Shown here in pieces: positions 1 through 64,000 of a stretch of 64,000 nucleotides of DNA. The DNA is taken from assembly GCA_900175165.2 (NCBI GenBank), contig FWWN02000646.1, forward strand, positions 124,001 to 188,000, written 5' to 3'. Made by a program: the position numbers and the translations under genes. Source of the stretch: Rhizomucor pusillus (taxonomy: Eukaryota > Mucoromycota > Mucoromycetes > Mucorales > Lichtheimiaceae). The notes beneath the pieces are model-generated. The model searched no databases. It saw nothing but the letters and a program-made list of their open reading frames with translations, and was not told the origin of the DNA. Every line of letters starts with the position of its first letter. Positions within the stretch are counted from its first letter, which is position 1.

Positions 1-1359
1 GTTAACGAGTCAGAATGTCGCAGCGACGAAAAGCTTGTGTGGAGTTAACCTACGCCGTCTGCAGTCCTGTGGCTACGGTGAGGCCATGGACTGCAATTCC
101 ACGCTGCCCGTAGAAAAATCAGGTACTCTCCGTGCAGTAAGGCCAAAATCCACAGTAGCCGCAGGAAATTCACAACCCCTCGCGGTGATCGTGCTGGTGA
201 CCATCGTTCAAGATTGTGTAGCAGTGACCGCAACATATGCTGCTTAGAAAGGGTGCACAAAAGCCATTCTCAGTTGAATCCGACAATGTCGGGTTGTACG
301 ACTTCGGTCCATGAGAATCAAGGACCCCTTTCAGGGTCCCTAAATTGATGAGGACAATTATTGAGTTATTGTCACCGGTCGCCGTAGCTTACAATAAGAA
401 GCATGCATTATCTCCATTCTTTTTTCTTGATAGACACTACAAAGCGCCGTCCTATCTAAACAACAAACAATTATGCACGCGCATATGCTTCCATACAGTA
501 AGATCGTTACGATAGCTTCAGAACAACCCTTTTCCTTGGTATTTTTGAATCAGTTGACCTCACGTTATACCAACTTGTTGAACTTGTGTCAGAGAACGCG
601 CTTCTCTGGCAACGATGATATTACTTAATCACCTATGCACCCTGACTACCCCGCTTATGCTTTCACAGGCGACACTGATAAGACACGATCTGCTGACCTC
701 AATGTAGTACCAATTCATAGCTTCACTTATTGAATCTCTAGACTCTCAGTAAGCACAAGATCGTGATGCTAACCTGTACTTTCATATGTTGTTTGTTCCA
801 GGTACGAAAAGCATGTTGTAACATACGCGTGGCGCTAGTTTCTACCAATTGCCAGTGTGACAATTTGTAACGCGGATACATTACATACAGCTGGGCATCT
901 TGTGTAATAGAACAATTGATCGTGATACTGAAACGTTAATTACTTAATGCCGTCCCGCATTATTGAGTTCGTGCCATGTAACGTCGACCCTGATCTTGCA
1001 AGTTGTCTTATGCAAGCGGCCCTGGTGCCCGACAGTTATACGAAGTGCGGGAAAGAAAGGGATTGAACCTTATCATTTCGTTCTGCTTACTATGCTGACC
1101 CTTTGTATATTACTTAATCCACATGATACCGTCCCTGAGTACTGTAGTTCCTCAAAAAATCCTGCAATGAGGCGGCACAAAGCTCTGCTCGACCTTCGCA
1201 CGCATTCTTTTTTTGTAGCGGTCAGGGCAGTTGAGATGACGATGATTTCTTTACGCGTTCGTAAGCGATGGATATTTAAACCCGAGCTCTGAGTCGCGTC
1301 CCAACTTCTTTCTTTTTTCTTTGTATCTCTACCTCCTGACAACACCGAACCAAAGCAGG
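1..1359. other. Intergenic / chitinase upstream region
   Basis: I see no supportable gene here; the short open frames lack splice-consistent extensions and family features. The last 60 bases before the chitinase start are CT-rich (about 1300-1335), as is usual for leaders in this window. A 10-mer ATTACTTAAT occurs three times on the + strand (620-629, 939-948, 1109-1118). The last two copies are each followed within 12 bases by CCGTCCC. Function is unknown. Confidence 0.6.
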
Positions 1360-4019
1360 ATGTTCACCATATCTCGCGCTTTACTGCTCTCAGCTGCAAT
1401 CGGGACTTTTATGGGTGCCAATGCATTCCAGGTACGTTTCTAGAAACTGTGCGTCAAGAAGATGTTTGATGGATTGACGTTTCATGACGATGCAGAACGA
1501 CTGCAATAACAACATTGCAATGTGTAAGTCTGCTGTCCATTCAATTTCTTGACGCTTCTTACTAACTGACCTCGTTAGACTGGGGTCAGAATTCTTACGG
1601 CGCTACAAACGCTGCTGACAAGGCTAATTGGCAAAAGTCTCTCAAATACTACTGCGATGACGATTCCATCGATATCATCCCCATTGCCTTCTTGACAACC
1701 TTCTTCAGCAAGGATGGTCTGCCTAGCATTAACCTTGCTAACGTAGGTGCCTCATTGTATTCTGCTTACATGAACTTTACAGCTCATTATAATTGTAACA
1801 ATAGACTTGCAACAATGTCGATAACTCCACATTCCCGGAAACTGAACTTCCAAACTGCAGTGCTCTAGCAGAGGACATTGAATACTGTCAAAGCAAGGGC
1901 AAGGCTCTCACACTTTCTCTCGGAGGCGCCACTGGTGGTGTCGGTTTCCAATCTGACAGTCAAGCTACTGAATTTGCTGACACGATCTGGAACGTATTCT
2001 TGGGCGGCTCTTCCTCGACTCGTCCTTTCGGAAAAGCCATTCTAGACGGGTACCTTATCATTGCTTCATTTCTGATTCAATTGGATGCGTGGAGACTAAT
2101 ATGCAACTAATTTTAGCATTGATTTGGATATCGAAGGCGGTGGCTCCAATTGTAAGCAATCAATATTCGCATACATCTGCAAATGTTAGTTCGTGTCTGA
2201 CCACATCTCTGTAGACTATACATCTTTCCTCAAGAAGCTGGATTCCCATTTTAGCAGCAGTAGCAAGAAATACTACGTGACTGCAGCTCCTCAATGTGTC
2301 TACCCAGATGCAAACTTGGGAAATACTATTAACAACTACCCATTCGACGCAATTTACGTTCAATTTTGTAAGTCTGTGAAAGCAAACCTTGAAAACTAAT
2401 GGATGGAAGTACTGAAATTGCCGCTGCTTAACTAGATAATAACCCTTGCGGTCTCCAAACGTACGGTCAAGCGAATAACTGGAACTATGGACTATGGGAC
2501 TACTGGGCTCAAAACATCTCGCCGAACAAGGATGTCAAGGTTTACATTGGTGCACCTGCAAGCAGTTCTGCCGCTGGTGGAGGTTATGTTTCCGGTTCTA
2601 CCTTGCAAAAAATTGCAGAGGACACACAAAAATCATTCCCGAGTTTCGGAGGAGTCATGTTCTGGGGTAAGAGAAAGAATGCCTGCCAATTACCTGCTAT
2701 TTACAAGCATTCGCTGCTAAACAATGATAAACAATAGATGCTTCTCAAGCATACGCCAATGGAAAGATCCACGCCGGAATCAAATCGTCCATGGGTGGTT
2801 GTAGCAAGGGATTCACATATCCCGAATGCAGTGCCCCAGCCTGGGAGTCTGGTAAGACCTACAGCGCTGGTCAGAAAGTTTCGTACAAGTAAGTCCAAAT
2901 CATTGCCTTGGATATTACATTTCATTGACTAATTGCGATATTCCTAATCCAGTGGGTAAGTTGAAATATATAGAGATGGCAAGTAGCACAGCATTAATGG
3001 GGGTGTTCGGCGATTTTTTCCGCTGAGTAGATACATCTGGACGGTGAGTTCCCTAAAGAAAATCGTATAATGTATGCAGCAAAATATTGATTCTTTTCTA
3101 ATCCTAGGCAAAATGGTCTGCTTCAGAAGCTCCCAAAGCGGATGCTGGCGGCAATTGGATGCCAACAAGCGCATGCAAAGGTGGCAGCAGTGGCGGTGAT
3201 TCCAGCAGCTCTGGTAGCTCAACAGTGTCTACAAGCAAAGCTTTTACCAGTACTTCTGCTGGCCCAATTAGTACTACGGAAACAGCATCGGAGACACCAA
3301 CCTCTGCTCCTACTACAACGACAAAGACCCTCGAACCTTCTACTACGACGACCACTGCGACAATTTCCCCTACAACAACCTCTTCATATGGGAATGGCGG
3401 CTCTGGTTCTTGCAATGGTGTCTCTGCTTGGTCCGCGACCGAGACCTACACCCAAGGATCGAAGGTTGTATACGGCAACAAAGTATGGGTTGCTTCCCAA
3501 TGGTCATACAACGATGTGCCTGGTGGAAGCAGCGGTGTTTGGAAATCTCAAGGTGCATGCACGGCCGATTCAGCAGCTGCCGCCAACGCTGGTAAGCTTT
3601 TACATATTCTATTTAATCGAAATTGATTTCTAATGCATATAACGTATATGCACATATCTTCCCAAAGCTCCCCTGAAACGCAATATCGGTAGTGAGAATT
3701 GCGAAGCGAATCTTGCGCAAGTATGGAAGCAAAACAAGGTGTATTTGACAAACGCCCGAACTCTTTACAAGGGAACCATATACCGTGCTCAATGGTTTAA
3801 CACGGTAAGTTAAAGGTGGTCTCATAAAGGGCTTGTTCATTTAGTAACTAGTGCGATGCTCTTCTCTTAGAATGCTGAGCCTGGTAAATCTTCTGCGTGG
3901 GAAGCAGATGAAGCTTGTACGTCGCTATACTTCCAACGAAGAAAGCTTCAACTTCTCCGTAAGCAACAGATATTCCAAAAAGTAATCGGTGATACTTAAC
4001 GTATTTTACAGGGCGTTAA
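1360..4019 (+). CDS. Secreted class III-type GH18 chitinase with chitin-binding modules
   Basis: Hydrolyses chitin beta-1,4 linkages, probably at the cell surface or outside the cell. My model has 14 exons (1360-1431, 1496-1523, 1579-1742, 1805-2049, 2117-2151, 2215-2367, 2436-2666, 2738-2888, 2953-2955, 3031-3043, 3108-3591, 3668-3804, 3871-3916, 4012-4019) and gives 589 aa in frame. The first ~22 residues form a signal peptide. YWGQN opens the GH18 domain. The DGIDLDIE catalytic motif spans the junction at 2049/2117 and contains the acid Glu. Also seen are VQFYNNPCG and a C-terminal FW strand. After the catalytic domain come three aromatic-rich, CBM5/12-like modules separated by Ser/Thr-rich linkers. 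Exon 9 is only 3 nt and exon 10 is 13 nt. The 3' end is the least certain part: an alternative acceptor would move the stop to 4089. Confidence 0.93.
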
Positions 4020-4426
4020 AGACATGAACGAGTATCCTTCAGTTGAACCGCGGCAGACATCTGGAATGGCACTGCAAAATAACGTCTAACTTAAATCAGA
4101 TCATCTCTACTCTTTATCTTTTATCCCCCTTCTATCCCCAATAAACATATATATATATATATATATATATTTCCCGGGAAGCATTTGTAATATTGATATA
4201 CCATATGTCACGGTGAAGGATGTAAGGGCAGTATCTTTCTTCCATTCCAGTTTTCCAAGTTTATAACCAGCATGCAGCGAGTCAAGACAGCATTCTGTCT
4301 CGGATATTTTCCTTTTATACGACGAGGGTCAAGGACCTGATCAACCCCCTTGTACGCTCCTGTATAAAAGATGTCGAGAGATGGACTCTGTATTTCTTCA
4401 TCCGCAGCTGGAGATAACCTAGCATC
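4020..4426. other. Chitinase 3' region and short intergenic stretch
   Basis: Holds the chitinase 3' untranslated region, including an AATAAA-like ATAAACA at 4141 and a dinucleotide microsatellite. No gene is seen. Confidence 0.6.
4147..4170. repeat. (AT)12 microsatellite
   Basis: A perfect run of twelve AT dinucleotides just downstream of the chitinase; length polymorphism is likely. Confidence 0.9.
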
Positions 4427-5751
4427 ATGTCCAGTATAGGATTCATCGCGAGATTCAGCTCATTCGATCTATTGAATAAACCAGACAGTGCCGACAATCG
4501 CTATTCGATTTTCCAGCCGCTCTTGGAAACCTTGGTCCACGACAACCACAGGCTGTATGAAATGGAGAATCAAGATAAGACCAATGTACTCTACCGTACA
4601 CTTGCAGCATTGTATGAACTTGGAGGTGAGTTTGGTTACAAAAGTATATCGATTGCGCGGAAAAGGGGTTGGTTATCAATTATCAGATGGAGATATGTTA
4701 CAAACAAACAAACATCAGGATTATCTTATTAAATGTTTGCTTTCTCTGTCAGCAACGCAAGAACAGTCTATCAAAGCTTACTACAATATCCTGCCTGACC
4801 TTGTTCCTTTACGGTCTACAATATCCATGGAGATCACTAAAGACAATTGGAGGGAGCATCTCGGCAACTCCAGGTTAGGAACTTCATCGTGTATCCTGTT
4901 TTCTACATTGGCTTTGCTGATAGTGGAGTATATGCAGTTTCTATGCAGCGTATCTTGCATTCTTTGCTCATCAGATTCATGAAAAGGGTATGGACGAGGC
5001 TGTGCATGAATATCTACTTGGTGGACGGCTGTACGCATCTATCGGATCACATCTCCAGCCATTGGTCCATCTAACCTTTGGTCTCGAGCATGATTTAGCG
5101 TTGGTCGTCGCTCAAGGATTGGCCTATCTCGCCAGCACATATTCAGACATATCAGATATGTTGAGCATTGACAGTTCATTCCCGCAATGTTCTGAGACCA
5201 AAGAAGAAAAAGTTATTTTTGAATTGATTGCATCCGATCCACGATTTAGCGGCAGGATGGGAGATAGGCTGACGAGTTCGCAAGCTAGCAAGCGACTATT
5301 GAAGACACACAAGCAATTACTCACAGCATATATGAATTCCTCTGACATTAGCCTAGGCAGGCTTGCACGGATCGCAGCAGGCTTGTTGGTTGCGACAAGT
5401 GGAGACAAATCGCTCGCAGCAGTGCAGCTCTTGGAGTCAGCGCTGGCAATGCAAACTATTTGTTCACGTTACGGCGAACAACCCGAACTTCTGCAAGTTC
5501 AATACTTGTTTACATTGTGTACATTTATACTTTTAGATTGCCCTTGTCCAAATCACGACGGGAATATGTCATCTACCGCACGCAGCGATTGGGAACCTTG
5601 CACAGGCGCAATTTTGGAACAGGGTGATATCAATTCCATACTAGCGCTCAAAGCTCTGCTGAAAGCACACTCTTTATATGACAAGGAACCTATCTATTGC
5701 ATTGTAGCCAAACGATTGGCAGAGTCAGACGGACGCTGGAGACGGTTATAG
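4427..5751 (+). CDS. Questin oxidase-like protein (DUF4243 family)
   Basis: Three exons (4427-4625, 4753-4873, 4938-5751) join to a 377-aa protein. After the last junction the sequence reads SFYAAYLAFFAHQIHEKG and then LVHLTFGLEHD. This is the family's order: a Tyr/Phe-rich helix, then a His-containing helix followed by the block AQGLAYLASTY. Family members include questin oxidase, a cofactor-light Baeyer-Villiger enzyme of anthraquinone metabolism, but most members have unknown substrates. No polyketide synthase or other biosynthetic gene lies nearby, so a specific reaction should not be assumed. The stop codon overlaps the stop of the convergent hydroxyacid oxidase gene. Confidence 0.82.
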
Positions 5752-7136
5752 CCGTGATTTTTTTAGAGTATGTGAAAATAATAAATGTTCAGCTGGCACA
5801 ACGTAATCGGATGTGATCTGGTCAACACTGTTGCAACCGGCAAGCGCCATGGCTAGTTTAAAGTCTGCTGTAAGTTGCTCCAAAACTTGCTTGACACCTT
5901 GCTCGCCCTACATAGATTCGATCATCTTATTATTTGGCCATTTATCGCAGCATACTTACAATGGAAAAATTATCATACCTTGTATGCCAAACCCCACAGC
6001 ACAGGGCGACCGATGAATACCGCCTTGACACCCAGCGCCAATGCCTTGAACACGTCAGTTCCTCGTCGGATGCCTCCGTCCACGTACACTTGTACTTTTG
6101 TGCCCTTGCATGCATCCACAATTTCGGGTAGCATCTCGAGCTTAAATTAAATTCCTAGGCAGTCAGCAACAATTACAACTGCATGATTTCCGTCTCTCGA
6201 AGCATACCGGGGCAGGGCATGTATCCAGCTGTCTGCCACCGTGGTTTGAGACAACGATGCCGTCCACGCCAGCTTCGATGGCCAGCTTTGCATCGTCTGC
6301 ACGCATTACGCCCTTGACAATGATAGGCAAATGCGTCAATGTTTTGAGCCAAGCGATATCCTGCCAGCAGAGTGTCGGGTCAATATCGTCCCCGAAATAC
6401 CCGTTAACGCCTCTGTGGCCGAAATTGCCAAACTGTAAATGTTCCGGAAGATGAAAGTTTTGGCGAATTTCGGCCAGTCGCCGACCGTGAATCGGTCTGT
6501 CCACGGTGACCACGAGTGCCTTGAACCCTGCCCTTTCGGCTCGCTTGACAAAGTTTCGAGTCACTTCGCGGTCTCGGATAACATATAGCTGGAACCACTG
6601 TAAAGCGTTTGGATTGACCTTTGCAGCTTGTTCGAGCACTGTTTCCATTGCATAGTTGCTGTAGCTCGACATGCAGTAACATGTATTCAATGCAGCGCAG
6701 GCTAAGTTGTGTATTCGTTGCCAAAAGCATTGATATTATCAACAATGAATACTGTCTAGCTATGTTTCCCACAAGCTTTTCATTTACCTCTAGCTGTTGC
6801 TTTTTCGCCGTCGTGATGTGCCAGGGCGTGCCCAGAGGTAGGTGCGACGCATATAGGCGAACTGATGGCATGTCCTAATAGCCTAGTGGACGTATCAACC
6901 TTCTTCACGTTCACTAGTATTTTTGGCTTGATCAATAATCTCAAAACTGCACGTCAGCGACGATTCCAATGTATATCCAATCTATCCAGATGGGCTTACT
7001 GCTCGTATGCAAGCTTGTTGCGCCGGAGCGTCCATTCAGCATCTGCTCCGTTACTGAAAAATCCAAAATATGACGGCAGCATGGTACGTCTTGCGTACTC
7101 TTCATAATCATCCAGACACACAGGTTTGCTGTACAT
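5746..7136 (-). CDS. FMN-dependent 2-hydroxyacid oxidase (glycolate/lactate oxidase type), peroxisomal
   Basis: Oxidises short 2-hydroxy acids to 2-oxo acids with FMN and O2, giving H2O2. Five exons (7000-7136, 6788-6939, 6208-6701, 5979-6140, 5746-5907) give 368 aa, the normal family length. Seen motifs: [31 protein letters not shown] with the flavin-contacting Lys, and the catalytic SNHGGRQLD. The C-terminus is SRL, a standard PTS1 signal, so import into peroxisomes is expected. The residue aligned to Tyr24 of plant glycolate oxidase (in YDYY) is Phe here (FGFF), which may alter substrate preference. The gene converges on the questin-oxidase-like gene with a 6-bp overlap. FRG1 lies 129 bp upstream on the same strand. 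Confidence 0.92.
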
Positions 7137-7265
7137 AATGTTCAAAACTGCCAAAACGTAGGAAAGAAAAAGAGGTAAGGGAAAATGTTTTATACAAGGA
7201 GAATTTCAGTCCTTTTTTTTTCCCACTGCAAAGTTACGGTGGTTCCACAGCGATTTTGTAATATC

Positions 7266-8233
7266 TTATTTACAGTATCGATCTGATTTGACTTTGCTTC
7301 TACGGTCCAACATCACTTCAGCTAGTCGCCCTTCGTCCTTTGCTTGTTTCAGTGCTTTCTTGTCTTCCTTTGACATATGTACACGTCCTCCTCCCCATGA
7401 TTGGAACCGTTTCCTATTATGCGCCAACTTAGTCTATTCAAAAGTTACGGTTTGATTGTACAGTGACTTACACTTGCTCGATCTCATTCGGCTCCGATTT
7501 ATCCTTCTTTACATGTTTCACTTTGCGTCTGAAGCGAGCTTGGCAGAATACACGGAACGTCTCGCAGAATCCAATCTCTTCAGAGTCGGCACGTATCTTG
7601 AGTCCACCTCCAGCAATTTCGTCTACCATCAAGAACTTTCCGTGCGCATTCTGGAACGCTATACCGGCTTCTGTAATAGTAGGACTCCATTCTTCTAAAC
7701 CGCTCACGGCTTCTCGGTCGACCGACACGACTCCAAACTTGTCGCTGCTTAAGTATTTTTGGTTGCATGATTTTAAGGTGAAAGAATTGCTACTGCCGAC
7801 TATGCGCGCACCCACGAACACTTGATTTACGATCGTCGGTTCTTTTGTAAGCTCGTCCGGTAAAGGATACGCCAGCAACCGATCGTCGTCGTCAATCGTA
7901 AGGCAGACGGGTGGATCGCTCGGATGTGTAATAAACAATGGACCTACTAGATCATCCAGATTTTCGACACGAACCCAACCTGCAATATAGACAAATTAAT
8001 CACTTCTTTTTCTTTTTCTCCCTTTGAAGTGTGAACAGCACTTGCCTTGATCTGAGCTGCTGCTGCCTGTTGCGCGATCAGCATCGTCATCGCTCGTTCG
8101 TTTTCGCTTCTTTTTTCTTGAAGCGCCACTTAGACGATACGTTCCATTAAATGACAAGGTCTCGTGCCACTTACTTGTGCTCCTTGTCGCCTTTAAACAC
8201 TAGCTTGCCTTTCTTTGGTAACTTGTCTGCCAT
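7266..8233 (-). CDS. FRG1: FRG1 homologue, nuclear RNA-biogenesis / actin-bundling protein
   Basis: Four exons (8175-8233, 8046-8128, 7472-7979, 7266-7413) give 265 aa, close to animal FRG1 (about 258). The N-terminus is Lys-rich (MADKLPKKGKLVFKG, then RKKKRKR) and resembles a nucleolar signal. The middle has the beta-trefoil, fascin-like repeats, for example GKFLMVDE and LSSDKFGVVS. The C-terminus KAK..RLAEVMLDRRSKVK matches the family's conserved tail. FRG1 is associated with spliceosomal complexes, RNA processing and actin in animals. The second intron uses a GC donor (G|GCAAGT). Codon use and intron sizes match the neighbours. Confidence 0.93.
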
Positions 8234-8364
8234 TGTGAATATGTTACAACACTTTCCGACTTTTCTCAAAGACAAAGCAAATTCGGCTCCGATTGCCTTC
8301 TAAAGGCAAACGCGAATTTGTGCAATTTGTGATACAATTGTGCATGCGTGTATGGTGCAAAATT

Positions 8365-10560
8365 TTACTGTTTCATCGGTTCAGACGGGTACATACTGTT
8401 GTCTATGACGGCATCACGCAGCGATTTTGCCCTAATAATGCGAGCTTCTTCCTGCTTCTCAAGCTCTATCAATCTATTAATATCCTTCTTCCTCTGTGCA
8501 CGGATAGCTTCAAATGTTTCAGGCAAACCCAGTTGTTCGCAGGCTTCCAGGGCAACAGAGTAGCTAATATTATCAGGTTCCACACCCTGCGTCTTCATGT
8601 CATGCCATATATTCATGATTTGAGGGACTTGCTTGGCGCGTTCCATGGCTCGCATCATCGTGTTGTACGTAGCCACGGGAAGCTTGACTCGTGCAATCTT
8701 GGCATCGTCGTATACTTGCATTGCATATCGAAGCTGTCCACAGGATACCAGGCTGTTGATCAATATTGAATAAGTTGCAAAATCCGGTTTGCACGAAGGA
8801 CGTTTGCTGTTGCGCATCCTCCTATACAGCTGGGACATTTGCTTGGCGACTTCTGGCATTTGATATGCAGTTCCGCCATCGATCTCCCACATTTTCTGGT
8901 CTGTCTTGCGTGACCGCACCAGTTTTGAGAGTAAAAATAAGTAGAGATTGTACGTTCGCACGTCGGGTATCACACCAAAGTTCTCCATTGAAAACCATAA
9001 TTGTTTCGCATTTTCGCGGTCAGTTTCTCCCACAAATTGTTTCCGTGCAAGTAGCGTGAACATAGAATTAAATGTATATACATTAGGTTCCACTTTGTGC
9101 TCTTGCATTTCTTGAAAGAATGTCGTCGCACGTTCGTAATTTTCCTCACGTGCACATGCATTGAGCAGCGACGTGTACACTCGGACGTCCGGTGCGACGT
9201 TATTCTCTTTCATTTCGCTGTAGAGATCGTACACGGCTTCTACTGGCTGCTCTCGATCCTTTGCCAGGGTATCGATGATCATGCTGTAAGTGGCTGTATC
9301 CATCTCGACATCCGAGTTTCGCATGCTTTGGAAAATTTGTAATGCTCCCATAAACTCGTTCCGTTTTATATAGTCTGACAAGAAAGTGTTGTAGGATCGT
9401 GTGTTGCAAGGTATTCCAAGTTCCTTCATTTTTTCGAGTGCTTTCAAGGGCTCCCAGCCCATTGCTAGAAAGTGGCTCGCGTTCAGTTCGACACCGGATT
9501 GTACGGCTTCTTCAAATAGTCTGTCACATGCTGCAATGTCGCCTTTCTTGCGTAGGGTTTCGAGGAGTACGTGACAGGTGGCCGTTGTCGTCTTGATGCC
9601 TTGTTTCTTCATATCTTCATACAACTCCAATGCATCTTCGGCTTTCCCGTGATCTTTAAGAGCCAAGAACATAGCTTGATACACATCTGCGTCCTGTGAC
9701 AATTCTTCAACTGACAATGCTTTTGCGAAGTAGGCGCGAGCGCTCTGAAGGTTATGCAGTCGAGAGCACGTCAAAATTAAAAATCGATAAAACTCGGCGG
9801 TGCGAGGGCAAATCCCCTTCTCGTTCAGCCGATTGTATAAATCATGCACATCTGCAACGTTGCCAAAGGTTGATATGCCGTACAAAAGCGATCGGATGGT
9901 TGTTTCAGACGGCGTATAATTAGATTGCATCATACCGTCCAGTACCAATTTTGCAGAATTCAAGTCGTTTTGCACAATAAATAAATGCATAAGCATGTTG
10001 CAAGCACGAACAAATGTCTTTTCATTTTTCTTGCGTCGATGGATCTCGCGCAGCACGGATTGCAGACGCTGGATGGCAATTTTGCCCTTCAATTCCTTCT
10101 TGATGGCCATGCATAATCTGATGAAATCCTGATCCGTCAACTCTTTATCTTCCATGATCCTTTGCTGATACTCTGCCCAAACTTGCTCTATAGGTCGATT
10201 TGTTGCCAGAGTTTGAATTTCTTCCCGGTCAACGTCTTGGGATCCAACGGCGTTGTCGTTTGCTTTTTGTTCTCGAGAACGTCTTGCCACCGTTGCTATG
10301 AATTGTGCTTCAGGGCTTTCTTCTTCCGGTTTGATACCCGTAAATGTTTTCAAAAGCTCCCTGACATCCTCTGTTTTCGGCCGTGTGGATTTTACTCGTG
10401 TCTGTGCAATACAGTTTAACTGTCCACTTGTCAGAACATGTTGATCGATCTGCTGCAGCCATATACGTTTATTGCGACTGTACAATGCATTCGGCCGAGT
10501 ATATACGCCGACTGTTTGCCTAAGAATCTTGTTCGTCGCAAGCGGGCACCGGGACGCCAT
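8365..10560 (-). CDS. Mitochondrial pentatricopeptide repeat (PPR) protein
   Basis: Intronless, 731 aa from the ATG at 10560. The open frame extends further upstream, but that part would overlap the divergent MRE11 start, and the chosen start begins a classic mitochondrial presequence (MASRCPLATNKILRQTVGVY). From about residue 180 there are ten or more degenerate 35-residue helical hairpins of the PPR type, such as TYSMIIDTLAKDREQPVEAV and VYTSLLNACAREENYERAT. PPR proteins bind organellar RNA for stability, processing or translation; the target cannot be read from sequence. Which named fungal PPR factor it corresponds to is unknown to me. Confidence 0.9.
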   Translation of the reverse strand: MASRCPLATNKILRQTVGVYTRPNALYSRNKRIWLQQIDQHVLTSGQLNCIAQTRVKSTRPKTEDVRELLKTFTGIKPEEESPEAQFIATVARRSREQKANDNAVGSQDVDREEIQTLATNRPIEQVWAEYQQRIMEDKELTDQDFIRLCMAIKKELKGKIAIQRLQSVLREIHRRKKNEKTFVRACNMLMHLFIVQNDLNSAKLVLDGMMQSNYTPSETTIRSLLYGISTFGNVADVHDLYNRLNEKGICPRTAEFYRFLILTCSRLHNLQSARAYFAKALSVEELSQDADVYQAMFLALKDHGKAEDALELYEDMKKQGIKTTTATCHVLLETLRKKGDIAACDRLFEEAVQSGVELNASHFLAMGWEPLKALEKMKELGIPCNTRSYNTFLSDYIKRNEFMGALQIFQSMRNSDVEMDTATYSMIIDTLAKDREQPVEAVYDLYSEMKENNVAPDVRVYTSLLNACAREENYERATTFFQEMQEHKVEPNVYTFNSMFTLLARKQFVGETDRENAKQLWFSMENFGVIPDVRTYNLYLFLLSKLVRSRKTDQKMWEIDGGTAYQMPEVAKQMSQLYRRMRNSKRPSCKPDFATYSILINSLVSCGQLRYAMQVYDDAKIARVKLPVATYNTMMRAMERAKQVPQIMNIWHDMKTQGVEPDNISYSVALEACEQLGLPETFEAIRAQRKKDINRLIELEKQEEARIIRAKSLRDAVIDNSMYPSEPMKQ

Positions 10561-10705
10561 TGCAAAAGATCTGGCAATGCGTTTCGAGTCAAAGCGGGAT
10601 TGAAACTCTTGACTTTTTTGTTTTCCCTTTGACAGCATCTTTCCGGATTTGGGGGCTTGACGCCGGCTGGAGGAGGAAATCCGGGTTTTCCTGCCAGAAC
10701 TTGCG
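10561..10705. promoter_or_regulatory. Bidirectional promoter PPR / MRE11
   Basis: Only 145 bp separate the two divergent start codons, so both genes must share this interval for initiation. I see no clear TATA box. Confidence 0.6.
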
Positions 10706-12376
10706 ATGCCACCACGACGAAGACGCGCACGCGAATCAGACGATGAAAACACATTGAAAATCCTAATTGCAACAGACAATCATGTTGGATTTCTGGAGAC
10801 AGATCCTATTCGGGGCAAGGACTCCTTTCGAGCATTCGAAGAAGTGCTACAACAGGCACAGAAACACAACGTGGATCTGATCCTCCTGGGTGGAGATCTA
10901 TTTCATCATAATAAGCCTTCACAGAACTGTCTGCATGAAGTAGCAACCCTTGTTCGACGATACTGTTTCGGTGACAAACCATGCAACTTTTGGATCGCTA
11001 GCGATCAGAGTATCAACTTTGCAAACCAGTTCAATATTGCTAATGTATTCGATCCCAACCTCAACGTCAGCTATCCCATCTTTTCCATCCACGGTAACCA
11101 CGATGATCCTGCTGGTTTCGGGAATCTGTGTGCCTTGGATATCCTCTCGAGCACTGGCCTTGCTAACTACTTTGGAAGATGCCATGACTTCAACAAGATT
11201 GAATTGTATCCAATCTTGCTGCAAAAGGGTAGCACGCAAGTCGCTCTCTATGGGCTGGGCAACATTCGAGACGAGAGACTTCATAGAGCATGGAGAGACG
11301 GACATGTATCCTTTAAAAGACCTCGAGAAGACGGTGCTGGTAGCGAATGGCTGCGCAATGCATTTAATGTTTTTGTTCTTCATCAAAACCGAGCACGTCA
11401 TGGACCAACATCACATATACCCGAAGAATTCTTGGACGAATTTTTAGACTTAGTGATCTGGGGTCACGAGCATGAATGTCGAATAGAACCAGAACATAGC
11501 ATAAACGGTTTCGATATTACACAGCCCGGCTCTTCCGTGGCTACTAGCTTAGCCGCGGGCGAGGCATTACCCAAACATATCGGTCTTCTTAAAATCACCG
11601 GCCGCGAATATACCCTAGAACCTATTAGACTACGAACAGTCCGTCCATTCCAGTTCACGCAAGTCGTTTTGTCCAAAGTCCGAGAACTCACACGACCATC
11701 AGACACAAAAGCGTGCCAGCGATACCTCACCAAAGTAGTCGAAGATTTGATACAGAGAGCAAACGATGAGTGGCAGCAGCAGCGAGACGAAGAGAACCAT
11801 AATGATGAAAGCCAAGAGCAACAGACAGATGAGATGCCGTTGCCTTTGATACGAGTCCGTGTTGACTATAGCGGCGGCTTCGAGACGTTCAATACGCTCA
11901 AGTTTGGACAAATGTTTGCGAACCGGGTGGCAAATCCAAAAGATATTTTGCAGTTCCACCGAAGTAGGACCACTGAGCCACGGCAGCGGCGGTCGGCGGA
12001 GATTGTGTCTGATGCGAGCCTGTCTGTGCCTGAGCGACTGGATGCACTGCGAGTTGAAGATTTGGTCGGCGAGTTACTTGGCCGTAATCTCGAGTTGCTG
12101 CCTGAAAATGAACTAGCAGATGTTATCCAGCAGTTTGTCGAAAAAGACGATAAACATGCGGTTTCTTCGTTTATTGATCGTTCACTTCAGCGCACTAAAC
12201 GTCGATTCCAGGATGAGGGCGAGCGCGGGCACGTACAAGACTTATCAGACGACTATGTGAAGCGGCGAGCGACAGCAGACAAGGAGCACTGGTACAATGC
12301 ATATGCCAGGGAAATGCGAGGGCGTACATCACAGCCGGGACGGCAGCAGCAGCAGCAGCAGAGCAGTAATGCTTGA
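10706..12376 (+). CDS. MRE11: MRE11 double-strand-break repair nuclease
   Basis: Intronless, 556 aa. Mn-dependent 3'-5' exonuclease/endonuclease of the MRE11-RAD50-NBS1 complex, acting in DNA end resection, meiosis and telomere upkeep. The calcineurin-like phosphoesterase motifs appear in order: ATDNHVG (motif I), GGDLFHHNKPS (II), HGNHDDP (III), FVLHQNRARHG, WGHEHEC (IV/V) and QPGSSVATSL. The Mre11 DNA-binding capping domain follows (about residues 300-430). The C-terminal third is charged and ends in a Gln run (CAG repeats at about 12345-12361). It is shorter than the ~700-aa animal protein, mainly in the tail. The start MPPRRRRARESDDENTLKIL fits the family and the divergent arrangement. 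Confidence 0.97.
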   Translation: MPPRRRRARESDDENTLKILIATDNHVGFLETDPIRGKDSFRAFEEVLQQAQKHNVDLILLGGDLFHHNKPSQNCLHEVATLVRRYCFGDKPCNFWIASDQSINFANQFNIANVFDPNLNVSYPIFSIHGNHDDPAGFGNLCALDILSSTGLANYFGRCHDFNKIELYPILLQKGSTQVALYGLGNIRDERLHRAWRDGHVSFKRPREDGAGSEWLRNAFNVFVLHQNRARHGPTSHIPEEFLDEFLDLVIWGHEHECRIEPEHSINGFDITQPGSSVATSLAAGEALPKHIGLLKITGREYTLEPIRLRTVRPFQFTQVVLSKVRELTRPSDTKACQRYLTKVVEDLIQRANDEWQQQRDEENHNDESQEQQTDEMPLPLIRVRVDYSGGFETFNTLKFGQMFANRVANPKDILQFHRSRTTEPRQRRSAEIVSDASLSVPERLDALRVEDLVGELLGRNLELLPENELADVIQQFVEKDDKHAVSSFIDRSLQRTKRRFQDEGERGHVQDLSDDYVKRRATADKEHWYNAYAREMRGRTSQPGRQQQQQQSSNA

Positions 12377-12497
12377 GTGGAAATACATATGCATCGCACA
12401 CACATACATATACGAATAATTTTGCATTCTTTGTAAAATAGCTCAAGCGATAAATCATGTATGAAGGCAAAAACAGATTAATATACAGTTCGGTTTT

Positions 12498-12824
12498 CTA
12501 CGCCGAAGAAAAGCAGATAGGGCATGATACTTGGAAAGGGTGTAGTCTGTAAAGACCATGAAGAGCACATTTCCGAAAGCAACGAGTGCAGTAATCGTCA
12601 AAGTCAGTAGATAGTACGCGTCGACAGTGTGGACAGCTCCTTCGACAATCTGAGCAGTCCCAACCAGATGTTAAAACTCTTCCGCATGCGCAGATAGCAA
12701 ATGTACTTTCGTCTTTATTATCATCTTCGTCCACGTCGCTGAAATCCGATTGTTGCTGTGCATTTCGAGATAATAGTGACGTTGCTGGTGGTTGCGCGCG
12801 GCTGCGTCCGGTTCTTGTTGACAT
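12498..12824 (-). CDS. Small Cys-rich zinc-binding protein
   Basis: 108 aa from the internal ATG at 12824; the open frame begins 11 codons earlier. The N-terminal half is Ser/Gln/Asp-rich and probably disordered. The C-terminal half has paired cysteines CAC, CSDC, CPHC, CTRC, C and CPIC, enough for two or three zinc sites (zinc-ribbon or treble-clef like). I do not recognise a named family; nucleic-acid or protein binding is possible. It is convergent with MRE11 (121 bp between stops) and divergent from the next hypothetical gene. Confidence 0.7.
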   Translation of the reverse strand: MSTRTGRSRAQPPATSLLSRNAQQQSDFSDVDEDDNKDESTFAICACGRVLTSGWDCSDCRRSCPHCRRVLSTDFDDYCTRCFRKCALHGLYRLHPFQVSCPICFSSA

Positions 12825-12983
12825 GCTGAGGCGTGTAAAATATGCTCGTACGATCACTCTTCCCTATTTATAAATGCAGAATTGAGATTTAAAAAACGAC
12901 ATGATGAAAAGGGAAAGGCAGAACGAGTAAGACTAGCTGCGCTCCCAGCTCTTTGGATCAACCTGTCCATACCAACGACTTCG

Positions 12984-13289
12984 ATGGTGGGTCGTGTAAC
13001 AGCCGAGTTTGCACAGACGGTTTGCAAAGTTGTACCTTGTGCTCATTTGAATCACTTTAAAGTTGTGAGTCCCAGCGATACAATTCAGATTAACGAAAAC
13101 GGATTCCGTTATTTCCGTCTATTCTCGTGGCTGAACTCGAATGCCCCTTTACCGATATCGTGTTACAAGATGAAGATTACTAGTCTCGCTGACAACTTGA
13201 GAGCACTACGACAGGATCCGAGTTATGTGGTAAAAATAGATCACGAGGGGAACAGTGTAATGCAGGAAGAAGTTGGATCAGTGACCTAG
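12984..13289 (+). CDS. Hypothetical protein, possibly first exon of a decayed gene
   Basis: Open frame of 101 codons beginning MVGRVTAEFAQTVCKVV, with an even amino-acid mix (no low complexity) that looks protein-like. A weak donor at codon 98 (TCA|gtgacc, about 13280) and an acceptor (ttaaag) just before GGGGAG at about 13381 would join it in frame to the protein-like stretch downstream. That stretch is itself broken. I cannot assign a family. Confidence 0.45.
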   Translation: MVGRVTAEFAQTVCKVVPCAHLNHFKVVSPSDTIQINENGFRYFRLFSWLNSNAPLPISCYKMKITSLADNLRALRQDPSYVVKIDHEGNSVMQEEVGSVT

Positions 13290-13372
13290 AAAGAAATATA
13301 GTATTGCAGCTGAGAAAATATGTGTATATCTGAATTGCTTGAAGGATAACAAGAAATTCTTCTGACGACATA

Positions 13373-13915
13373 GTGTTAAAGGGGAGTATTTTGGCATCAT
13401 CGCTTACTGTCTACAGGCTGATGGCAAAAATATCACTGCAGCCATGTCCCCAGTAACAGCAGAGGATGAGGTACAGCCTCCTTTTAAATCTCGAGCAGTG
13501 GACAGGTATTACAAACCAGCTACCGTAGTCAGATCATTTTACGGCGATGCGTAAATTAGAAAATGCATGGATACAGCCCAGAGCATCACAAACTGGGCAG
13601 TTTAACCTTATAACATAAAGCATACATGCGCTGTTCAAAATGCAGGTAGAGTGAGATGCACCAGAGAAAGATTTGGAAAATAGCTCGTATTACGTTGCAA
13701 AGCGACAATCCCCAGCAGAAAATGTCCTAGCGATGCTGAACCAAACATCTGCCAACTATAACCCTTTGATCATTACTCAGAAATCGTTGAAATGTATAAA
13801 GCTGTTGTCAAATATGAGCCCCAATACATCTACATTATTACGACGAACGCGGTACTTCCAGATGCGCTTTCATATTCTACTACGTATTTAGAGGATGTCA
13901 GTAGGTAGCATCCGG
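13373..13915 (+). pseudogene. Broken protein-like segments downstream of the 12984 frame
   Basis: Three stretches read like real protein in different frames. One covers about 13373-13554 (GEYFGIIAYCLQADGKN to RSFYGDA then stop). One covers about 13673-13760 (SSYYVAKRQSPAENVLAMLN). One covers about 13764-13905 (EIVEMYKAVVKYEPQYIYII, then TTNAVLPDALSYSTTYLED). The last two meet at a one-base shift with no splice signal between them. The simplest reading is a decayed gene or a real gene with assembly errors. The family was not recognised. Confidence 0.4.
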
Positions 13916-14632
13916 CATTCTCAAGCTAGCTTTTGCCCCAGAAAGCGTGCTGATATTACATTTAAACACCATGTCATCTATTCTATCACGTGGACAAAGC
14001 TGTATGAACATTGCAGTAGTAAATAAAAATTGATGTAAAGCGATCGAATGTAGAGGAATAATTTTGACGCAAGGCCTGGACAGTCCTGCCTTGCAAAAGC
14101 CAACGACATAGAATGTTACACATCCATTATGGCATACAGCTTGTCATTTGATGACTGCTAAGATTCCTCCAAATTTCCAAAACTGTCTGCGCTGCATTTA
14201 ACAGTCAAATTCTCTACTGTATCTGAGGATTGTTTAAGCAACGCGTCGTATTAATGGGAGTGAATGTTAGATAATATGATATATTTGGATTAATACTTGT
14301 AAAAGCTTTGCTCTCCGTTTTCTTGCTTTCATCTCGCAAGGGAAAATTTTCATTAGTCTCCAATCCCTGCGCGTCACTGTCAAATCGAATGAGTGGCGCC
14401 CCTTTTTTCCGGTAAGGGATAATTAATCCTGCTCTGGAATTTTGTAACAGCAGAAAGTACGAATCATTACAAACCGAAAAGTAAAGCCAATCTATGGAAG
14501 ATCGTATCTCGTTTCCATTCCTTTTTTCCTTCGATCATCTTTTTCTTATTTATTTTTCCGAGTGACCTGTTACTATTTCATCATCTTTGTACAACTTTGT
14601 CGATCCTGCAACGTTATACAAAGTGAGCCAGC
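13916..14632. other. Intergenic, promoter of the following gene
   Basis: No gene seen. The last 100 bases are T/C-rich, as expected of a leader. Confidence 0.6.
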
Positions 14633-15298
14633 ATGATGTCGAGGCAGACTGAGCGGTGGTCCGACGTGAGCATCAATGACAGAAGTTGGCCTTCTGTACC
14701 TGGAACATCGACAGAAGCACTGACAATTACGATAGATGAAGGTAACTCTTCTGTCTTGTTATTACTTTAGAACACAAAGAAGATATATTGACTGTGCGGT
14801 GCCTGATACCTAGACGAGCGTTCAAGTGAAGGAACGTACCCTTTACCCAGAAACGCTATACAATCTATGCCACAGCTACCATCGAAGGTTAAGACCAAAA
14901 TCTGGAGACAACATCGTAGTCTGCCTCGTTCCTCTAAATCGCGATATTTGGCATCTATGATGGACAGTTACGACGCTGGATCGAGTCAGACTCTTGTTCC
15001 CCCTCAGCCCAAACGATTCTCAGCATGGAGAGCACATACTGATTCGTTTCTTTCCATTCTATCAGCACCATCGAAAATAAGCCGAAACACAACGCAGCAT
15101 TATATTTTTACACCTCCATCTTGTGAGTCACCACCGACAAAGGAAGCTACATTCAGCGCCAACATCAAATCCAGGCCATCTAAACGTGGCATTTGTAACA
15201 CAATGACGATAATCGGTGTGGTGGCGCTTATTCTCTTTCTATTTGCTGGATACCCATTGTTTCTTTACATTGCTAATAGGATAAAAGCTCCCTCGTAA
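14633..15298 (+). CDS. Single-pass membrane protein, Kre6/Skn1 N-terminus-like
   Basis: Two exons (14633-14741, 14814-15298) give 197 aa. The first ~155 residues are Ser/Arg/Pro-rich with no domain, followed by SKRGICN and a hydrophobic span of about 22 residues (TIIGVVALILFLFAGYPLFL), with only ~10 residues after it. The segment RGxxN plus a membrane helix ending in AGYP resembles the membrane anchor of Kre6/Skn1 beta-glucan synthesis proteins. However, the GH16-like lumenal domain is absent and nothing downstream encodes it. It is therefore either a tail-anchored protein or a truncated Kre6 relative; the resemblance is weak. Confidence 0.6.
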
Positions 15299-16526
15299 AA
15301 AAACAGATATGTTACTATTACTATCAGTTACTAATATTGCAATAAATTGCCTTGGCCTTCAATGTTGAATCATTGCAAATGTGAAATAAAATCAAGAGAT
15401 AATTTGTCTCGAGACGCATGATTAACCCAATGCTCAAAGAGGAAGGGATCAGCCACTCTCGTGGCCTAGGTCACCGTTTGTCCCACAAACAACTTTATCG
15501 CCCCAGTTTTTTGTTCGCTGTGATCGATGACAGGAAATACCTTTTTAAATTTGCATTTCGAAAGGGACAAACAAAGGAGGAAAATCCAAGCAGCTGACCA
15601 ATTCTTAACAAGCTGTAAGCAAATATTGAGACTATAGCTAACAGCGACACTATGTATTAATTTAGAAATGAAAGAAACGAAGAAATGATTGGTAAAAGTC
15701 AATTGTTGTGTGTAGCCGTTGAACTTGTAAAGATATAGGAAAGTTCAATCACCAGCCTCGATCTGCTGCTTCATTTGGAAATTTGCTGCATATCACCACT
15801 GCTTGCACCGTGAAGCAGTAGCCCAGACCCAGTTTTAAAGTTGTTTCGAAGCACATTAATTGGAGTTGGCACGCATAAAAATACCGATACTCTCCACTTT
15901 ATGGATCTACTTGGTTCGGTAGACCAGTGTTTAAAACGATTAAATATATTTCGCTGTTATGCACACGCGGTGATGATTTTCAGACATTTGACAGCAAGTG
16001 CAACGATTCTTTTTGGGAAACAATGTGTAATTTGACTTGTTTGAGAAGCTGGTGCTCCGCGAATGTTCCTATGACCATTTCGTGTCACCAATGGGCGAGG
16101 CATATCTGATGTTTTCTGACCCGCACGCGCATGGGTGGGAGAAGGGAAGCGGGACATGAGGGGAACGGGGCGGAGGTTGATATAGATGTTCGCTATTCTT
16201 ATTTGTTATCAATGTGGTATGTTCTGCCAGTATGTATGCATTGAGGCGTCGTAGAATGCATGGCAAGTAACGTAGCACTCGCATCCTCGGCAGGATATCC
16301 GGAAACAAGCATGCGGTGACACCGCAATCACCAGACAATGAAAGGATTCGCACAATGTGGGGAGTACAGAAACGCAGCGTCAAAACTATTTTGGCCTTGA
16401 TATGCTCGGAACTCAGCATGTTATCCAGCCGTTCTGCATAGATCTTTATAAACGGAATGATAGATTCCAAGCTGCAATTATCCTGCATTTCTTTCTTCTC
16501 TTTTTCATCCTACTTTTTCTTTGTTC
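15299..16526. other. Intergenic; promoter of the 16527 gene at the right end
   Basis: No gene supported. A TATA-like TTTATAAAC at about 16443 is followed by a CT-rich leader (16485-16520) just before the next ATG. Confidence 0.55.
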
Positions 16527-17162
16527 ATGGCTACCATCGACTTGCTATCTAGCGATATCATCTTTCCATCCGATTCAAACGAGCCAAAGCTCTCCGCAAA
16601 TGCTTCGAAGCTGCCGCATCCAGTAGACTGGACAGCGCATGACTACTACAGCACACTACCTCTTCACGAGCTTACCGATTTGCGCAGACTGGAGTCTGTC
16701 CCGGAAAAATGCAAACTCGACAATTCGTTCTTTACTTTACATCAGAAGAACGACTCGGCGGTGTTTCTGGTCTTTCCTGCAACGAAATCTCCTGCTGCTA
16801 CTCCGGTCCCGCCGGATATCCAGCAGAACCTGCGAGCTGCACTCCGTGGTGCACTTGAACTTGTTGAGAATGATTTACAACGCAACCATCAAGAGTTTAG
16901 ACCGGTTTGCGACTGGAGCTGGAAAGATGACATGGTGGTGCCGCCGACATCACTGCCTCCTCCTCCGCTTCCTCCGAACCGTGCCATTAGTGCCTCATCT
17001 GCTGCACGCAAGGGCGTAGCATTACCTTATTTGCAAAACAAACGAAAACCAGAGAGTGCTTGGACTGCACTCAAGAACAAATTCCTCAAGGCCCATGCCT
17101 TTACTGCTTCTACAATGTTGCACATGCGCCCCAAGTTCTGCAAACAGCGTGATTCTCATTGA
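16527..17162 (+). CDS. Hypothetical protein, lineage-specific
   Basis: Intronless, 211 aa from MATIDLLSSD (a second ATG lies two codons upstream). It has acidic/aromatic N-terminal blocks (DWTAHDYYSTLPLHELTDL), a middle helical part (IQQNLRAALRGALELVENDL), a poly-Pro patch (SLPPPPLPP) and a basic C-terminus. No transmembrane span or signal peptide. A good TATA box and CT-rich leader precede it. I do not recognise the family. Confidence 0.65.
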   Translation: MATIDLLSSDIIFPSDSNEPKLSANASKLPHPVDWTAHDYYSTLPLHELTDLRRLESVPEKCKLDNSFFTLHQKNDSAVFLVFPATKSPAATPVPPDIQQNLRAALRGALELVENDLQRNHQEFRPVCDWSWKDDMVVPPTSLPPPPLPPNRAISASSAARKGVALPYLQNKRKPESAWTALKNKFLKAHAFTASTMLHMRPKFCKQRDSH

Positions 17163-18211
17163 AACAACATCCGCATCCATTATTACTACTTTGCAAAAGC
17201 CTGAGCCGGTTCTCCAGGACATATGCAGCTCGTTATCGCATCTTTTCTTTTTCGACATCCGTAAGAACAGCTTACTGCCTTTTTACAACATGAGTATACC
17301 CCGTCATCCTGCATTTGCATCTCGCTATCATGTATCACTCCAAACATGTCTAATATATGCCATTGTAAACCTCCTTTACAAGAACACAAATTCGTTTCAA
17401 ATAAACATGCCTACTCCATCCATTTCAATCAATATCATTCTATTGGTTGCTCTTTGCAGGTTGCCTTTTTCGATGGCTCCCAAAACAAATTTACGGAACA
17501 TTCGTTCCGGGACCCAGGATGCGCCTCAAAACTCTTTACGTTGGCGTTTTTCTTCTTTCTCAAACGTTTTATGTCTATTTTTGACAACCTGCGGGTCGCA
17601 TGAGTGCCTGAATGTTTAGCTGCTTACAACGCCGCAAGTTCAATTTGGTCACGCTAACATTAGCTGGATAATTCTTCATGGATACGAGTCAGGGGTCCCC
17701 AAAACGAGTGAATGAAGTGGGTATGAATCGATCACAATGATATGTATAGACATAGGTCGGCTGCGACCCGGCTAATACGGTGGCATCAGTGCCAGTAATT
17801 TTCTTACATCAACATCAGTCAGAACTCTTCAGAGAACTTGGTGTTAATGCGTGCTTTCATATGCTGGCAGCAAAAATTCTTTTATTAGGAGGAACTATGA
17901 CGTTACTTCCATACTTGTGCTCCAAGCGACTGCAGCGAGGGAGCCCATCCTTTTAGGAAATGCATTCAAAAATTTCATCAAAATTGATGTTTTCTATAGC
18001 TTTTATAGTGCAGAACGTGGAAATAATTGAAATCCTTTGCTGTTTCAAGCTACAAATGTAAGCTAGTATTTCCAAGCTAATTTTGGCAAGAATTTGAAGC
18101 ATCCGACTTCATGCTATGCTCATTTCCTTCGTCTGTAGTGCCTGACAAAATCTAAGCGGGGTCCGCCGATTGGCAAATTCGGGGCATCTTTCCACAAACG
18201 CGTACAATAGC
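17163..18211. other. Intergenic
   Basis: No gene I can support; the open frames here overlap the 3' end of the previous gene in another frame and look incidental. Confidence 0.5.
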
Positions 18212-20891
18212 ATGGAGAACAATGATCGCTCCACGAAACGACTAAAACTATCGCTGGAGCCGGACATTGGGCACTCTGCGGTAGACATTAAAGACAATGG
18301 TCAGGAGATCTACAAAAGGTACTTCGAATTTTGCTTGCATTGTAATGAATCTCAATAACGAATACTTCTTTTCTATAAACAGTGAACCTTCGCTGTCCGA
18401 AAAATTGATGCAGAATGTCGATAGGATCTGGTTCGAGAGAGGCGACTGGCGAGATATTTCCGAAGAGAGTTTGGAGCAGTCCATAGATAATGGTTCTCAG
18501 GAAGCAGAGTCAGTGGACGCCGAAGAAGTCGAACCTCCAGCACCGCATCCAGAATTCGATATCATGAAATTGCGTGAATTGGTCGTCAATAAGCTATTGT
18601 AATTACTCGAAATTTTGCAGCGACGTTGGCTAGCAATAACAAATGCATACAATATTAAATAGTTACGCAAAGAGCGAAATCGATGTCGCCCTGGATGTGA
18701 TCAATATTCTGCTGGCACAGAATCGATTAAACAATCCTGAGAAGGAACACGTCTTACCACTGTCGGCAGGATCTTTGCAAGCAACATACGTAACAAAGCC
18801 GCGACCTACGCCGAAAGCACAGCTTGAATCTGCACAACTCACTTTAGGACTTAAACGGAAGGTTCGTTGACATTACTTGTTCTCCTTGTAACCTTGTATA
18901 GCCGGTACTGACATGTCTTTTTACAGCAACAAAAAGCCGCTTCTGAGTACTTGAAATCAAGTGCTGCTAATTTAAAAAAGATGGTTCAAGAAGAACAAGG
19001 ATTTTGGCAGGATGCTTTGGAGCTACGTCGTAATAACTGGTTGATGCAGTCTGGTGCCGTATCCAATATGGCTGCCGCCGGCAGCGCAACTTCATTTTTG
19101 GTCAGATATGGATATACAGACTGTAAGTCAGGATCTCAAAGCGTTGTGTGAAGTTAGCAAATATTAATGGAATCATGCAGCGGGCTCCGAGTTCAGTGAA
19201 GCGCCTATCGGTGAATTAGGACGGCAGGATGATGAAGCCCGAGCATCACTGGTGCTGCCACATACAATCTCACGCAGACTAGTGACCAATGTGGCAAAGA
19301 GCAGGATTGGAAGGATAGGCACGAACCGCGATCCATCAGAAGTCATTATGGGAATAGGCAATGACAGCAGCTCCAAAGAACAATGTATGTATTTTATAAA
19401 CTGTTCATCAGAAATTGCAATGTAATAACTCGCACATTTTCTTTAAATTAGCATCCATAGAGCCGACGGCCCTGTTTGCTAAAGGAAAAGATGATGATAT
19501 CCTGAAACGTTTGGCAGATGCAAGAGCTACAGTCTTTGATTCTGAACTCTATGCAGCGGTAATGAACTCATGTGACGTACTGATGACATCCGTACTTAAA
19601 CCTTTATCTAGGTACTATCAGAAGCACAAACTTTGGCTAATGATAATGATATTCGATTTGCAGACGATAGCATAATCGTAACTGTTGATGGGCAGATTGA
19701 CTTGGCCATTCAAAGAGAAGAGCAACGTGAAGACACTTCAGACCATATACCCACCAGTCAAAACTGGTCATCCTCTCAGATTGCCGGTCGTATGCTTGAC
19801 TTATCCCTAAGATTACTGCTTTTACAACGCCATCGACTCAATATTTGGAAGAGCCGTGCAAAACTTCTTTGTCCTAACAGGAAGACGCAGTTGCTACTGG
19901 CTTCTATGGAAAAGCCCTCGCAGACATCACAAAGTGCACCAACCTCAGGCCTCAGTAATCGTTTGCAACGTATCCAACAGCCAGCACTGAACGTGGCATC
20001 TTCTCGGAAACAACAATCTCCTATCCCGATCCTTTCGCCAGCACTCTCATACTGTAAATTTTGGGTTTTGTTCGACAGAGTACGGCATTTGATTTACAAA
20101 TATGTCGACCCGTTCACTGGCGAAGGAGGTGTCAACGTTGCCGTGCATTATCAAATGCATGGATCACCACGTTCCGCCAAAAATCAGCAGAAAGACATAT
20201 GCTCGTACTACCCTGGATTCGGCGATGTGGCAATCAGTCTCAATATCAGTATCATGAAGGGTCAGTTCTTACTATTCTGGTTGCGACAATCTGGAGAGAT
20301 CACTGTGCGGCTACCACAAGGCCTAGTGACGTTGATTAACATTAGCGAGTTCCAAGCGCTGTTGACAAGGGAGATCAGTTTGATCTGCTTACGCATGGTT
20401 TGCGATGCTGCAAACGATATCATAAAACGATCACAATCGTTCAAGGATGCAACAGCTAGCGAGCAAGCAAAGTCACTGTGGAAGGTGGATGACATTGAAG
20501 AGACTATTAACGGATCGATATGGTGGGCTCTCGGTGGCGAGGATTCTGCGCATGTTTGGCGTAGCATGTAAGTGCATGTTTGATCCATTGATTCCACCAA
20601 AGCAACCATGTATATTAATTCGATGGTCACAGACACGTTCAACTCCTGCAAACTACAACCGACGATGGTCTCCCAGGTTATCATCTTCAATTCCAACTAC
20701 GCTCCTCGACCTTATCATCCGGTCACCCCAATCTTCCCTCTATCACTCGCAATATCTTACTAGCAAAGTCATTAAATGGAGATACCAGTGGCGAAGGCGT
20801 GCTGTCATTTAGCGACAAGGTGAAGAAGATGGTCAAAGAACTCGTACATCAGGCTACGATCTCTGGGCAATCAACGAAAATAGCAACATAG
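18212..20891 (+). CDS. MED17: Mediator complex subunit 17 (Srb4)
   Basis: Eight exons (18212-18318, 18383-18598, 18663-18861, 18927-19122, 19181-19384, 19452-19558, 19612-20567, 20633-20891) give 747 aa in frame. MED17 is the core scaffold of the Mediator head module, linking activators to RNA polymerase II. The family pattern is visible: a short N-terminus, WFERGDWRDISEES, KLRELVVNKLLF-YAKSEIDVALDVI (the helix before the core), the RRNNWLMQSG block, then LFAKGKDDDILKRLADARAT with the FDSELYAAV helix. A long alpha/beta C-terminal region follows. Length fits fungal Srb4 (about 680-750). It ends 92 bp before the convergent glycosyltransferase stop, with ATAAA-type poly(A) signals between. Confidence 0.85.
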
Positions 20892-20983
20892 AAATTGGGG
20901 AAAATGCAATGGACTTTTTCTTTTCAAATGTACAGATGATAAATAAACGAATAAAAGCAGGAATATAAACAAAAGATTGCAGT

Positions 20984-23166
20984 TTACTCTACTGAAACTC
21001 TGACAACCATCGCCTGATTTCGCCGCAGAGTGTTTTTACCGTCAAACAGGGATACGAGATCATTCAGACATCCATCGTACAGAAAATCCTGATCATTCGC
21101 AGGCGGCATAACGATGGAATCCTTGGATGATGGTTTTATAAGAATGGGTGCTGTGGACGTTGTGCCGCTTACGAGCATATTCATAGCGATATCTCTACAG
21201 TTCGGATGATCCTCCAAGTATCTGGTGATTGTGTCGGGCAGCACGCAGGAGTATGCGAGGAGCCAATCTGATTTTAAGAACATGGCATTACCAACGACGA
21301 AACTGTATTCGTTGTTGTCCATGGAGACGCTGTATTTAATGGGCGACTTGGAAATGCGCTGATGGTTGCCTGCCCGGAATCCGACAACGGCATTCTCGTT
21401 TTGTTGCCAAATCTTGTAAGCAAACTCCATGTCATCTTTTGATATATCGACCTACAATGGTGATTTCTTTAGCTTCCTGCGAATTCATAAGGGCCATATG
21501 CTTCTTTTTCTGTCGTCCTTACGGTATCATCTACAATAAATACTGATGTTGCGGAAAGTCCTTGTATTGGATTGAAACGATTGTTTGGTGTAGGGAAAGG
21601 CTGGTCCACAATGATCATCGGCCTCTTTTGCCGTTCTATCCAACGCTTCATGCCATCTGAAATGGTACCTTGATTTACAATGAATATGCGATCGACCAAC
21701 CTAGATCCTGAATAGTGTCGTAGCTTGGACATGATACGGGCATCGTCGCCGCTGCTCCGCTTCAGTGAAAAGATGACACTGAATTGGTTCCTTCGTCGAT
21801 ATTGCCGGCCATAGCTCTCTTTGATAGATTTTTCGCAAACATGTGTTATCCGATCTGGAGCAAGTTCTTTGCTCGATAGTAGACCGCCTGCTTCCAGTTT
21901 TGACTTGGATTCCCTCAGAGCACGCGTCCACAGACTGAAGGCGTTTCCGTCAAAGTTTTGTCTCCATTCTTCGTTCTGTAAAAAGTAAAAGTTCCATGGC
22001 TTGATTTCGCTTGTAAAATGAATAACTTTGGCCGTGTTTTCCAGAATGTAGCTTTTAACAAGCATAGACATATGCTATACAATTTCAGTTTCGTCCTCCC
22101 AATTTTGTCTCGCTACTCTCATCGCTCTTACCATGAATTTCGGCATGACATTGTAGTTTCCAGGCAAATAGTACACGGACTCGTTAAAGTAATAGTTGAG
22201 GAAACCTTGGTCGCCCCTGTTGTAGCTTGGGGCGTCTTCGTATGACTCCAGCATCTCCTTATATGTTCTCTCGGATGGTTCCGCGACGAATACTCCCGTA
22301 TTCACTGCACCTCCCAGATCCAACACCGCGGAAAGCTGTGGGTAGTCGAAGAGCTCATCCAGCGGCTACAGTCACGTTAGTACGCGCTTCCATGTCTAAT
22401 TTTTAACCGCGTCGTACCTGTAGCACCATTGTATCGGCGTCAAGAAATACAACCTACAAGCGAAAAAAGAAAAATCACGGATGTTAAAAACGCACTTCCA
22501 CAAGTGCTATGCAACCAACCCACGCACCTTCTCATAATCCGTTAAGCTCCATAGATGCAACTTTGAGTATCGGCAGGCCTTGTTGAACCCTTTACGGGAA
22601 GCCTTTTTCGACTCCCAAGGGTATTTGATCTAATCCGTTTGCGGCATGAAAAAAAAATTATATTGTGTTAATTTCCCCGAGGACACTATTGATTTAGGTT
22701 AATAATTAGTGTACCTGGTCGATTGCGACAATTTTTGCACCTAGATACTCCAGCTTGTCTCTCGTTGACTCTGAAACTTCGGGAAGGACGAGCACGATAA
22801 TATCATGCTCCGTCTTTGCTTTATTGACGAGAGAGTGGACAAGCACTTGCGTTGCATCGGCCTATGTAAGAACGACGAAAATCGACCGTCATTAGTCTTT
22901 TGTCGTGTAACACACAACTTGAAGGGTGTATCTGAACTTGCCATCACATCATCGCACAAAAATGTAGCGTAAGCATATCTCGATGACTCGGAGGGTGATG
23001 AAGGAGGCGAAAATACTCGGTTGTTTACATGCCCTGTGTTCTCGACAAGGTCTGTCTCAGTTTGGGCCCAGCCCAGCTGCGTCTTGACAATAAACATGAG
23101 AGCGGCAGCGCACCAGACCGAGACGATGGCTACAAAGAACCGCCATTTGTTTTTTGGACTAAACAT
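20984..23166 (-). CDS. GT8-GT64 fusion glycosyltransferase, Golgi type II membrane protein
   Basis: Seven exons (22942-23166, 22715-22861, 22528-22629, 22418-22453, 22132-22365, 21523-22074, 20984-21451) give 587 aa, every junction in phase. Residues ~10-28 are a single membrane anchor after a short cytosolic tail. Residues ~65-290 match GT8 (glycogenin / plant glucuronosyltransferase type): FLCDDVM, the metal-binding VVFLDADTMVLQ, GVFVAEPSERTY, GDQGFLNYYF and KVIHFTSEIKPW. Residues ~340-587 match GT64, the C-terminal domain of animal exostosins: NNRFNPI, VFIVDDT as the DDD-like motif, FAYKIW, VVGFRAG, SFVVGNAMF and the NCRDIAMNMLV block. The fusion suggests two sequential sugar transfers. 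Mucoromycete walls contain glucuronic-acid polymers, so a role there is a reasonable inference only. The first intron appears to use a GC donor. Confidence 0.88.
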
Positions 23167-23430
23167 ACAGTGTATTTACGAGGAGCGAAGGAGAGGATAG
23201 CAAGAAGAGAAGAGAAGAAAGAAGGAAAATAGGGAGTCGCTGCTACCGTAACAAAACAAGTAAAATCTCTTTCGGGTGCTGAAAAAGCAAAGGTCTCATG
23301 CATCATTGTTGCTGAAATCCCAGTATTCGATGATTTTTTGTGCAACGGTGATCTGCGGATCTTCGGTGACGGCTTTTACCCTTTGCAGATCCCACATGTG
23401 GCCACACCGTAGACCCGATCTTGCAAGGAG

Positions 23431-24594
23431 CTACTGCATGGCTGCATACGCCTGCAGCATATTATCTTCCAAAGCCTTTAATCTTTTCAAGACCTCAGCG
23501 CCGTAGGCGATCGTGATAACAGAAACGAAAATGCCGGTAGCTGCAAGCGTCGTACTACTTGCGATAACGATCGTATCGATGTCAAATGTCAGTATGTAGA
23601 ACAGCTTCAGTCCGAACTCCAACTCTAGAAAAATGATATCGATTGCCGTAATGATGCGAACGTGGAGTCGAAAAAGTGAAGAGTGTTCCCAGTAGAACCG
23701 AATTCGTGGTTGCGGCGGTTTTCCGGCCACTTCTATGGGCCGCAGCGGGATAATATCTTTTCCAAAGTAATACAAGACCGGCTTGATTTCGTAGTTAAAA
23801 ACACATATAGGTATAAGCGATAAGGCACAAACAATGCCTGCGCCTGCTGTGCTAATAAACAATACAGAATTAAGTAACGAAACGAAAAGGTTTAAGGGGA
23901 GATGAAAAGCGAATGCTATTGTTACTTGTACTTACATGAACGATTCTCGTAACAGCAGTAATTTTGGGTCTGGGTTGGTCAATGCCAGTACAATGGAGAG
24001 TATAAACACTGAGGAGGATTGATATCATTAAGCATTTAATACCTTCTTCAGTGTGCTGTTACGAGTGCAAGCTTTTATTTTACCGCTGATGGATGCTATG
24101 CCGACAGTGTCAATCCGCCGCCAAAATATGCCTTGAAGAGTGACAGATACAATAGTGGGCGTCGTTGATAGGACAAGAGCCCACACTGGTGGGAGATGCC
24201 GCTTGAGAACCATGTACAGCACGATAGGAATAAGTGCGTTCATAAAAGTGATGTATGCGATGCGTCGAAGGACCAGCCTGCACTGCCGTTTGGTAGATAG
24301 AATGGAATCGAAATCGTCGGCGTCTGCGGCCGCGGATTGTTTGCTTGTTTCCAAAGGTTCCCGCCCCCGGTTGCCTTCTTTGTCACCTTCAGGGACAAAG
24401 TGCTCCACAGAAGAAAAAGATGATACATTATCGCTGATGTTGTCTGTACTTGTACCCGTGAGTTGGAAAGAATTGTTGCAGTAATGATATTTAATAACAG
24501 TTGCACCGTAGATTGTGATTTCTTTGCCCGATTTTTCGTGGAATGAACAATCGCAGCTGCCATGCTTCTCTTCTGAACTTGGCTCTGTAGCCAT
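23431..24594 (-). CDS. Multi-spanning membrane protein, VC0807-like
   Basis: Three exons (24084-24594, 23936-24008, 23431-23851) give 334 aa. About 105 polar N-terminal residues, Ser/Thr/Asp-rich, precede roughly six hydrophobic spans (for example YITFMNALIPIVLYMVL, VWALVLSTTPTIVSVTL, FILSIVLALTNPDPKLLLL, IVCALSLIPICVF). The string LTNPDPKLLLLRESF and the overall layout resemble the bacterial VC0807 / intracellular septation-protein-like family seen in many fungi. Function is unknown. Same strand as the glycosyltransferase, 264 bp upstream of its start. Confidence 0.72.
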
Positions 24595-25313
24595 TTGCGT
24601 TTTCCCTTTTACAACAATTATCTAAGTTAGAAGAAAGAAGGAATAAAATAGATTTTTCTTTACTATTTGGAAAGGAATGAGATGTCCCTGACTATTTTTT
24701 AATCCTTTGACTGCTGCCAGCCAAAAAGTCAATTTTGTGCTTCTTTTTGCGATTTTATGATTCTCAGATATTTATGATTATTATGGGCGCTATTCGATAG
24801 TATATCCAGTAACAAAGCTTGTTTAATTAACAGTGAGAGTTATTGATATGCTCTGGCGATACCATGCATATGTAGCAGTTGTATGATTGCTGTTCGGGAT
24901 GGCTGGAGTACATGGTTAGAAACTGTATTAGAAACAAATAACAGGTTTCCGTCAACCTGGTCATCTCTGCAAATACTGCACGCCCCATCTTTTATTGGCT
25001 CTCTTTTAGCAGCAATTGAATATATTAGGTAAAATACTTCAGAAGACAAATACTCGTTTAATCTGTTCTTTTTAAATATCCGAGGACCAGAACATCTTTT
25101 GGTAAAAGTACACGTAAGGAAGAAATAAGAGTGAGGTTGATACTATAGCTAGTAAGAGATACGTAAAGAAAAGGAAAAAAAAGGAGTTAAGCAGGCCGGC
25201 TGCAAACGAAAAAGGATTAAGAGGATTCTACGGCCGGTTGAAGAGGGAGGATATTTGAAATTCGAGGATACAGTAGTTATGTAGGTAGGTGAATTTTTTC
25301 CCTTTTTTGCACG
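24595..25313. other. Intergenic
   Basis: Promoter side of the membrane protein and 3' side of the sugar transporter. No gene seen. Confidence 0.6.
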
Positions 25314-26959
25314 TTACTTTTCTTCGTATTCGGCCTTCTCGAGGGAAACATCTTGGTGAGGCTTGGCAACACCACCCTTGTTCTTGAATGCCCACGCAGA
25401 ACCGCTGAAGACATAGTCCATTTCTTCGAGAGATCGGCCCTTGGTTTCTGGGTAGAAGAGGAAGACGCAAATAGTCATAACGACACAGCAGCAGCCAAAG
25501 AAGATGTAGGTGCCCCAGGTGATACCGGCCAACATGGAAGGCACAATTTGCGAGATAACAAAGTTCATGAGCCAGTTTGCAGAGGTAGTGATGGAGGTAG
25601 CCTTGGCACGGATGTTGAGAGGATAGATTTCTGCAGGGTAGACCCAGCCGACGGGACCCCAGGAGGCAGCGAAGCCAGCGACGAAGATGTAGATCATAAC
25701 GATACAGAAGTAGGAGGCACTGACGTTTCCGCTCATGTCGACAACCTTTTCCCCGCTAGCAGGATTGATTTCGATAGAGGCAGTACCACCCATAACAGCA
25801 CCGCAGAGGATCATAGCAGCACCCATAACAATAGCACCAGTCATGAGAGTACCACGGCGGCCGAGTTTGTCAAGGAACAGGATAGCGGGTAAGGTGGCAA
25901 TCATGTTGAGGACGCCGTTGACACCAGAGGCAATCAAAGATGCAGTCTTGCCTTCAACACCAGCTTGCTGGAAGATCTTGGGAGCGTAATACAGGATAGA
26001 GTTGATACCGGTAAATTGCTGGAAGACTTGGACAAGAACACCGAGGAAGAGTCTGCGACGGACTTCCTTCTTGAAGAGTTCGGTGTAGCTGGTAACTGAG
26101 ACACGCTGTTCAAGTTCGACTTGCTGGCAGATATCGTTGTGCTCTTCAACGACGTAGGGATTGGTTTCATCACCGTCTGCGTGCAATTTAGCCAGAGTGC
26201 GAAGAGCTTCCTCCTTGCGACCCTTCTTGACCAACCAACGAGGAGATTCAGGCAAGAACAAGGAACCAGTGACAAGGATAAGACCAGGGCCAAGCTGGAT
26301 ACCGGTGGGGATACGCCAGGAAGCACTGTTGGTGTATTTCTCGGTACCGACGCTAACCCAGAAAGCAATCATCAAACCAACAGTAATCATAAGCTGTTGG
26401 AGCGAGATCAAACGACCGCGAATTTCCTTGGGGGCGATTTCGGAAATGAACAGAGGAACGACCATCGAAAGTGTGCCGATACCAAGACCACCGACGACAC
26501 GACCGACAATCATCATCGCGAAACCGTTCGCACCGGTTTGAATAGCGACACCAATGATGAAAACGATACAGCCGACAAACATTGCCATCTTTCGACCAAA
26601 AATTTCAGCAGATTGACCTGTGTGGCACAAGGTTAGGCTTAATAATTCTGACAAAGCCAGGGAGGAAATTATGGAAACTTACCAGCAAACAAGGAACCAA
26701 CAAAACAACCCAATTGCAAAAGACCAGAAAGCATACCCGTTTCAAGGGCAGTCAAGTAGAGACGACCCTTCATTTGCATCATGAAAGGATCCATGGTAAG
26801 AACGCCCTAGGAGTCGGAAAAGTTCGGTTAGTAATTGATTGGAATCATATGTAATTCGTTTTTCTAACTTACAGACAAATAACCGGTATCATAGCCGAAG
26901 CAAATACCGCCAAAGGCTGCGAATATTGAGACAAAATATACACGCCAACTAACAGCCAT
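25314..26959 (-). CDS. MFS hexose transporter
   Basis: Three exons (26873-26959, 26683-26806, 25314-26617) give 504 aa with 12 hydrophobic spans, a proton-coupled sugar porter of the plasma membrane. Signatures: FGYDTGYLSG, GRKMAMF (loop 2-3), VPLFISEIAPKEIRGRL, PESPRWLVKKGR (loop 6-7), QQFTGINSILYYAP (hexose-binding helix 7), LGRRG, YPAEIYPLNIRAKA and PETKGRSLEEMD. The QQxxGxNxxxYY helix favours glucose/hexose. Codon use looks more biased than in most neighbours (GGT/GCC/ATC-rich), suggesting high expression. A TATA box lies at 27031-27040, and a CT-rich leader precedes the ATG. Confidence 0.95.
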
Positions 26960-27030
26960 TAGAAGGTGAGGGGAAAGTGTGTGAGTTGAGGAGAGGTAAA
27001 CAATGCGACAACTGGGACCCACGTTGGATG

Positions 27031-27040
27031 CCTTTTTATA
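27031..27040 (-). promoter_or_regulatory. TATA box of the hexose transporter
   Basis: TATAAAAAGG on the minus strand, about 72 bases upstream of the transporter ATG, followed by a CT-rich stretch. This spacing recurs in other promoters of the window. Confidence 0.7.
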
Positions 27041-28600
27041 CGAAAACCATGGAGCCACCTGCTTCATACGGGCGGGCGGAGCAAGAACCAAAATAAAAAG
27101 AGGACCACGACGCGGGGAGCGTGCGGGTTGGTGCAACCTTTCGTTCCCGATCTCTCTAGTGGAACCGGGAAACAATTGTGGAGAAGGCTCAGATTGCCTT
27201 TTTTAGAACATCCGTCCAATCAATACACTTCTCTGCCAAGCGGAATGGAGAAAATGGTATTTGTGGGGTCCCACAGTATCTTTCGGTATTCGCTTGAAGC
27301 GCAATTTCCGCAATCGTGTATCCCTGAAAGCTCTCAACCGAAGAGCTGGTTCGTCTTGAAGCATACCAGATCAAATGAAAAAAGGGCTCGGCAAATCGTG
27401 GTAACCATGACTTTTCCAGTTGCTTCTCGTGTCTTCAAATGTGGCAATTTCTTGATCTCTTGTGCTGATTGGTTGGGACATATACAACCGCTCAAACTCA
27501 AAGGAAAAAAAAGAAGGGACCACTCATAATCCGATGAATTTTTTTCTAGCAACAACTGCCCTCCAAAAACGCCGAGACTCATTCGATTCGTCTAATTTCA
27601 AAGCAATTCCTCTTCAACAAAACTCAGCTATATTCCTGGCTGATCACTGATGCGAACGACACACGTCTCATATATGCATATTTGCATCGATTCGTTGCTC
27701 AGGGTTCGCCGATGGTGTTTACAAAGCAACAACAGGGACCAAAACGAAGTGACCCTGAGACGTGGGAGGAAGCGGTAAACGGGAATGCCAGACGGGGACC
27801 TCGTCCAAAAAGGGTGAGACAGGTTTACAAGCAGGTGCTTCCTTGTAACACCGTGAGTACTTTTCCACTGGCGCTGTTCATCTTGGAAAAGGAAGAAAGG
27901 TCAAGTGGAAGATGTTTGCGCCCGGTAACGGGGTCGGGACAACAAAGTTCGCAGTGGCCACATCTCTGAGCCCAAAAGTATCGGATCATGACAGTGGTTA
28001 GTGTGGAGTCAAAAAGCATTAACGTTGAAAGGTAGCCAAGTCCAGAAGAATTCAAAGAACGCATGAGCAGGGAGCTTGCTTTGTCTGCTGACTCACAGCC
28101 ACAGTGATACGGTTTGTTCCATTCTCTGTCCATAGCAGTATCTGACTGCGCGGTCGGTGCTTTTACGCCAGCCATGCCGCGGAATTACTGAAAATTCTTC
28201 AATATTCCTTTGAATTTGAAGCGCCGGTACATTCTAATGACCCGGGAACTCGACCGAAGGAAGTTTCAATGCTATGCAGTCTGTTTGTGTGTTATTGTTT
28301 TCTAATCGTATTACTGGCGACAAGGTGGAACTATTTTCCCGCTCACATGACCACTGCCGAGCACTCTTCGAGCGCTGTTTAGGGGTTGCCTTCGAAGGCT
28401 ACGGGTAGGTTGCTGGATATGTCGGGTGCCGATATCGTATATCCGTGGGAACGCACTTTGACTGTTATACCATTCACTCTGTCCCTAAAAGTAAAAAATG
28501 ACGGTTGCATTCTCCCAAAAATGCGAATTTGCGCTTTCCAGGCATGGATACCGCGCATTGACAAAGCAAGTGCTACACACTGTTGATGAAGACTAATGTA

Positions 28601-28699
28601 CACTTTTTCCCAAAAGTAATGTCGCATTTTGTGAAATATTATAATACATTTATACACCAAAACTGCAAATTGCAGCGACATTAATTTTTGGAAAAAGTG
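28601..28699. mobile_element. Mariner/Tc1-type MITE
   Basis: A 99-bp element with near-perfect 25-bp terminal inverted repeats (left 28601-28625 begins CACTTTTTCCCAAAAG; the right end reads the complement). TA dinucleotides flank both sides, as expected for Tc1/mariner target duplication. The ~50-bp AT-rich core has no coding capacity, so any movement would need a transposase in trans. Confidence 0.7.
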
Positions 28700-28885
28700 T
28701 ATTCTTAAAATATCAATCAGTGCTTGTAAAATATAGCTTCACGTGGACATGAACCGCAGCTCGCTTCTGCTTTGCGACATCGTAGGTAAAATCATTTCAA
28801 AATATCCTTATAATTCAAGCACTTGCTCGTATCAACAGTTTTGAAAGATGTTCACAAAGAAGGATTCCACGCTCTATTGTATTAC

Positions 28886-29300
28886 TCATACTGCCGGGCT
28901 TAGGTCATCGATTCCATCAGCTAAACTGCTTTCTTCCATGAATTTCAGCTTCTTCCAAGTTACAATGAAATCACAAGGTACTCCATTCTTCTGCGCAGCA
29001 ATGTGCTTTCCAATCTTCCAGCCAATAACTGTGGCACAACTCGTTTTTTATATGACTATTATCAATGAGCATCATCCAAACCACTGCAAGATGAGTATTG
29101 CGACAAATATTATAAGATGATCTTTTATATCGATTAGCCCAGCTTTTCTACATGCTCACTCAATATTTCATTGGCAAGCAGATGCTATTAGAAACCGCTT
29201 ATTTGTTCCCAGGATAAGCAAGACATTGAAACTTTTATATTTTACTAATGGGTCCTCAATCGTTTCTGGTATCATCTCCTGCTGGCTAATTTTCAACTGA
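28886..29300 (-). pseudogene. Decayed protein-coding remnant
   Basis: The minus strand carries two protein-like stretches broken by stops: VIGWKIGKHIAAQKNGVPCD leading on to WKKLKFMEESSLADGIDDL (about 29045-28886), and upstream SQQEMIPETIEDPLVKYKSF (about 29290-29180). The composition is unlike random AT-rich DNA, and the two are separated by several stops. Family unknown; a transposon-derived protein is possible given the adjacent MITE. Confidence 0.35.
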
Positions 29301-30783
29301 AAAGACTATCTTTCGTATCAGAAACAATAATAGTTCAACTTTAAAAGTCATTTGTTGTACCAAGCTATAGCTATGTATTAGAAATAACAGGGATAGAATT
29401 GTTGTTAGAATCTAAATGAAAAGATAATGGAAGAAAATATGAATGTTCTGACTTGGCGACAGCGATCAACGTCCAGTGCTCTTGGAACATCCGACATGGA
29501 ACTACGCATCGAGATTTACCAATATTCATGCTCGCCTCCGGACGACGCATCCACGCTGCATACCATGGGCGCCAAGGAAAAACGGCAAGGTAGCCTCCGC
29601 ATTTCGAAGCCGATAGCTTACATTGGTATTCTCAAGTTTTGACATTTTAATGCAACCGCAATAATAGATACAACTACGTAGTTCTGTCTACCGGTCCGAT
29701 CAATCACTTTGTTTGTCTGACTTGAGCGACCGATCAAGAGGCAGATTGATAGGCGACTCCCAAGATATCAGGTATAGAAATGGGTCAAGACTCAGGATCT
29801 AGTGCTACTCAATCCGTCATCGCTTTGTTTCCATGGGGTATGTCGCAGACAAGGCATGTCAATTTTACAAAGTCGACCTGGACTGAACCGACAATCTTTT
29901 ATCCATCGAGTATCGCTCGGATGATGGTAATGTAGTTTACGTTGGTAGCTGGGTTTTCAGCCACCCACAATGTACACGAACCAGAACTTGCTACGTAGAA
30001 TCTTTTGATCCACAGACTATGGTGGTACACACCCAAAGAAAGAATAGCCTGCATAATGCCTTGGGAGATGGCACAAATACAAGGAAAAGGGCTCCGCAAT
30101 GTCTCTATCCCAAGCAATGCAGATATTCTCGAACTAAATAAGAAGCGACGCTAAAGACACCTTCTTTGCTACATAGCATAAGGTGCGATAACAGCAGTAG
30201 CAGATGTAAAGATGTCTTTTTGTATGTCTCAAGCACATCTAGATGTCAAAATTACGTGTGATGAAACTTTGTACATGCAGCAGATGGGCGCAGTAGCAGC
30301 CTGAGCCAAGCTTTTTTTCCCTCCTTCCTTCATCATCCCACTGACATCCGAGGAATGTTGGGGGGAATGTTGGTGTTGCAATGGTCTTGAGAAAGATGAA
30401 AATTGGGTGCAATGTGTTTCATAACAAAAAGCATATGACCATACGGAGAGTCTGTTGCACAAACAAGATCGTAAAGACTATTAGTTTGCATCAGGTGCCA
30501 TCATCTACGAAGCCCCATGATACATATTCAAGTATGACGCGGCTCTCGTCAACTATCGCGATCCAGCCAGCAACGATGTAACAAAACTGCTTATTATTCA
30601 TGCTTCTCCCGTCTCCCTAAAACCTTTCTCTCCTTGGTTTTTTTATTTTTATTTTTGGACTATAATAATATTGTGGCAAAATATATGAAAAATAGAATGG
30701 CATAGTTTCAATGAAGATGCAAAACAAAAATAAAAGGATGTACACAAAGGAAAAGGATAAGCAGAAAGGAGAAATGGGTATAC

Positions 30784-31416
30784 TCAATTAATCAATTCGT
30801 CTACTTCATCTTCATCGACATCGTCAAGATCGATGTCTAAGTCAAGATCGTCTTGATTTTGTATGCATGGGCGAAACGCGGAGGGACAAGATGGCGAAGA
30901 TGGAGATGAGGGGGAAGAAGCCGAGGATTGTTTGTGTCGCCCGATCCACTGTCGCAGCATCTTTCGCGCAAAGATCTTGCCACGCAGTCTGTCTGCAGTC
31001 TGCCGCAATTTGTCATTTTCGGCTCTGAGCTCCTCGACCTGCCGCTCCAGAACTGCATTTCGTTCTGATAGCTGTGAGATCATCTCTCGCATTTCATTCT
31101 GCAGCTGATTTTTCTTTTGTCTGTACTTTGCTGATGCAGCCTTGTTTCGCAGGCGGCGCTCCTGTAAAGACAGCGGTGTATGCTGCTCCTGCTGCTGGTG
31201 TGATATGTGCTGGTGCTGTTTGGATGATGCCGTGGTGGTAAACGATGCGACAGAGTGCGGTGACGAAGGCGGCGAGTGGTCGCGAGGCGACAAAGGCGGA
31301 GAAGAACCCGGGTGGCGGTCAAATGTCTTGTAGTTTGACACGGGTGGCGACGGTGGGAAGACGGTTGCGGTGGTGATGGCCGAAATGGACATTGGAGGGT
31401 AATCTCGAGAAGCCAT
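30784..31416 (-). CDS. bZIP transcription factor
   Basis: Intronless, 210 aa. The N-terminal half is Ser/Pro/His/Gln-rich (SSPPLSPRDHSPPSSPHS). The basic region RRLRNKAASAKYRQKK (about residues 92-107) has the N-x7-R bZIP signature. A leucine zipper of about four to five heptads follows (MISQLSERNAVLERQVEEL), and the protein ends in a Ser-rich linker and a very acidic tail (DLDLDIDLDDVDEDE). The NKAASAKYR core resembles Gcn4/Cys3/Met4-like fungal bZIPs; the exact orthologue cannot be named. A TATA-like CATAAATACC lies about 55 bases upstream on the minus strand (31466-31475). Confidence 0.9.
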   Translation of the reverse strand: MASRDYPPMSISAITTATVFPPSPPVSNYKTFDRHPGSSPPLSPRDHSPPSSPHSVASFTTTASSKQHQHISHQQQEQHTPLSLQERRLRNKAASAKYRQKKNQLQNEMREMISQLSERNAVLERQVEELRAENDKLRQTADRLRGKIFARKMLRQWIGRHKQSSASSPSSPSSPSCPSAFRPCIQNQDDLDLDIDLDDVDEDEVDELIN

Positions 31417-31793
31417 TGCAGAAACAAGGTGGCGAGCTAAAGTAGGGCACGGGCAATTTCAAAGGGGGTATTTATGCAGTGGAGATGGGTGCACATTTGT
31501 TTGTGCGTAACGTTTATGTTCAAATTGAACCTTGTCATGACAACCCTGCATCCATGCATGACATCTGTTTTGATGATGCTTTCCGTTGTCAGATTGCTTT
31601 TGTTTCCATAAACAGTTCTCTCTTCCACGTCAATGCATGTGCGCTGCATAAATGAAAAGCTTCGACAACGCTCATTTTAATTCAAGTGCACTAATGGCAA
31701 AACATGTATTAAATATTTTTCTGGGATCTCGGCTGCCGCTTCTCAATATTTGGGATTCGACGAAGCTAACAATGTACAACCCATATGACATGT
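31417..31793. other. Intergenic
   Basis: bZIP promoter and the 3' side of the pyrophosphatase gene; no gene seen. Confidence 0.6.
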
Positions 31794-33675
31794 TTATTCA
31801 TCATCGACCACCTGAAAAGCTCCGTTCAATGTGCCGTTGTTCGCCGCTGGTCTAATGTTCAGAATGCGCGAGAGCACCTGATATAATTCCACGTTCCAGA
31901 ATGGTTTCAGCAGACTACCGCGAATATCTGCAAATATCGGTCCACGAGCAACAAAGATAGCCCGAGACTGCGGATCCAGATTGTCATACCCGTGAGTCCC
32001 GTTAGGGAACCAGGCTCCTTTGTGATCTGAAGACTCTCGGCGGGTGATCAGTCTCCAGCCTGCCTCTGGCAACACAATGAGTGGCGGGATGCGTGCGTTG
32101 TGACTATAATGGAACCGGGCGGGAAAGTCTTGCTTTTTGTACACCTTAAAGTGGCCCACGTTGTTCTCTAGTCTCTGGAATGCGCGGTACAGCTTCTCAA
32201 TGTTCTCTTCGGTCTCGGATCGCAGTCGAATTTCCAAAAGCGGATCGGCTTCAATAGTCTCTATAAGGCTAAGCTCCTCTGCTGTCAGCTCGTCATCGTA
32301 GTATATAGTTCGCGAAACATCAAGAGCAGACATCCCATGGTCGCTCACTAAATGTATGTATAAGATACATGGCGGACATCCCAGCCGTCTACGTGACTTG
32401 ACCCACCTACGAACACATGAACAATGTCTGTCAAATTTCGAGCAGCAAGGCCCTTTAACAGCCTGCCCACGCTGGCATCTGCCACCCGCAGCTGTTTCAG
32501 AGTCTTGGTGTGCCGTAGCTGTTAGCGTTTCCTGTTATCATTCTATTTTCGAGCGCACTTGCCTCGTTCGCATAAGGACCATGTTTATGTCCAGCCTGAT
32601 CGATCTCTGGCACATAGACATTGATGATCTGTGGGCGCACATGTATCGGCAGGTCGAGCCACTCTAGAGTCTGATCAATCTTTGAGTCAAATTTGACGTT
32701 ATCGGCGTAGGGGATAGACAGCGTGGGACGTAAGCCGTTGAAATCAGTACTGCAGCCGGGCCACATGATGGTTGCGGCGCCTCTGCCTTGCCGCACAGCC
32801 GTGATCCAAATCTACTAGCATGCAGGCGCAAATGTATGGAAAGTCATCATGTAAATCATTTCGGCAACTATCCCACGGTTCAAATCGCTGTTTACCGGTT
32901 CGCCTCCCCACCACTTGCTATCCCAACTGTGTGCCGGGTCCTTGTAATTGAATGTATCGTTGAGGATCGGATCGTAGAAATAATTGCTGATGATTCCGTG
33001 CGATTCGGGATACAGTCCGGTGACGAGAGACCAATGGTTAGGAAACGTAATAGGCTAAAAAAACGGTGATGCAAAGATATCAGCTAAAATGGAACTTGAC
33101 ATTCTTGGCGCAGAACCGAACGTTACAGGAAATGAAGGCGTCATCCATCGTGCACGCACGCCTTGATCAGCTGCTCGCGGAAATTACAGAGTTTTATCAG
33201 GAGAAACAGGCCAATGAACCTCTCTTATCTGCACTCACCCAAGTCTTTCAAGTTGGGTGTCATGGATAAATCCAGATCGTGATTGACCACACCGTCGAGA
33301 GAAATCATAACTACCGTAGGATAATAATCGTGCGTGCCATTGTTGTAAACGATATCATGTTTGCCGTGCTTCGTCTGTCCTGCCGTGTAGCTCCACGCCA
33401 CGCCTGCAAAGTACAGCACGAGCATTATGAAAGTGATTTTGATAATCATGAATTTAATCCTTCTAGCGTCTCTCTGCGATAAAAGTTGGACTATGTTTAT
33501 TGCAGTGTATTTAAATGACTATCATCCACCCCCTTACTTGGCTATCCTCCCTGTTACGTCCGACAGTTTGCGTTGGCATGCCAACAGCATCGTAATCGCC
33601 GCTACTTCCATTCCCGTTGGCTTGCCCTAAGAGAGGCCTCCTGGCAGACTCCTCATCGCGCGCATTCTCATTCAT
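31794..33675 (-). CDS. Ectonucleotide pyrophosphatase/phosphodiesterase (NPP family)
   Basis: Seven exons (33538-33675, 33239-33473, 33127-33170, 32896-33054, 32563-32811, 32407-32518, 31794-32347) give 496 aa. Type II membrane protein: ~52-residue cytosolic tail, one span ([18 protein letters not shown]), then the alkaline-phosphatase-fold domain. Metal and nucleophile motifs: [28 protein letters not shown] (Thr nucleophile), [19 protein letters not shown] and, near the end, the NVELYQVL / RPAANNGT tail. NPPs hydrolyse NTPs and phosphodiester bonds, and yeast Npp1/2 help scavenge phosphate. The fifth intron (32519-32562) uses a GC donor and is short at 44 nt. Confidence 0.93.
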
Positions 33676-34112
33676 GACTTTGCAAAACCTGTTTATGCAA
33701 AAAGATGATACGTTTCCCAATGCTCGCACCCAAAACGATTCTTACGGAGTTCGAAGACACTTATGCCTCCAACATTGGCGTTGCATATTGCATGTTGGAT
33801 TCGTTGGTTAAACCAGCCCAGGAGATAGGCGAAAGAGGTGGTATGACTGGCGGCGTACCGCCTCAGGATACCGCTATATCACACGAGCAACAAAAATGAG
33901 ACATGGGAACCCTCAATGTGCAGTAGGATACAATCAATCCCACAGTAAGTTCTCATGTCAGGAATTCCATTGAAAACAATATGCAACGCATTGTTTTGCA
34001 TTGATTAAGAGATAGCAACAATCAACGTGCCAGGGAGATCAAAGCTAATCCATTTTGTGCAAGCATGAAAAGGTGAAGCAAAGTGTGATATTGAAGAAAG
34101 CCGGGTATCCAC
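33676..34112. other. Intergenic
   Basis: Promoter side of the NPP gene and 3' side of the MATH-BTB gene. No gene seen. Confidence 0.6.
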
Positions 34113-36024
34113 CTATTCATCAGGAAGAGTACGACGAGACCTGCATCTGAAGGAGGAGCCATCTGGCTCGCCGAGAGCATGGTAACGGTAGGCTTCAAAC
34201 AACTAAACAAATCGAACGATATATTAGTCAAGAACTGTATCCGTGCATATTGAACTGTAAAGAAAATACCAAATCGCGGGTACAATCCAATTTCATAATA
34301 AATGGATCGTTTTCGATGACTGTTGCTAGGAAGGTCGGTTGTATCAAAGGAAAGCGAATAAACTGAATAATTTCAGCCAAATCTCCTTGTCTGTCATCTG
34401 CAATGCCGTTACTGTCTTTGGTGCCATCTTTTCCCTCTTGTTCTTGATCTGTGATTTTCTGCTGCGTGGCAGGATATTTTGCCCATTCCATTAAAGCTTC
34501 GTACAGTTCCTCTTCTGTCGGGAGAATACCCTCTTCAATCTGCATCGCCTTCTTAACTACAGCAGCTTTGGCTTCAAGCCACGACGGTTGCTTTATCAGT
34601 GTCGTCAAGTTTCGAGCAGCAAAGTCCAGACAAGCAGCGCAAGTCTTTTCGCAGTCATACATATCTAGCGAATGTGTAAGCAGCGTTCCATCCAGGATAT
34701 GGCATCGTCCTCTCACTTTACCTGCCCAAGACCAGATATTCCATACATTTGTTTCATTGATCTCTTGTCGCATATATCGCAAAGCTTCTTCCCTAACCGT
34801 GACCATCTGGAATTGGTCGGCTGCCTCCAAAAGATCTTGAGCATCTTGCACAGAGTGAATATTTACATTGAATGTGTAGCAATATTGTAACAGTCGAGAA
34901 AAGATTTCAGCCGAGACGCCTTGGACGTCAATCACGTTTTCAAAGGATTCACGCATGCCGCTCGAGAAAAGACCACGGAACCACGGTGACATGGCTGCAA
35001 GGATATTCTTGTGGCCACGGAAAAGTCGTTCTTTCGAGTCGCAGTCTTGCACTCGGAAATGGATATCTGAGAATTCGGGTGAATCAAAGTAATTTGCAAA
35101 TGGAGAACGCCCAGGAGCCGCTACAGGTGGTATAAGATCCACCTCGCTTTTGAGAATGGAGATATTGATTGAAAGCGACGCTTGGTTTTGATTCAGGAAA
35201 GGATCAAGGGTATTCAGTGGAGCTAGAGCGTCCTCGCCCCATTTGGTATGCTCTGAATCAATATAATATTTTTAGCGTGGAAAATTCTTTTCTTTTCTTC
35301 CCCTATAAAGCCTGCCTACTTTCACTGAACCAAACTGGGTGAAGTCCTAGCATTATAAGTCCTCATGTTAAACACGGCATCAGATGCATACATTATGCAT
35401 TGTATTTGTATCTTACGTTTTCCAACGCCGAAGTCATTGTAATAATTGGAAGGATTCGTATTGTGGACCTTGAGAATCAGCTGTACCTTTTTTCGAATTC
35501 CTCTAAGGGACCCAGGACTGGTTTCATGCAGTTTCACGAACAGCGACAGCATCTATTCATGCCTTGGCGTTAGAATAAAATACTTGCTTATCATATATGA
35601 TGTTGTCTTGTTACATTGGGGCTCTTGGGTCGTCCTTTGTATAGCTGTGTGGAAGCGAAACAAGCGTGCATAAATACGCAAAGCAATAAAAAAACTACAA
35701 TGGATGCGGTGGAGGAAGGCACAAACCTTGATAGTCCTACCGCGGATCGTTACTATCTTTGTTGCTTCTTCCTAATTCCTAATAATACGTCTATCTACCA
35801 TTTCAGGTCATCAATGTAAAGCGGTGGGCTGGAATACTCTGTGCATAAGCATAGCTTTGACCAGTCGGGTATGCGCCAATGGCAGCTGTGCGAGGTCTTT
35901 ATGAATCCCACTGCAAGGAGCTCGAGTCAGGCAAGGTTGTGGCAAAGTATGCCTTTGCCGTGCACTTTGGGTACATGTCTCCTGCAACATGCGTACCGTA
36001 CGAACGTTCGTTACCTTCATTCAT
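34113..36024 (-). CDS. MATH-BTB/POZ domain protein
   Basis: Likely substrate adaptor of cullin-3 ubiquitin ligases. Exons: 36015-36024, 35799-35910, (35699-35726), 35615-35644, 35417-35552, 34270-35252, 34113-34202. The first part reads HWRIPDWSK ... EYSSPPLYIDDLKW, then LYKGRPKSP and LSLFVKLHETSPGS, the MATH (TRAF-like) fold. The BTB domain follows (SDIHFRVQD, FRGHKNILAAMSPWFRGLF, LLQYCYTF), then a BACK-like helical region (LLEAADQFQM, EKTCAACLDFAARNL). The last exon adds LFEAYRYHA. Without the bracketed 28-nt exon the reading frame does not close between exons 2 and 3. With it the model gives 462 aa, but that exon is the least certain. It starts 134 bp from a divergent gene. Confidence 0.82.
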
Positions 36025-36158
36025 TTCGGTGATTCCGACTCTGCGCTTTCAGCGGAGAAGGCAAGTCAAAGAGGAAGGAGAACCCGAAACAAAGTTGAAA
36101 GTGGCCTTTTCCGCGTTACTGATACCCTAGCAGAAGAACAAGAACAACAACACGAACG
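36025..36158. promoter_or_regulatory. Bidirectional promoter MATH-BTB / membrane protein
   Basis: 134 bp between divergent start codons; no obvious TATA box. If either first exon is mis-set the interval changes slightly. Confidence 0.5.
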
Positions 36159-36959
36159 ATGGAAGGTTTACTGCAACGCAAATCGAAACCAGCCAAAGTG
36201 AACATGGAGGATGAGGCTGAATACCTCGACGAAGAAGGTAAGTTCTTTAGGTTGCCCTTTTTCTCGACAATCGAGACTAACAAGATGGACACAAGAACAG
36301 GAAAAACTGATCCAGGAACTGCGAACACAAAATGAGAACTCGAATCTCACGATCCAGGCAAGTAGCAATATGCTGCGAGCTTGAGGATGCATCAACCTAA
36401 CGGAAAGCTTTGCAGCGAGGTATTATTATCATAGCACTTCTTGTATCATGCATGTAAGGTTCCAGCATACAATCGATTCGTGCGAGCAAAGATCACGTGT
36501 TGATTTTGAAACAGATATGCTATCTTTTTGCACGACCTATATTATCCAAAGTCGGTTTTGGCTGCACCTAGGATCCCAATGCCTTTTGTTGGATACATAG
36601 CCACGTTCAACCCGGCGCCTGCCACTTCAGCCACGACGAGCATTATTTCGATTTATGCCACAGTTTACACGTTCATCCGAGCGAGTCGTTTGAAGCCTAC
36701 CGAGGTGTTTTGGGCAATACCTGCACAGGGCCGTGGAATTGACAAGATAAACATCATCCCAGCATTGATTGCAGGAGCCTTTGCATCCGTAGCACCAGTC
36801 CTAGCATTGTACGATTCAGCATCGGTTATCGAGATTTTCTTCTGGTGCATTCCAATACTCGTTGAAGTTATGTGTATCTCTGCAATCCGCATGATGCTTC
36901 AAGTGGAAGGCAAATTGGAAGCTCTCGACAAAGCTCGGTACAGATTCAAAGGCGCTTGA
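36159..36959 (+). CDS. Conserved four-span membrane protein of unknown function
   Basis: Four exons (36159-36237, 36296-36357, 36416-36453, 36515-36959) give 207 aa. The N-terminus is cytosolic and basic then acidic (LLQRKSKPAKVNMEDEAEYL, then DEEEQEKLIQEL), followed by about four hydrophobic spans (IIIIALLVSCIYAIFL, ATVYTFI, IPALIAGAFASVAPVLALY, IEIFFWCIPILVEVMCI) and a basic end. The EYLDEEEQEKLI block before the first span is one I associate with small conserved fungal ER proteins, but I cannot name it. The second intron has a GC donor (CAG|gcaagt). It is convergent with COX10, 88 bp between stops. Confidence 0.72.
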
Positions 36960-37047
36960 AGCACAATACAAGAAGACATGGTGTATTCAATGGGCTGCTG
37001 TCTATCGTGTACATATTGTAGTTATGACTAACAAAATTAAAATCACA

Positions 37048-38316
37048 TCATTCCTCGTCCTCATCATCCTCCTCGTCCTCCAATGATAACAGGTAGGAAT
37101 CGTCGTTGCGATATGTCTTGTGAACCATCATGAGAGCCAACAGTACTGGCAAATGGATCAAACTTCCAAAAAACAATTGACGAGCCGTCTTTTCGTCACT
37201 GATTGAGACAAGATATATCAGTACAACAATGTCCCTCCCACCAACAGTTCCTTGCCGTAAATACCTTTTCTGCCAGAATTTGTATGCCCCGTAGATGAGA
37301 GTTGCGTTCACAACCGATGAGTCGAGCGCGAACCACCAGGAAGTGAGATCCAGATAGGGTATGCTTAAACTTAGAGGCACCATTGCCAAGCTATGTCGCA
37401 GAGCAACCCGAGCATTCAGTTTCGGGTCTGTCACAGCCATCATGCGGTATCCAGCCTTGGAATAATCTGCTCTCAAGTTCCATGCCAGCGCGTTGAAGTG
37501 AGGGAACTGCCATGCATACAGGATACCGCCAAGGACCCAAGCTCCAGGCTCGAGTCCATTTGTAACAGCTGTCCATCCCATCATGGGCGGGATTGCGCCG
37601 ACAATAGCGCCCACCCACGTGTTGGCGATCGATGCTCGTTTCATGGGTGTATAGATACATGTATACAACAGCAGATTGGCTGCTCCTAGGGCGGCTGTAA
37701 GCGGGTTTACCATCGTTGCGAGCATGCTCACACCAGCTGCTCCTGTCAGGATGCCAAAGCTGAAGGCATGAAAAGATGATAGCTGCCGTCGTCCGAGCAC
37801 GCGATTTCGAGTTCGCAGCATTTGTGCGTCGTAAGGTACTTCAATCCATTGGTTGATGGCGTTGGCTGATGATATGCAGAGAGTTGTACCGACTGTGGTG
37901 TACAATAGAGTTGAAACAGTGGCTGCACCAGGCGCTATCGCATATCCACTCATAGTTGTAAGGGCGACGAGGAACGCTAACTTTGACTTTGACAGTTCCT
38001 TGTATAGTTTTGGAAGTTGTTTCAGGGAGGGCGGTAAAATAGGTTTATGTTTTGTAACGCGGTTCTGCTCCAGAGAATCTGGTTCGGTGTTGTGTACCAC
38101 TGTTGCATGTCGGGCAAAGACGAGATTGTATCGAGAAAGAGGTTGAATGGCGAGTGGCCTACTGGACAAGCACGACCGGCAAGCTGGACGTGTACTGAGC
38201 GAGAAAGATGCCAGCTGTGGATTCCGCGAACGTAGAATATGTTTGCTTGCAAACAGAATGCTGCGCCTGGACCGTGCTGGGAGCATTGCCTGTTTGTGGG
38301 CCGTTGGAAGTATCAA
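37048..38316 (-). CDS. COX10: COX10, protoheme IX farnesyltransferase
   Basis: Converts protoheme to heme O for cytochrome c oxidase in the inner mitochondrial membrane. One 66-nt intron (37199-37264) lies inside the open frame; removed, the protein is 400 aa. A mitochondrial presequence is evident (MLPARSRRSILFASKHILRS; this second Met may be the true start). UbiA-family motifs: NAINQWIEVPYDAQMLRTRN (NxxxDxxxD-type site), YTPMKR, GAIVGAIPPMMGW, WQFPHFNALAW and DYSKAGYRMM. About eight to nine spans. An acidic C-terminal tail (EDEEDDEDEE) is unusual. Confidence 0.95.
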   Translation of the reverse strand: MILPTAHKQAMLPARSRRSILFASKHILRSRNPQLASFSLSTRPACRSCLSSRPLAIQPLSRYNLVFARHATVVHNTEPDSLEQNRVTKHKPILPPSLKQLPKLYKELSKSKLAFLVALTTMSGYAIAPGAATVSTLLYTTVGTTLCISSANAINQWIEVPYDAQMLRTRNRVLGRRQLSSFHAFSFGILTGAAGVSMLATMVNPLTAALGAANLLLYTCIYTPMKRASIANTWVGAIVGAIPPMMGWTAVTNGLEPGAWVLGGILYAWQFPHFNALAWNLRADYSKAGYRMMAVTDPKLNARVALRHSLAMVPLSLSIPYLDLTSWWFALDSSVVNATLIYGAYKFWQKRYLRQGTVGGRDIVVLIYLVSISDEKTARQLFFGSLIHLPVLLALMMVHKTYRNDDSYLLSLEDEEDDEDEE

Positions 38317-38935
38317 GGCCCCATTGTCGGGGTATTCATATAGAGATCTCTAAGCCTCTACGATTGCTTAAACGTATGAAACGGTGATAGAAAGAACGCA
38401 AGCTATGATGGATACATTTAACCATGAACTTTTCATATCCTCAAAACTAGGAATGCTACGCGGATTTAGCAGAAAATACTTTAAAGTAGCAAAGTCAAAC
38501 AGCACGCCAAATGCTGCTTGTCACGACAAGTTGACAAGCATAAATACCACACTTTATATGTTTCTTGTCCAAAACACACATTTTGAAGCAATTTGACAGC
38601 TCTCTTTGAGGGAGCAAACACATACGCAGAACTCTTACAAAATTGTATATATTACGGACTCGGACGGAACATATCGTAAGTAAGTCACGTGATTCTGGAC
38701 AAAAAAGTACGCGAGACCAGTTGGCAGAATCTACTGCATTTTTATAGACAGTTTACCTTTGGAAAGAAATTAATAAACATTCTTCTCGAATTAGAGTCCA
38801 TACACACTTGCCATTTCGGGCTTAAACTTGCGACAGTGCGATGCCAGCGCTCCAAATAACGCAAAATGTCTCTCAATGAGTAAAGTTTCGATATCGGAAA
38901 CATGGATCACGGCTTACCGATATACTAAGCAAATA
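38317..38935. other. Intergenic
   Basis: COX10 promoter and 3' flank of the Fanzor relic. No gene seen; an AT-rich stretch at 38640-38690 includes the near-palindrome around TACGGACTCGGACGGAACAT. Confidence 0.5.
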
Positions 38936-41640
38936 CTAAACCCATCCGGGTCCGGCATTCGTAGCCGTGATTTGTTGCTTAGGCCGGACAAACGGGCCAG
39001 GGCGACCATTGCCCGACCAGATAGATGTAGCGATGTGGAACATATTTTTGCAGGCGTTCGTGTCTCTATTCCATAATATGCCACAGTTCTTGCATACTTG
39101 CAAACCATGGTGACGCACGCCGTCTGCAGTACTGACATTTTTCAAGCTCCTCCCTTGGCAATTATGGCAAATCTGATGTATTAACATGGCTTTAGAAGAT
39201 GTTTGAGAGGGATTTTGCAGTTGCCAGTTACCTGCGACGTTAAGTATTCATCAANNNNNNNNNNNNNNNNNNNNNNNNNNNNNNNNNNNNNNNNNNNNNN
39301 NNNNNNCACCAACGAGACCAGGCCGATGACCCTTCATTGGGACATTATCTTTGCCGAACATTCCATTGCTAAATACCACTAACGGCAACTTCCCTTCAGA
39401 TTTTGGAGTGAACTTCGCTTTTGCCCATTTCTTCTGTTTCATATCAGGCTTATTCTTGTCTTCTTGTAGAGTCGATCTCACTGCAGATTCATTTTGGATG
39501 TGCAATCTGGAAGTCCGCGCTGGAAACTTAGCCATTTGTTCTGAAATATTGGTACGTCTTATTACCTTATTCCTGTAAGATCCCTCCGTTTCCGTTTAAA
39601 TAGCTTTCTCCTTCGATTTTGCTTTTCCCGTTCCCGACGGTTTCTCCTCCTGTGTTTTCTCTTCGCAGAGTTGTATTTCTTTCCTCCATTAACGATGACA
39701 TTCACTAGTTCTTCTTGTGCCCTTTGTTGCCTTGATATGCTCTGAATCTTCTCTCTGCGTCATTGTCGAAGCAATAGAATGTGAATAGGGTTTCCAAGTG
39801 TAAGAAAAGATACCGCACGTATTCACTGTATCGTGTAATGTCTGTAGTCTTTGCACTCGGAAAATTGGATTTGATCTTTTCAATGCCATTTCGCCTTCTG
39901 GCCTTCTTGAGGTTTTCGTTCCTTTTCGGCGATCCTGTCCATTGGTAATACTCCCTCGAAGACGAACGTCGAATTTCATGCTCTGTGTTTTGAGCACCAT
40001 ATGCAGCTTGGAAAATATCCCGTCTCCGGGATCCAGAGCGCAGGGCATGAAATAGTTTTGGATTTCTTCTTCTTTGAAATCTGAAAGTCCTAATTCCATC
40101 CCGGGACTTGTTGCAGGTCTTGCGAAATGTAATGACAACTGGAAGCCATTGGTTGTGACCATGTTGGTAAACATGCATTCTTCGCTGCTAAACAACGCAT
40201 AAGAAATTATAAATCACTATTACACTAAAAATCCACTTACGAAAAATCGATACAGATTGAAATCAAGCACAGTCTTGAACGTATTGGTTTTTTGTTGAAT
40301 GTGTTACGGAGGTTCCCAACTGAAGATTTGTTGCCAAACTTGCTGCATCGATGTCCACAAACCGCCAATGCAATGATGGTTGTGGCGTCAGAGCAAATAA
40401 TTTTGGCAAAGTCTTTCAGATCTTCTCGTTTCCCTGCTCGTGCTCCAGTGTATACTGCAATAGTATAAAACGCAACGCAGGAATGAACCTTCCAGGATTT
40501 CCCGCCATTTCAGTTGTTGTGTATGGTTCAGGAATATAGCCTTTTAGCGAGATTTGTATGGTATGTATCGCTAAGATAATGTCGAGATCACAGTCTTCTT
40601 GTAGCTACTCCGGTATTGTGGGATTGCCTCCGGCAAGATCTTTGTAAATATACTTGTTAGCTAATTTAGGTGCAAGATTGTTCGATATATTCTTTACGGG
40701 TTAACAGTTAACATAGATGCTTATCATGAGACACAACACTTATGTCGCCTTACTGGTATAAGTCTTTGGAGCTTGGATATGACGAATTTTTCCACTCTGT
40801 CCTGGAAATGTTCGACGATCATATTGCTATACGTAGTTTGGAGCGTTTGGCAAGCCCAAGCAAGCGGATTCGCGTATCCTCGAATGCTTGCTTGCGTAAA
40901 GATTGCCGAAGGATATTGCGTTTTGAAGCGATCCCAACAGTTGCGGATGTCATTAGGCATCTTGTCATTGGTGTTTGTTATTTCCATATCCCATCACGAG
41001 CTGGGATACGGAATAGAAAAATGTCTGTGAAAAGACATAGGCCGGAATCGCATTGTGCGCGTGCTCCACAATGTAAAAATTAACAAAGATCATCACTCGA
41101 ACAATGACATTCCGTATGAAGGATGACAGTTGTTGGATTCCCTTCTGTAGCTGTTCTTGATAATCTTCTTTAACAATTCCTGACAGGGATACGATGCGAG
41201 TATAACGCTCGAAATTCCTTCCAAATCGTGATATGAGGATCTACTCCAGAGCTTGGACATGGTAAGGACAATCCTTGGATGTAGATCTTGAATGACTAGT
41301 GGAACCGCATCTGGGACAGGGTTTGTACTTTCATTTGCATTGGCCCTTCCCTTCTGTATCCTGCCCTTTTTTCTTTCTTTGTTTTTCTTCTTCATTTTCT
41401 GTATCTGTTTGTTTCCTTTTCTTGCCAACTAGCACAACGTTAATTCGAGGTATGAATGATCGTGCCGTAAACGTGCTCACCTTTGCCACTTTCGGTAAAA
41501 AGCTTGCACTGTCTATTGGTCTTCATCTTGTGGCCTTTTTCGCCACAGTGCTTGCAAATAAATGTGGGTGAAATATATCAGTAAAAGTTTGCCTTGTGCC
41601 CCTTTGGACTCTGCTCACACCTACCTTCTGCAGCTTCTGT
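38936..41640 (-). pseudogene. Decayed Fanzor (eukaryotic TnpB-like RNA-guided nuclease)
   Basis: Reading 5' to 3' on the minus strand: CCHC knuckle CKHCGEKGHKMKTNRQC (41556-41506); 52-nt intron (41429-41480); Lys-rich linker; second knuckle CPRCGSTSHSRSTSKDCP (about 41318-41265); helical REC-like region (FERYTRIVSLSG, YANPLAWACQTLQTTYSNMI, VEHFQDRVEKFVISKLQ); HWRFVDIDAASL; FTNMVTTNGFQLSLHFARP; RuvC-I CALDPG (Asp codon 40031-40033); EYYQWTGSPKR; TFYCFDNDAERRFRAYQGNK; GGKKYNSAKRKHRR; LPLVVFSNGMFGKDN; DEYLTSQ (39252 down, beside the N gap); zinc ribbon CHNC ... CKNCG; RuvC-III NRDTNACKNM (39064). Stops interrupt it at about 41331, 41241, 40965, 40606 and 40416, with frameshifts near 40985, 39960 and 39705. 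The last exon (38936-39172) and its intron are intact. No functional protein can be made from this copy. Confidence 0.82.
39255..39306. other. Assembly gap (52 N)
   Basis: A run of N inside the Fanzor relic, between the LPLVVFSNGMFG block and DEYLTSQ. True length unknown; the RuvC-II acidic residue region probably lies partly inside it. Confidence 0.95.
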
Positions 41641-43740
41641 CAACTCCTTCTTCTTGCTTTTTGAAAACTAAGAGCAGTAATGGAGGATAGATAGTATGCT
41701 TAGCGAGACTAGGAGAGCAGGAAACAGTTCAATGAAAGAATAAAACGTGGTATTTTGCAGTTCTTCCATCTTGCGTAAAGGAAAACAGAAAACAGGAAAG
41801 AAGAGGAAAACAAGTCATAGATGACGCGGGCCCGTAGCTGACAACTCTTTTTCTTTTCTTCTTGTGGGGCACAAGACAGAATTAAACGAGTATGAATGGT
41901 ATTAATGCGCTTTAGGGATTTGTGAAGGATTGACATGAGTACGCCTACATACCTTTCCATGTTCCAATTTATGAATCTTCAGATCCAGGTTTGTAGCCAA
42001 GAAGGTTTACATTTGCGACACATAAACTTCAAAATAGTCTGCATATCGCTCTCTCTGAGTTCCCTTGTTTATGCTTGATGCCCTCAAGTTACGATCAGAA
42101 CTCAGGATCGAAAGTCGTTCTACTAGAGTAGTATGTAGAGTTGTGCTGTTGATTAGCTAGGAGTCAAGACATCAAAACGAGCAGTGTATTGATGTACCGA
42201 GTTTTCAATCCTCTTAAGTTACTCCCTTGTTTTGACAGGTGGTGTCTTATTTATCATGTACACGGTTATTTATTCTGTCAGACATACGGAAGACAGTGAT
42301 GATATATATGCGGGTACGTTTGAGGAAGAAGAAACGGATAAGAGGCACAGTAATATACAGCAAACCGCTTTCGGATGCTTATCTGCAAATCCGGACTGGT
42401 CGATCTCTATCCGCCAGCACGTTTTTGGGATAATCTTTTCAAGTTGCACACGTCTATATTTGTTAATCCGATGGTTGTAGTTTACAACAGAAATCTGAAT
42501 TGATGAGCAAGATAGCTTAGAGGCGGACTGATATCGAGATAACATGACAGAGGATCGAAACAACGCTTGATGAGTCACTAGCCAGCACGATTGGAAAGCA
42601 AACAACTTGTCGGTCACGTTTTCTGTGCATCATTCAGGTGGGACGATCGTTATGATTCTTTTTCCTTTTTCGTTCGAGAGCTTATTCAAAGTGTGTTTGA
42701 TTGCTGACCAGAATATAAACGGCTATCAAAGGCAGAACGACAAAAACTCAACTCAGAGTTAAGCGAGTAAATGTGGAACGTTGCTACGGTTACGACTTAC
42801 CGTTAGTTCAACAGGTTTTCGAAAAACGTAGATTGCTACCTTTTTGCGCTTGCCAAATAGCTAAGATAATGCAAAATCCAAGATGTGTCCCTGGTAGAAT
42901 TATCTAAATATCCTGCCAAGGGATCATTAGACGATGGTTCATATCATTGGCAGCATGAATGCCTTAATCGATGGTACGTATTCGACAAGGAAGGATGGAT
43001 CTCGTAATCCCAATCTCAAATTGGTTTCCTTGGGGCAAAAGGCTTCCTTCCATAACCATTTATGCAGTTAGCGAGATTTCTCGGTTTCCATTTTGCTGTC
43101 GTATACATTGTAAGGCAGAGGAATGGAGTGATTATAAAAAGAGCGGCCCTCGTCCTATCGTTCATTTCGATGACATTGTCTGTCCAAAATACAACGAAGT
43201 AACATCCATAAATTTTTCTCTGAATCTCAGGCGCGAATTTGAATTCAAAAACCTGCAGCTTTGGGCATTGCTCAAATGCTACGCAATCGAGAGACAGCGA
43301 CCTCAAAAGACTTTCTTGCGATGGTCACTACTCTCTTTTGTTCTTCATTTTCTTTTTAGGATTCGAGTCCACTTTTTGAAGGGATTTACGCCATAGGCCA
43401 CCCAACCCGGAAAGGAATGAAAGAGGCCTCTAGCGAAGCCAGCAAACAAGTGACCGTTGACACGCCAGAGCTACGCACCCAGATCAGGGGAGGAATCAAA
43501 AAAAGCCAGGCTGCGCAGGATCGAGCTCCCCACTCAGAGGTTACAGGCTTACTGCCCGAAAGTTCTTGCTGCTACGCTTCTGAGGACTCGTCTTGGGACT
43601 GACACCTGTTAGCTTCCATTGGGCACGCAAAGCAGAGGTACCCCATCTGGTCCTCCCAAGATCTGGCAGGGTAGAGCCCACGAGGGGCATATGGCGTCGA
43701 GGATAAGGAAAAGAAAAAGAGAGGTCGAGAGGAAAGGCCC

Positions 43741-43748
43741 TTTTTATA
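43741..43748 (-). promoter_or_regulatory. Possible TATA box with downstream CT-rich leader
   Basis: TATAAAAA on the minus strand followed by CTCTCTTTTTCTTTTCC and then an ATG at 43690, the layout of the real promoters in this window. The frame behind it (43541-43690) encodes only 49 residues with no recognisable feature. Confidence 0.35.
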
Positions 43749-44754
43749 GTTCCTTGGGAGTCGGCATTTGAACCCTTTTCCATTGAGAGCATGAAATCTT
43801 ATGCAAATAGATCGATGGTAATGAAAATGCAAATGCGCTGTTGTTAGCAATGTTTGATATATGCGTGCGCCAGGGCGAATTATCGGCACGCAGCAACTAG
43901 TGGCATGGATTTCCTGACGGTCAAAGCAAAAAAAGTCTCCGTCCTTATTGATGGAACACTATAGTTAATTAATTTATACAGGCTCCACACGCGTTGGATG
44001 GAAGAGTGTATAACGCGGTATGGGCTACAAAATTAATGTTTACTTTTGGAGTTTGGCGGGCAGAACAGACACCAATCCGAGGAATAAAAGGACTAGAAAG
44101 GTTTTGGATATTCAGCACAGCTGTTTCAGATTCTACATTGAATTTTACGATATAGACTGAGCATCCAAAACATTGTTTGAAGATGAAGTTTTAAACCCTT
44201 TTTTACGGATCAATACCTACTCCTAGAGTCGATTCTTTCATTGCACCAAGGCGCGGTTCCGGATAATGATGTGAATTTAGGGCAATGAATTGAGCCTGTA
44301 TATTAAGGGCATCACTAATCTTATGGTGTGAAGTCCAACTCCATATTTGATTTCGCTTCCACATTTTTGGTATTCTATCTGAATTCAGTTTCCATTGATC
44401 TCGAAGATATACCTTTGTGTACCTTAATTAAATGTTCGATTCGTGGGGCTCAAGTCGATTAAATACAGATTCTACATGATTGAAATTGATTGTCAAAAGA
44501 TTCCATACTGTGAAACAGTTCTGCAGGCTCAGTTACTCGAAAACATTTAGGAATATCTGCATATAGCCGTTGGGCAATTGTTTCTAATAGCAGAGCTTTT
44601 ATTGCCAAGAGCATAAAATGGCAAGACTCCTTCTCCTTTTCTCTTCCTTCTCTGTATCTCACAGAAATCAATGAAGACAATCAAGAAGGTAAACTAGAAT
44701 GAATACTGCTCGGTTTAATATACAAACGATTAACTGCTTGATGTAGGATAAAGC

Positions 44755-45080
44755 ATGAATATGAACATCTCTACACTGCTCTCTTCGTCTTACCAAGCTG
44801 AACCTTGATCTGATCACGTGCTCTGGTGTATGAATATCTCTCCATTGCTTCCTTTGCATATCAAGTCGCGCCTTGCTTTTTACATCATTTCTATGAATGT
44901 CTGTATTGTTCCCTTTGGCTTATCGAGTCGAGGATTTCTTTCATCATCTGCTCTGATGCGATGTGCGGCCTTTTGCGCTCTCTCTCTCTCGGTTATCAAG
45001 TCGAGGTTTCCTTCCATCATGGTCTCTGATGTCGATAAATCTCCTCTGTTGTTCTCTTTTGCTTATGATTGTAATGATTT
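44755..45080. repeat. Diverged tandem repeat, unit about 66-72 bp, ~5 copies
   Basis: Successive units share the pattern ATGAAT-TCTCTxxATTG, then TTTGC-TAT-AAGTCG and a T-rich part with CATC (for example at about 44826, 44893, 44956, 45020). Read on the minus strand the units resemble charged repeats (MEGNLDLITERERAQKAAH; ADDERNPRLDKPKG), but a stop interrupts them, so a former coding repeat or plain minisatellite are both possible. Confidence 0.55.
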
Positions 45081-45524
45081 TGATGCCCCCGGTGCAAACT
45101 CGGCACCACTTCCTCCCAAATACGCTCGCTTCTGACGTACTTTTTTATATTTAACCAGCACTTGCCCGCCTCACCCGCCGACACAGTGTTTGCCAGCTCT
45201 TGTAGCTAGGAATGACGATGCTAAATTAAGTTAATCTAACATGATATTAAAGCGAAGCGAGTGTTGTTAAGCGCTTCTGAGGAAGAGACGCATCAAGTCA
45301 TTAGTTCAAGATGTATTCAAATATACAAGGAAAATACGCATAAATTGTATTTCTGGAAATCACGTTCAACCTCAAGTTAACATATTTCTGATTTGAAGCT
45401 TGTTGTTGACATTGGTAAGGATCAAGAACCGGTTCACTAGGTTTATGCTCTGCAAAAAGTTTTCTGCTTTTCTCTTCAAAGGATGTGTAACTTATGATGA
45501 TTATTGAGAGTGGTGGTTATGAGT

Positions 45525-47589
45525 TTATGCTCGTCTTTTGCCTTTCTTGTCTTCCAAAAGATCATCGTCATCATCTTCAGCCTTTCGCTTGCCTTTCTTG
45601 GCCTTATTTAAGAACGTATCGAGTCCAAAAACGTCCTCAGATGGTGCTGCTCGACTGCCAATGGTTTCTTTCTCGAACTCCACAGGTCCTGCCGAGCCTT
45701 CACCGCTGCCTTCAGCGCCAGAGAAACCTTTGTGGGTCAAACCAAACTTGTCTTGTTTCACCATTCTTTCGATATCTTCCGCATCTGTGCTGCCGAGCAC
45801 ATCAGACTCTTCACCTTTACCACGGAATCGATAGATAGATGATGAAGTTTGATTGAATAGGGGCTTGTCGTAAATACTGTAAGCTATAGAACACGAGTCG
45901 TGTTAATATTTCTTCATGATGATATTCAGCTTTTCAAACTTACATTCGTCATCCTTGAAGCCTGAGCCAATGCCCTCCGATTGGTTGAACAGACGAGCGT
46001 CGAACATACTGTCCTTGCTCAACGACGGTTTGGCTAGACCAAGCGCGATCTTTTCGGAAATATCACGGCCTTGCTCACTGCAAATGGCCACATTAGTATC
46101 CATGACAAGAAATTGCCAATAGAATGCAAAAGAAACATACCGTGCCAAATGTTTAGCCTTAGCTTCAGTGCCCATGCGGCTCATACGCATCTCACGCTCT
46201 CTCTGCTTTTGACGTTCACGACGTAGTCTATCACGCTCTCGGGCTTTGGCTTCTTCCTCTTCGCCTTCTTCGTCGCGTCCTCGAGTTGGCCGTCTACGAG
46301 GAGATCTATCGCTGTCACTCTCGCTTTCGCTGCCAGATCCTGAGCCTGATTGATCTGAAGAGTCATACTGAGGCATCAAGGACGCTGCTGTGGCACGGTT
46401 GGCTTTCACCGCAGTGCCAACAGGTTTCTCTTCCTCTGCTTCTGCCGCTGCTGACGACGACGACGTCTTGAAACCGGCTCTTTCCTCGCGCGCTTTCTGT
46501 GCAAGGTTGCGAAGCTTTTCTTCTTCAGCCTCCTTTTGCTTTTGTGCCAATTTCTGCTGCATCAAGTTTCTTTGGCGAACTTCTTCTCTAGCATGACGAT
46601 CGGCTGCGTACAATGCTTCAGAAAACTTTGCAAAGTTGTCGTTGATGGTGATCTCTTGCAGGCCACGACCATCGGCCGCCAGGCGTTTATCCAATGGAAT
46701 GGTGTAACCTTTTGTGTTTTTCCAGTTTGAAATACATGGGGGAATAACCCACTCTGCTTGTTCTTTGGCTGTAAGTTTTCGGGGTGGTGAATGCATGACG
46801 GGGGCAGGCGGCGAGGGTGGGCCACGAGGAATCTTTTTATGCTGGAAGCTGGGAGGAGCCATAGGATCGACAGGTGCATCAACCATACGGATGATACGTT
46901 GCTTTGCACCGCTGTTCAAGTTATCGTTGGCCTGGTTGGCCGCAGGAGTGTAACGGATATACGTTGGATCTTTGTTGGTACCTCCTGTTGCTTTTACAAC
47001 GTTTTTAGGCTGTGCTGCTGCAATCTTTGTGTTGACTATACGTTCGAGTGCTGCCTTTGTCTTTTCTGCAACACTCATTACTTCTTCCTCACTCGGCCGA
47101 TCCATGGCAATTTTTTCGACGTCGACATCCTTACGCTCCTTCAAAGGAACCATGTCTTTGAGCGACGTATGAATAATGCGATCGCTGCTGTGACCTTGTC
47201 GAGCGATAGCATCGTACTTGACATTGCCTTCGGAATCAACTTGCAAAGTCAGAGCACCACCGCTGCGTTCCTTTGTGCGTTCGTCTCCTCTGCGACCCAT
47301 GCCCAACGGATACTGCGCGAAGTGAATCTCTGGGAATGCACCGCCATTGCCAAAGTCTTCAGGTACTCTTGGCTTGAAGCCTTGACGTTGACCGTAGGGT
47401 GGAATTCGATTGCTGCGTGCAGAAACAAGCTGTGTAATCTTTCGTTCGAATTGAGGAGTTGTAGAACGGGTAGTACCAGATTGCTGCGCAACCTGTCGAG
47501 GTTTCGGTAGGAGGCTACAGCGCAACGTTAATTAACTCCATTAGATCGTCAAGATCGAAACCATCTACCTACCTTGAGAGTGTAGCCAT
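45525..47589 (-). CDS. SNW1: SNW/SKIP domain spliceosomal protein (Prp45/SNW1)
   Basis: Four exons (47573-47589, 46141-47514, 45944-46077, 45525-45883) give 627 aa. Component of activated spliceosomes and a transcription co-regulator in animals, nuclear. The N-terminus has PPYGQRQGFKPR and PEDFGNGGAFPEIHFAQYPL. The SNW signature is ISNWKNTKGYTIPLDKR, with RGLQEITINDNFAKFSEALY after it. A long charged coiled coil follows (QKQKEAEEEKLRNLAQKARE), then a Ser/Asp patch and RxRE repeats, then DISEKIALGLA, SMFDARLFNQ and the conserved YSIYDKPLF end. The tail is Lys/Asp-rich. The 17-nt first exon encodes MATLS. Confidence 0.96.
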
Positions 47590-47709
47590 CGCTTAAATAA
47601 ACAAGGAAAAGGATAAAAAGGCGAACTTCGCCAGCAGAATCATCAAATGACGGAACATTACAAACTCAGCGAGAACTGCCACTGGTAAGAATATCTCCAC
47701 ACAGCATAT

Positions 47710-48637
47710 TTATTGCTTCTTTGCTATCAAAGCTTGCAACACTGAACCAGGTGCTAATTTTACAACATTGTTTCCTGCTGATACATTTTCATCTTTATCA
47801 AATATGATAGGATCACTGTCCTTCAGTACCCGACCAAGATAGATGAGTCGTATGGAGTGAGTTTGTGCTGATATACCGACATCTGATTGCATGAATATGC
47901 GGGTTTTTAGCGATCCAGCTGTCTCATCACTTTTGCTAATGTCGACTTTGATATCTCTTCCTGATGACAATCGTATGGTAATGGGAGTCAATGTCGATTC
48001 TTCCGCAGTAATGTGACTATCTTTCTTTTCCTGAACTGAAATATTGGATGTGGATCCTTTTGGCGCATCGAACTGCTCTTCATTGGACTGCCCAGAAGTC
48101 TCTGGAATAAGGTTTGTGGGATCAACAATGCAGTAAAGTGGTATCACGTAACGGTTGCCTAGCTCTGGGACGATAAATGAGATACTCCGCGTGCTCATTG
48201 GACTAATCACCTTGCTTACCATCGTAACATCCGTCAGCAGGATTGCCAGTAGGTAAAATGATGTTTGCAGCCTCCAGAATAGACTGGGCCATACTTGTAT
48301 CAGACGCTTTCATGGCTGCTTCTAAAGCTTGCCAAATTTCCCGGCGACCCTGATCCACACAAGGTCGAGTCAGCAAAGAAGTCTCTTGACAGCAGCCCAT
48401 CTCGTTTAGCGTACCTCGTAAGTAGGCGCAGTGTCCCAGAAAGTATTGCGCATATCTTCCAGCTGTTTTCGTGTTATTGGCTTAACATGGATGTACTTGA
48501 GACCGGCTCGCTTGAACGGTTTGCCTGGAAAGATTGTTAGTCCGGCAACTTTACATTATGTCTGATGAAATCCTGCCATTTGTGCCACTCGATCGTGGAT
48601 CAGAGTCGTCAGCAGCGCGAGAAGCACAGCATCCCAT
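47710..48637 (-). CDS. Ubiquitin domain-containing protein, UBTD1/2-like
   Basis: Four exons (48589-48637, 48415-48524, 48220-48349, 47710-48164) give 247 aa. It starts MGCCASRAADD, a likely N-myristoylation/palmitoylation site as in animal UBTD. The UBTD N-terminal domain follows: RKQLEDMRNTFWDTAPTYEG, EIWQALEAAMKAS, MAQSILEAANIILPTG, ELGNRYVIPLYCIVDPTNL. The C-terminal third is ubiquitin-like (ITIRLSSGRDIKVDISKSDE ... IRLIYLGRVLKDSDPI). UBTD proteins work with E2 enzymes (UBE2D) in animals. The first intron's donor (gtggca) is weak, but it is the only one that keeps frame. Tandem with SNW1, 120 bp apart. Confidence 0.9.
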
Positions 48638-48761
48638 TTAGTCAGATTGGAACTACTGCTTGGGCGGAAAACGAAGCAAGACACAAGGGGAGGGGTTATG
48701 GGAGAACAACAGCAGTAAGAAAAAAATGTTGCGAGCTCAAAGCAAGTTAGCCACCACGTGA

Positions 48762-49816
48762 TCAAGCAAACAAGTTGTTTATTTCATCAATCTCAACTTT
48801 GGTATAACAGCACGGGCGACCCGGATTATAACGACTGCCTATTGTTTGTGTTCCTTGACAAAACCTTTGAAGATCGTCATCCAATGTCGCATTCTCTGCA
48901 GTGTAGCCGCAGCATACAGCCACCAGAGACTCGGTATCTAACCAGTCCAATCTGAATCCCCAGGAACCTTTCGGCGCAGGTTGTACCCTGATTGATGATG
49001 ACTGGATATCCTTTTTTAGGAGAAAACCAGTTTTGCTTATCTTGAGGGGGGGGGGATTGCTTACCTCGTTTTTCCCAAAATTCAAGTTTTTCACATCCAC
49101 TGCTAGTCCAATGCCTAATCCTTTGATAAAGCTTTCCTTGAGAGCCCAAAACGAGTAAAATGTTTCAAAAGGATGCGGGCTTTTCATAATCATATCAACT
49201 TCATCGGTAGCCAGCTAATGCAAATATGTCAAGCATATGCAACAACGACTGAGACAGGAATCACTCACCTGAGGTCCAAAAGTTTTGACAAGGTTGAGTA
49301 CAGACTCCTCAAAATCATCCAAGCAAACAATATCAATGCCAACATGCAGATCAGCCCGATCTGTTGCTGCCAACACAACCCAGTTGCCATGATGTGAGAT
49401 ATTAAAATCGTACCACCTTTTCATAAGAAAATTTTTGAGCAATTTCCTCTTGCACTTGAATTAGATGTTGTTTGTTTCGCGCACCTATCTGCATTCAATA
49501 ACTTTGGTTTTCCATGTTTTGTTGCTGCGCCAAACTGACAGGAGCGCCAATCCTTGCTGCAGTAGCGGGCAAAATAGTAACGTCTGAGAAGTTGGCTTCC
49601 GAGCGCCAGCCGTTTGTCCTTTTCAAACTTGAATCGTAACACAGCTTTGCGATCAACTTCTGGTAACCGCGATATGGCTTTGGCAAACTAGAGGCCAGAA
49701 TGACAAACTCAGTTGATGTTTTGGGAGCTCTCAAATGGCATCGGCTTCGTTACATTGGTGGACTCGCTGAATGCTTCATTAACATTCAGAGCTAACAGCG
49801 TCAACGGTTGCTGCAT
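48762..49816 (-). CDS. 4'-phosphopantetheinyl transferase (Sfp/Lys5 type)
   Basis: Five exons (49754-49816, 49485-49687, 49269-49416, 49065-49214, 48762-49010) give 270 aa. Transfers phosphopantetheine from CoA to carrier proteins; in fungi needed for alpha-aminoadipate reductase (lysine) and for any PKS/NRPS. Motifs: FKFEKDKRLALGSQLLRRYY, KHGKPKLLNA, WYDFNISHHGNWVVLA, VGIDIV (Mg-binding Asp), FYSFWALKESFIKGLGIGL (the W..KE..K signature) and GSWGFRLDWLD near the end. Length fits the Sfp group. The fourth intron contains a 10-base G run on the + strand (49046-49055), a likely length-variable homopolymer. The start lies 34 bp from the stop of the upstream gene on the same strand. Confidence 0.92.
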
Positions 49817-49850
49817 ACTTCCTCAAAGGACAAGACGCGGACTTTATTGT

Positions 49851-51210
49851 TTACGTTCTGTACACAAATTGGACATCATGGCCATTGACCATGCACGCCA
49901 CTTGCAGAGTCCCGATTTCGTTCCCTTGCATATCCAATGGATAATATCCGAGCTGTTTGCTTGGAAGCACAAGTACCGGTAGCTGTCCTTGTCGAATGTG
50001 GGAATCAAACAGCTCTACCCCTGGATCGTTCTCCTGAGCTCCTGCATCGCGTCTGCCGCCGTTGCTATGTTCTTGATAATGTTTCGATAGCAAGGCTTGA
50101 TTCCGTAGGTCAAACCCTGTCCACACAGGCATGTCATTCTCAGATTTTAAACGAAACACCCAGATGAAATCGAGCGAAGCGACCTGTACTGCCTCCGAAG
50201 AGTAACGCTGATTCAGTGAAGGGGATGGCGGTGCAGTGAGTTGTTGCAGAATATCACGCTGCTGCTCTTGATCCAGCACGTCACTGGCAGGACCGGTTGA
50301 AAGAACTGTACGGATCATGGGGGAAGTACGCCCTGTCGTCTTTCTGAGTATGGATTTTGGTAACAACATGCGTTTTAGAAACGATGTGACAGACCATCGG
50401 CGCCTACCAGAAAACAGCTCTGTGGTTGCTCCAGCAGATACAGAGTCAGTTGATCGAAGATATCCATTCTGACTAGGTGGCGATGATGCGGCGGATGACG
50501 GTCGCACCGTAGAGCTATTTGATGTTGGAGTAGAAGCTGTATATCCTGCGCTGCTAGCTACTACAGCCGAGCTCGTTCCATGGAGATTTCCTGAGGAGGC
50601 GGTCCCTTCAGTGTTTTCCTCCATCCATGTCTGCGTCTTGTTCTTCATCGCATTCTCAGTTGCAAGGCGCTCTTGCTCCGTAGGACTATCAAACTCCTCT
50701 TCTTCATCGTTACCCTGCCCCGGATCGTCACCACCATCGTAGTAATCATATGAATGACTATAGTCTGATGATATTCGGCATGTTTGTGAGGCACGTTCAT
50801 CATAAACATCATATCTTGGATCTTCTATGTTATATGAAGGTGGGCGATAGTGACTAGCAGGTCTACGTCGGTGACGCTGATGGCTGTAAGCTGGATAATA
50901 CTAATGAGGCAGTGGAATCTGATTAGACACTAGCTGTAAGCAAGCGCGGATTACTTGTAACCTCGCTATCTTCGTTGTCCATGTAGTGCCCAGATTGATA
51001 ATATGGATCGCTAAGCGCAGTTCCAGAGGGTGACATACGATGATCCAGATATTGCTGGGGAACATCAGTAGCCGAATGCCTTCTGCGCCGGCGCCGATGA
51101 ACAGTGGAGCGTCGGCTGCTAGGACCGCGAAGTGCAGGCGGTACAATGTGATAAGAGCGTGGATGGAAAGTATACTCGTCCGGATAGTCCTGCATGTAGT
51201 AAGGGACCAT
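49851..51210 (-). CDS. Low-complexity protein with WWE-like C-terminal domain
   Basis: Two exons (50962-51210, 49851-50900) give 432 aa. The first ~300 residues are disordered: Tyr/Arg/His/Ser-rich (SSRRSTVHRRRRRRHSATD, SHSYDYYDGGDD, then EEEEFDSPTEQERLA), with Ser/Thr-rich linkers. The last ~110 residues are folded-looking: FIWVFRLKSENDMPVW, then FDLRNQALLSKHYQ, then PVLVLPSKQLGYYPLD and VACMVNGHDVQFVYRT. The W-x-F-r ... W-x-x-F-D-x-x-N-Q-x-x-(I/L) order resembles WWE domains, which bind poly-ADP-ribose or act in ubiquitin pathways. The assignment is tentative. Confidence 0.65.
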
Positions 51211-51305
51211 TGTTGGAGGAGAAGAAGATACGAAAACAATGGACTTTGAACAGAAACGATGTTTTAATGTGAGGATGTTTATCGATATTGTGAAAAAGGA
51301 AACTG

Positions 51306-51648
51306 CTACAGGATGATGCACTTTTCACTGTAATCTTTTGTCAAGTTGTCAGCATCTCGAGGGTTCATAAATGATTTTTCTGCTTTGAATATATCCTTGG
51401 GATCAGCACCAAGAAGGACATCCTTTGCGAATCCGCCGGCTTGCTCGACTGTGTCAAACTTAAAGCACATAGAGGCTTGAAGAAATAATCGCAAACTCGG
51501 TGAGCTACGGTGACACATAAAATACAGATAATATTTATCAAGACCTACGCGTCCTAGCATCGTGTACCTTGGCTATCGGTATGCCTGCTGACGTCTTGAG
51601 TTTCAGAGCTTCATCGTATGTGTAATCTTTCTTGCAATGTTCAATCAT
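51306..51648 (-). CDS. Small protein with C-terminal CaaX box (CIIL)
   Basis: Two exons (51568-51648, 51306-51458) give 77 aa, starting MIEHCKKDYTYDEALKLK and ending DNLTKDYSEKCIIL. CIIL is a CaaX motif whose final Leu favours geranylgeranylation, so membrane attachment is expected. It has no GTPase motifs and is too short for a Ras protein; a G-protein-gamma-like size is noted, but the family's NPF-type signature is not clear. The intron is canonical (AAG|gtacac ... tttaag). I do not recognise the family. Confidence 0.6.
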
Positions 51649-52053
51649 GTCTGTTGTTTTCCTGTCTTCTGCCAAGCTACATCTTCATCCTTTTTATACG
51701 TTAAAGCTGCCCCTTCCCATCCACTTTTCTTTGTTGGGCTGTACCTGATTTCTTTTTTGAGAATATCAAAATAATGCAGCGTTGCCACAGAAATTGTCTG
51801 TCCGAAGTAAATCCCTCAATGTAATGTATAAAGGCTCCAAGTCAAGAGCATCTCTGCAAAAAATACAGGATTTAACATGGTATGTGACGCAGATATGAGA
51901 TGAAATGCGGAATAGACTTCAGTCAGAGCACTGCAGCTACAATGGATTGAATCCCAAATAAAGCTTTCTGTTATTACAACGGCTACTTTGTCAAGAAGCC
52001 GTTTTTATCAATGCTTTATTTCCTGACAGCTTAGTACAAGATGTACAGGGCAT
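51649..52053. other. Intergenic
   Basis: Promoter of the CaaX-protein gene and 3' side of RPS0; no gene seen. Confidence 0.6.
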
Positions 52054-53041
52054 TTAGTCCCAAGAGGATCCACCAGCGGGAGCGGCGTTAGTGGAGTCGG
52101 CCCAGCTAGTGCCAGCATCCTCAGCCCAGTCGCCAGCAGCAGCTTGAGCGTCCCAGTCAGCGGTGGCGGGAGCAATGCCGGCGGGTCCTTCGGCGGCAGC
52201 ACCTTCCAAAGCCCAGTCAGCTTCAGCGACAGTAGCGCTCCATTCGCCGGCTTCTTCTTTGCCCTCAGCGGCGGCAGCTTCCTTCTCAGCTTCCTCAGGG
52301 TCGCGGTAGAAGAACATGTCGACCATGACTTCCCAGGGAGTCTGGTAATCCAAGGTGCCACGGAGACGGAGGATGGCGCGAGCCAAGAGCCAGTACACCA
52401 AACCAATGGCATGCTTTCCCTTGTTGTTGGTAGGGATGGCAACATCAACGTACTTCAAGGGCGAGTCGGTGTCAGCGAAAGAAATAACGGGGATGTTGAC
52501 ATAGGAAGCTTCCGAAATGGCTTGATGGTCCGTGCGGGGGTCAGTGCAGATGATCAAGCGAGGCTCACGGAAGGACCGGGTGATGTAGTTGGTAAAAGTA
52601 CCAGGAGTGAAACGACCCACAATGGCTTCAGCACCAATGTACTTTGCAAACTTGAGAGCAGCGCGGTGACCGTAAGGACGGGCTGAGATCACACAAATAT
52701 CCTGAGGATTCTCAATAGCAGCGATGATACGGGCAGCAAAGATAAGCTTCTCCCAAGTCTTGCCGAGGTTGATGATGTTGATACCTAATGGTTCTGGCAT
52801 CAGTATCCAAGCTACCAAGCAACGCGTTTTTAACACCAGATAGATCATACCATCAGCACGAAGCTTGTGGACGTAGGGCTTCATGCGCTTGGTGCAGTTC
52901 TTGGCACCAAGGTGGCATTGAGCAGCAAGAAGCATTTGCAAGTCTTGCTCGGTAATGTTCAAAACTAACAGACTGAAGTCAGCGAGATTTGGCTCAGGCC
53001 AAGCGCCATTTGACAACCATACCAGCTGGAACGCGAGACAT
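52054..53041 (-). CDS. RPS0: 40S ribosomal protein uS2 (RPS0/RPSA, laminin-receptor family)
   Basis: Three exons (53023-53041, 52851-52964, 52054-52784) give 287 aa. Needed for 40S maturation and small-subunit structure. Reads [11 protein letters not shown] near the start, [98 protein letters not shown] and [15 protein letters not shown]. The acidic Ala-rich tail has repeated DW motifs as in animal RPSA. Codon use is strongly biased toward C-ending codons, fitting very high expression. The first exon is only 19 nt, typical of ribosomal protein genes. Confidence 0.96.
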
Positions 53042-53617
53042 TTTTCTTAGATCTTTCCAATGGAGCGGCTATCAGTTGATTCTGGCGAAGTTAGGGTGCA
53101 GAATACACGGTTTGAATGGCCAATGTCCGTCGAAAGGAGAAAGGAGGAAGAGCTTTTTGTTGACTTGACTCGCTTTTACTGCAGCCACCTTGTGCGGCGA
53201 CCGAATTTTTTTGCACTCGGCTACTATGCACATGATGACTTTATAAAGGGTCGTTTTGCAGAACGATGGAGGCCATAGCACCTCGCCTATAATTCCAGAT
53301 GTACACTTTCAGTCTCATCTCGTTTCTATAATGCAAATGCTTCTAAAGTTTAATGCGTTAGCGTTATAACGTACCATCTGTCTGATAGATCAACACGATA
53401 ATATAAGAGCTATGCAAATAGATAAAAGGTTTGTGTATATGAATAATATGAGTCTTAACAGATATGATATCCTTGTTAACATTGCAGCCTTTTATTATCC
53501 TTCTTCTTGCTGAGGAGGCTAGGTAGTGATGTTCCATGGAGACCTTTTAGCTTCAGCCCCGAAAGTCTGGGTAATTTTCAAGTGCGGGGAGAATGACCAG
53601 GGATACACAGCAGCAGG
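53042..53617. other. Divergent intergenic region RPS0 / TMX2-like gene
   Basis: No gene seen. A TATA-like TTTATAAAG on the + strand near 53240 lies in a 72-codon frame that I treat as incidental. Confidence 0.55.
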
Positions 53618-54703
53618 ATGGCAAGTTTGAGCGAGCTGAGACAGCGTTTGCTGCATCGTTACTACGTGATCCACTCTGTTTATGGCATCACGTACATCAT
53701 TGTCTTGCTCCGCCGTGCTCTTGTCTCACAAATACCTTGGACTGTGAGTTGGTATACAGGAAACGCGTTTCTTTATATTTGCAAAGCTTGCTCATGTTCA
53801 CCGAGACAGGATTCGGAGCGGAATGCATATATTGCCTTGGTTGCACTGTCAGCATGGAAGTGTGTGATGGCATCGACGGCTGAAGAGCTTACAAGTGTTT
53901 TGATATTGTACACAAAGTTCTTTTCGCTGTGTATGCTCTATTGGAAAACCAGCTTTTGGCGGCCATTGCTTTACATTGTGGGATGGATATGTGAGGATCC
54001 CGGAAAGGACAATGAAATTGATTTTGCATTACTGATAACTATGCAACACGTAGCAATTTCTACACTTTTTCCACAGCCGTGGTACCAAGGCCCCACGAAG
54101 ATCGAGGAGTTGACCGAAGACAGATTTCGGAAACAAGTGCAACGCAAGAACGCTCCGAAGATCACGAACGTCGAAGATGAGCCGCCCAAATATTGGATAG
54201 TCATGATGTATGCTAACTGGTCTGTCGCATGTCTCAACTTTGAAGCCGTGCTGGCCAAATTATCGCTCGAGTACAGCGCAGACCATGTGAAATTTGGCAA
54301 GTGTTTATATATCGACATCGGCTGATGAAGAACGATATCATTGTTAACGATGGAACAATCTCATAGGTAAAATTGACGTTGATATCTATGGAGATATTGC
54401 GCAAGAATTCGGGATAAGTCGTGATCCAGCATCTTTTGATCTTCCTACATTGATTCTTTTCCGAGATGGCGCATCTATTCGACGGCTGCCTGAACTTACT
54501 CCGACAAATGACACCGGCAGCAACGCTTCGGCTTCTACTACTGCTAAAGATACCATCACCCGCATAGGCTGGAATAAAAGAGCGGTAAGTCTTCCTATCT
54601 GAATTCGTCCGTATTATGAAAATCTCATACAAATGTATATTGCCTCCAGGCTACGGTCGTAAAGACGTTCCATCTCGATTCCATTCTTGCAGATAAAAAA
54701 TAG
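53618..54703 (+). CDS. TMX2: Thioredoxin-related transmembrane protein, TMX2-like
   Basis: Three exons (53618-54296, 54367-54584, 54650-54703) give 316 aa. An N-terminal region with several hydrophobic spans (IIVLLRRALV, FLYICKAC, FFSLCMLYW, LLYIVGWI) is followed by a thioredoxin fold: YWIVMMYANWSVACLNFEAV, LSLEYSADHVKFGKIDVDIY, LPTLILFRDG. In TMX2 the active site is atypical, and here only one Cys remains after W (WSVAC), so redox catalysis of the CxxC type is unlikely. The C-terminus is ADKK, Lys-rich but not a textbook KKxx signal. The first intron uses a GC donor (TTTG|gcaagt), the only choice that restores FGKIDVD. Confidence 0.88.
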
Positions 54704-54774
54704 ACTCCTCCAAATAGCGACAAAGATGCACAATAAACACCACAAGGTTAGCAAAAACACGATTCAGAAAGAGA

Positions 54775-55015
54775 GATAAATAAAGTGAAAAGAAAAACTG
54801 TGTACACAGGCAAATATAGTCAAGAGAGAAAGGGAAATGCTATGTGCGAAGAGAGGAAAAGAGAAAGGAGGGAATGGAAGTGTAGAAGAAAACTAGAAAA
54901 AAAACGTTTGAGTCACAGCAAAGCGAACTCTAGGTACAAAGCAGAGAAAGAGATTATTAAAGAGTAGTGGCTAAAAAGAGAGAAAGAAAAAAAAAAAAGA
55001 AGAAAAAAGCAGAAA
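54775..55015 (+). other. Purine-rich tract
   Basis: About 240 bases of almost pure A/G on the + strand (AGAGAAAGGGAAATG, GAGGAAAAGAGAAAGGAG and similar), ending in a run of A with AGAAG. It lies between the convergent TMX2-like and bHLH genes, so it is presumably 3' untranslated sequence. It could form triplex or H-DNA structures; a 60-codon Lys/Glu/Arg-rich frame inside it is a composition artefact. Confidence 0.7.
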
Positions 55016-55134
55016 GGATGGAATATGTTTTGAGAACAGACGACGGCAATGGACAGTGTATAGACGGTTTCAGCAAAATGGGAGCACGGACAAGTTAGTT
55101 TGAGAGGATGAAGCTTAGGACTCGTGACAAGAAA

Positions 55135-56639
55135 TTAAAAAGTGTACATTTTCTCCATGGCTTGTCGCTGCAAGACGCCGTGTTGGAACCTGCAGAGCAT
55201 TGTGAGTCTCTTGCTCTAACAATCATACTTTTGTTGGATCACTTACTTTTTCAAGGTCTCATTTTCTTGTACAAGTCGCTCCACTTCTGCTAAAAGCTCG
55301 TTTTGCATGTTCTTGAGATGCTGAATTTGCTGCACGGCTGTTAAAGAGAATATGTGAGTTAACGGTCGAAACCGGAAAAAGCTTGCATCGATATTGAGCT
55401 TACTTCGAGTGAGCAACGCAGCCTTGCTCATTTTTTTAATGTTACAGCCAGGCAAATGTTTTCTCAACTCGTCGAAACCGTCCTTGATCTGAGCTCGGCG
55501 CTTCTGTTCGGACTGGATATGGATTTGTCGACGTAGCTCAGCGTTGGTAATGCCGCTACTGCAGATAACAATGCTCAGTATCTCAAGTGCTGCAAGTAAG
55601 TGCCTATCAACTTACGCTTCTGCATCAGTCTTTGATGCGTCGTCTGCCTCATCATCCGATTCATCTTTGTCTGCCTCCATAGATCTCTTCTTTTTAGACG
55701 ACAAGTCCTCGGAGGAACCATTGTTGGAAGCACCATCGCTGTTGCTGATGCTGCTGGTGGTGGCAGATGTACTCGTGCTACTGCTGGTGCTAGGTGCAGG
55801 TCGCTTGCGCTTGTTGCGTTTCGCATCCATTTTCTTCTCATAGGTCTCCTTCGAGTACTCGAGAAATTCAGTGTGATAGAATTCCATAGGCACCGAATTG
55901 GCTCGCGCAATAGTTTCCTTGACGCGCTCGGTGGTGGAATTTGTAAAGGTTGAGGAAGGTACAAGGGGCGTGACCATCTGAGCAGACGATGATTGGTCGA
56001 GCGCTTGGGTCGTTAATATTTGAGAAAAGTTGTTGCCATTCGAGGAATCGGCGGTTGCCATGGAGCCTCCTACGGGGGCACTGGCTGTGTTCGCAGGTGG
56101 AGGGGTTTGAGGGGATGTCGATGACGAAAGCGAGTCCGGGCTGCCAGGATGGTGGCGCGCTGAAGGATGCTGCAATGCGTGCTCGCCGTAGTATCCAAAC
56201 CGTCCAACAGGGTAAGTGACCGGGACAGGCTGTGCTGGATACTGCAAAGGCATCTGTTGAAACGAATAGTCTGTCAGGGAATAAGGAGTCAGTAAGGATT
56301 GTTTCTCATTTGTGTTGCTCCCTAGATTGCCTCTATTTTTTCAAGCTTTTTTTTTTTTGATTATCTCGACAGCCAATCACGACATCCTCATTAAATGAAG
56401 GTCGAACTCCGGCCGCATAAGGTCAAAAAATAAAAATAAAAGAGACGACGCGAGTACATACCCGGGTAAGCACCGTAAGTTTGCTGGCTAGTTTCCTCGT
56501 AAGCATTGGGAGGAGAGGAGGTAGTAGAAGAATTGCTTTTCTGCTGGACCATTGCAGGATCGAAATTTGGCACCACAGAGCCGGTGGGGTACTCTGCGAC
56601 GTACTGGTTTGAGGGGTTGGAGAGGACGATTTCGCTCAT
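55135..56639 (-). CDS. bHLH leucine-zipper transcription factor
   Basis: Five exons (56462-56639, 55616-56270, 55404-55558, 55247-55337, 55135-55189) give 377 aa. The N-terminal ~250 residues are Gln/Pro/Ser-rich, then a basic stretch (KRNKRKRPAPS) and an acidic patch. The DNA-binding domain is near the C-terminus: RRQIHIQSEQKRRAQIKDGF has the H-x3-E-x3-R residues of class B E-box (CACGTG) binders, helix 1 runs to DELRKHLPG, the loop has NIKKMSKA, helix 2 is LLTRTVQQIQHL, and the zipper is KNMQNELLAEVERLVQENET. This resembles the Max/Mlx-like group. The splice site inside helix 2 joins with perfect frame. Confidence 0.92.
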
Positions 56640-57770
56640 CGTTGGTCGGATGATGAATACGGGAAAAAATAATCAAACGAGCGTGATGTGTTGTAAATTT
56701 GCAACGAATGACTGGAATGGATAGCTGGCGCTTCTTTCGGAATTGAAGCGTAGATGGTTAAAGGAATGTGAGGTGCGTGTGTATATAAGAGAGAGGGAAA
56801 GAATAAGGAAGAAAGGAAAAAGAGAAAAAAGAGAAAAAATCAGATGCGGACCAAGCCAGCCTCAGAAAAGGAGCTTCAGAAATTAGGTCTTGTACGACGA
56901 CGTGCAACAGCCTTACATTTAACTCTATGCAAGTTCTCACGTAAGGAAAAGCACAGAAAATATCTGCTATTAACAAGAGCAGCAATGAATCACCATGTTC
57001 CTGTAACGCATCAGATTGCATTTGCTAGAAACTCTATAGGCTTGCAACGCGCTCAAAGTGATGTAGAGATATATGTATCTTACAATCTAGTATCTGAAGG
57101 AGGAGCGAAGGAGAGTGGGGGAAATGCTCTCTGGCGCAGCCAAATTCGATCCTCCAGCTATTCAGATTTCGAAAGGTTGCATTTCTTTGTCTCCAAAAAT
57201 CATTGCCCAGGGGTGCGGAAGCCGAGCGGGGAGGAGACTTGCTTTGCCTTGCAGCCCAGATAAGCACAACTGAGTCGCACAACTTTGGCTGGTAGCACCA
57301 AGATGTGGGGAGATGAGAAGAAAGAATAGCCATGGATAGTTCTTCTCGCGCATCTAAAAAAGAACGTGTATTTTGCTCCCTTTCGTTCACCATTTCACTG
57401 CTATCTGTTAATGCCGATGTATCGTGTTAAAGGATGATGCTACATATTTCATGGTTTAAAAGGCAAAATAAATTACATATCCATTCTCCACCACGTTTCT
57501 AACTATCCAGAAAAGAATCCCATTCTCTTTCTTAGTCTGCCTAGCAAATAACTGCCGACTTTAATCCCTACAGTTGAACGGAACGGAGCATTCGGTGACG
57601 CTAGTATACAATAGCTGAAGTTGTGATGTCACGGTATCGAAAACAAAGCGGTATGCCTCCCTACTGTGCAAGATATTCATCAACCTGTAACAATGCAGAC
57701 GCACTTTCTCACTCCCTTTCCCTGCATCCTTTCTTTCAATCATCCTCTTCACAATAGCAGCTCGCCAACT
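56640..57770. other. Intergenic, promoters of bHLH and coiled-coil genes
   Basis: About 1.1 kb between divergent genes. Purine-rich block at 56780-56840. A 139-codon + frame at 56844-57263 lacks any family feature and lies in promoter DNA. Confidence 0.55.
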
Positions 57771-59135
57771 ATGCTCATAAAGAAAATTAAAAGTAAAATT
57801 CAGGATAGAAAATCAAGTGCAGAGCCACGACAAGAACAACGTCGACATACGATGCAGCAGGCCGCGTCGATCGCAGAGCAGCAGGAGCAGCAACTGGAAA
57901 CACCAAGGTGGCGCAAAAAGTTTTCCATGTACAGCCTCTCTTCACTTGCACACCGCAAGGATCGATATCGACGTAAAAGCACTCCGTTCCATCAATCAGT
58001 ATCGATGCCTCAGTTTTCCAGCTCGGCGGAGGAGGAGAAGGTTCCAAACGAAACTTCTGAACTTGACTGCTCCCCGTTGGTGGCGGTCGATGCAGCATCC
58101 GGTTCCGTCGGAGACGGTGGCAGCGCATTCAAGGAGACGTGGGGTGAGCGCCGTCCATCTTCTATCAGTATCCAAACCACAACAACATCACCTTTCAAGT
58201 CGTCGCGTCGACCTTTTTCATGCTCAGCAGTGGAGGGTATCAGTATGCCTGATATATTGGTCACTCTGCGGACTGCGGTAGAAGAAGAGGAGGATTCAGT
58301 TAGCATTACCTCGAGTCAAGTTGGCGGTCCTCCCAGCAACTCAACACTTCTGAGGAACGAACAGCGAAAACGAGAACAAACATTATCGGAAGATGATAAC
58401 AGGGAGCCCGGCAATTGGCGATCCTCTGACTGCACTGTAGCGATGCATCACGCAAACACCAGGTCTTTGCTCAAAATGAACATGGAGGAAGCAGTAGTCG
58501 CGAATGCAGATACTGCTCCGAGTGATAACCACGTGGACAGGTGCATGGATGAGACAAACGAGGAACAGCCGAACACTTGTTCAGAAAAGGACCGATCGTC
58601 AACAACACGTTGCAATATCAGCAACAGTAATATGCATCACAAATGTAAACAATCTATTTACGTATGTACATACATGCAGCATATTCTAACCTTGAATCTT
58701 TTTTCGTCGTTGCAAAATACTATAGCGGATATGTCTCTTGGCACGCTGTGCACAGAGTTGCATGTAGGAAAGACTATGGCCGATATGCGTATCGCTCAAC
58801 TCGACAAAACGCTTGCTGATGCAATGCACGATAACCATCGATTGGCGGAGCGTATCAAGCAATTAGAGGCATCGTTGCTGTACTATCACGGCTTACCGTC
58901 ACCACCATTATCGTCACCGAATTCCGCTTCGTCCTTTGAGCAGCTTTTGCAGCAAAGCAGCAACGCGGACAGATTGCAGCAAGATGAAATGTTGCTACTG
59001 CAAGCCCGGGCACAATTGGGTCTTATTGAATACTTGGAGGGACAGCATGATTTGAACGCTGCCCTTGATCGGTTCAAAAAGCAGCTAGAGACAGAGTTAC
59101 GCCACAGGGACGGCGGTAACAACGTAGCAGTCTGA
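57771..59135 (+). CDS. Coiled-coil protein of unknown function
   Basis: Two exons (57771-58644, 58726-59135) give 427 aa from MLIKKIKSKIQDRKSSAEP; the open frame continues upstream, but this Met gives the more plausible basic start. The intron (58645-58725, 81 nt) is a multiple of three without stops, so the frame stays open if retained. The N-terminal two thirds are Ser/Thr/Glu-rich and probably disordered. The C-terminal ~135 residues form helices with heptads (ADMRIAQLDKTLADAMHDNH, RLAERIKQLEASLLYY, LIEYLEGQHDLNAALDRF). No known domain recognised. A decayed copy of its 3' half lies 1 kb downstream. Confidence 0.72.
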   Translation: MLIKKIKSKIQDRKSSAEPRQEQRRHTMQQAASIAEQQEQQLETPRWRKKFSMYSLSSLAHRKDRYRRKSTPFHQSVSMPQFSSSAEEEKVPNETSELDCSPLVAVDAASGSVGDGGSAFKETWGERRPSSISIQTTTTSPFKSSRRPFSCSAVEGISMPDILVTLRTAVEEEEDSVSITSSQVGGPPSNSTLLRNEQRKREQTLSEDDNREPGNWRSSDCTVAMHHANTRSLLKMNMEEAVVANADTAPSDNHVDRCMDETNEEQPNTCSEKDRSSTTRCNISNSNMHHKCKQSIYVCTYMQHILTLNLFSSLQNTIADMSLGTLCTELHVGKTMADMRIAQLDKTLADAMHDNHRLAERIKQLEASLLYYHGLPSPPLSSPNSASSFEQLLQQSSNADRLQQDEMLLLQARAQLGLIEYLEGQHDLNAALDRFKKQLETELRHRDGGNNVAV

Positions 59136-60089
59136 GCCATTCATATGAAATATCATTTGTAGTATGGATAATACAGGCTATCATCGCAGGACGATGTAAT
59201 AAAGGAGACAATAATTCAACTTTTCATCTACTCACCGCCTTCATTGATTTTATCGTTCCTACATATCTACATATCTACGATTATGTTTGCTTAGCAGTAC
59301 CGTTTATTGTATGTACCTTGTTGAATTTTGATGATATGCTTATTGGTCAAAGACTTCATAGTGTATATTTGCGACGTTGCAGACCCATGAAAATTACAGG
59401 AATGAAGCTGGAGATCTCCGTTCCGAACGAGGATAAGACAGTTTGCTCTGAAAGGAAATTTCAGGCATTGCTACGTACATAAACGTAAGTTTATCGCTTC
59501 AAGAAAAGTAAGCATTAGCGGCAAGCATCTTATCTCGCTTAGGAATACAGCTGAAACACCCAAAGAGGTGATCAAGGAACGCTTCTTTGTGCGAGGACTG
59601 GGGATAGCTGATTCTCGCTTCGGAAGCGGTCAAAGTCACGGCTGGCAACATTGCTGTGTGTCAAGCCAAGAAAGCGAGTGCCGTATTCGGACTGATCGGA
59701 TAGTACTCTTTGGTAGCCGCGCTTGCAGCATGATTTTTGTACTACGTTTTGTACTTTCGGCATATGCACTGTAGCTCAATCTTAGAGGTAAAGGAATCAT
59801 CCTCTAATGTCATAACGAGGGGAAACAATAAAAATTGCTGGTGCTGCAGTGAGATATTCTATTGAAGTGAGGTTCGACTGATAATATTTAGGTGACATAT
59901 CCATATATTTAGATCAGCGCCGACAAGTTTCTTGGAGACGCGGTCAAAACATCTTCATATCTATAAAACTTCTAGGCTTACCTTATCTATGGAAGAATTG
60001 CATCAATGACATCGGAAGTGTAAAGCCCGATATGTTTGTTGTGTTAATCGCTGCATCACCAAAACCGTGTGCGGTTGTAAATAAACATA
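59136..60089. other. Intergenic
   Basis: No gene seen; separates the coiled-coil gene from its decayed copy. Confidence 0.5.
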
Positions 60090-60615
60090 CATGAGGGAAC
60101 CGGTATTTGTGAATAAAGATGTTACTGCCTAGAATGCTCCGAACCACGTGGAAGGAAACACGGATGATACAAACGAGGAACGGCCGAGTATCTATTTAGA
60201 AAAGGACCAATCGGTAACAACATGCGCATCACTCAGTGTTAGGAGCAGCAATATGCACATTTGTGAGCTAGTTTATCTGATCAATATGTATAATCATGCA
60301 GGTTATTCTGACTTAACTTTCTTTTCTGTTGTGAATACAGCCGCTGTCTCTTGACACGCTATGCAGAAAGTTGCATATAGAAAAAATAGCAGCTATCTAA
60401 AGTCATTCAGCTCAAACGATATGCTCGCTAATGTATTTAAAGATAATCGTAGCGTGTTTGTGCATTATTGAGGTACACTGTCCCTGCAGTTATCGTTGCG
60501 AGATTCTTCCATTTCCGCATTTGAGCATTCAAAGCAAAGAGTCGGTCGTCTGGATAAATGCCGCCCTTCACATTTCAAAAAACTGAATTGCGCCACAAAG
60601 ACGTAAAACGATGTA
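60090..60615 (+). pseudogene. Decayed duplicate of the coiled-coil gene (3' half)
   Basis: Aligns by eye with 58505-59120: GCTCCGAACCACGTGGA against the parent's GCTCCGAGTGATAACCACGTGGA; ACAAACGAGGAAC followed by GGCCGA (parent AGCCGA); GAAAAGGACCAATCG (parent GAAAAGGACCGATCG); AGCAATATGCACA; CTTGACACGCTATGCAGAAAGTTG-type match to CTTGGCACGCTGTGCACAGAGTTG; and GAATTGCGCCACAAAGACG near 60585 against GAGTTACGCCACAGGGACG. Stops and indels break the frame, and the intron position is preserved (acceptor region near 60340). Clearly nonfunctional. Confidence 0.75.
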
Positions 60616-62786
60616 ATCTGTTGAGTAGCACATAAATTTTTCTGCTTTAGGATGGGCATGTCAAGAAATTGCAATGAAGAACAGGTCATTTGCAGTTTTG
60701 TATATGTTCAAATCTACAACTTCGAACAAAGAACATATCATAGATGCGGATTGGCTCGAACCTTGCTGGATGATAAAGTTTGCGATGTCTTTAATCCCGT
60801 GTCAGACATTTTACTCGTTTGTTTTGCGACAGGTTTAGAAAGTGGAAAATTTCGGTTGACGCAACTTTTGTTTGAAAAGGTGCATTCCTCTTCATCGGAT
60901 ATCAAATTACGGAAGCAATGCATGCCCGGAATCAATGCATTCTGATTTCAGCTGTCTTGCTCCTGTGCAGACTGGCAACAGGGCAGTAGCAATAAAGCGT
61001 GTCATCGCGCGTGTCTCTCACGTCGTACACAGTGCCTGAAATACGCCGTGTAATAGCAATTGAAGAATATTAAGAGTAAATGACGATAGGAGTGCAAACA
61101 AGAGCATATAATATCATGTGAGCAAAATGGAATAGGAATCATACTACTATACATGTTAAAAGAGCACTCTTGATATGTAGCACCCTGCATGTCAACAGTA
61201 TTATATTTGCATCTACACGAGTAAGACTCTAAGTATGCTTCCACGACCTTGAGTGATCAGAACGTTTCGATAGTAGATCCAAGCTTGTTCCTCACTATGC
61301 GCTTCATGTCGATACAACATACGTATCCATTCTCAATGTTCTTTAAGTCATTTCGTTTCCATCAAGCGGTTTAATAAATCGATAAGGTGATGAAGCACCC
61401 GTAAAAGGCGCACTGTTTACTGTAGGACCCAAAGCGCAAAATTCAATGTGAAATGGGAGCATTTTTTTTTTCATCATCCGCACTACACAGTCATAAACGA
61501 TGTTCCTTAGACTGGAGTCTCCATGAAGTCTAGAGATCTACGCGCAGAATGTGGATGCAATACATCGAAAAATTTTGGGGGCGCTGCATAGCATCAAAGT
61601 ATCTTGCATACTGTCACGGCAAAGTTACCATTGTTACATGTGCTTTATACGAGCCATGTACCACTTTCGTCAATATTACAGCCTTCAAAGTACTGTGATG
61701 TTCGGTTCATACTGTTCCAATGATTCCATCGGTCTCACCCTTACTGCTCCTTTGTTTTTCACATTGTATCTGATGAGTTTGGGTAAACAAATTTTCATTC
61801 AGCGATGACCAAGGAGTTGGTCGTTCAAATAGTCGAATCAAGATAAGCATATGGATATTTCGAGAAAGCTCGGCAAATGTCTCGAACAAACTATCAGATA
61901 GTGGGAAGGAACCCAGAACCCCAACGATTGATGAGCAATTCCTGAATGGGCCAGATTGCTCGTCTCGATCAGAGGTTGACGGGAGAACACGTGCTGAATA
62001 ACGTCCTTTTGTGAATAGGATATTCCCGATCCATAGCTCAAAACTCTCTGAAACTGCCAAGAAGGCTGCAACACTTAGGAAAGAACTATACTGGACTTCG
62101 ACTCAGAGAAACAGCGACTGGAAGAGCGCAGGCATAGTTCTTCCAGAACTAAGAGCACTTCTAAACATATAAAAAAGCATTAACATGTAATGAGTTTGAA
62201 GCCGCCTTGTAGGAAAGAATAACCTATATACACTGGTGTGGTTTTGACAATGTGTAAAGCATAGTCCTCCCAATGTAGTGGCAAGGACATGAGTTGAAGT
62301 ATTCTTTGTGTCAATGCCTTATCTGTCGGGAAGATTCCGAAAATGAAGGCTAACGTTCTGCAAAGAAGAAAAGAAAAAGCAATATATTGTGTTCTTGTAT
62401 GTATTGCTGCTTACATGCTTTCTTTTGTCCTTTGTTTGGGGGTGTATGATTCAGTTTGACTGCCGGCTGCTATTGGCGGAGCACGTGTTGACAACTGCTG
62501 GAAGGACAGGTCCACGGTGTTTCCATAAACCGCGGAATGTGACGGATATAATCGCTGGCGATCATCCGTTGACCGCTGTCAGACCGTTTCCATGCGCCCT
62601 AAAGATAACAACTGTTGTGGTAAAGTGCTGCAGCACCACCCGAGAAAGAAAGTTTTAATTGCCATGCTGTATGATGATAGGAGTTCAGATGGCTTCAACG
62701 ATAAGGACGCTCCGTACAACTTTTCGTCTGTCATTTCGGATTTACTGAAATCGGCTTTCCCTTGTCTTCTCCTCCCGAAAAAACCG
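60616..62786. other. Intergenic / unassigned
   Basis: About 2.2 kb with no gene I can support. A 117-codon minus frame (61707-62060) and a 97-codon + frame (60652-60945) have no splice or family evidence. Confidence 0.5.
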
Positions 62787-62794
62787 TATAAAAG
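62787..62794 (+). promoter_or_regulatory. TATA box of the zinc-knuckle microprotein gene
   Basis: TATAAAAG 98 bases before the ATG, followed by a strong CT-rich tract (CCTCTTTCCTTTTTTTTCTC, about 62818-62837). This is the strongest promoter layout in the right half of the window. Confidence 0.7.
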
Positions 62795-62884
62795 TGCTTG
62801 CAAGAAGCCACTTTTTTCCTCTTTCCTTTTTTTTCTCTCGTCTTCGTGATACCTTATCTTTCAGCGAGTCCAAAAATTTTCTCA

Positions 62885-63066
62885 ATGTGCCGACGCAACA
62901 TCACCGCCTCGCGCCTCTACTACTATCGACAAAAGATATCGGCCGCCGTGTGTGCTGTCTGTGGATCACGTAACCATATGACGAGTAAGTCTGGGACTTA
63001 TTCCTCATATGCGATAAGCATATCTGATTAATTTCACGCATAGAACACTGCCCTGTCCACCCATGA
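62885..63066 (+). CDS. 40-aa CCHC zinc-knuckle microprotein
   Basis: Two exons (62885-62984, 63044-63066) joined by a canonical intron (gtaagt ... tag) encode MCRRNITASRLYYYRQKI and then SAAVCAVCGSRNHMTKHCPV, ending HP. The C-x2-C-x4-H-x4-C spacing is a zinc knuckle. It resembles the second knuckle of the Fanzor relic (CxxCGSxxH...CP). Supported by promoter, splice sites and motif together, but very short; a longer alternative transcript or a relic of a larger gene is possible. Confidence 0.5.
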
Positions 63067-64000
63067 AAAAAGGGGCGGTTCTGAGGGACTGAACATCCAA
63101 ACAAAACGCCACTGCATGATTATTTTCAGCAAGATACACATTATCAGCATGTCTCTCTTCATTGCTACAAGATACCATACTCAAGAACTTTAGACTATTA
63201 TCGCGCAAAAAATACCATATTTCCTGTCGCTATATCTGATTTTTCTCTGCCTTACATCTTCTATTTCACGATCATCAATCATACGCCTTCCCTGGGGTTC
63301 AACATATGGACATCAATGCGCGCGCGCCTATAGAACAGCATTCATACCATTTTCTCTCATTCAGCAAACCTATATGTCCTTTCCGAACGTTCTTTTTCCT
63401 TAATCCATATCCATAATCTATGGTCCATATTTCTTTTTCTGGAGGCAACCTAGTAATAAACAACGTGTGCATTATGGATTTCTGCAGATTCGTGCGGCGG
63501 GGAGTTGCTGTGATGGCGGAGTGATGCTTGTTTGGACCTCAGGGTCCGACCTGCAGTACCTTATGTTGAATTGATGACTCGCGTGCGTTTATCACCAACT
63601 ATTCGGTACAAAGCTGTTTCACATACTTTATTGCAATCAGATAAGTGGAGCAATTTCGCTATCTCTGCGCTTTAATGAACTGAAAGGTACTGACGCCAGT
63701 CCCCGGTTCGGCCTGTCGCTGAACCGGTGCAGGATTTATGTAGCTGCTATTAGCATTACAACGGTATATCTAGATAGCAAGTGTAGCAAGTGCATGCTCA
63801 CATTGTGCTTATTGATTGGGCGCGTACTTCGGGAGCACCTTACGCGGAAGTGTTCCGATCGGACAACGCTGCCGTTGAGATAAACAGGTAAACATTTGCT
63901 CTTGATAGACAAACAAGTCACGAAATAATTTCTCTTTGTTTACTTGTTACATCATCCACAACGTTAATACTCTTTATCTAGAGGTTTGAGAAATAGTGAT
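63067..64000. other. 3' flank and unassigned sequence
   Basis: No supportable gene to the window end; no tRNA B-box seen. Confidence 0.5.

What the first reader, a model, noticed from the sequence alone, without database searches (positions are those of the whole stretch)
38936..41640. Decayed Fanzor, a eukaryotic TnpB-like RNA-guided nuclease locus
The minus strand keeps the full order of parts expected for a Fanzor: two N-terminal zinc knuckles, the REC-like helical region, RuvC-I (ALDPG), the EYY...G..KR and FY...R...Y.G blocks, DEYLTSQ, the CxxC/CxxC zinc ribbon and RuvC-III (NRDTNA). At least five in-frame stops and about three frameshifts break it, yet the last exon and its intron are intact. 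The family is established as RNA-guided DNA nucleases carried by eukaryotic transposons; this copy would be a genomic fossil next to COX10.
Basis: partly seen in the sequence, partly recalled or inferred. Interest (0 to 1): 0.9.

Follow-up and report, generated by a model that had tools for sequence, protein, structure and literature searches.

The report
Dead RNA-guided nuclease in fungal transposon
Beside the COX10 gene of a Rhizomucor fungus lies a dead copy of a jumping DNA element that once carried a Fanzor, the eukaryotic cousin of CRISPR nucleases, and related copies in the same genome suggest that the end of the element encoded its guide RNA.

Summary
The minus strand carries a broken Fanzor gene, most like Fanzor1: DPG in RuvC-I, a glutamate six residues before a C4 zinc ribbon, WNRD in RuvC-III, introns, stops and frame changes. 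The fungus is Rhizomucor; protein VTP01DRAFT_10803 of R. pusillus is this same copy with the same shifted reading. New here: its last ~250 bases, beyond the stop codon, are shared by three Fanzor families, are more conserved between two of them (81% in the last step) than the coding DNA (47-59% where readable), and fold into one nested structure with compensatory changes: the expected omega-RNA scaffold. The window copy lacks 44 bases of its 3' arms, so protein and RNA are both dead. Within the family the three codon positions diverge alike (neutral decay); between families the third diverges most (past protein selection). Fanzors of Mucorales are already known; this is a new member, with two N-terminal CX2CX4HX7C motifs. 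Expression, cleavage and fold were not tested.

The parts
38734..43255 (-). Whole decayed Fanzor element, family A (gene orientation 43255 to 38734)
   Evidence: Ends read from sister copies; 5' end at 13 places and 3' end at 30 places of the own genome by DNA search, lower bounds
43256..43257 (.). Flanking dinucleotide at the 5' end: TG here, TA in most copies
   Evidence: 18 of 20 matched termini begin with TA (the pattern itself contained TA, up to 3 mismatches)
38732..38733 (.). TA at the 3' end, possible target-site duplication
   Evidence: TA in 8 of 9 family A 3' ends read; no empty site available
41671..41769 (-). N-terminal exon candidate, MEELQ... hydrophobic segment
   Evidence: counterpart in family B with codon-position differences 9, 4, 16
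41268..41556 (-). Two CX2CX4HX7C motifs (41556-41506 and 41318-41268) with an intron candidate 41480-41428 between
   Evidence: also in other family A copies
40240..41240 (-). REC/WED-like region, with stops and a frame change
   Evidence: part of it aligns with Guillardia Fanzor1
39560..40187 (-). RuvC-I (ALDPG 40039-40025) and following blocks, with frame changes
38936..39540 (-). RuvC-II (DEYLTSQ), intron 39231-39173, C4 zinc ribbon, RuvC-III (WNRD), stop 38938-38936; 52 N at 39255-39306
38734..38935 (-). 3' non-coding end, candidate omega-RNA scaffold; 44 bases lost at the junction 38755/38754
37048..38349 (-). COX10 (UbiA family) open frame downstream, not part of the element

Best explanation
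A dead copy of a TA-flanked, probably Tc1/mariner-like, non-autonomous transposon of Rhizomucor whose only recognised cargo was a Fanzor1-type RNA-guided nuclease and, in its 3' end, the omega-RNA. Shown here: the protein family, the element family and its ends, past protein selection, neutral decay of the copies, a conserved RNA-like structure in the 3' end and the loss of its 3' arms in this copy. Inferred: in a live copy a transcript of the 3' end ran past the flanking TA into host DNA, which served as guide; the nuclease with that RNA cut the same site where the element was missing (TA being part of the recognised motif), and repair from an occupied copy kept or multiplied the element. A transposase came from elsewhere.
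For: Fanzor fingerprints DPG and E six residues before the zinc ribbon (definition in PMC10711439 section 23). PF07282 30.0 bits over cut-off in the read-through and 40.3 bits in P0003, the unaltered annotated protein of this locus in another R. pusillus assembly. Fanzor1 structures hit by sequence and by profile, which however contains the Fanzor-like P0005. Sister copies and shared ends (reversed-pattern control 0). Codon positions: C49 against window 25/563, 21/564, 17/566; C49 against three family B copies 0.40-0.46, 0.33-0.36, 0.66-0.69. 3' end: 81.1% identity A to B in the last 150-base step against 46.7-58.9% in the readable coding steps; energy z -6.5, 0 of 300 shuffles; 95.7% of 509 cells paired, slid controls 24.0-41.2%; coding-block control z -0.77, 30 of 150.
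Against: Outside Rhizomucor the protein relatives found are few and distant (22% identity). The WED motif given as TDG for Fanzor1 reads TNG here. No transposase domain, no empty site, weak terminal repeats. In the pair count, two of five measures do not exceed the shuffles (pairs with both-side changes 102 of 500, further pair types 337 of 500), and most both-side changes fall on the one split between family C and A/B, so independent events are few. The opposite strand also scores z -4.6. No expression data. Rfam gave no match.
Confidence: 0.88

Rival explanations
1. The conserved 3' end is DNA used by a transposase (a long terminal region), not an RNA.
For: It adjoins the terminal repeat, and DNA conservation alone would give high identity; the opposite strand also scores below shuffles.
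Against: The match between families A and B at the 5' end seen here is about 26 bases against about 230 at the 3' end. Compensatory pairs 77/234, 101/209 and 103/207 and z -5.1 within family C alone point to a folded strand.
Confidence: 0.12
2. The locus is still a working or domesticated gene.
For: An annotated 478-residue protein with PF07282 covers it in another assembly.
Against: That model follows the shifted frame after DPG; three stops are private to this copy; codon positions show no third-position excess; the RNA part is deleted too.
Confidence: 0.03
3. It is a Fanzor2 or a TnpB of an IS607-type element rather than a Fanzor1.
For: DPG and the alternative glutamate do not separate Fanzor1 from Fanzor2 (PMC10711439 section 23); no tree was made.
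Against: For the single sequence the only Protein Data Bank matches at E<=1 are Fanzor1; long helical region; TA-flanked ends with terminal repeats instead of an IS607 element; no serine recombinase domain in the frames scanned.
Confidence: 0.05

Closest known systems
Fanzor1 families of Mucorales: Mucor circinelloides (10), Rhizopus oryzae (4), Phycomyces blakesleeanus (3) (PMC3627910; outline, passages, sections 6 and 12 read)
   Same: Mucorales host; D...[TS][TS]xx-C4-RD motif; carried by DNA transposons, some without a transposase
   Different: Those classed there were MuDr-like with 9-bp duplications or unclassified; this one has TA ends. Their sequences are in supplements not available here, so identity was not tested.
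Tc1/mariner elements with Fanzor1 only, such as PUl-4 (PMC3627910, passage)
   Same: TA at both ends, Fanzor as the only recognised protein
   Different: There the terminal repeats are identical to confirmed mariners; here they are short, imperfect and tied to no transposase
SpuFz1 and GtFz1, characterised Fanzor1 nucleases (PMC10432273, passages only; PMC11423790, passages and discussion read)
   Same: RuvC-I/-II/-III and zinc ribbon; omega-RNA from the 3' end; ghost elements without the gene (Spizellomyces)
   Different: Those are live; third catalytic residue N in GtFz1, D here; the two N-terminal motifs are not in the part aligned
Fanzor1 reRNA of insect viruses (PMC10711439, passages, sections 23 and 27 read)
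   Same: A multi-stem scaffold next to or including the terminal repeat, without pseudoknot
   Different: Shown there by small-RNA reads; here by comparison only, and larger

Membership tests
Fanzor | DPG motif in RuvC-I | tested here: met
   ALDPG at 40039-40025; also in P0003 and in a family A protein from C316. One family B protein, P0004, has VPG, another, P0008, has DPG
Fanzor | Catalytic glutamate six residues before the zinc finger | tested here: met
   E-YLTSQI-C across the intron 39231-39173; same in P0003
Fanzor | D-X(125,275)-[TS][TS]xx-C4-X(5,50)-RD | tested here: met
   About 255 residues from D to TS in the read-through (numbering), which includes a K/R-rich stretch that may be partly intron; WNRD five residues after the last Cys
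Fanzor | PF07282 zinc-ribbon domain over its cut-off | tested here: met
   30.0 bits joined, 40.3 in P0003; last exon alone 20.4, below; NCBIfam guided_TnpB 33.1 bits, below its cut-off of 100
Fanzor1 | TDG motif in the WED domain | tested here: inconclusive
   TTNG here and in P0004; KTDG in P0005
Fanzor1 | REC2 of paired kinked helices | not testable with these tools
Fanzor1 | Carried by a canonical eukaryotic transposon, multi-copy | tested here: met
Fanzor1 | omega-RNA encoded at the 3' end | tested here: inconclusive
   Conserved structured region with compensatory changes; transcription not tested
Fanzor1 | RNA-guided DNA cleavage | not testable with these tools
   This copy is broken; no assay
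Tc1/mariner transposon | TA target-site duplication and terminal inverted repeats | tested here: inconclusive
   TA at 8 of 9 family A 3' ends and at 9 of 11 5' ends listed plus one TA followed by a changed repeat; repeats about 12 bp and imperfect; no empty site
Tc1/mariner transposon | Encodes a DDE transposase | tested here: not met
   No transposase domain at E<=0.1 in the seven frames of the 5' part scanned; the genome has 161 DDE_3 matches that could act in trans

The most novel reading that the evidence does not exclude
Rhizomucor holds a distinct Fanzor branch with two N-terminal CX2CX4HX7C motifs and a conserved hydrophobic N-terminal segment, whose large omega-RNA scaffold is kept across three diverged nuclease families and also in shortened copies that have lost the nuclease; such guide-only copies could be served in trans by an intact family member.
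Probability: 0.25. Interest if true: 0.6.

Novelty: new member of a known kind. Interest (0 to 1): 0.38.

Why it matters
It shows that broken Fanzors hide in Mucorales annotation as unnamed proteins, and the three families give a comparative model of a Fanzor omega-RNA that ordinary small-RNA reads could test. The equal decay of all codon positions suggests that the family A copies examined were not selected for nuclease function after insertion.

Tried and rejected
Unrelated zinc-ribbon family: rejected, PF07282 and TnpB models are the best profile matches. Live gene: rejected. Empty site by the flanks of the C49 copy: its 3' flank belongs to a family of 39 places that coincide with mariner DDE_3 matches in many cases, its 5' flank does not (2 places), so none was found. 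Zinc motifs in family B: the stretch reads N. Rfam: no match at E<=0.1 in L041, L037, L064. 5' part of the element: no transposase. Mutation bias: C>T plus G>A are 33 of 96 private substitutions of the window copy, so no strong bias. Intact copy: none among the five long family A copies looked at (window, C49, C3, C316, C218); families B and C were not checked for one. BLAST with P0003 failed because alignment rows with gaps had replaced the protein; done correctly.

Full report
Organism. The genome has 24.45 Mb in 353 contigs. A homologue search with the read-through protein returned five proteins, four of them annotated in Rhizomucor pusillus. P0003 (VTP01DRAFT_10803) matches the window in four pieces at 99.4, 98.6, 100 and 75.1%, the last crossing the N stretch, and carries the same shifted reading after ALDPG. 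P0001, P0002 and P0006 match best the copies on C2 (90.3%), C316 (90.5%) and C218 (96.8%) over the parts aligned, of six sequences compared. So the insertions are probably shared by two assemblies of one species.

Protein. Six window pieces of the gene searched singly gave no family over its cut-off; the last exon reached PF07282 at 20.4 bits. Joined as a read-through, PF07282 rises to 30.0 bits, over the cut-off. By sequence the Protein Data Bank gives two matches at E<=1, Guillardia Fanzor1 (1.7e-6) and Spizellomyces Fanzor1 (0.4); an earlier search with one middle piece gave none. A six-row profile, which includes the Fanzor-like P0005, gives Spizellomyces 1.8e-12, Guillardia 1.1e-5 and two LaTranC chains at 0.13-0.14. 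P0005, on a contig ascribed to a bacterial MAG, hits the window at RuvC-I (E 1.7e-4) and the zinc ribbon (1.7e-7) in a small local database; PMC10711439 reports that the prokaryotic Fanzor1-like entries it checked had ambiguous or wrong taxonomy (passage). D, E and D of RuvC-I, -II and -III are all present.

Element. Searching the own genome with 38300-42800 gave 42 matching stretches including itself. Long sister copies lie on C49, C3, C316 and C218, partial ones on C2, C122, C286, C307, C266, C84, C207, C256 and C146. The ends are TA|CAGGTTTTTGAATTC at the 5' side and ..AAAAATGCAG|TA at the 3' side. In the window the 5' TA reads TG. Of nine family A 3' ends read (window, C49, C3, C316, C218, C84, C207, C256, C266), eight end in TA; C266 is degenerate. 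The base before the 5' dinucleotide is C in 8 of 11 copies read (binomial 0.0005 at an assumed C frequency of 0.22, noticed before it was tested). Family B (protein P0004) has the same 5' terminus with two changes (C104); 20 places carry this terminus with up to 3 mismatches, 0 in the reversed control. C207, C256 and C307 are shortened copies with the same internal junctions, all three cut by contig ends, and resemble the ghost elements of PMC10432273 (passages).

Decay and selection. Between family A copies substitutions are much alike at codon positions 1, 2 and 3: C49 against the window 25/563, 21/564, 17/566; single pairs vary either way, and no consistent third-position excess appears over 20 pairs with coding data. 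Between C49 and three family B copies (262, 297, 381 codons) the differences are 0.40-0.46, 0.33-0.36 and 0.66-0.69. So the protein was under selection while the families diverged, and the inserted copies decay freely. The five long family A copies examined are broken.

The 3' end as omega-RNA. Between A (C49) and B (C104) identity in 150-base steps is 46.7-58.9% from 2551 to 4200 of the element; earlier steps (39.6-48.6%) are unreliable because 1019 N of C104 were dropped; the last three steps are 68.8% (last exon), 63.9% and 81.1%. Family B copies match the 3' end of C49 at 75-80%. A third set (C) shares the last ~180 bases at 69-73% in seven copies read; three of its places (C172, C189, C29) lie beside PF07282 hits, the others do not. 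The 16-sequence alignment holds six A, four B and six C copies; C316, C218, C266 and C206 were held but left out, and C155, C144, C8, C225 and others were never fetched. It folds into nested helices 72-79/232-239, 85-93/221-229, 98-104/206-212 and 113-124/186-197. Pairs 77/234 (UA, GC), 101/209 (UA, CG) and 103/207 (GC, AU) change on both sides between A/B and C. Energy z is -6.5 for 15 sequences without the window (0 of 300 shuffles), -3.5 for nine A and B, -5.1 for six C (0 of 150 each), -0.77 for a coding block of seven (30 of 150); the opposite strand also scores -4.6 (0 of 150). In the pair count 95.7% of 509 cells pair (shuffles 92.0%, 0 of 500), cells with both-side changes 25 against 11.0 (0 of 500), covariation 0.221 against 0.157 (0 of 500), but pairs with both-side changes (6, 102 of 500) and pair types (20, 337 of 500) do not exceed the shuffles; slid versions pair 24.0-41.2%. 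The structure ends about 15 bases before the TA, so the terminal repeat adjoins the scaffold, as PMC10711439 (section 27) describes for Fanzor1 reRNA. A model of it found, among 24 sources held, four further copies, the window (173 bits, the lowest of the five strong matches) and one weak opposite-strand hit (E 0.29); it found nothing in the loci of the other Fanzor families (L001-L008, L059-L062), some of which may not reach their 3' end.

Window copy. It lacks 44 bases at 38755/38754 compared with C3, which removes the 3' arms of helices 2 and 3, most of helix 4's and part of helix 1's.

Setting. The element lies upstream of COX10 in the same direction, its 3' end 0.38 kb from the upper limit (38349) of that open frame; an effect on COX10 was not tested.

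What is known. Fanzor1 in Mucor, Rhizopus and Phycomyces was reported in 2013 (PMC3627910), and a Mucorales Fanzor1 structure exists (Parasitella, PMC11423790). No paper of the library holds both Rhizomucor and Fanzor. A search for at least two of Fanzor, zinc knuckle and CCHC listed 10 of 171 papers, none of the 10 with Fanzor; the word zinc does not occur in the main text of PMC11423790. That is weak evidence that the N-terminal motifs are undescribed.

Noticed in passing
G000 C244, C109, C261, C67, C305, C285, C133 (L001, L002, L006, L008, L059-L062): Several other Fanzor-like families in the same genome, for example with IWGVDPG or VDEYNTSKVCPRC, also interrupted in the frames read.
   Followed up: partly
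window 41769-41671 (-), L041:5508-5591, L058:1670-1753: A hydrophobic N-terminal segment (SFIELFSALLVSLSIPIYPPLLLL) is conserved between families A and B with mostly third-position differences (9, 4, 16), odd for a nuclear nuclease.
   Followed up: partly
G000 whole genome; C49:31643-31801: At least 161 matches to the DDE_3 (Tc1/mariner) transposase family; one lies directly after the 3' end of the C49 Fanzor copy.
   Followed up: partly
G000 C219, C206, C197, C341, C184, C9: Places that match only the last 95-145 bases of the 3' end: possible further ghost elements. Only C206 was read.
   Followed up: no
alignment A2, columns 15-28: GGTAAG, like a 5' splice site, near the start of the conserved 3' region in most copies of the three families, at shifted columns in family C.
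   Followed up: no
NCBI proteins VTP01DRAFT_6862, 9833, 10803, 9516, 4597, 3614, 2308: Annotated R. pusillus proteins that are fragments of decayed Fanzor copies joined by gene prediction; all are named hypothetical.
   Followed up: partly
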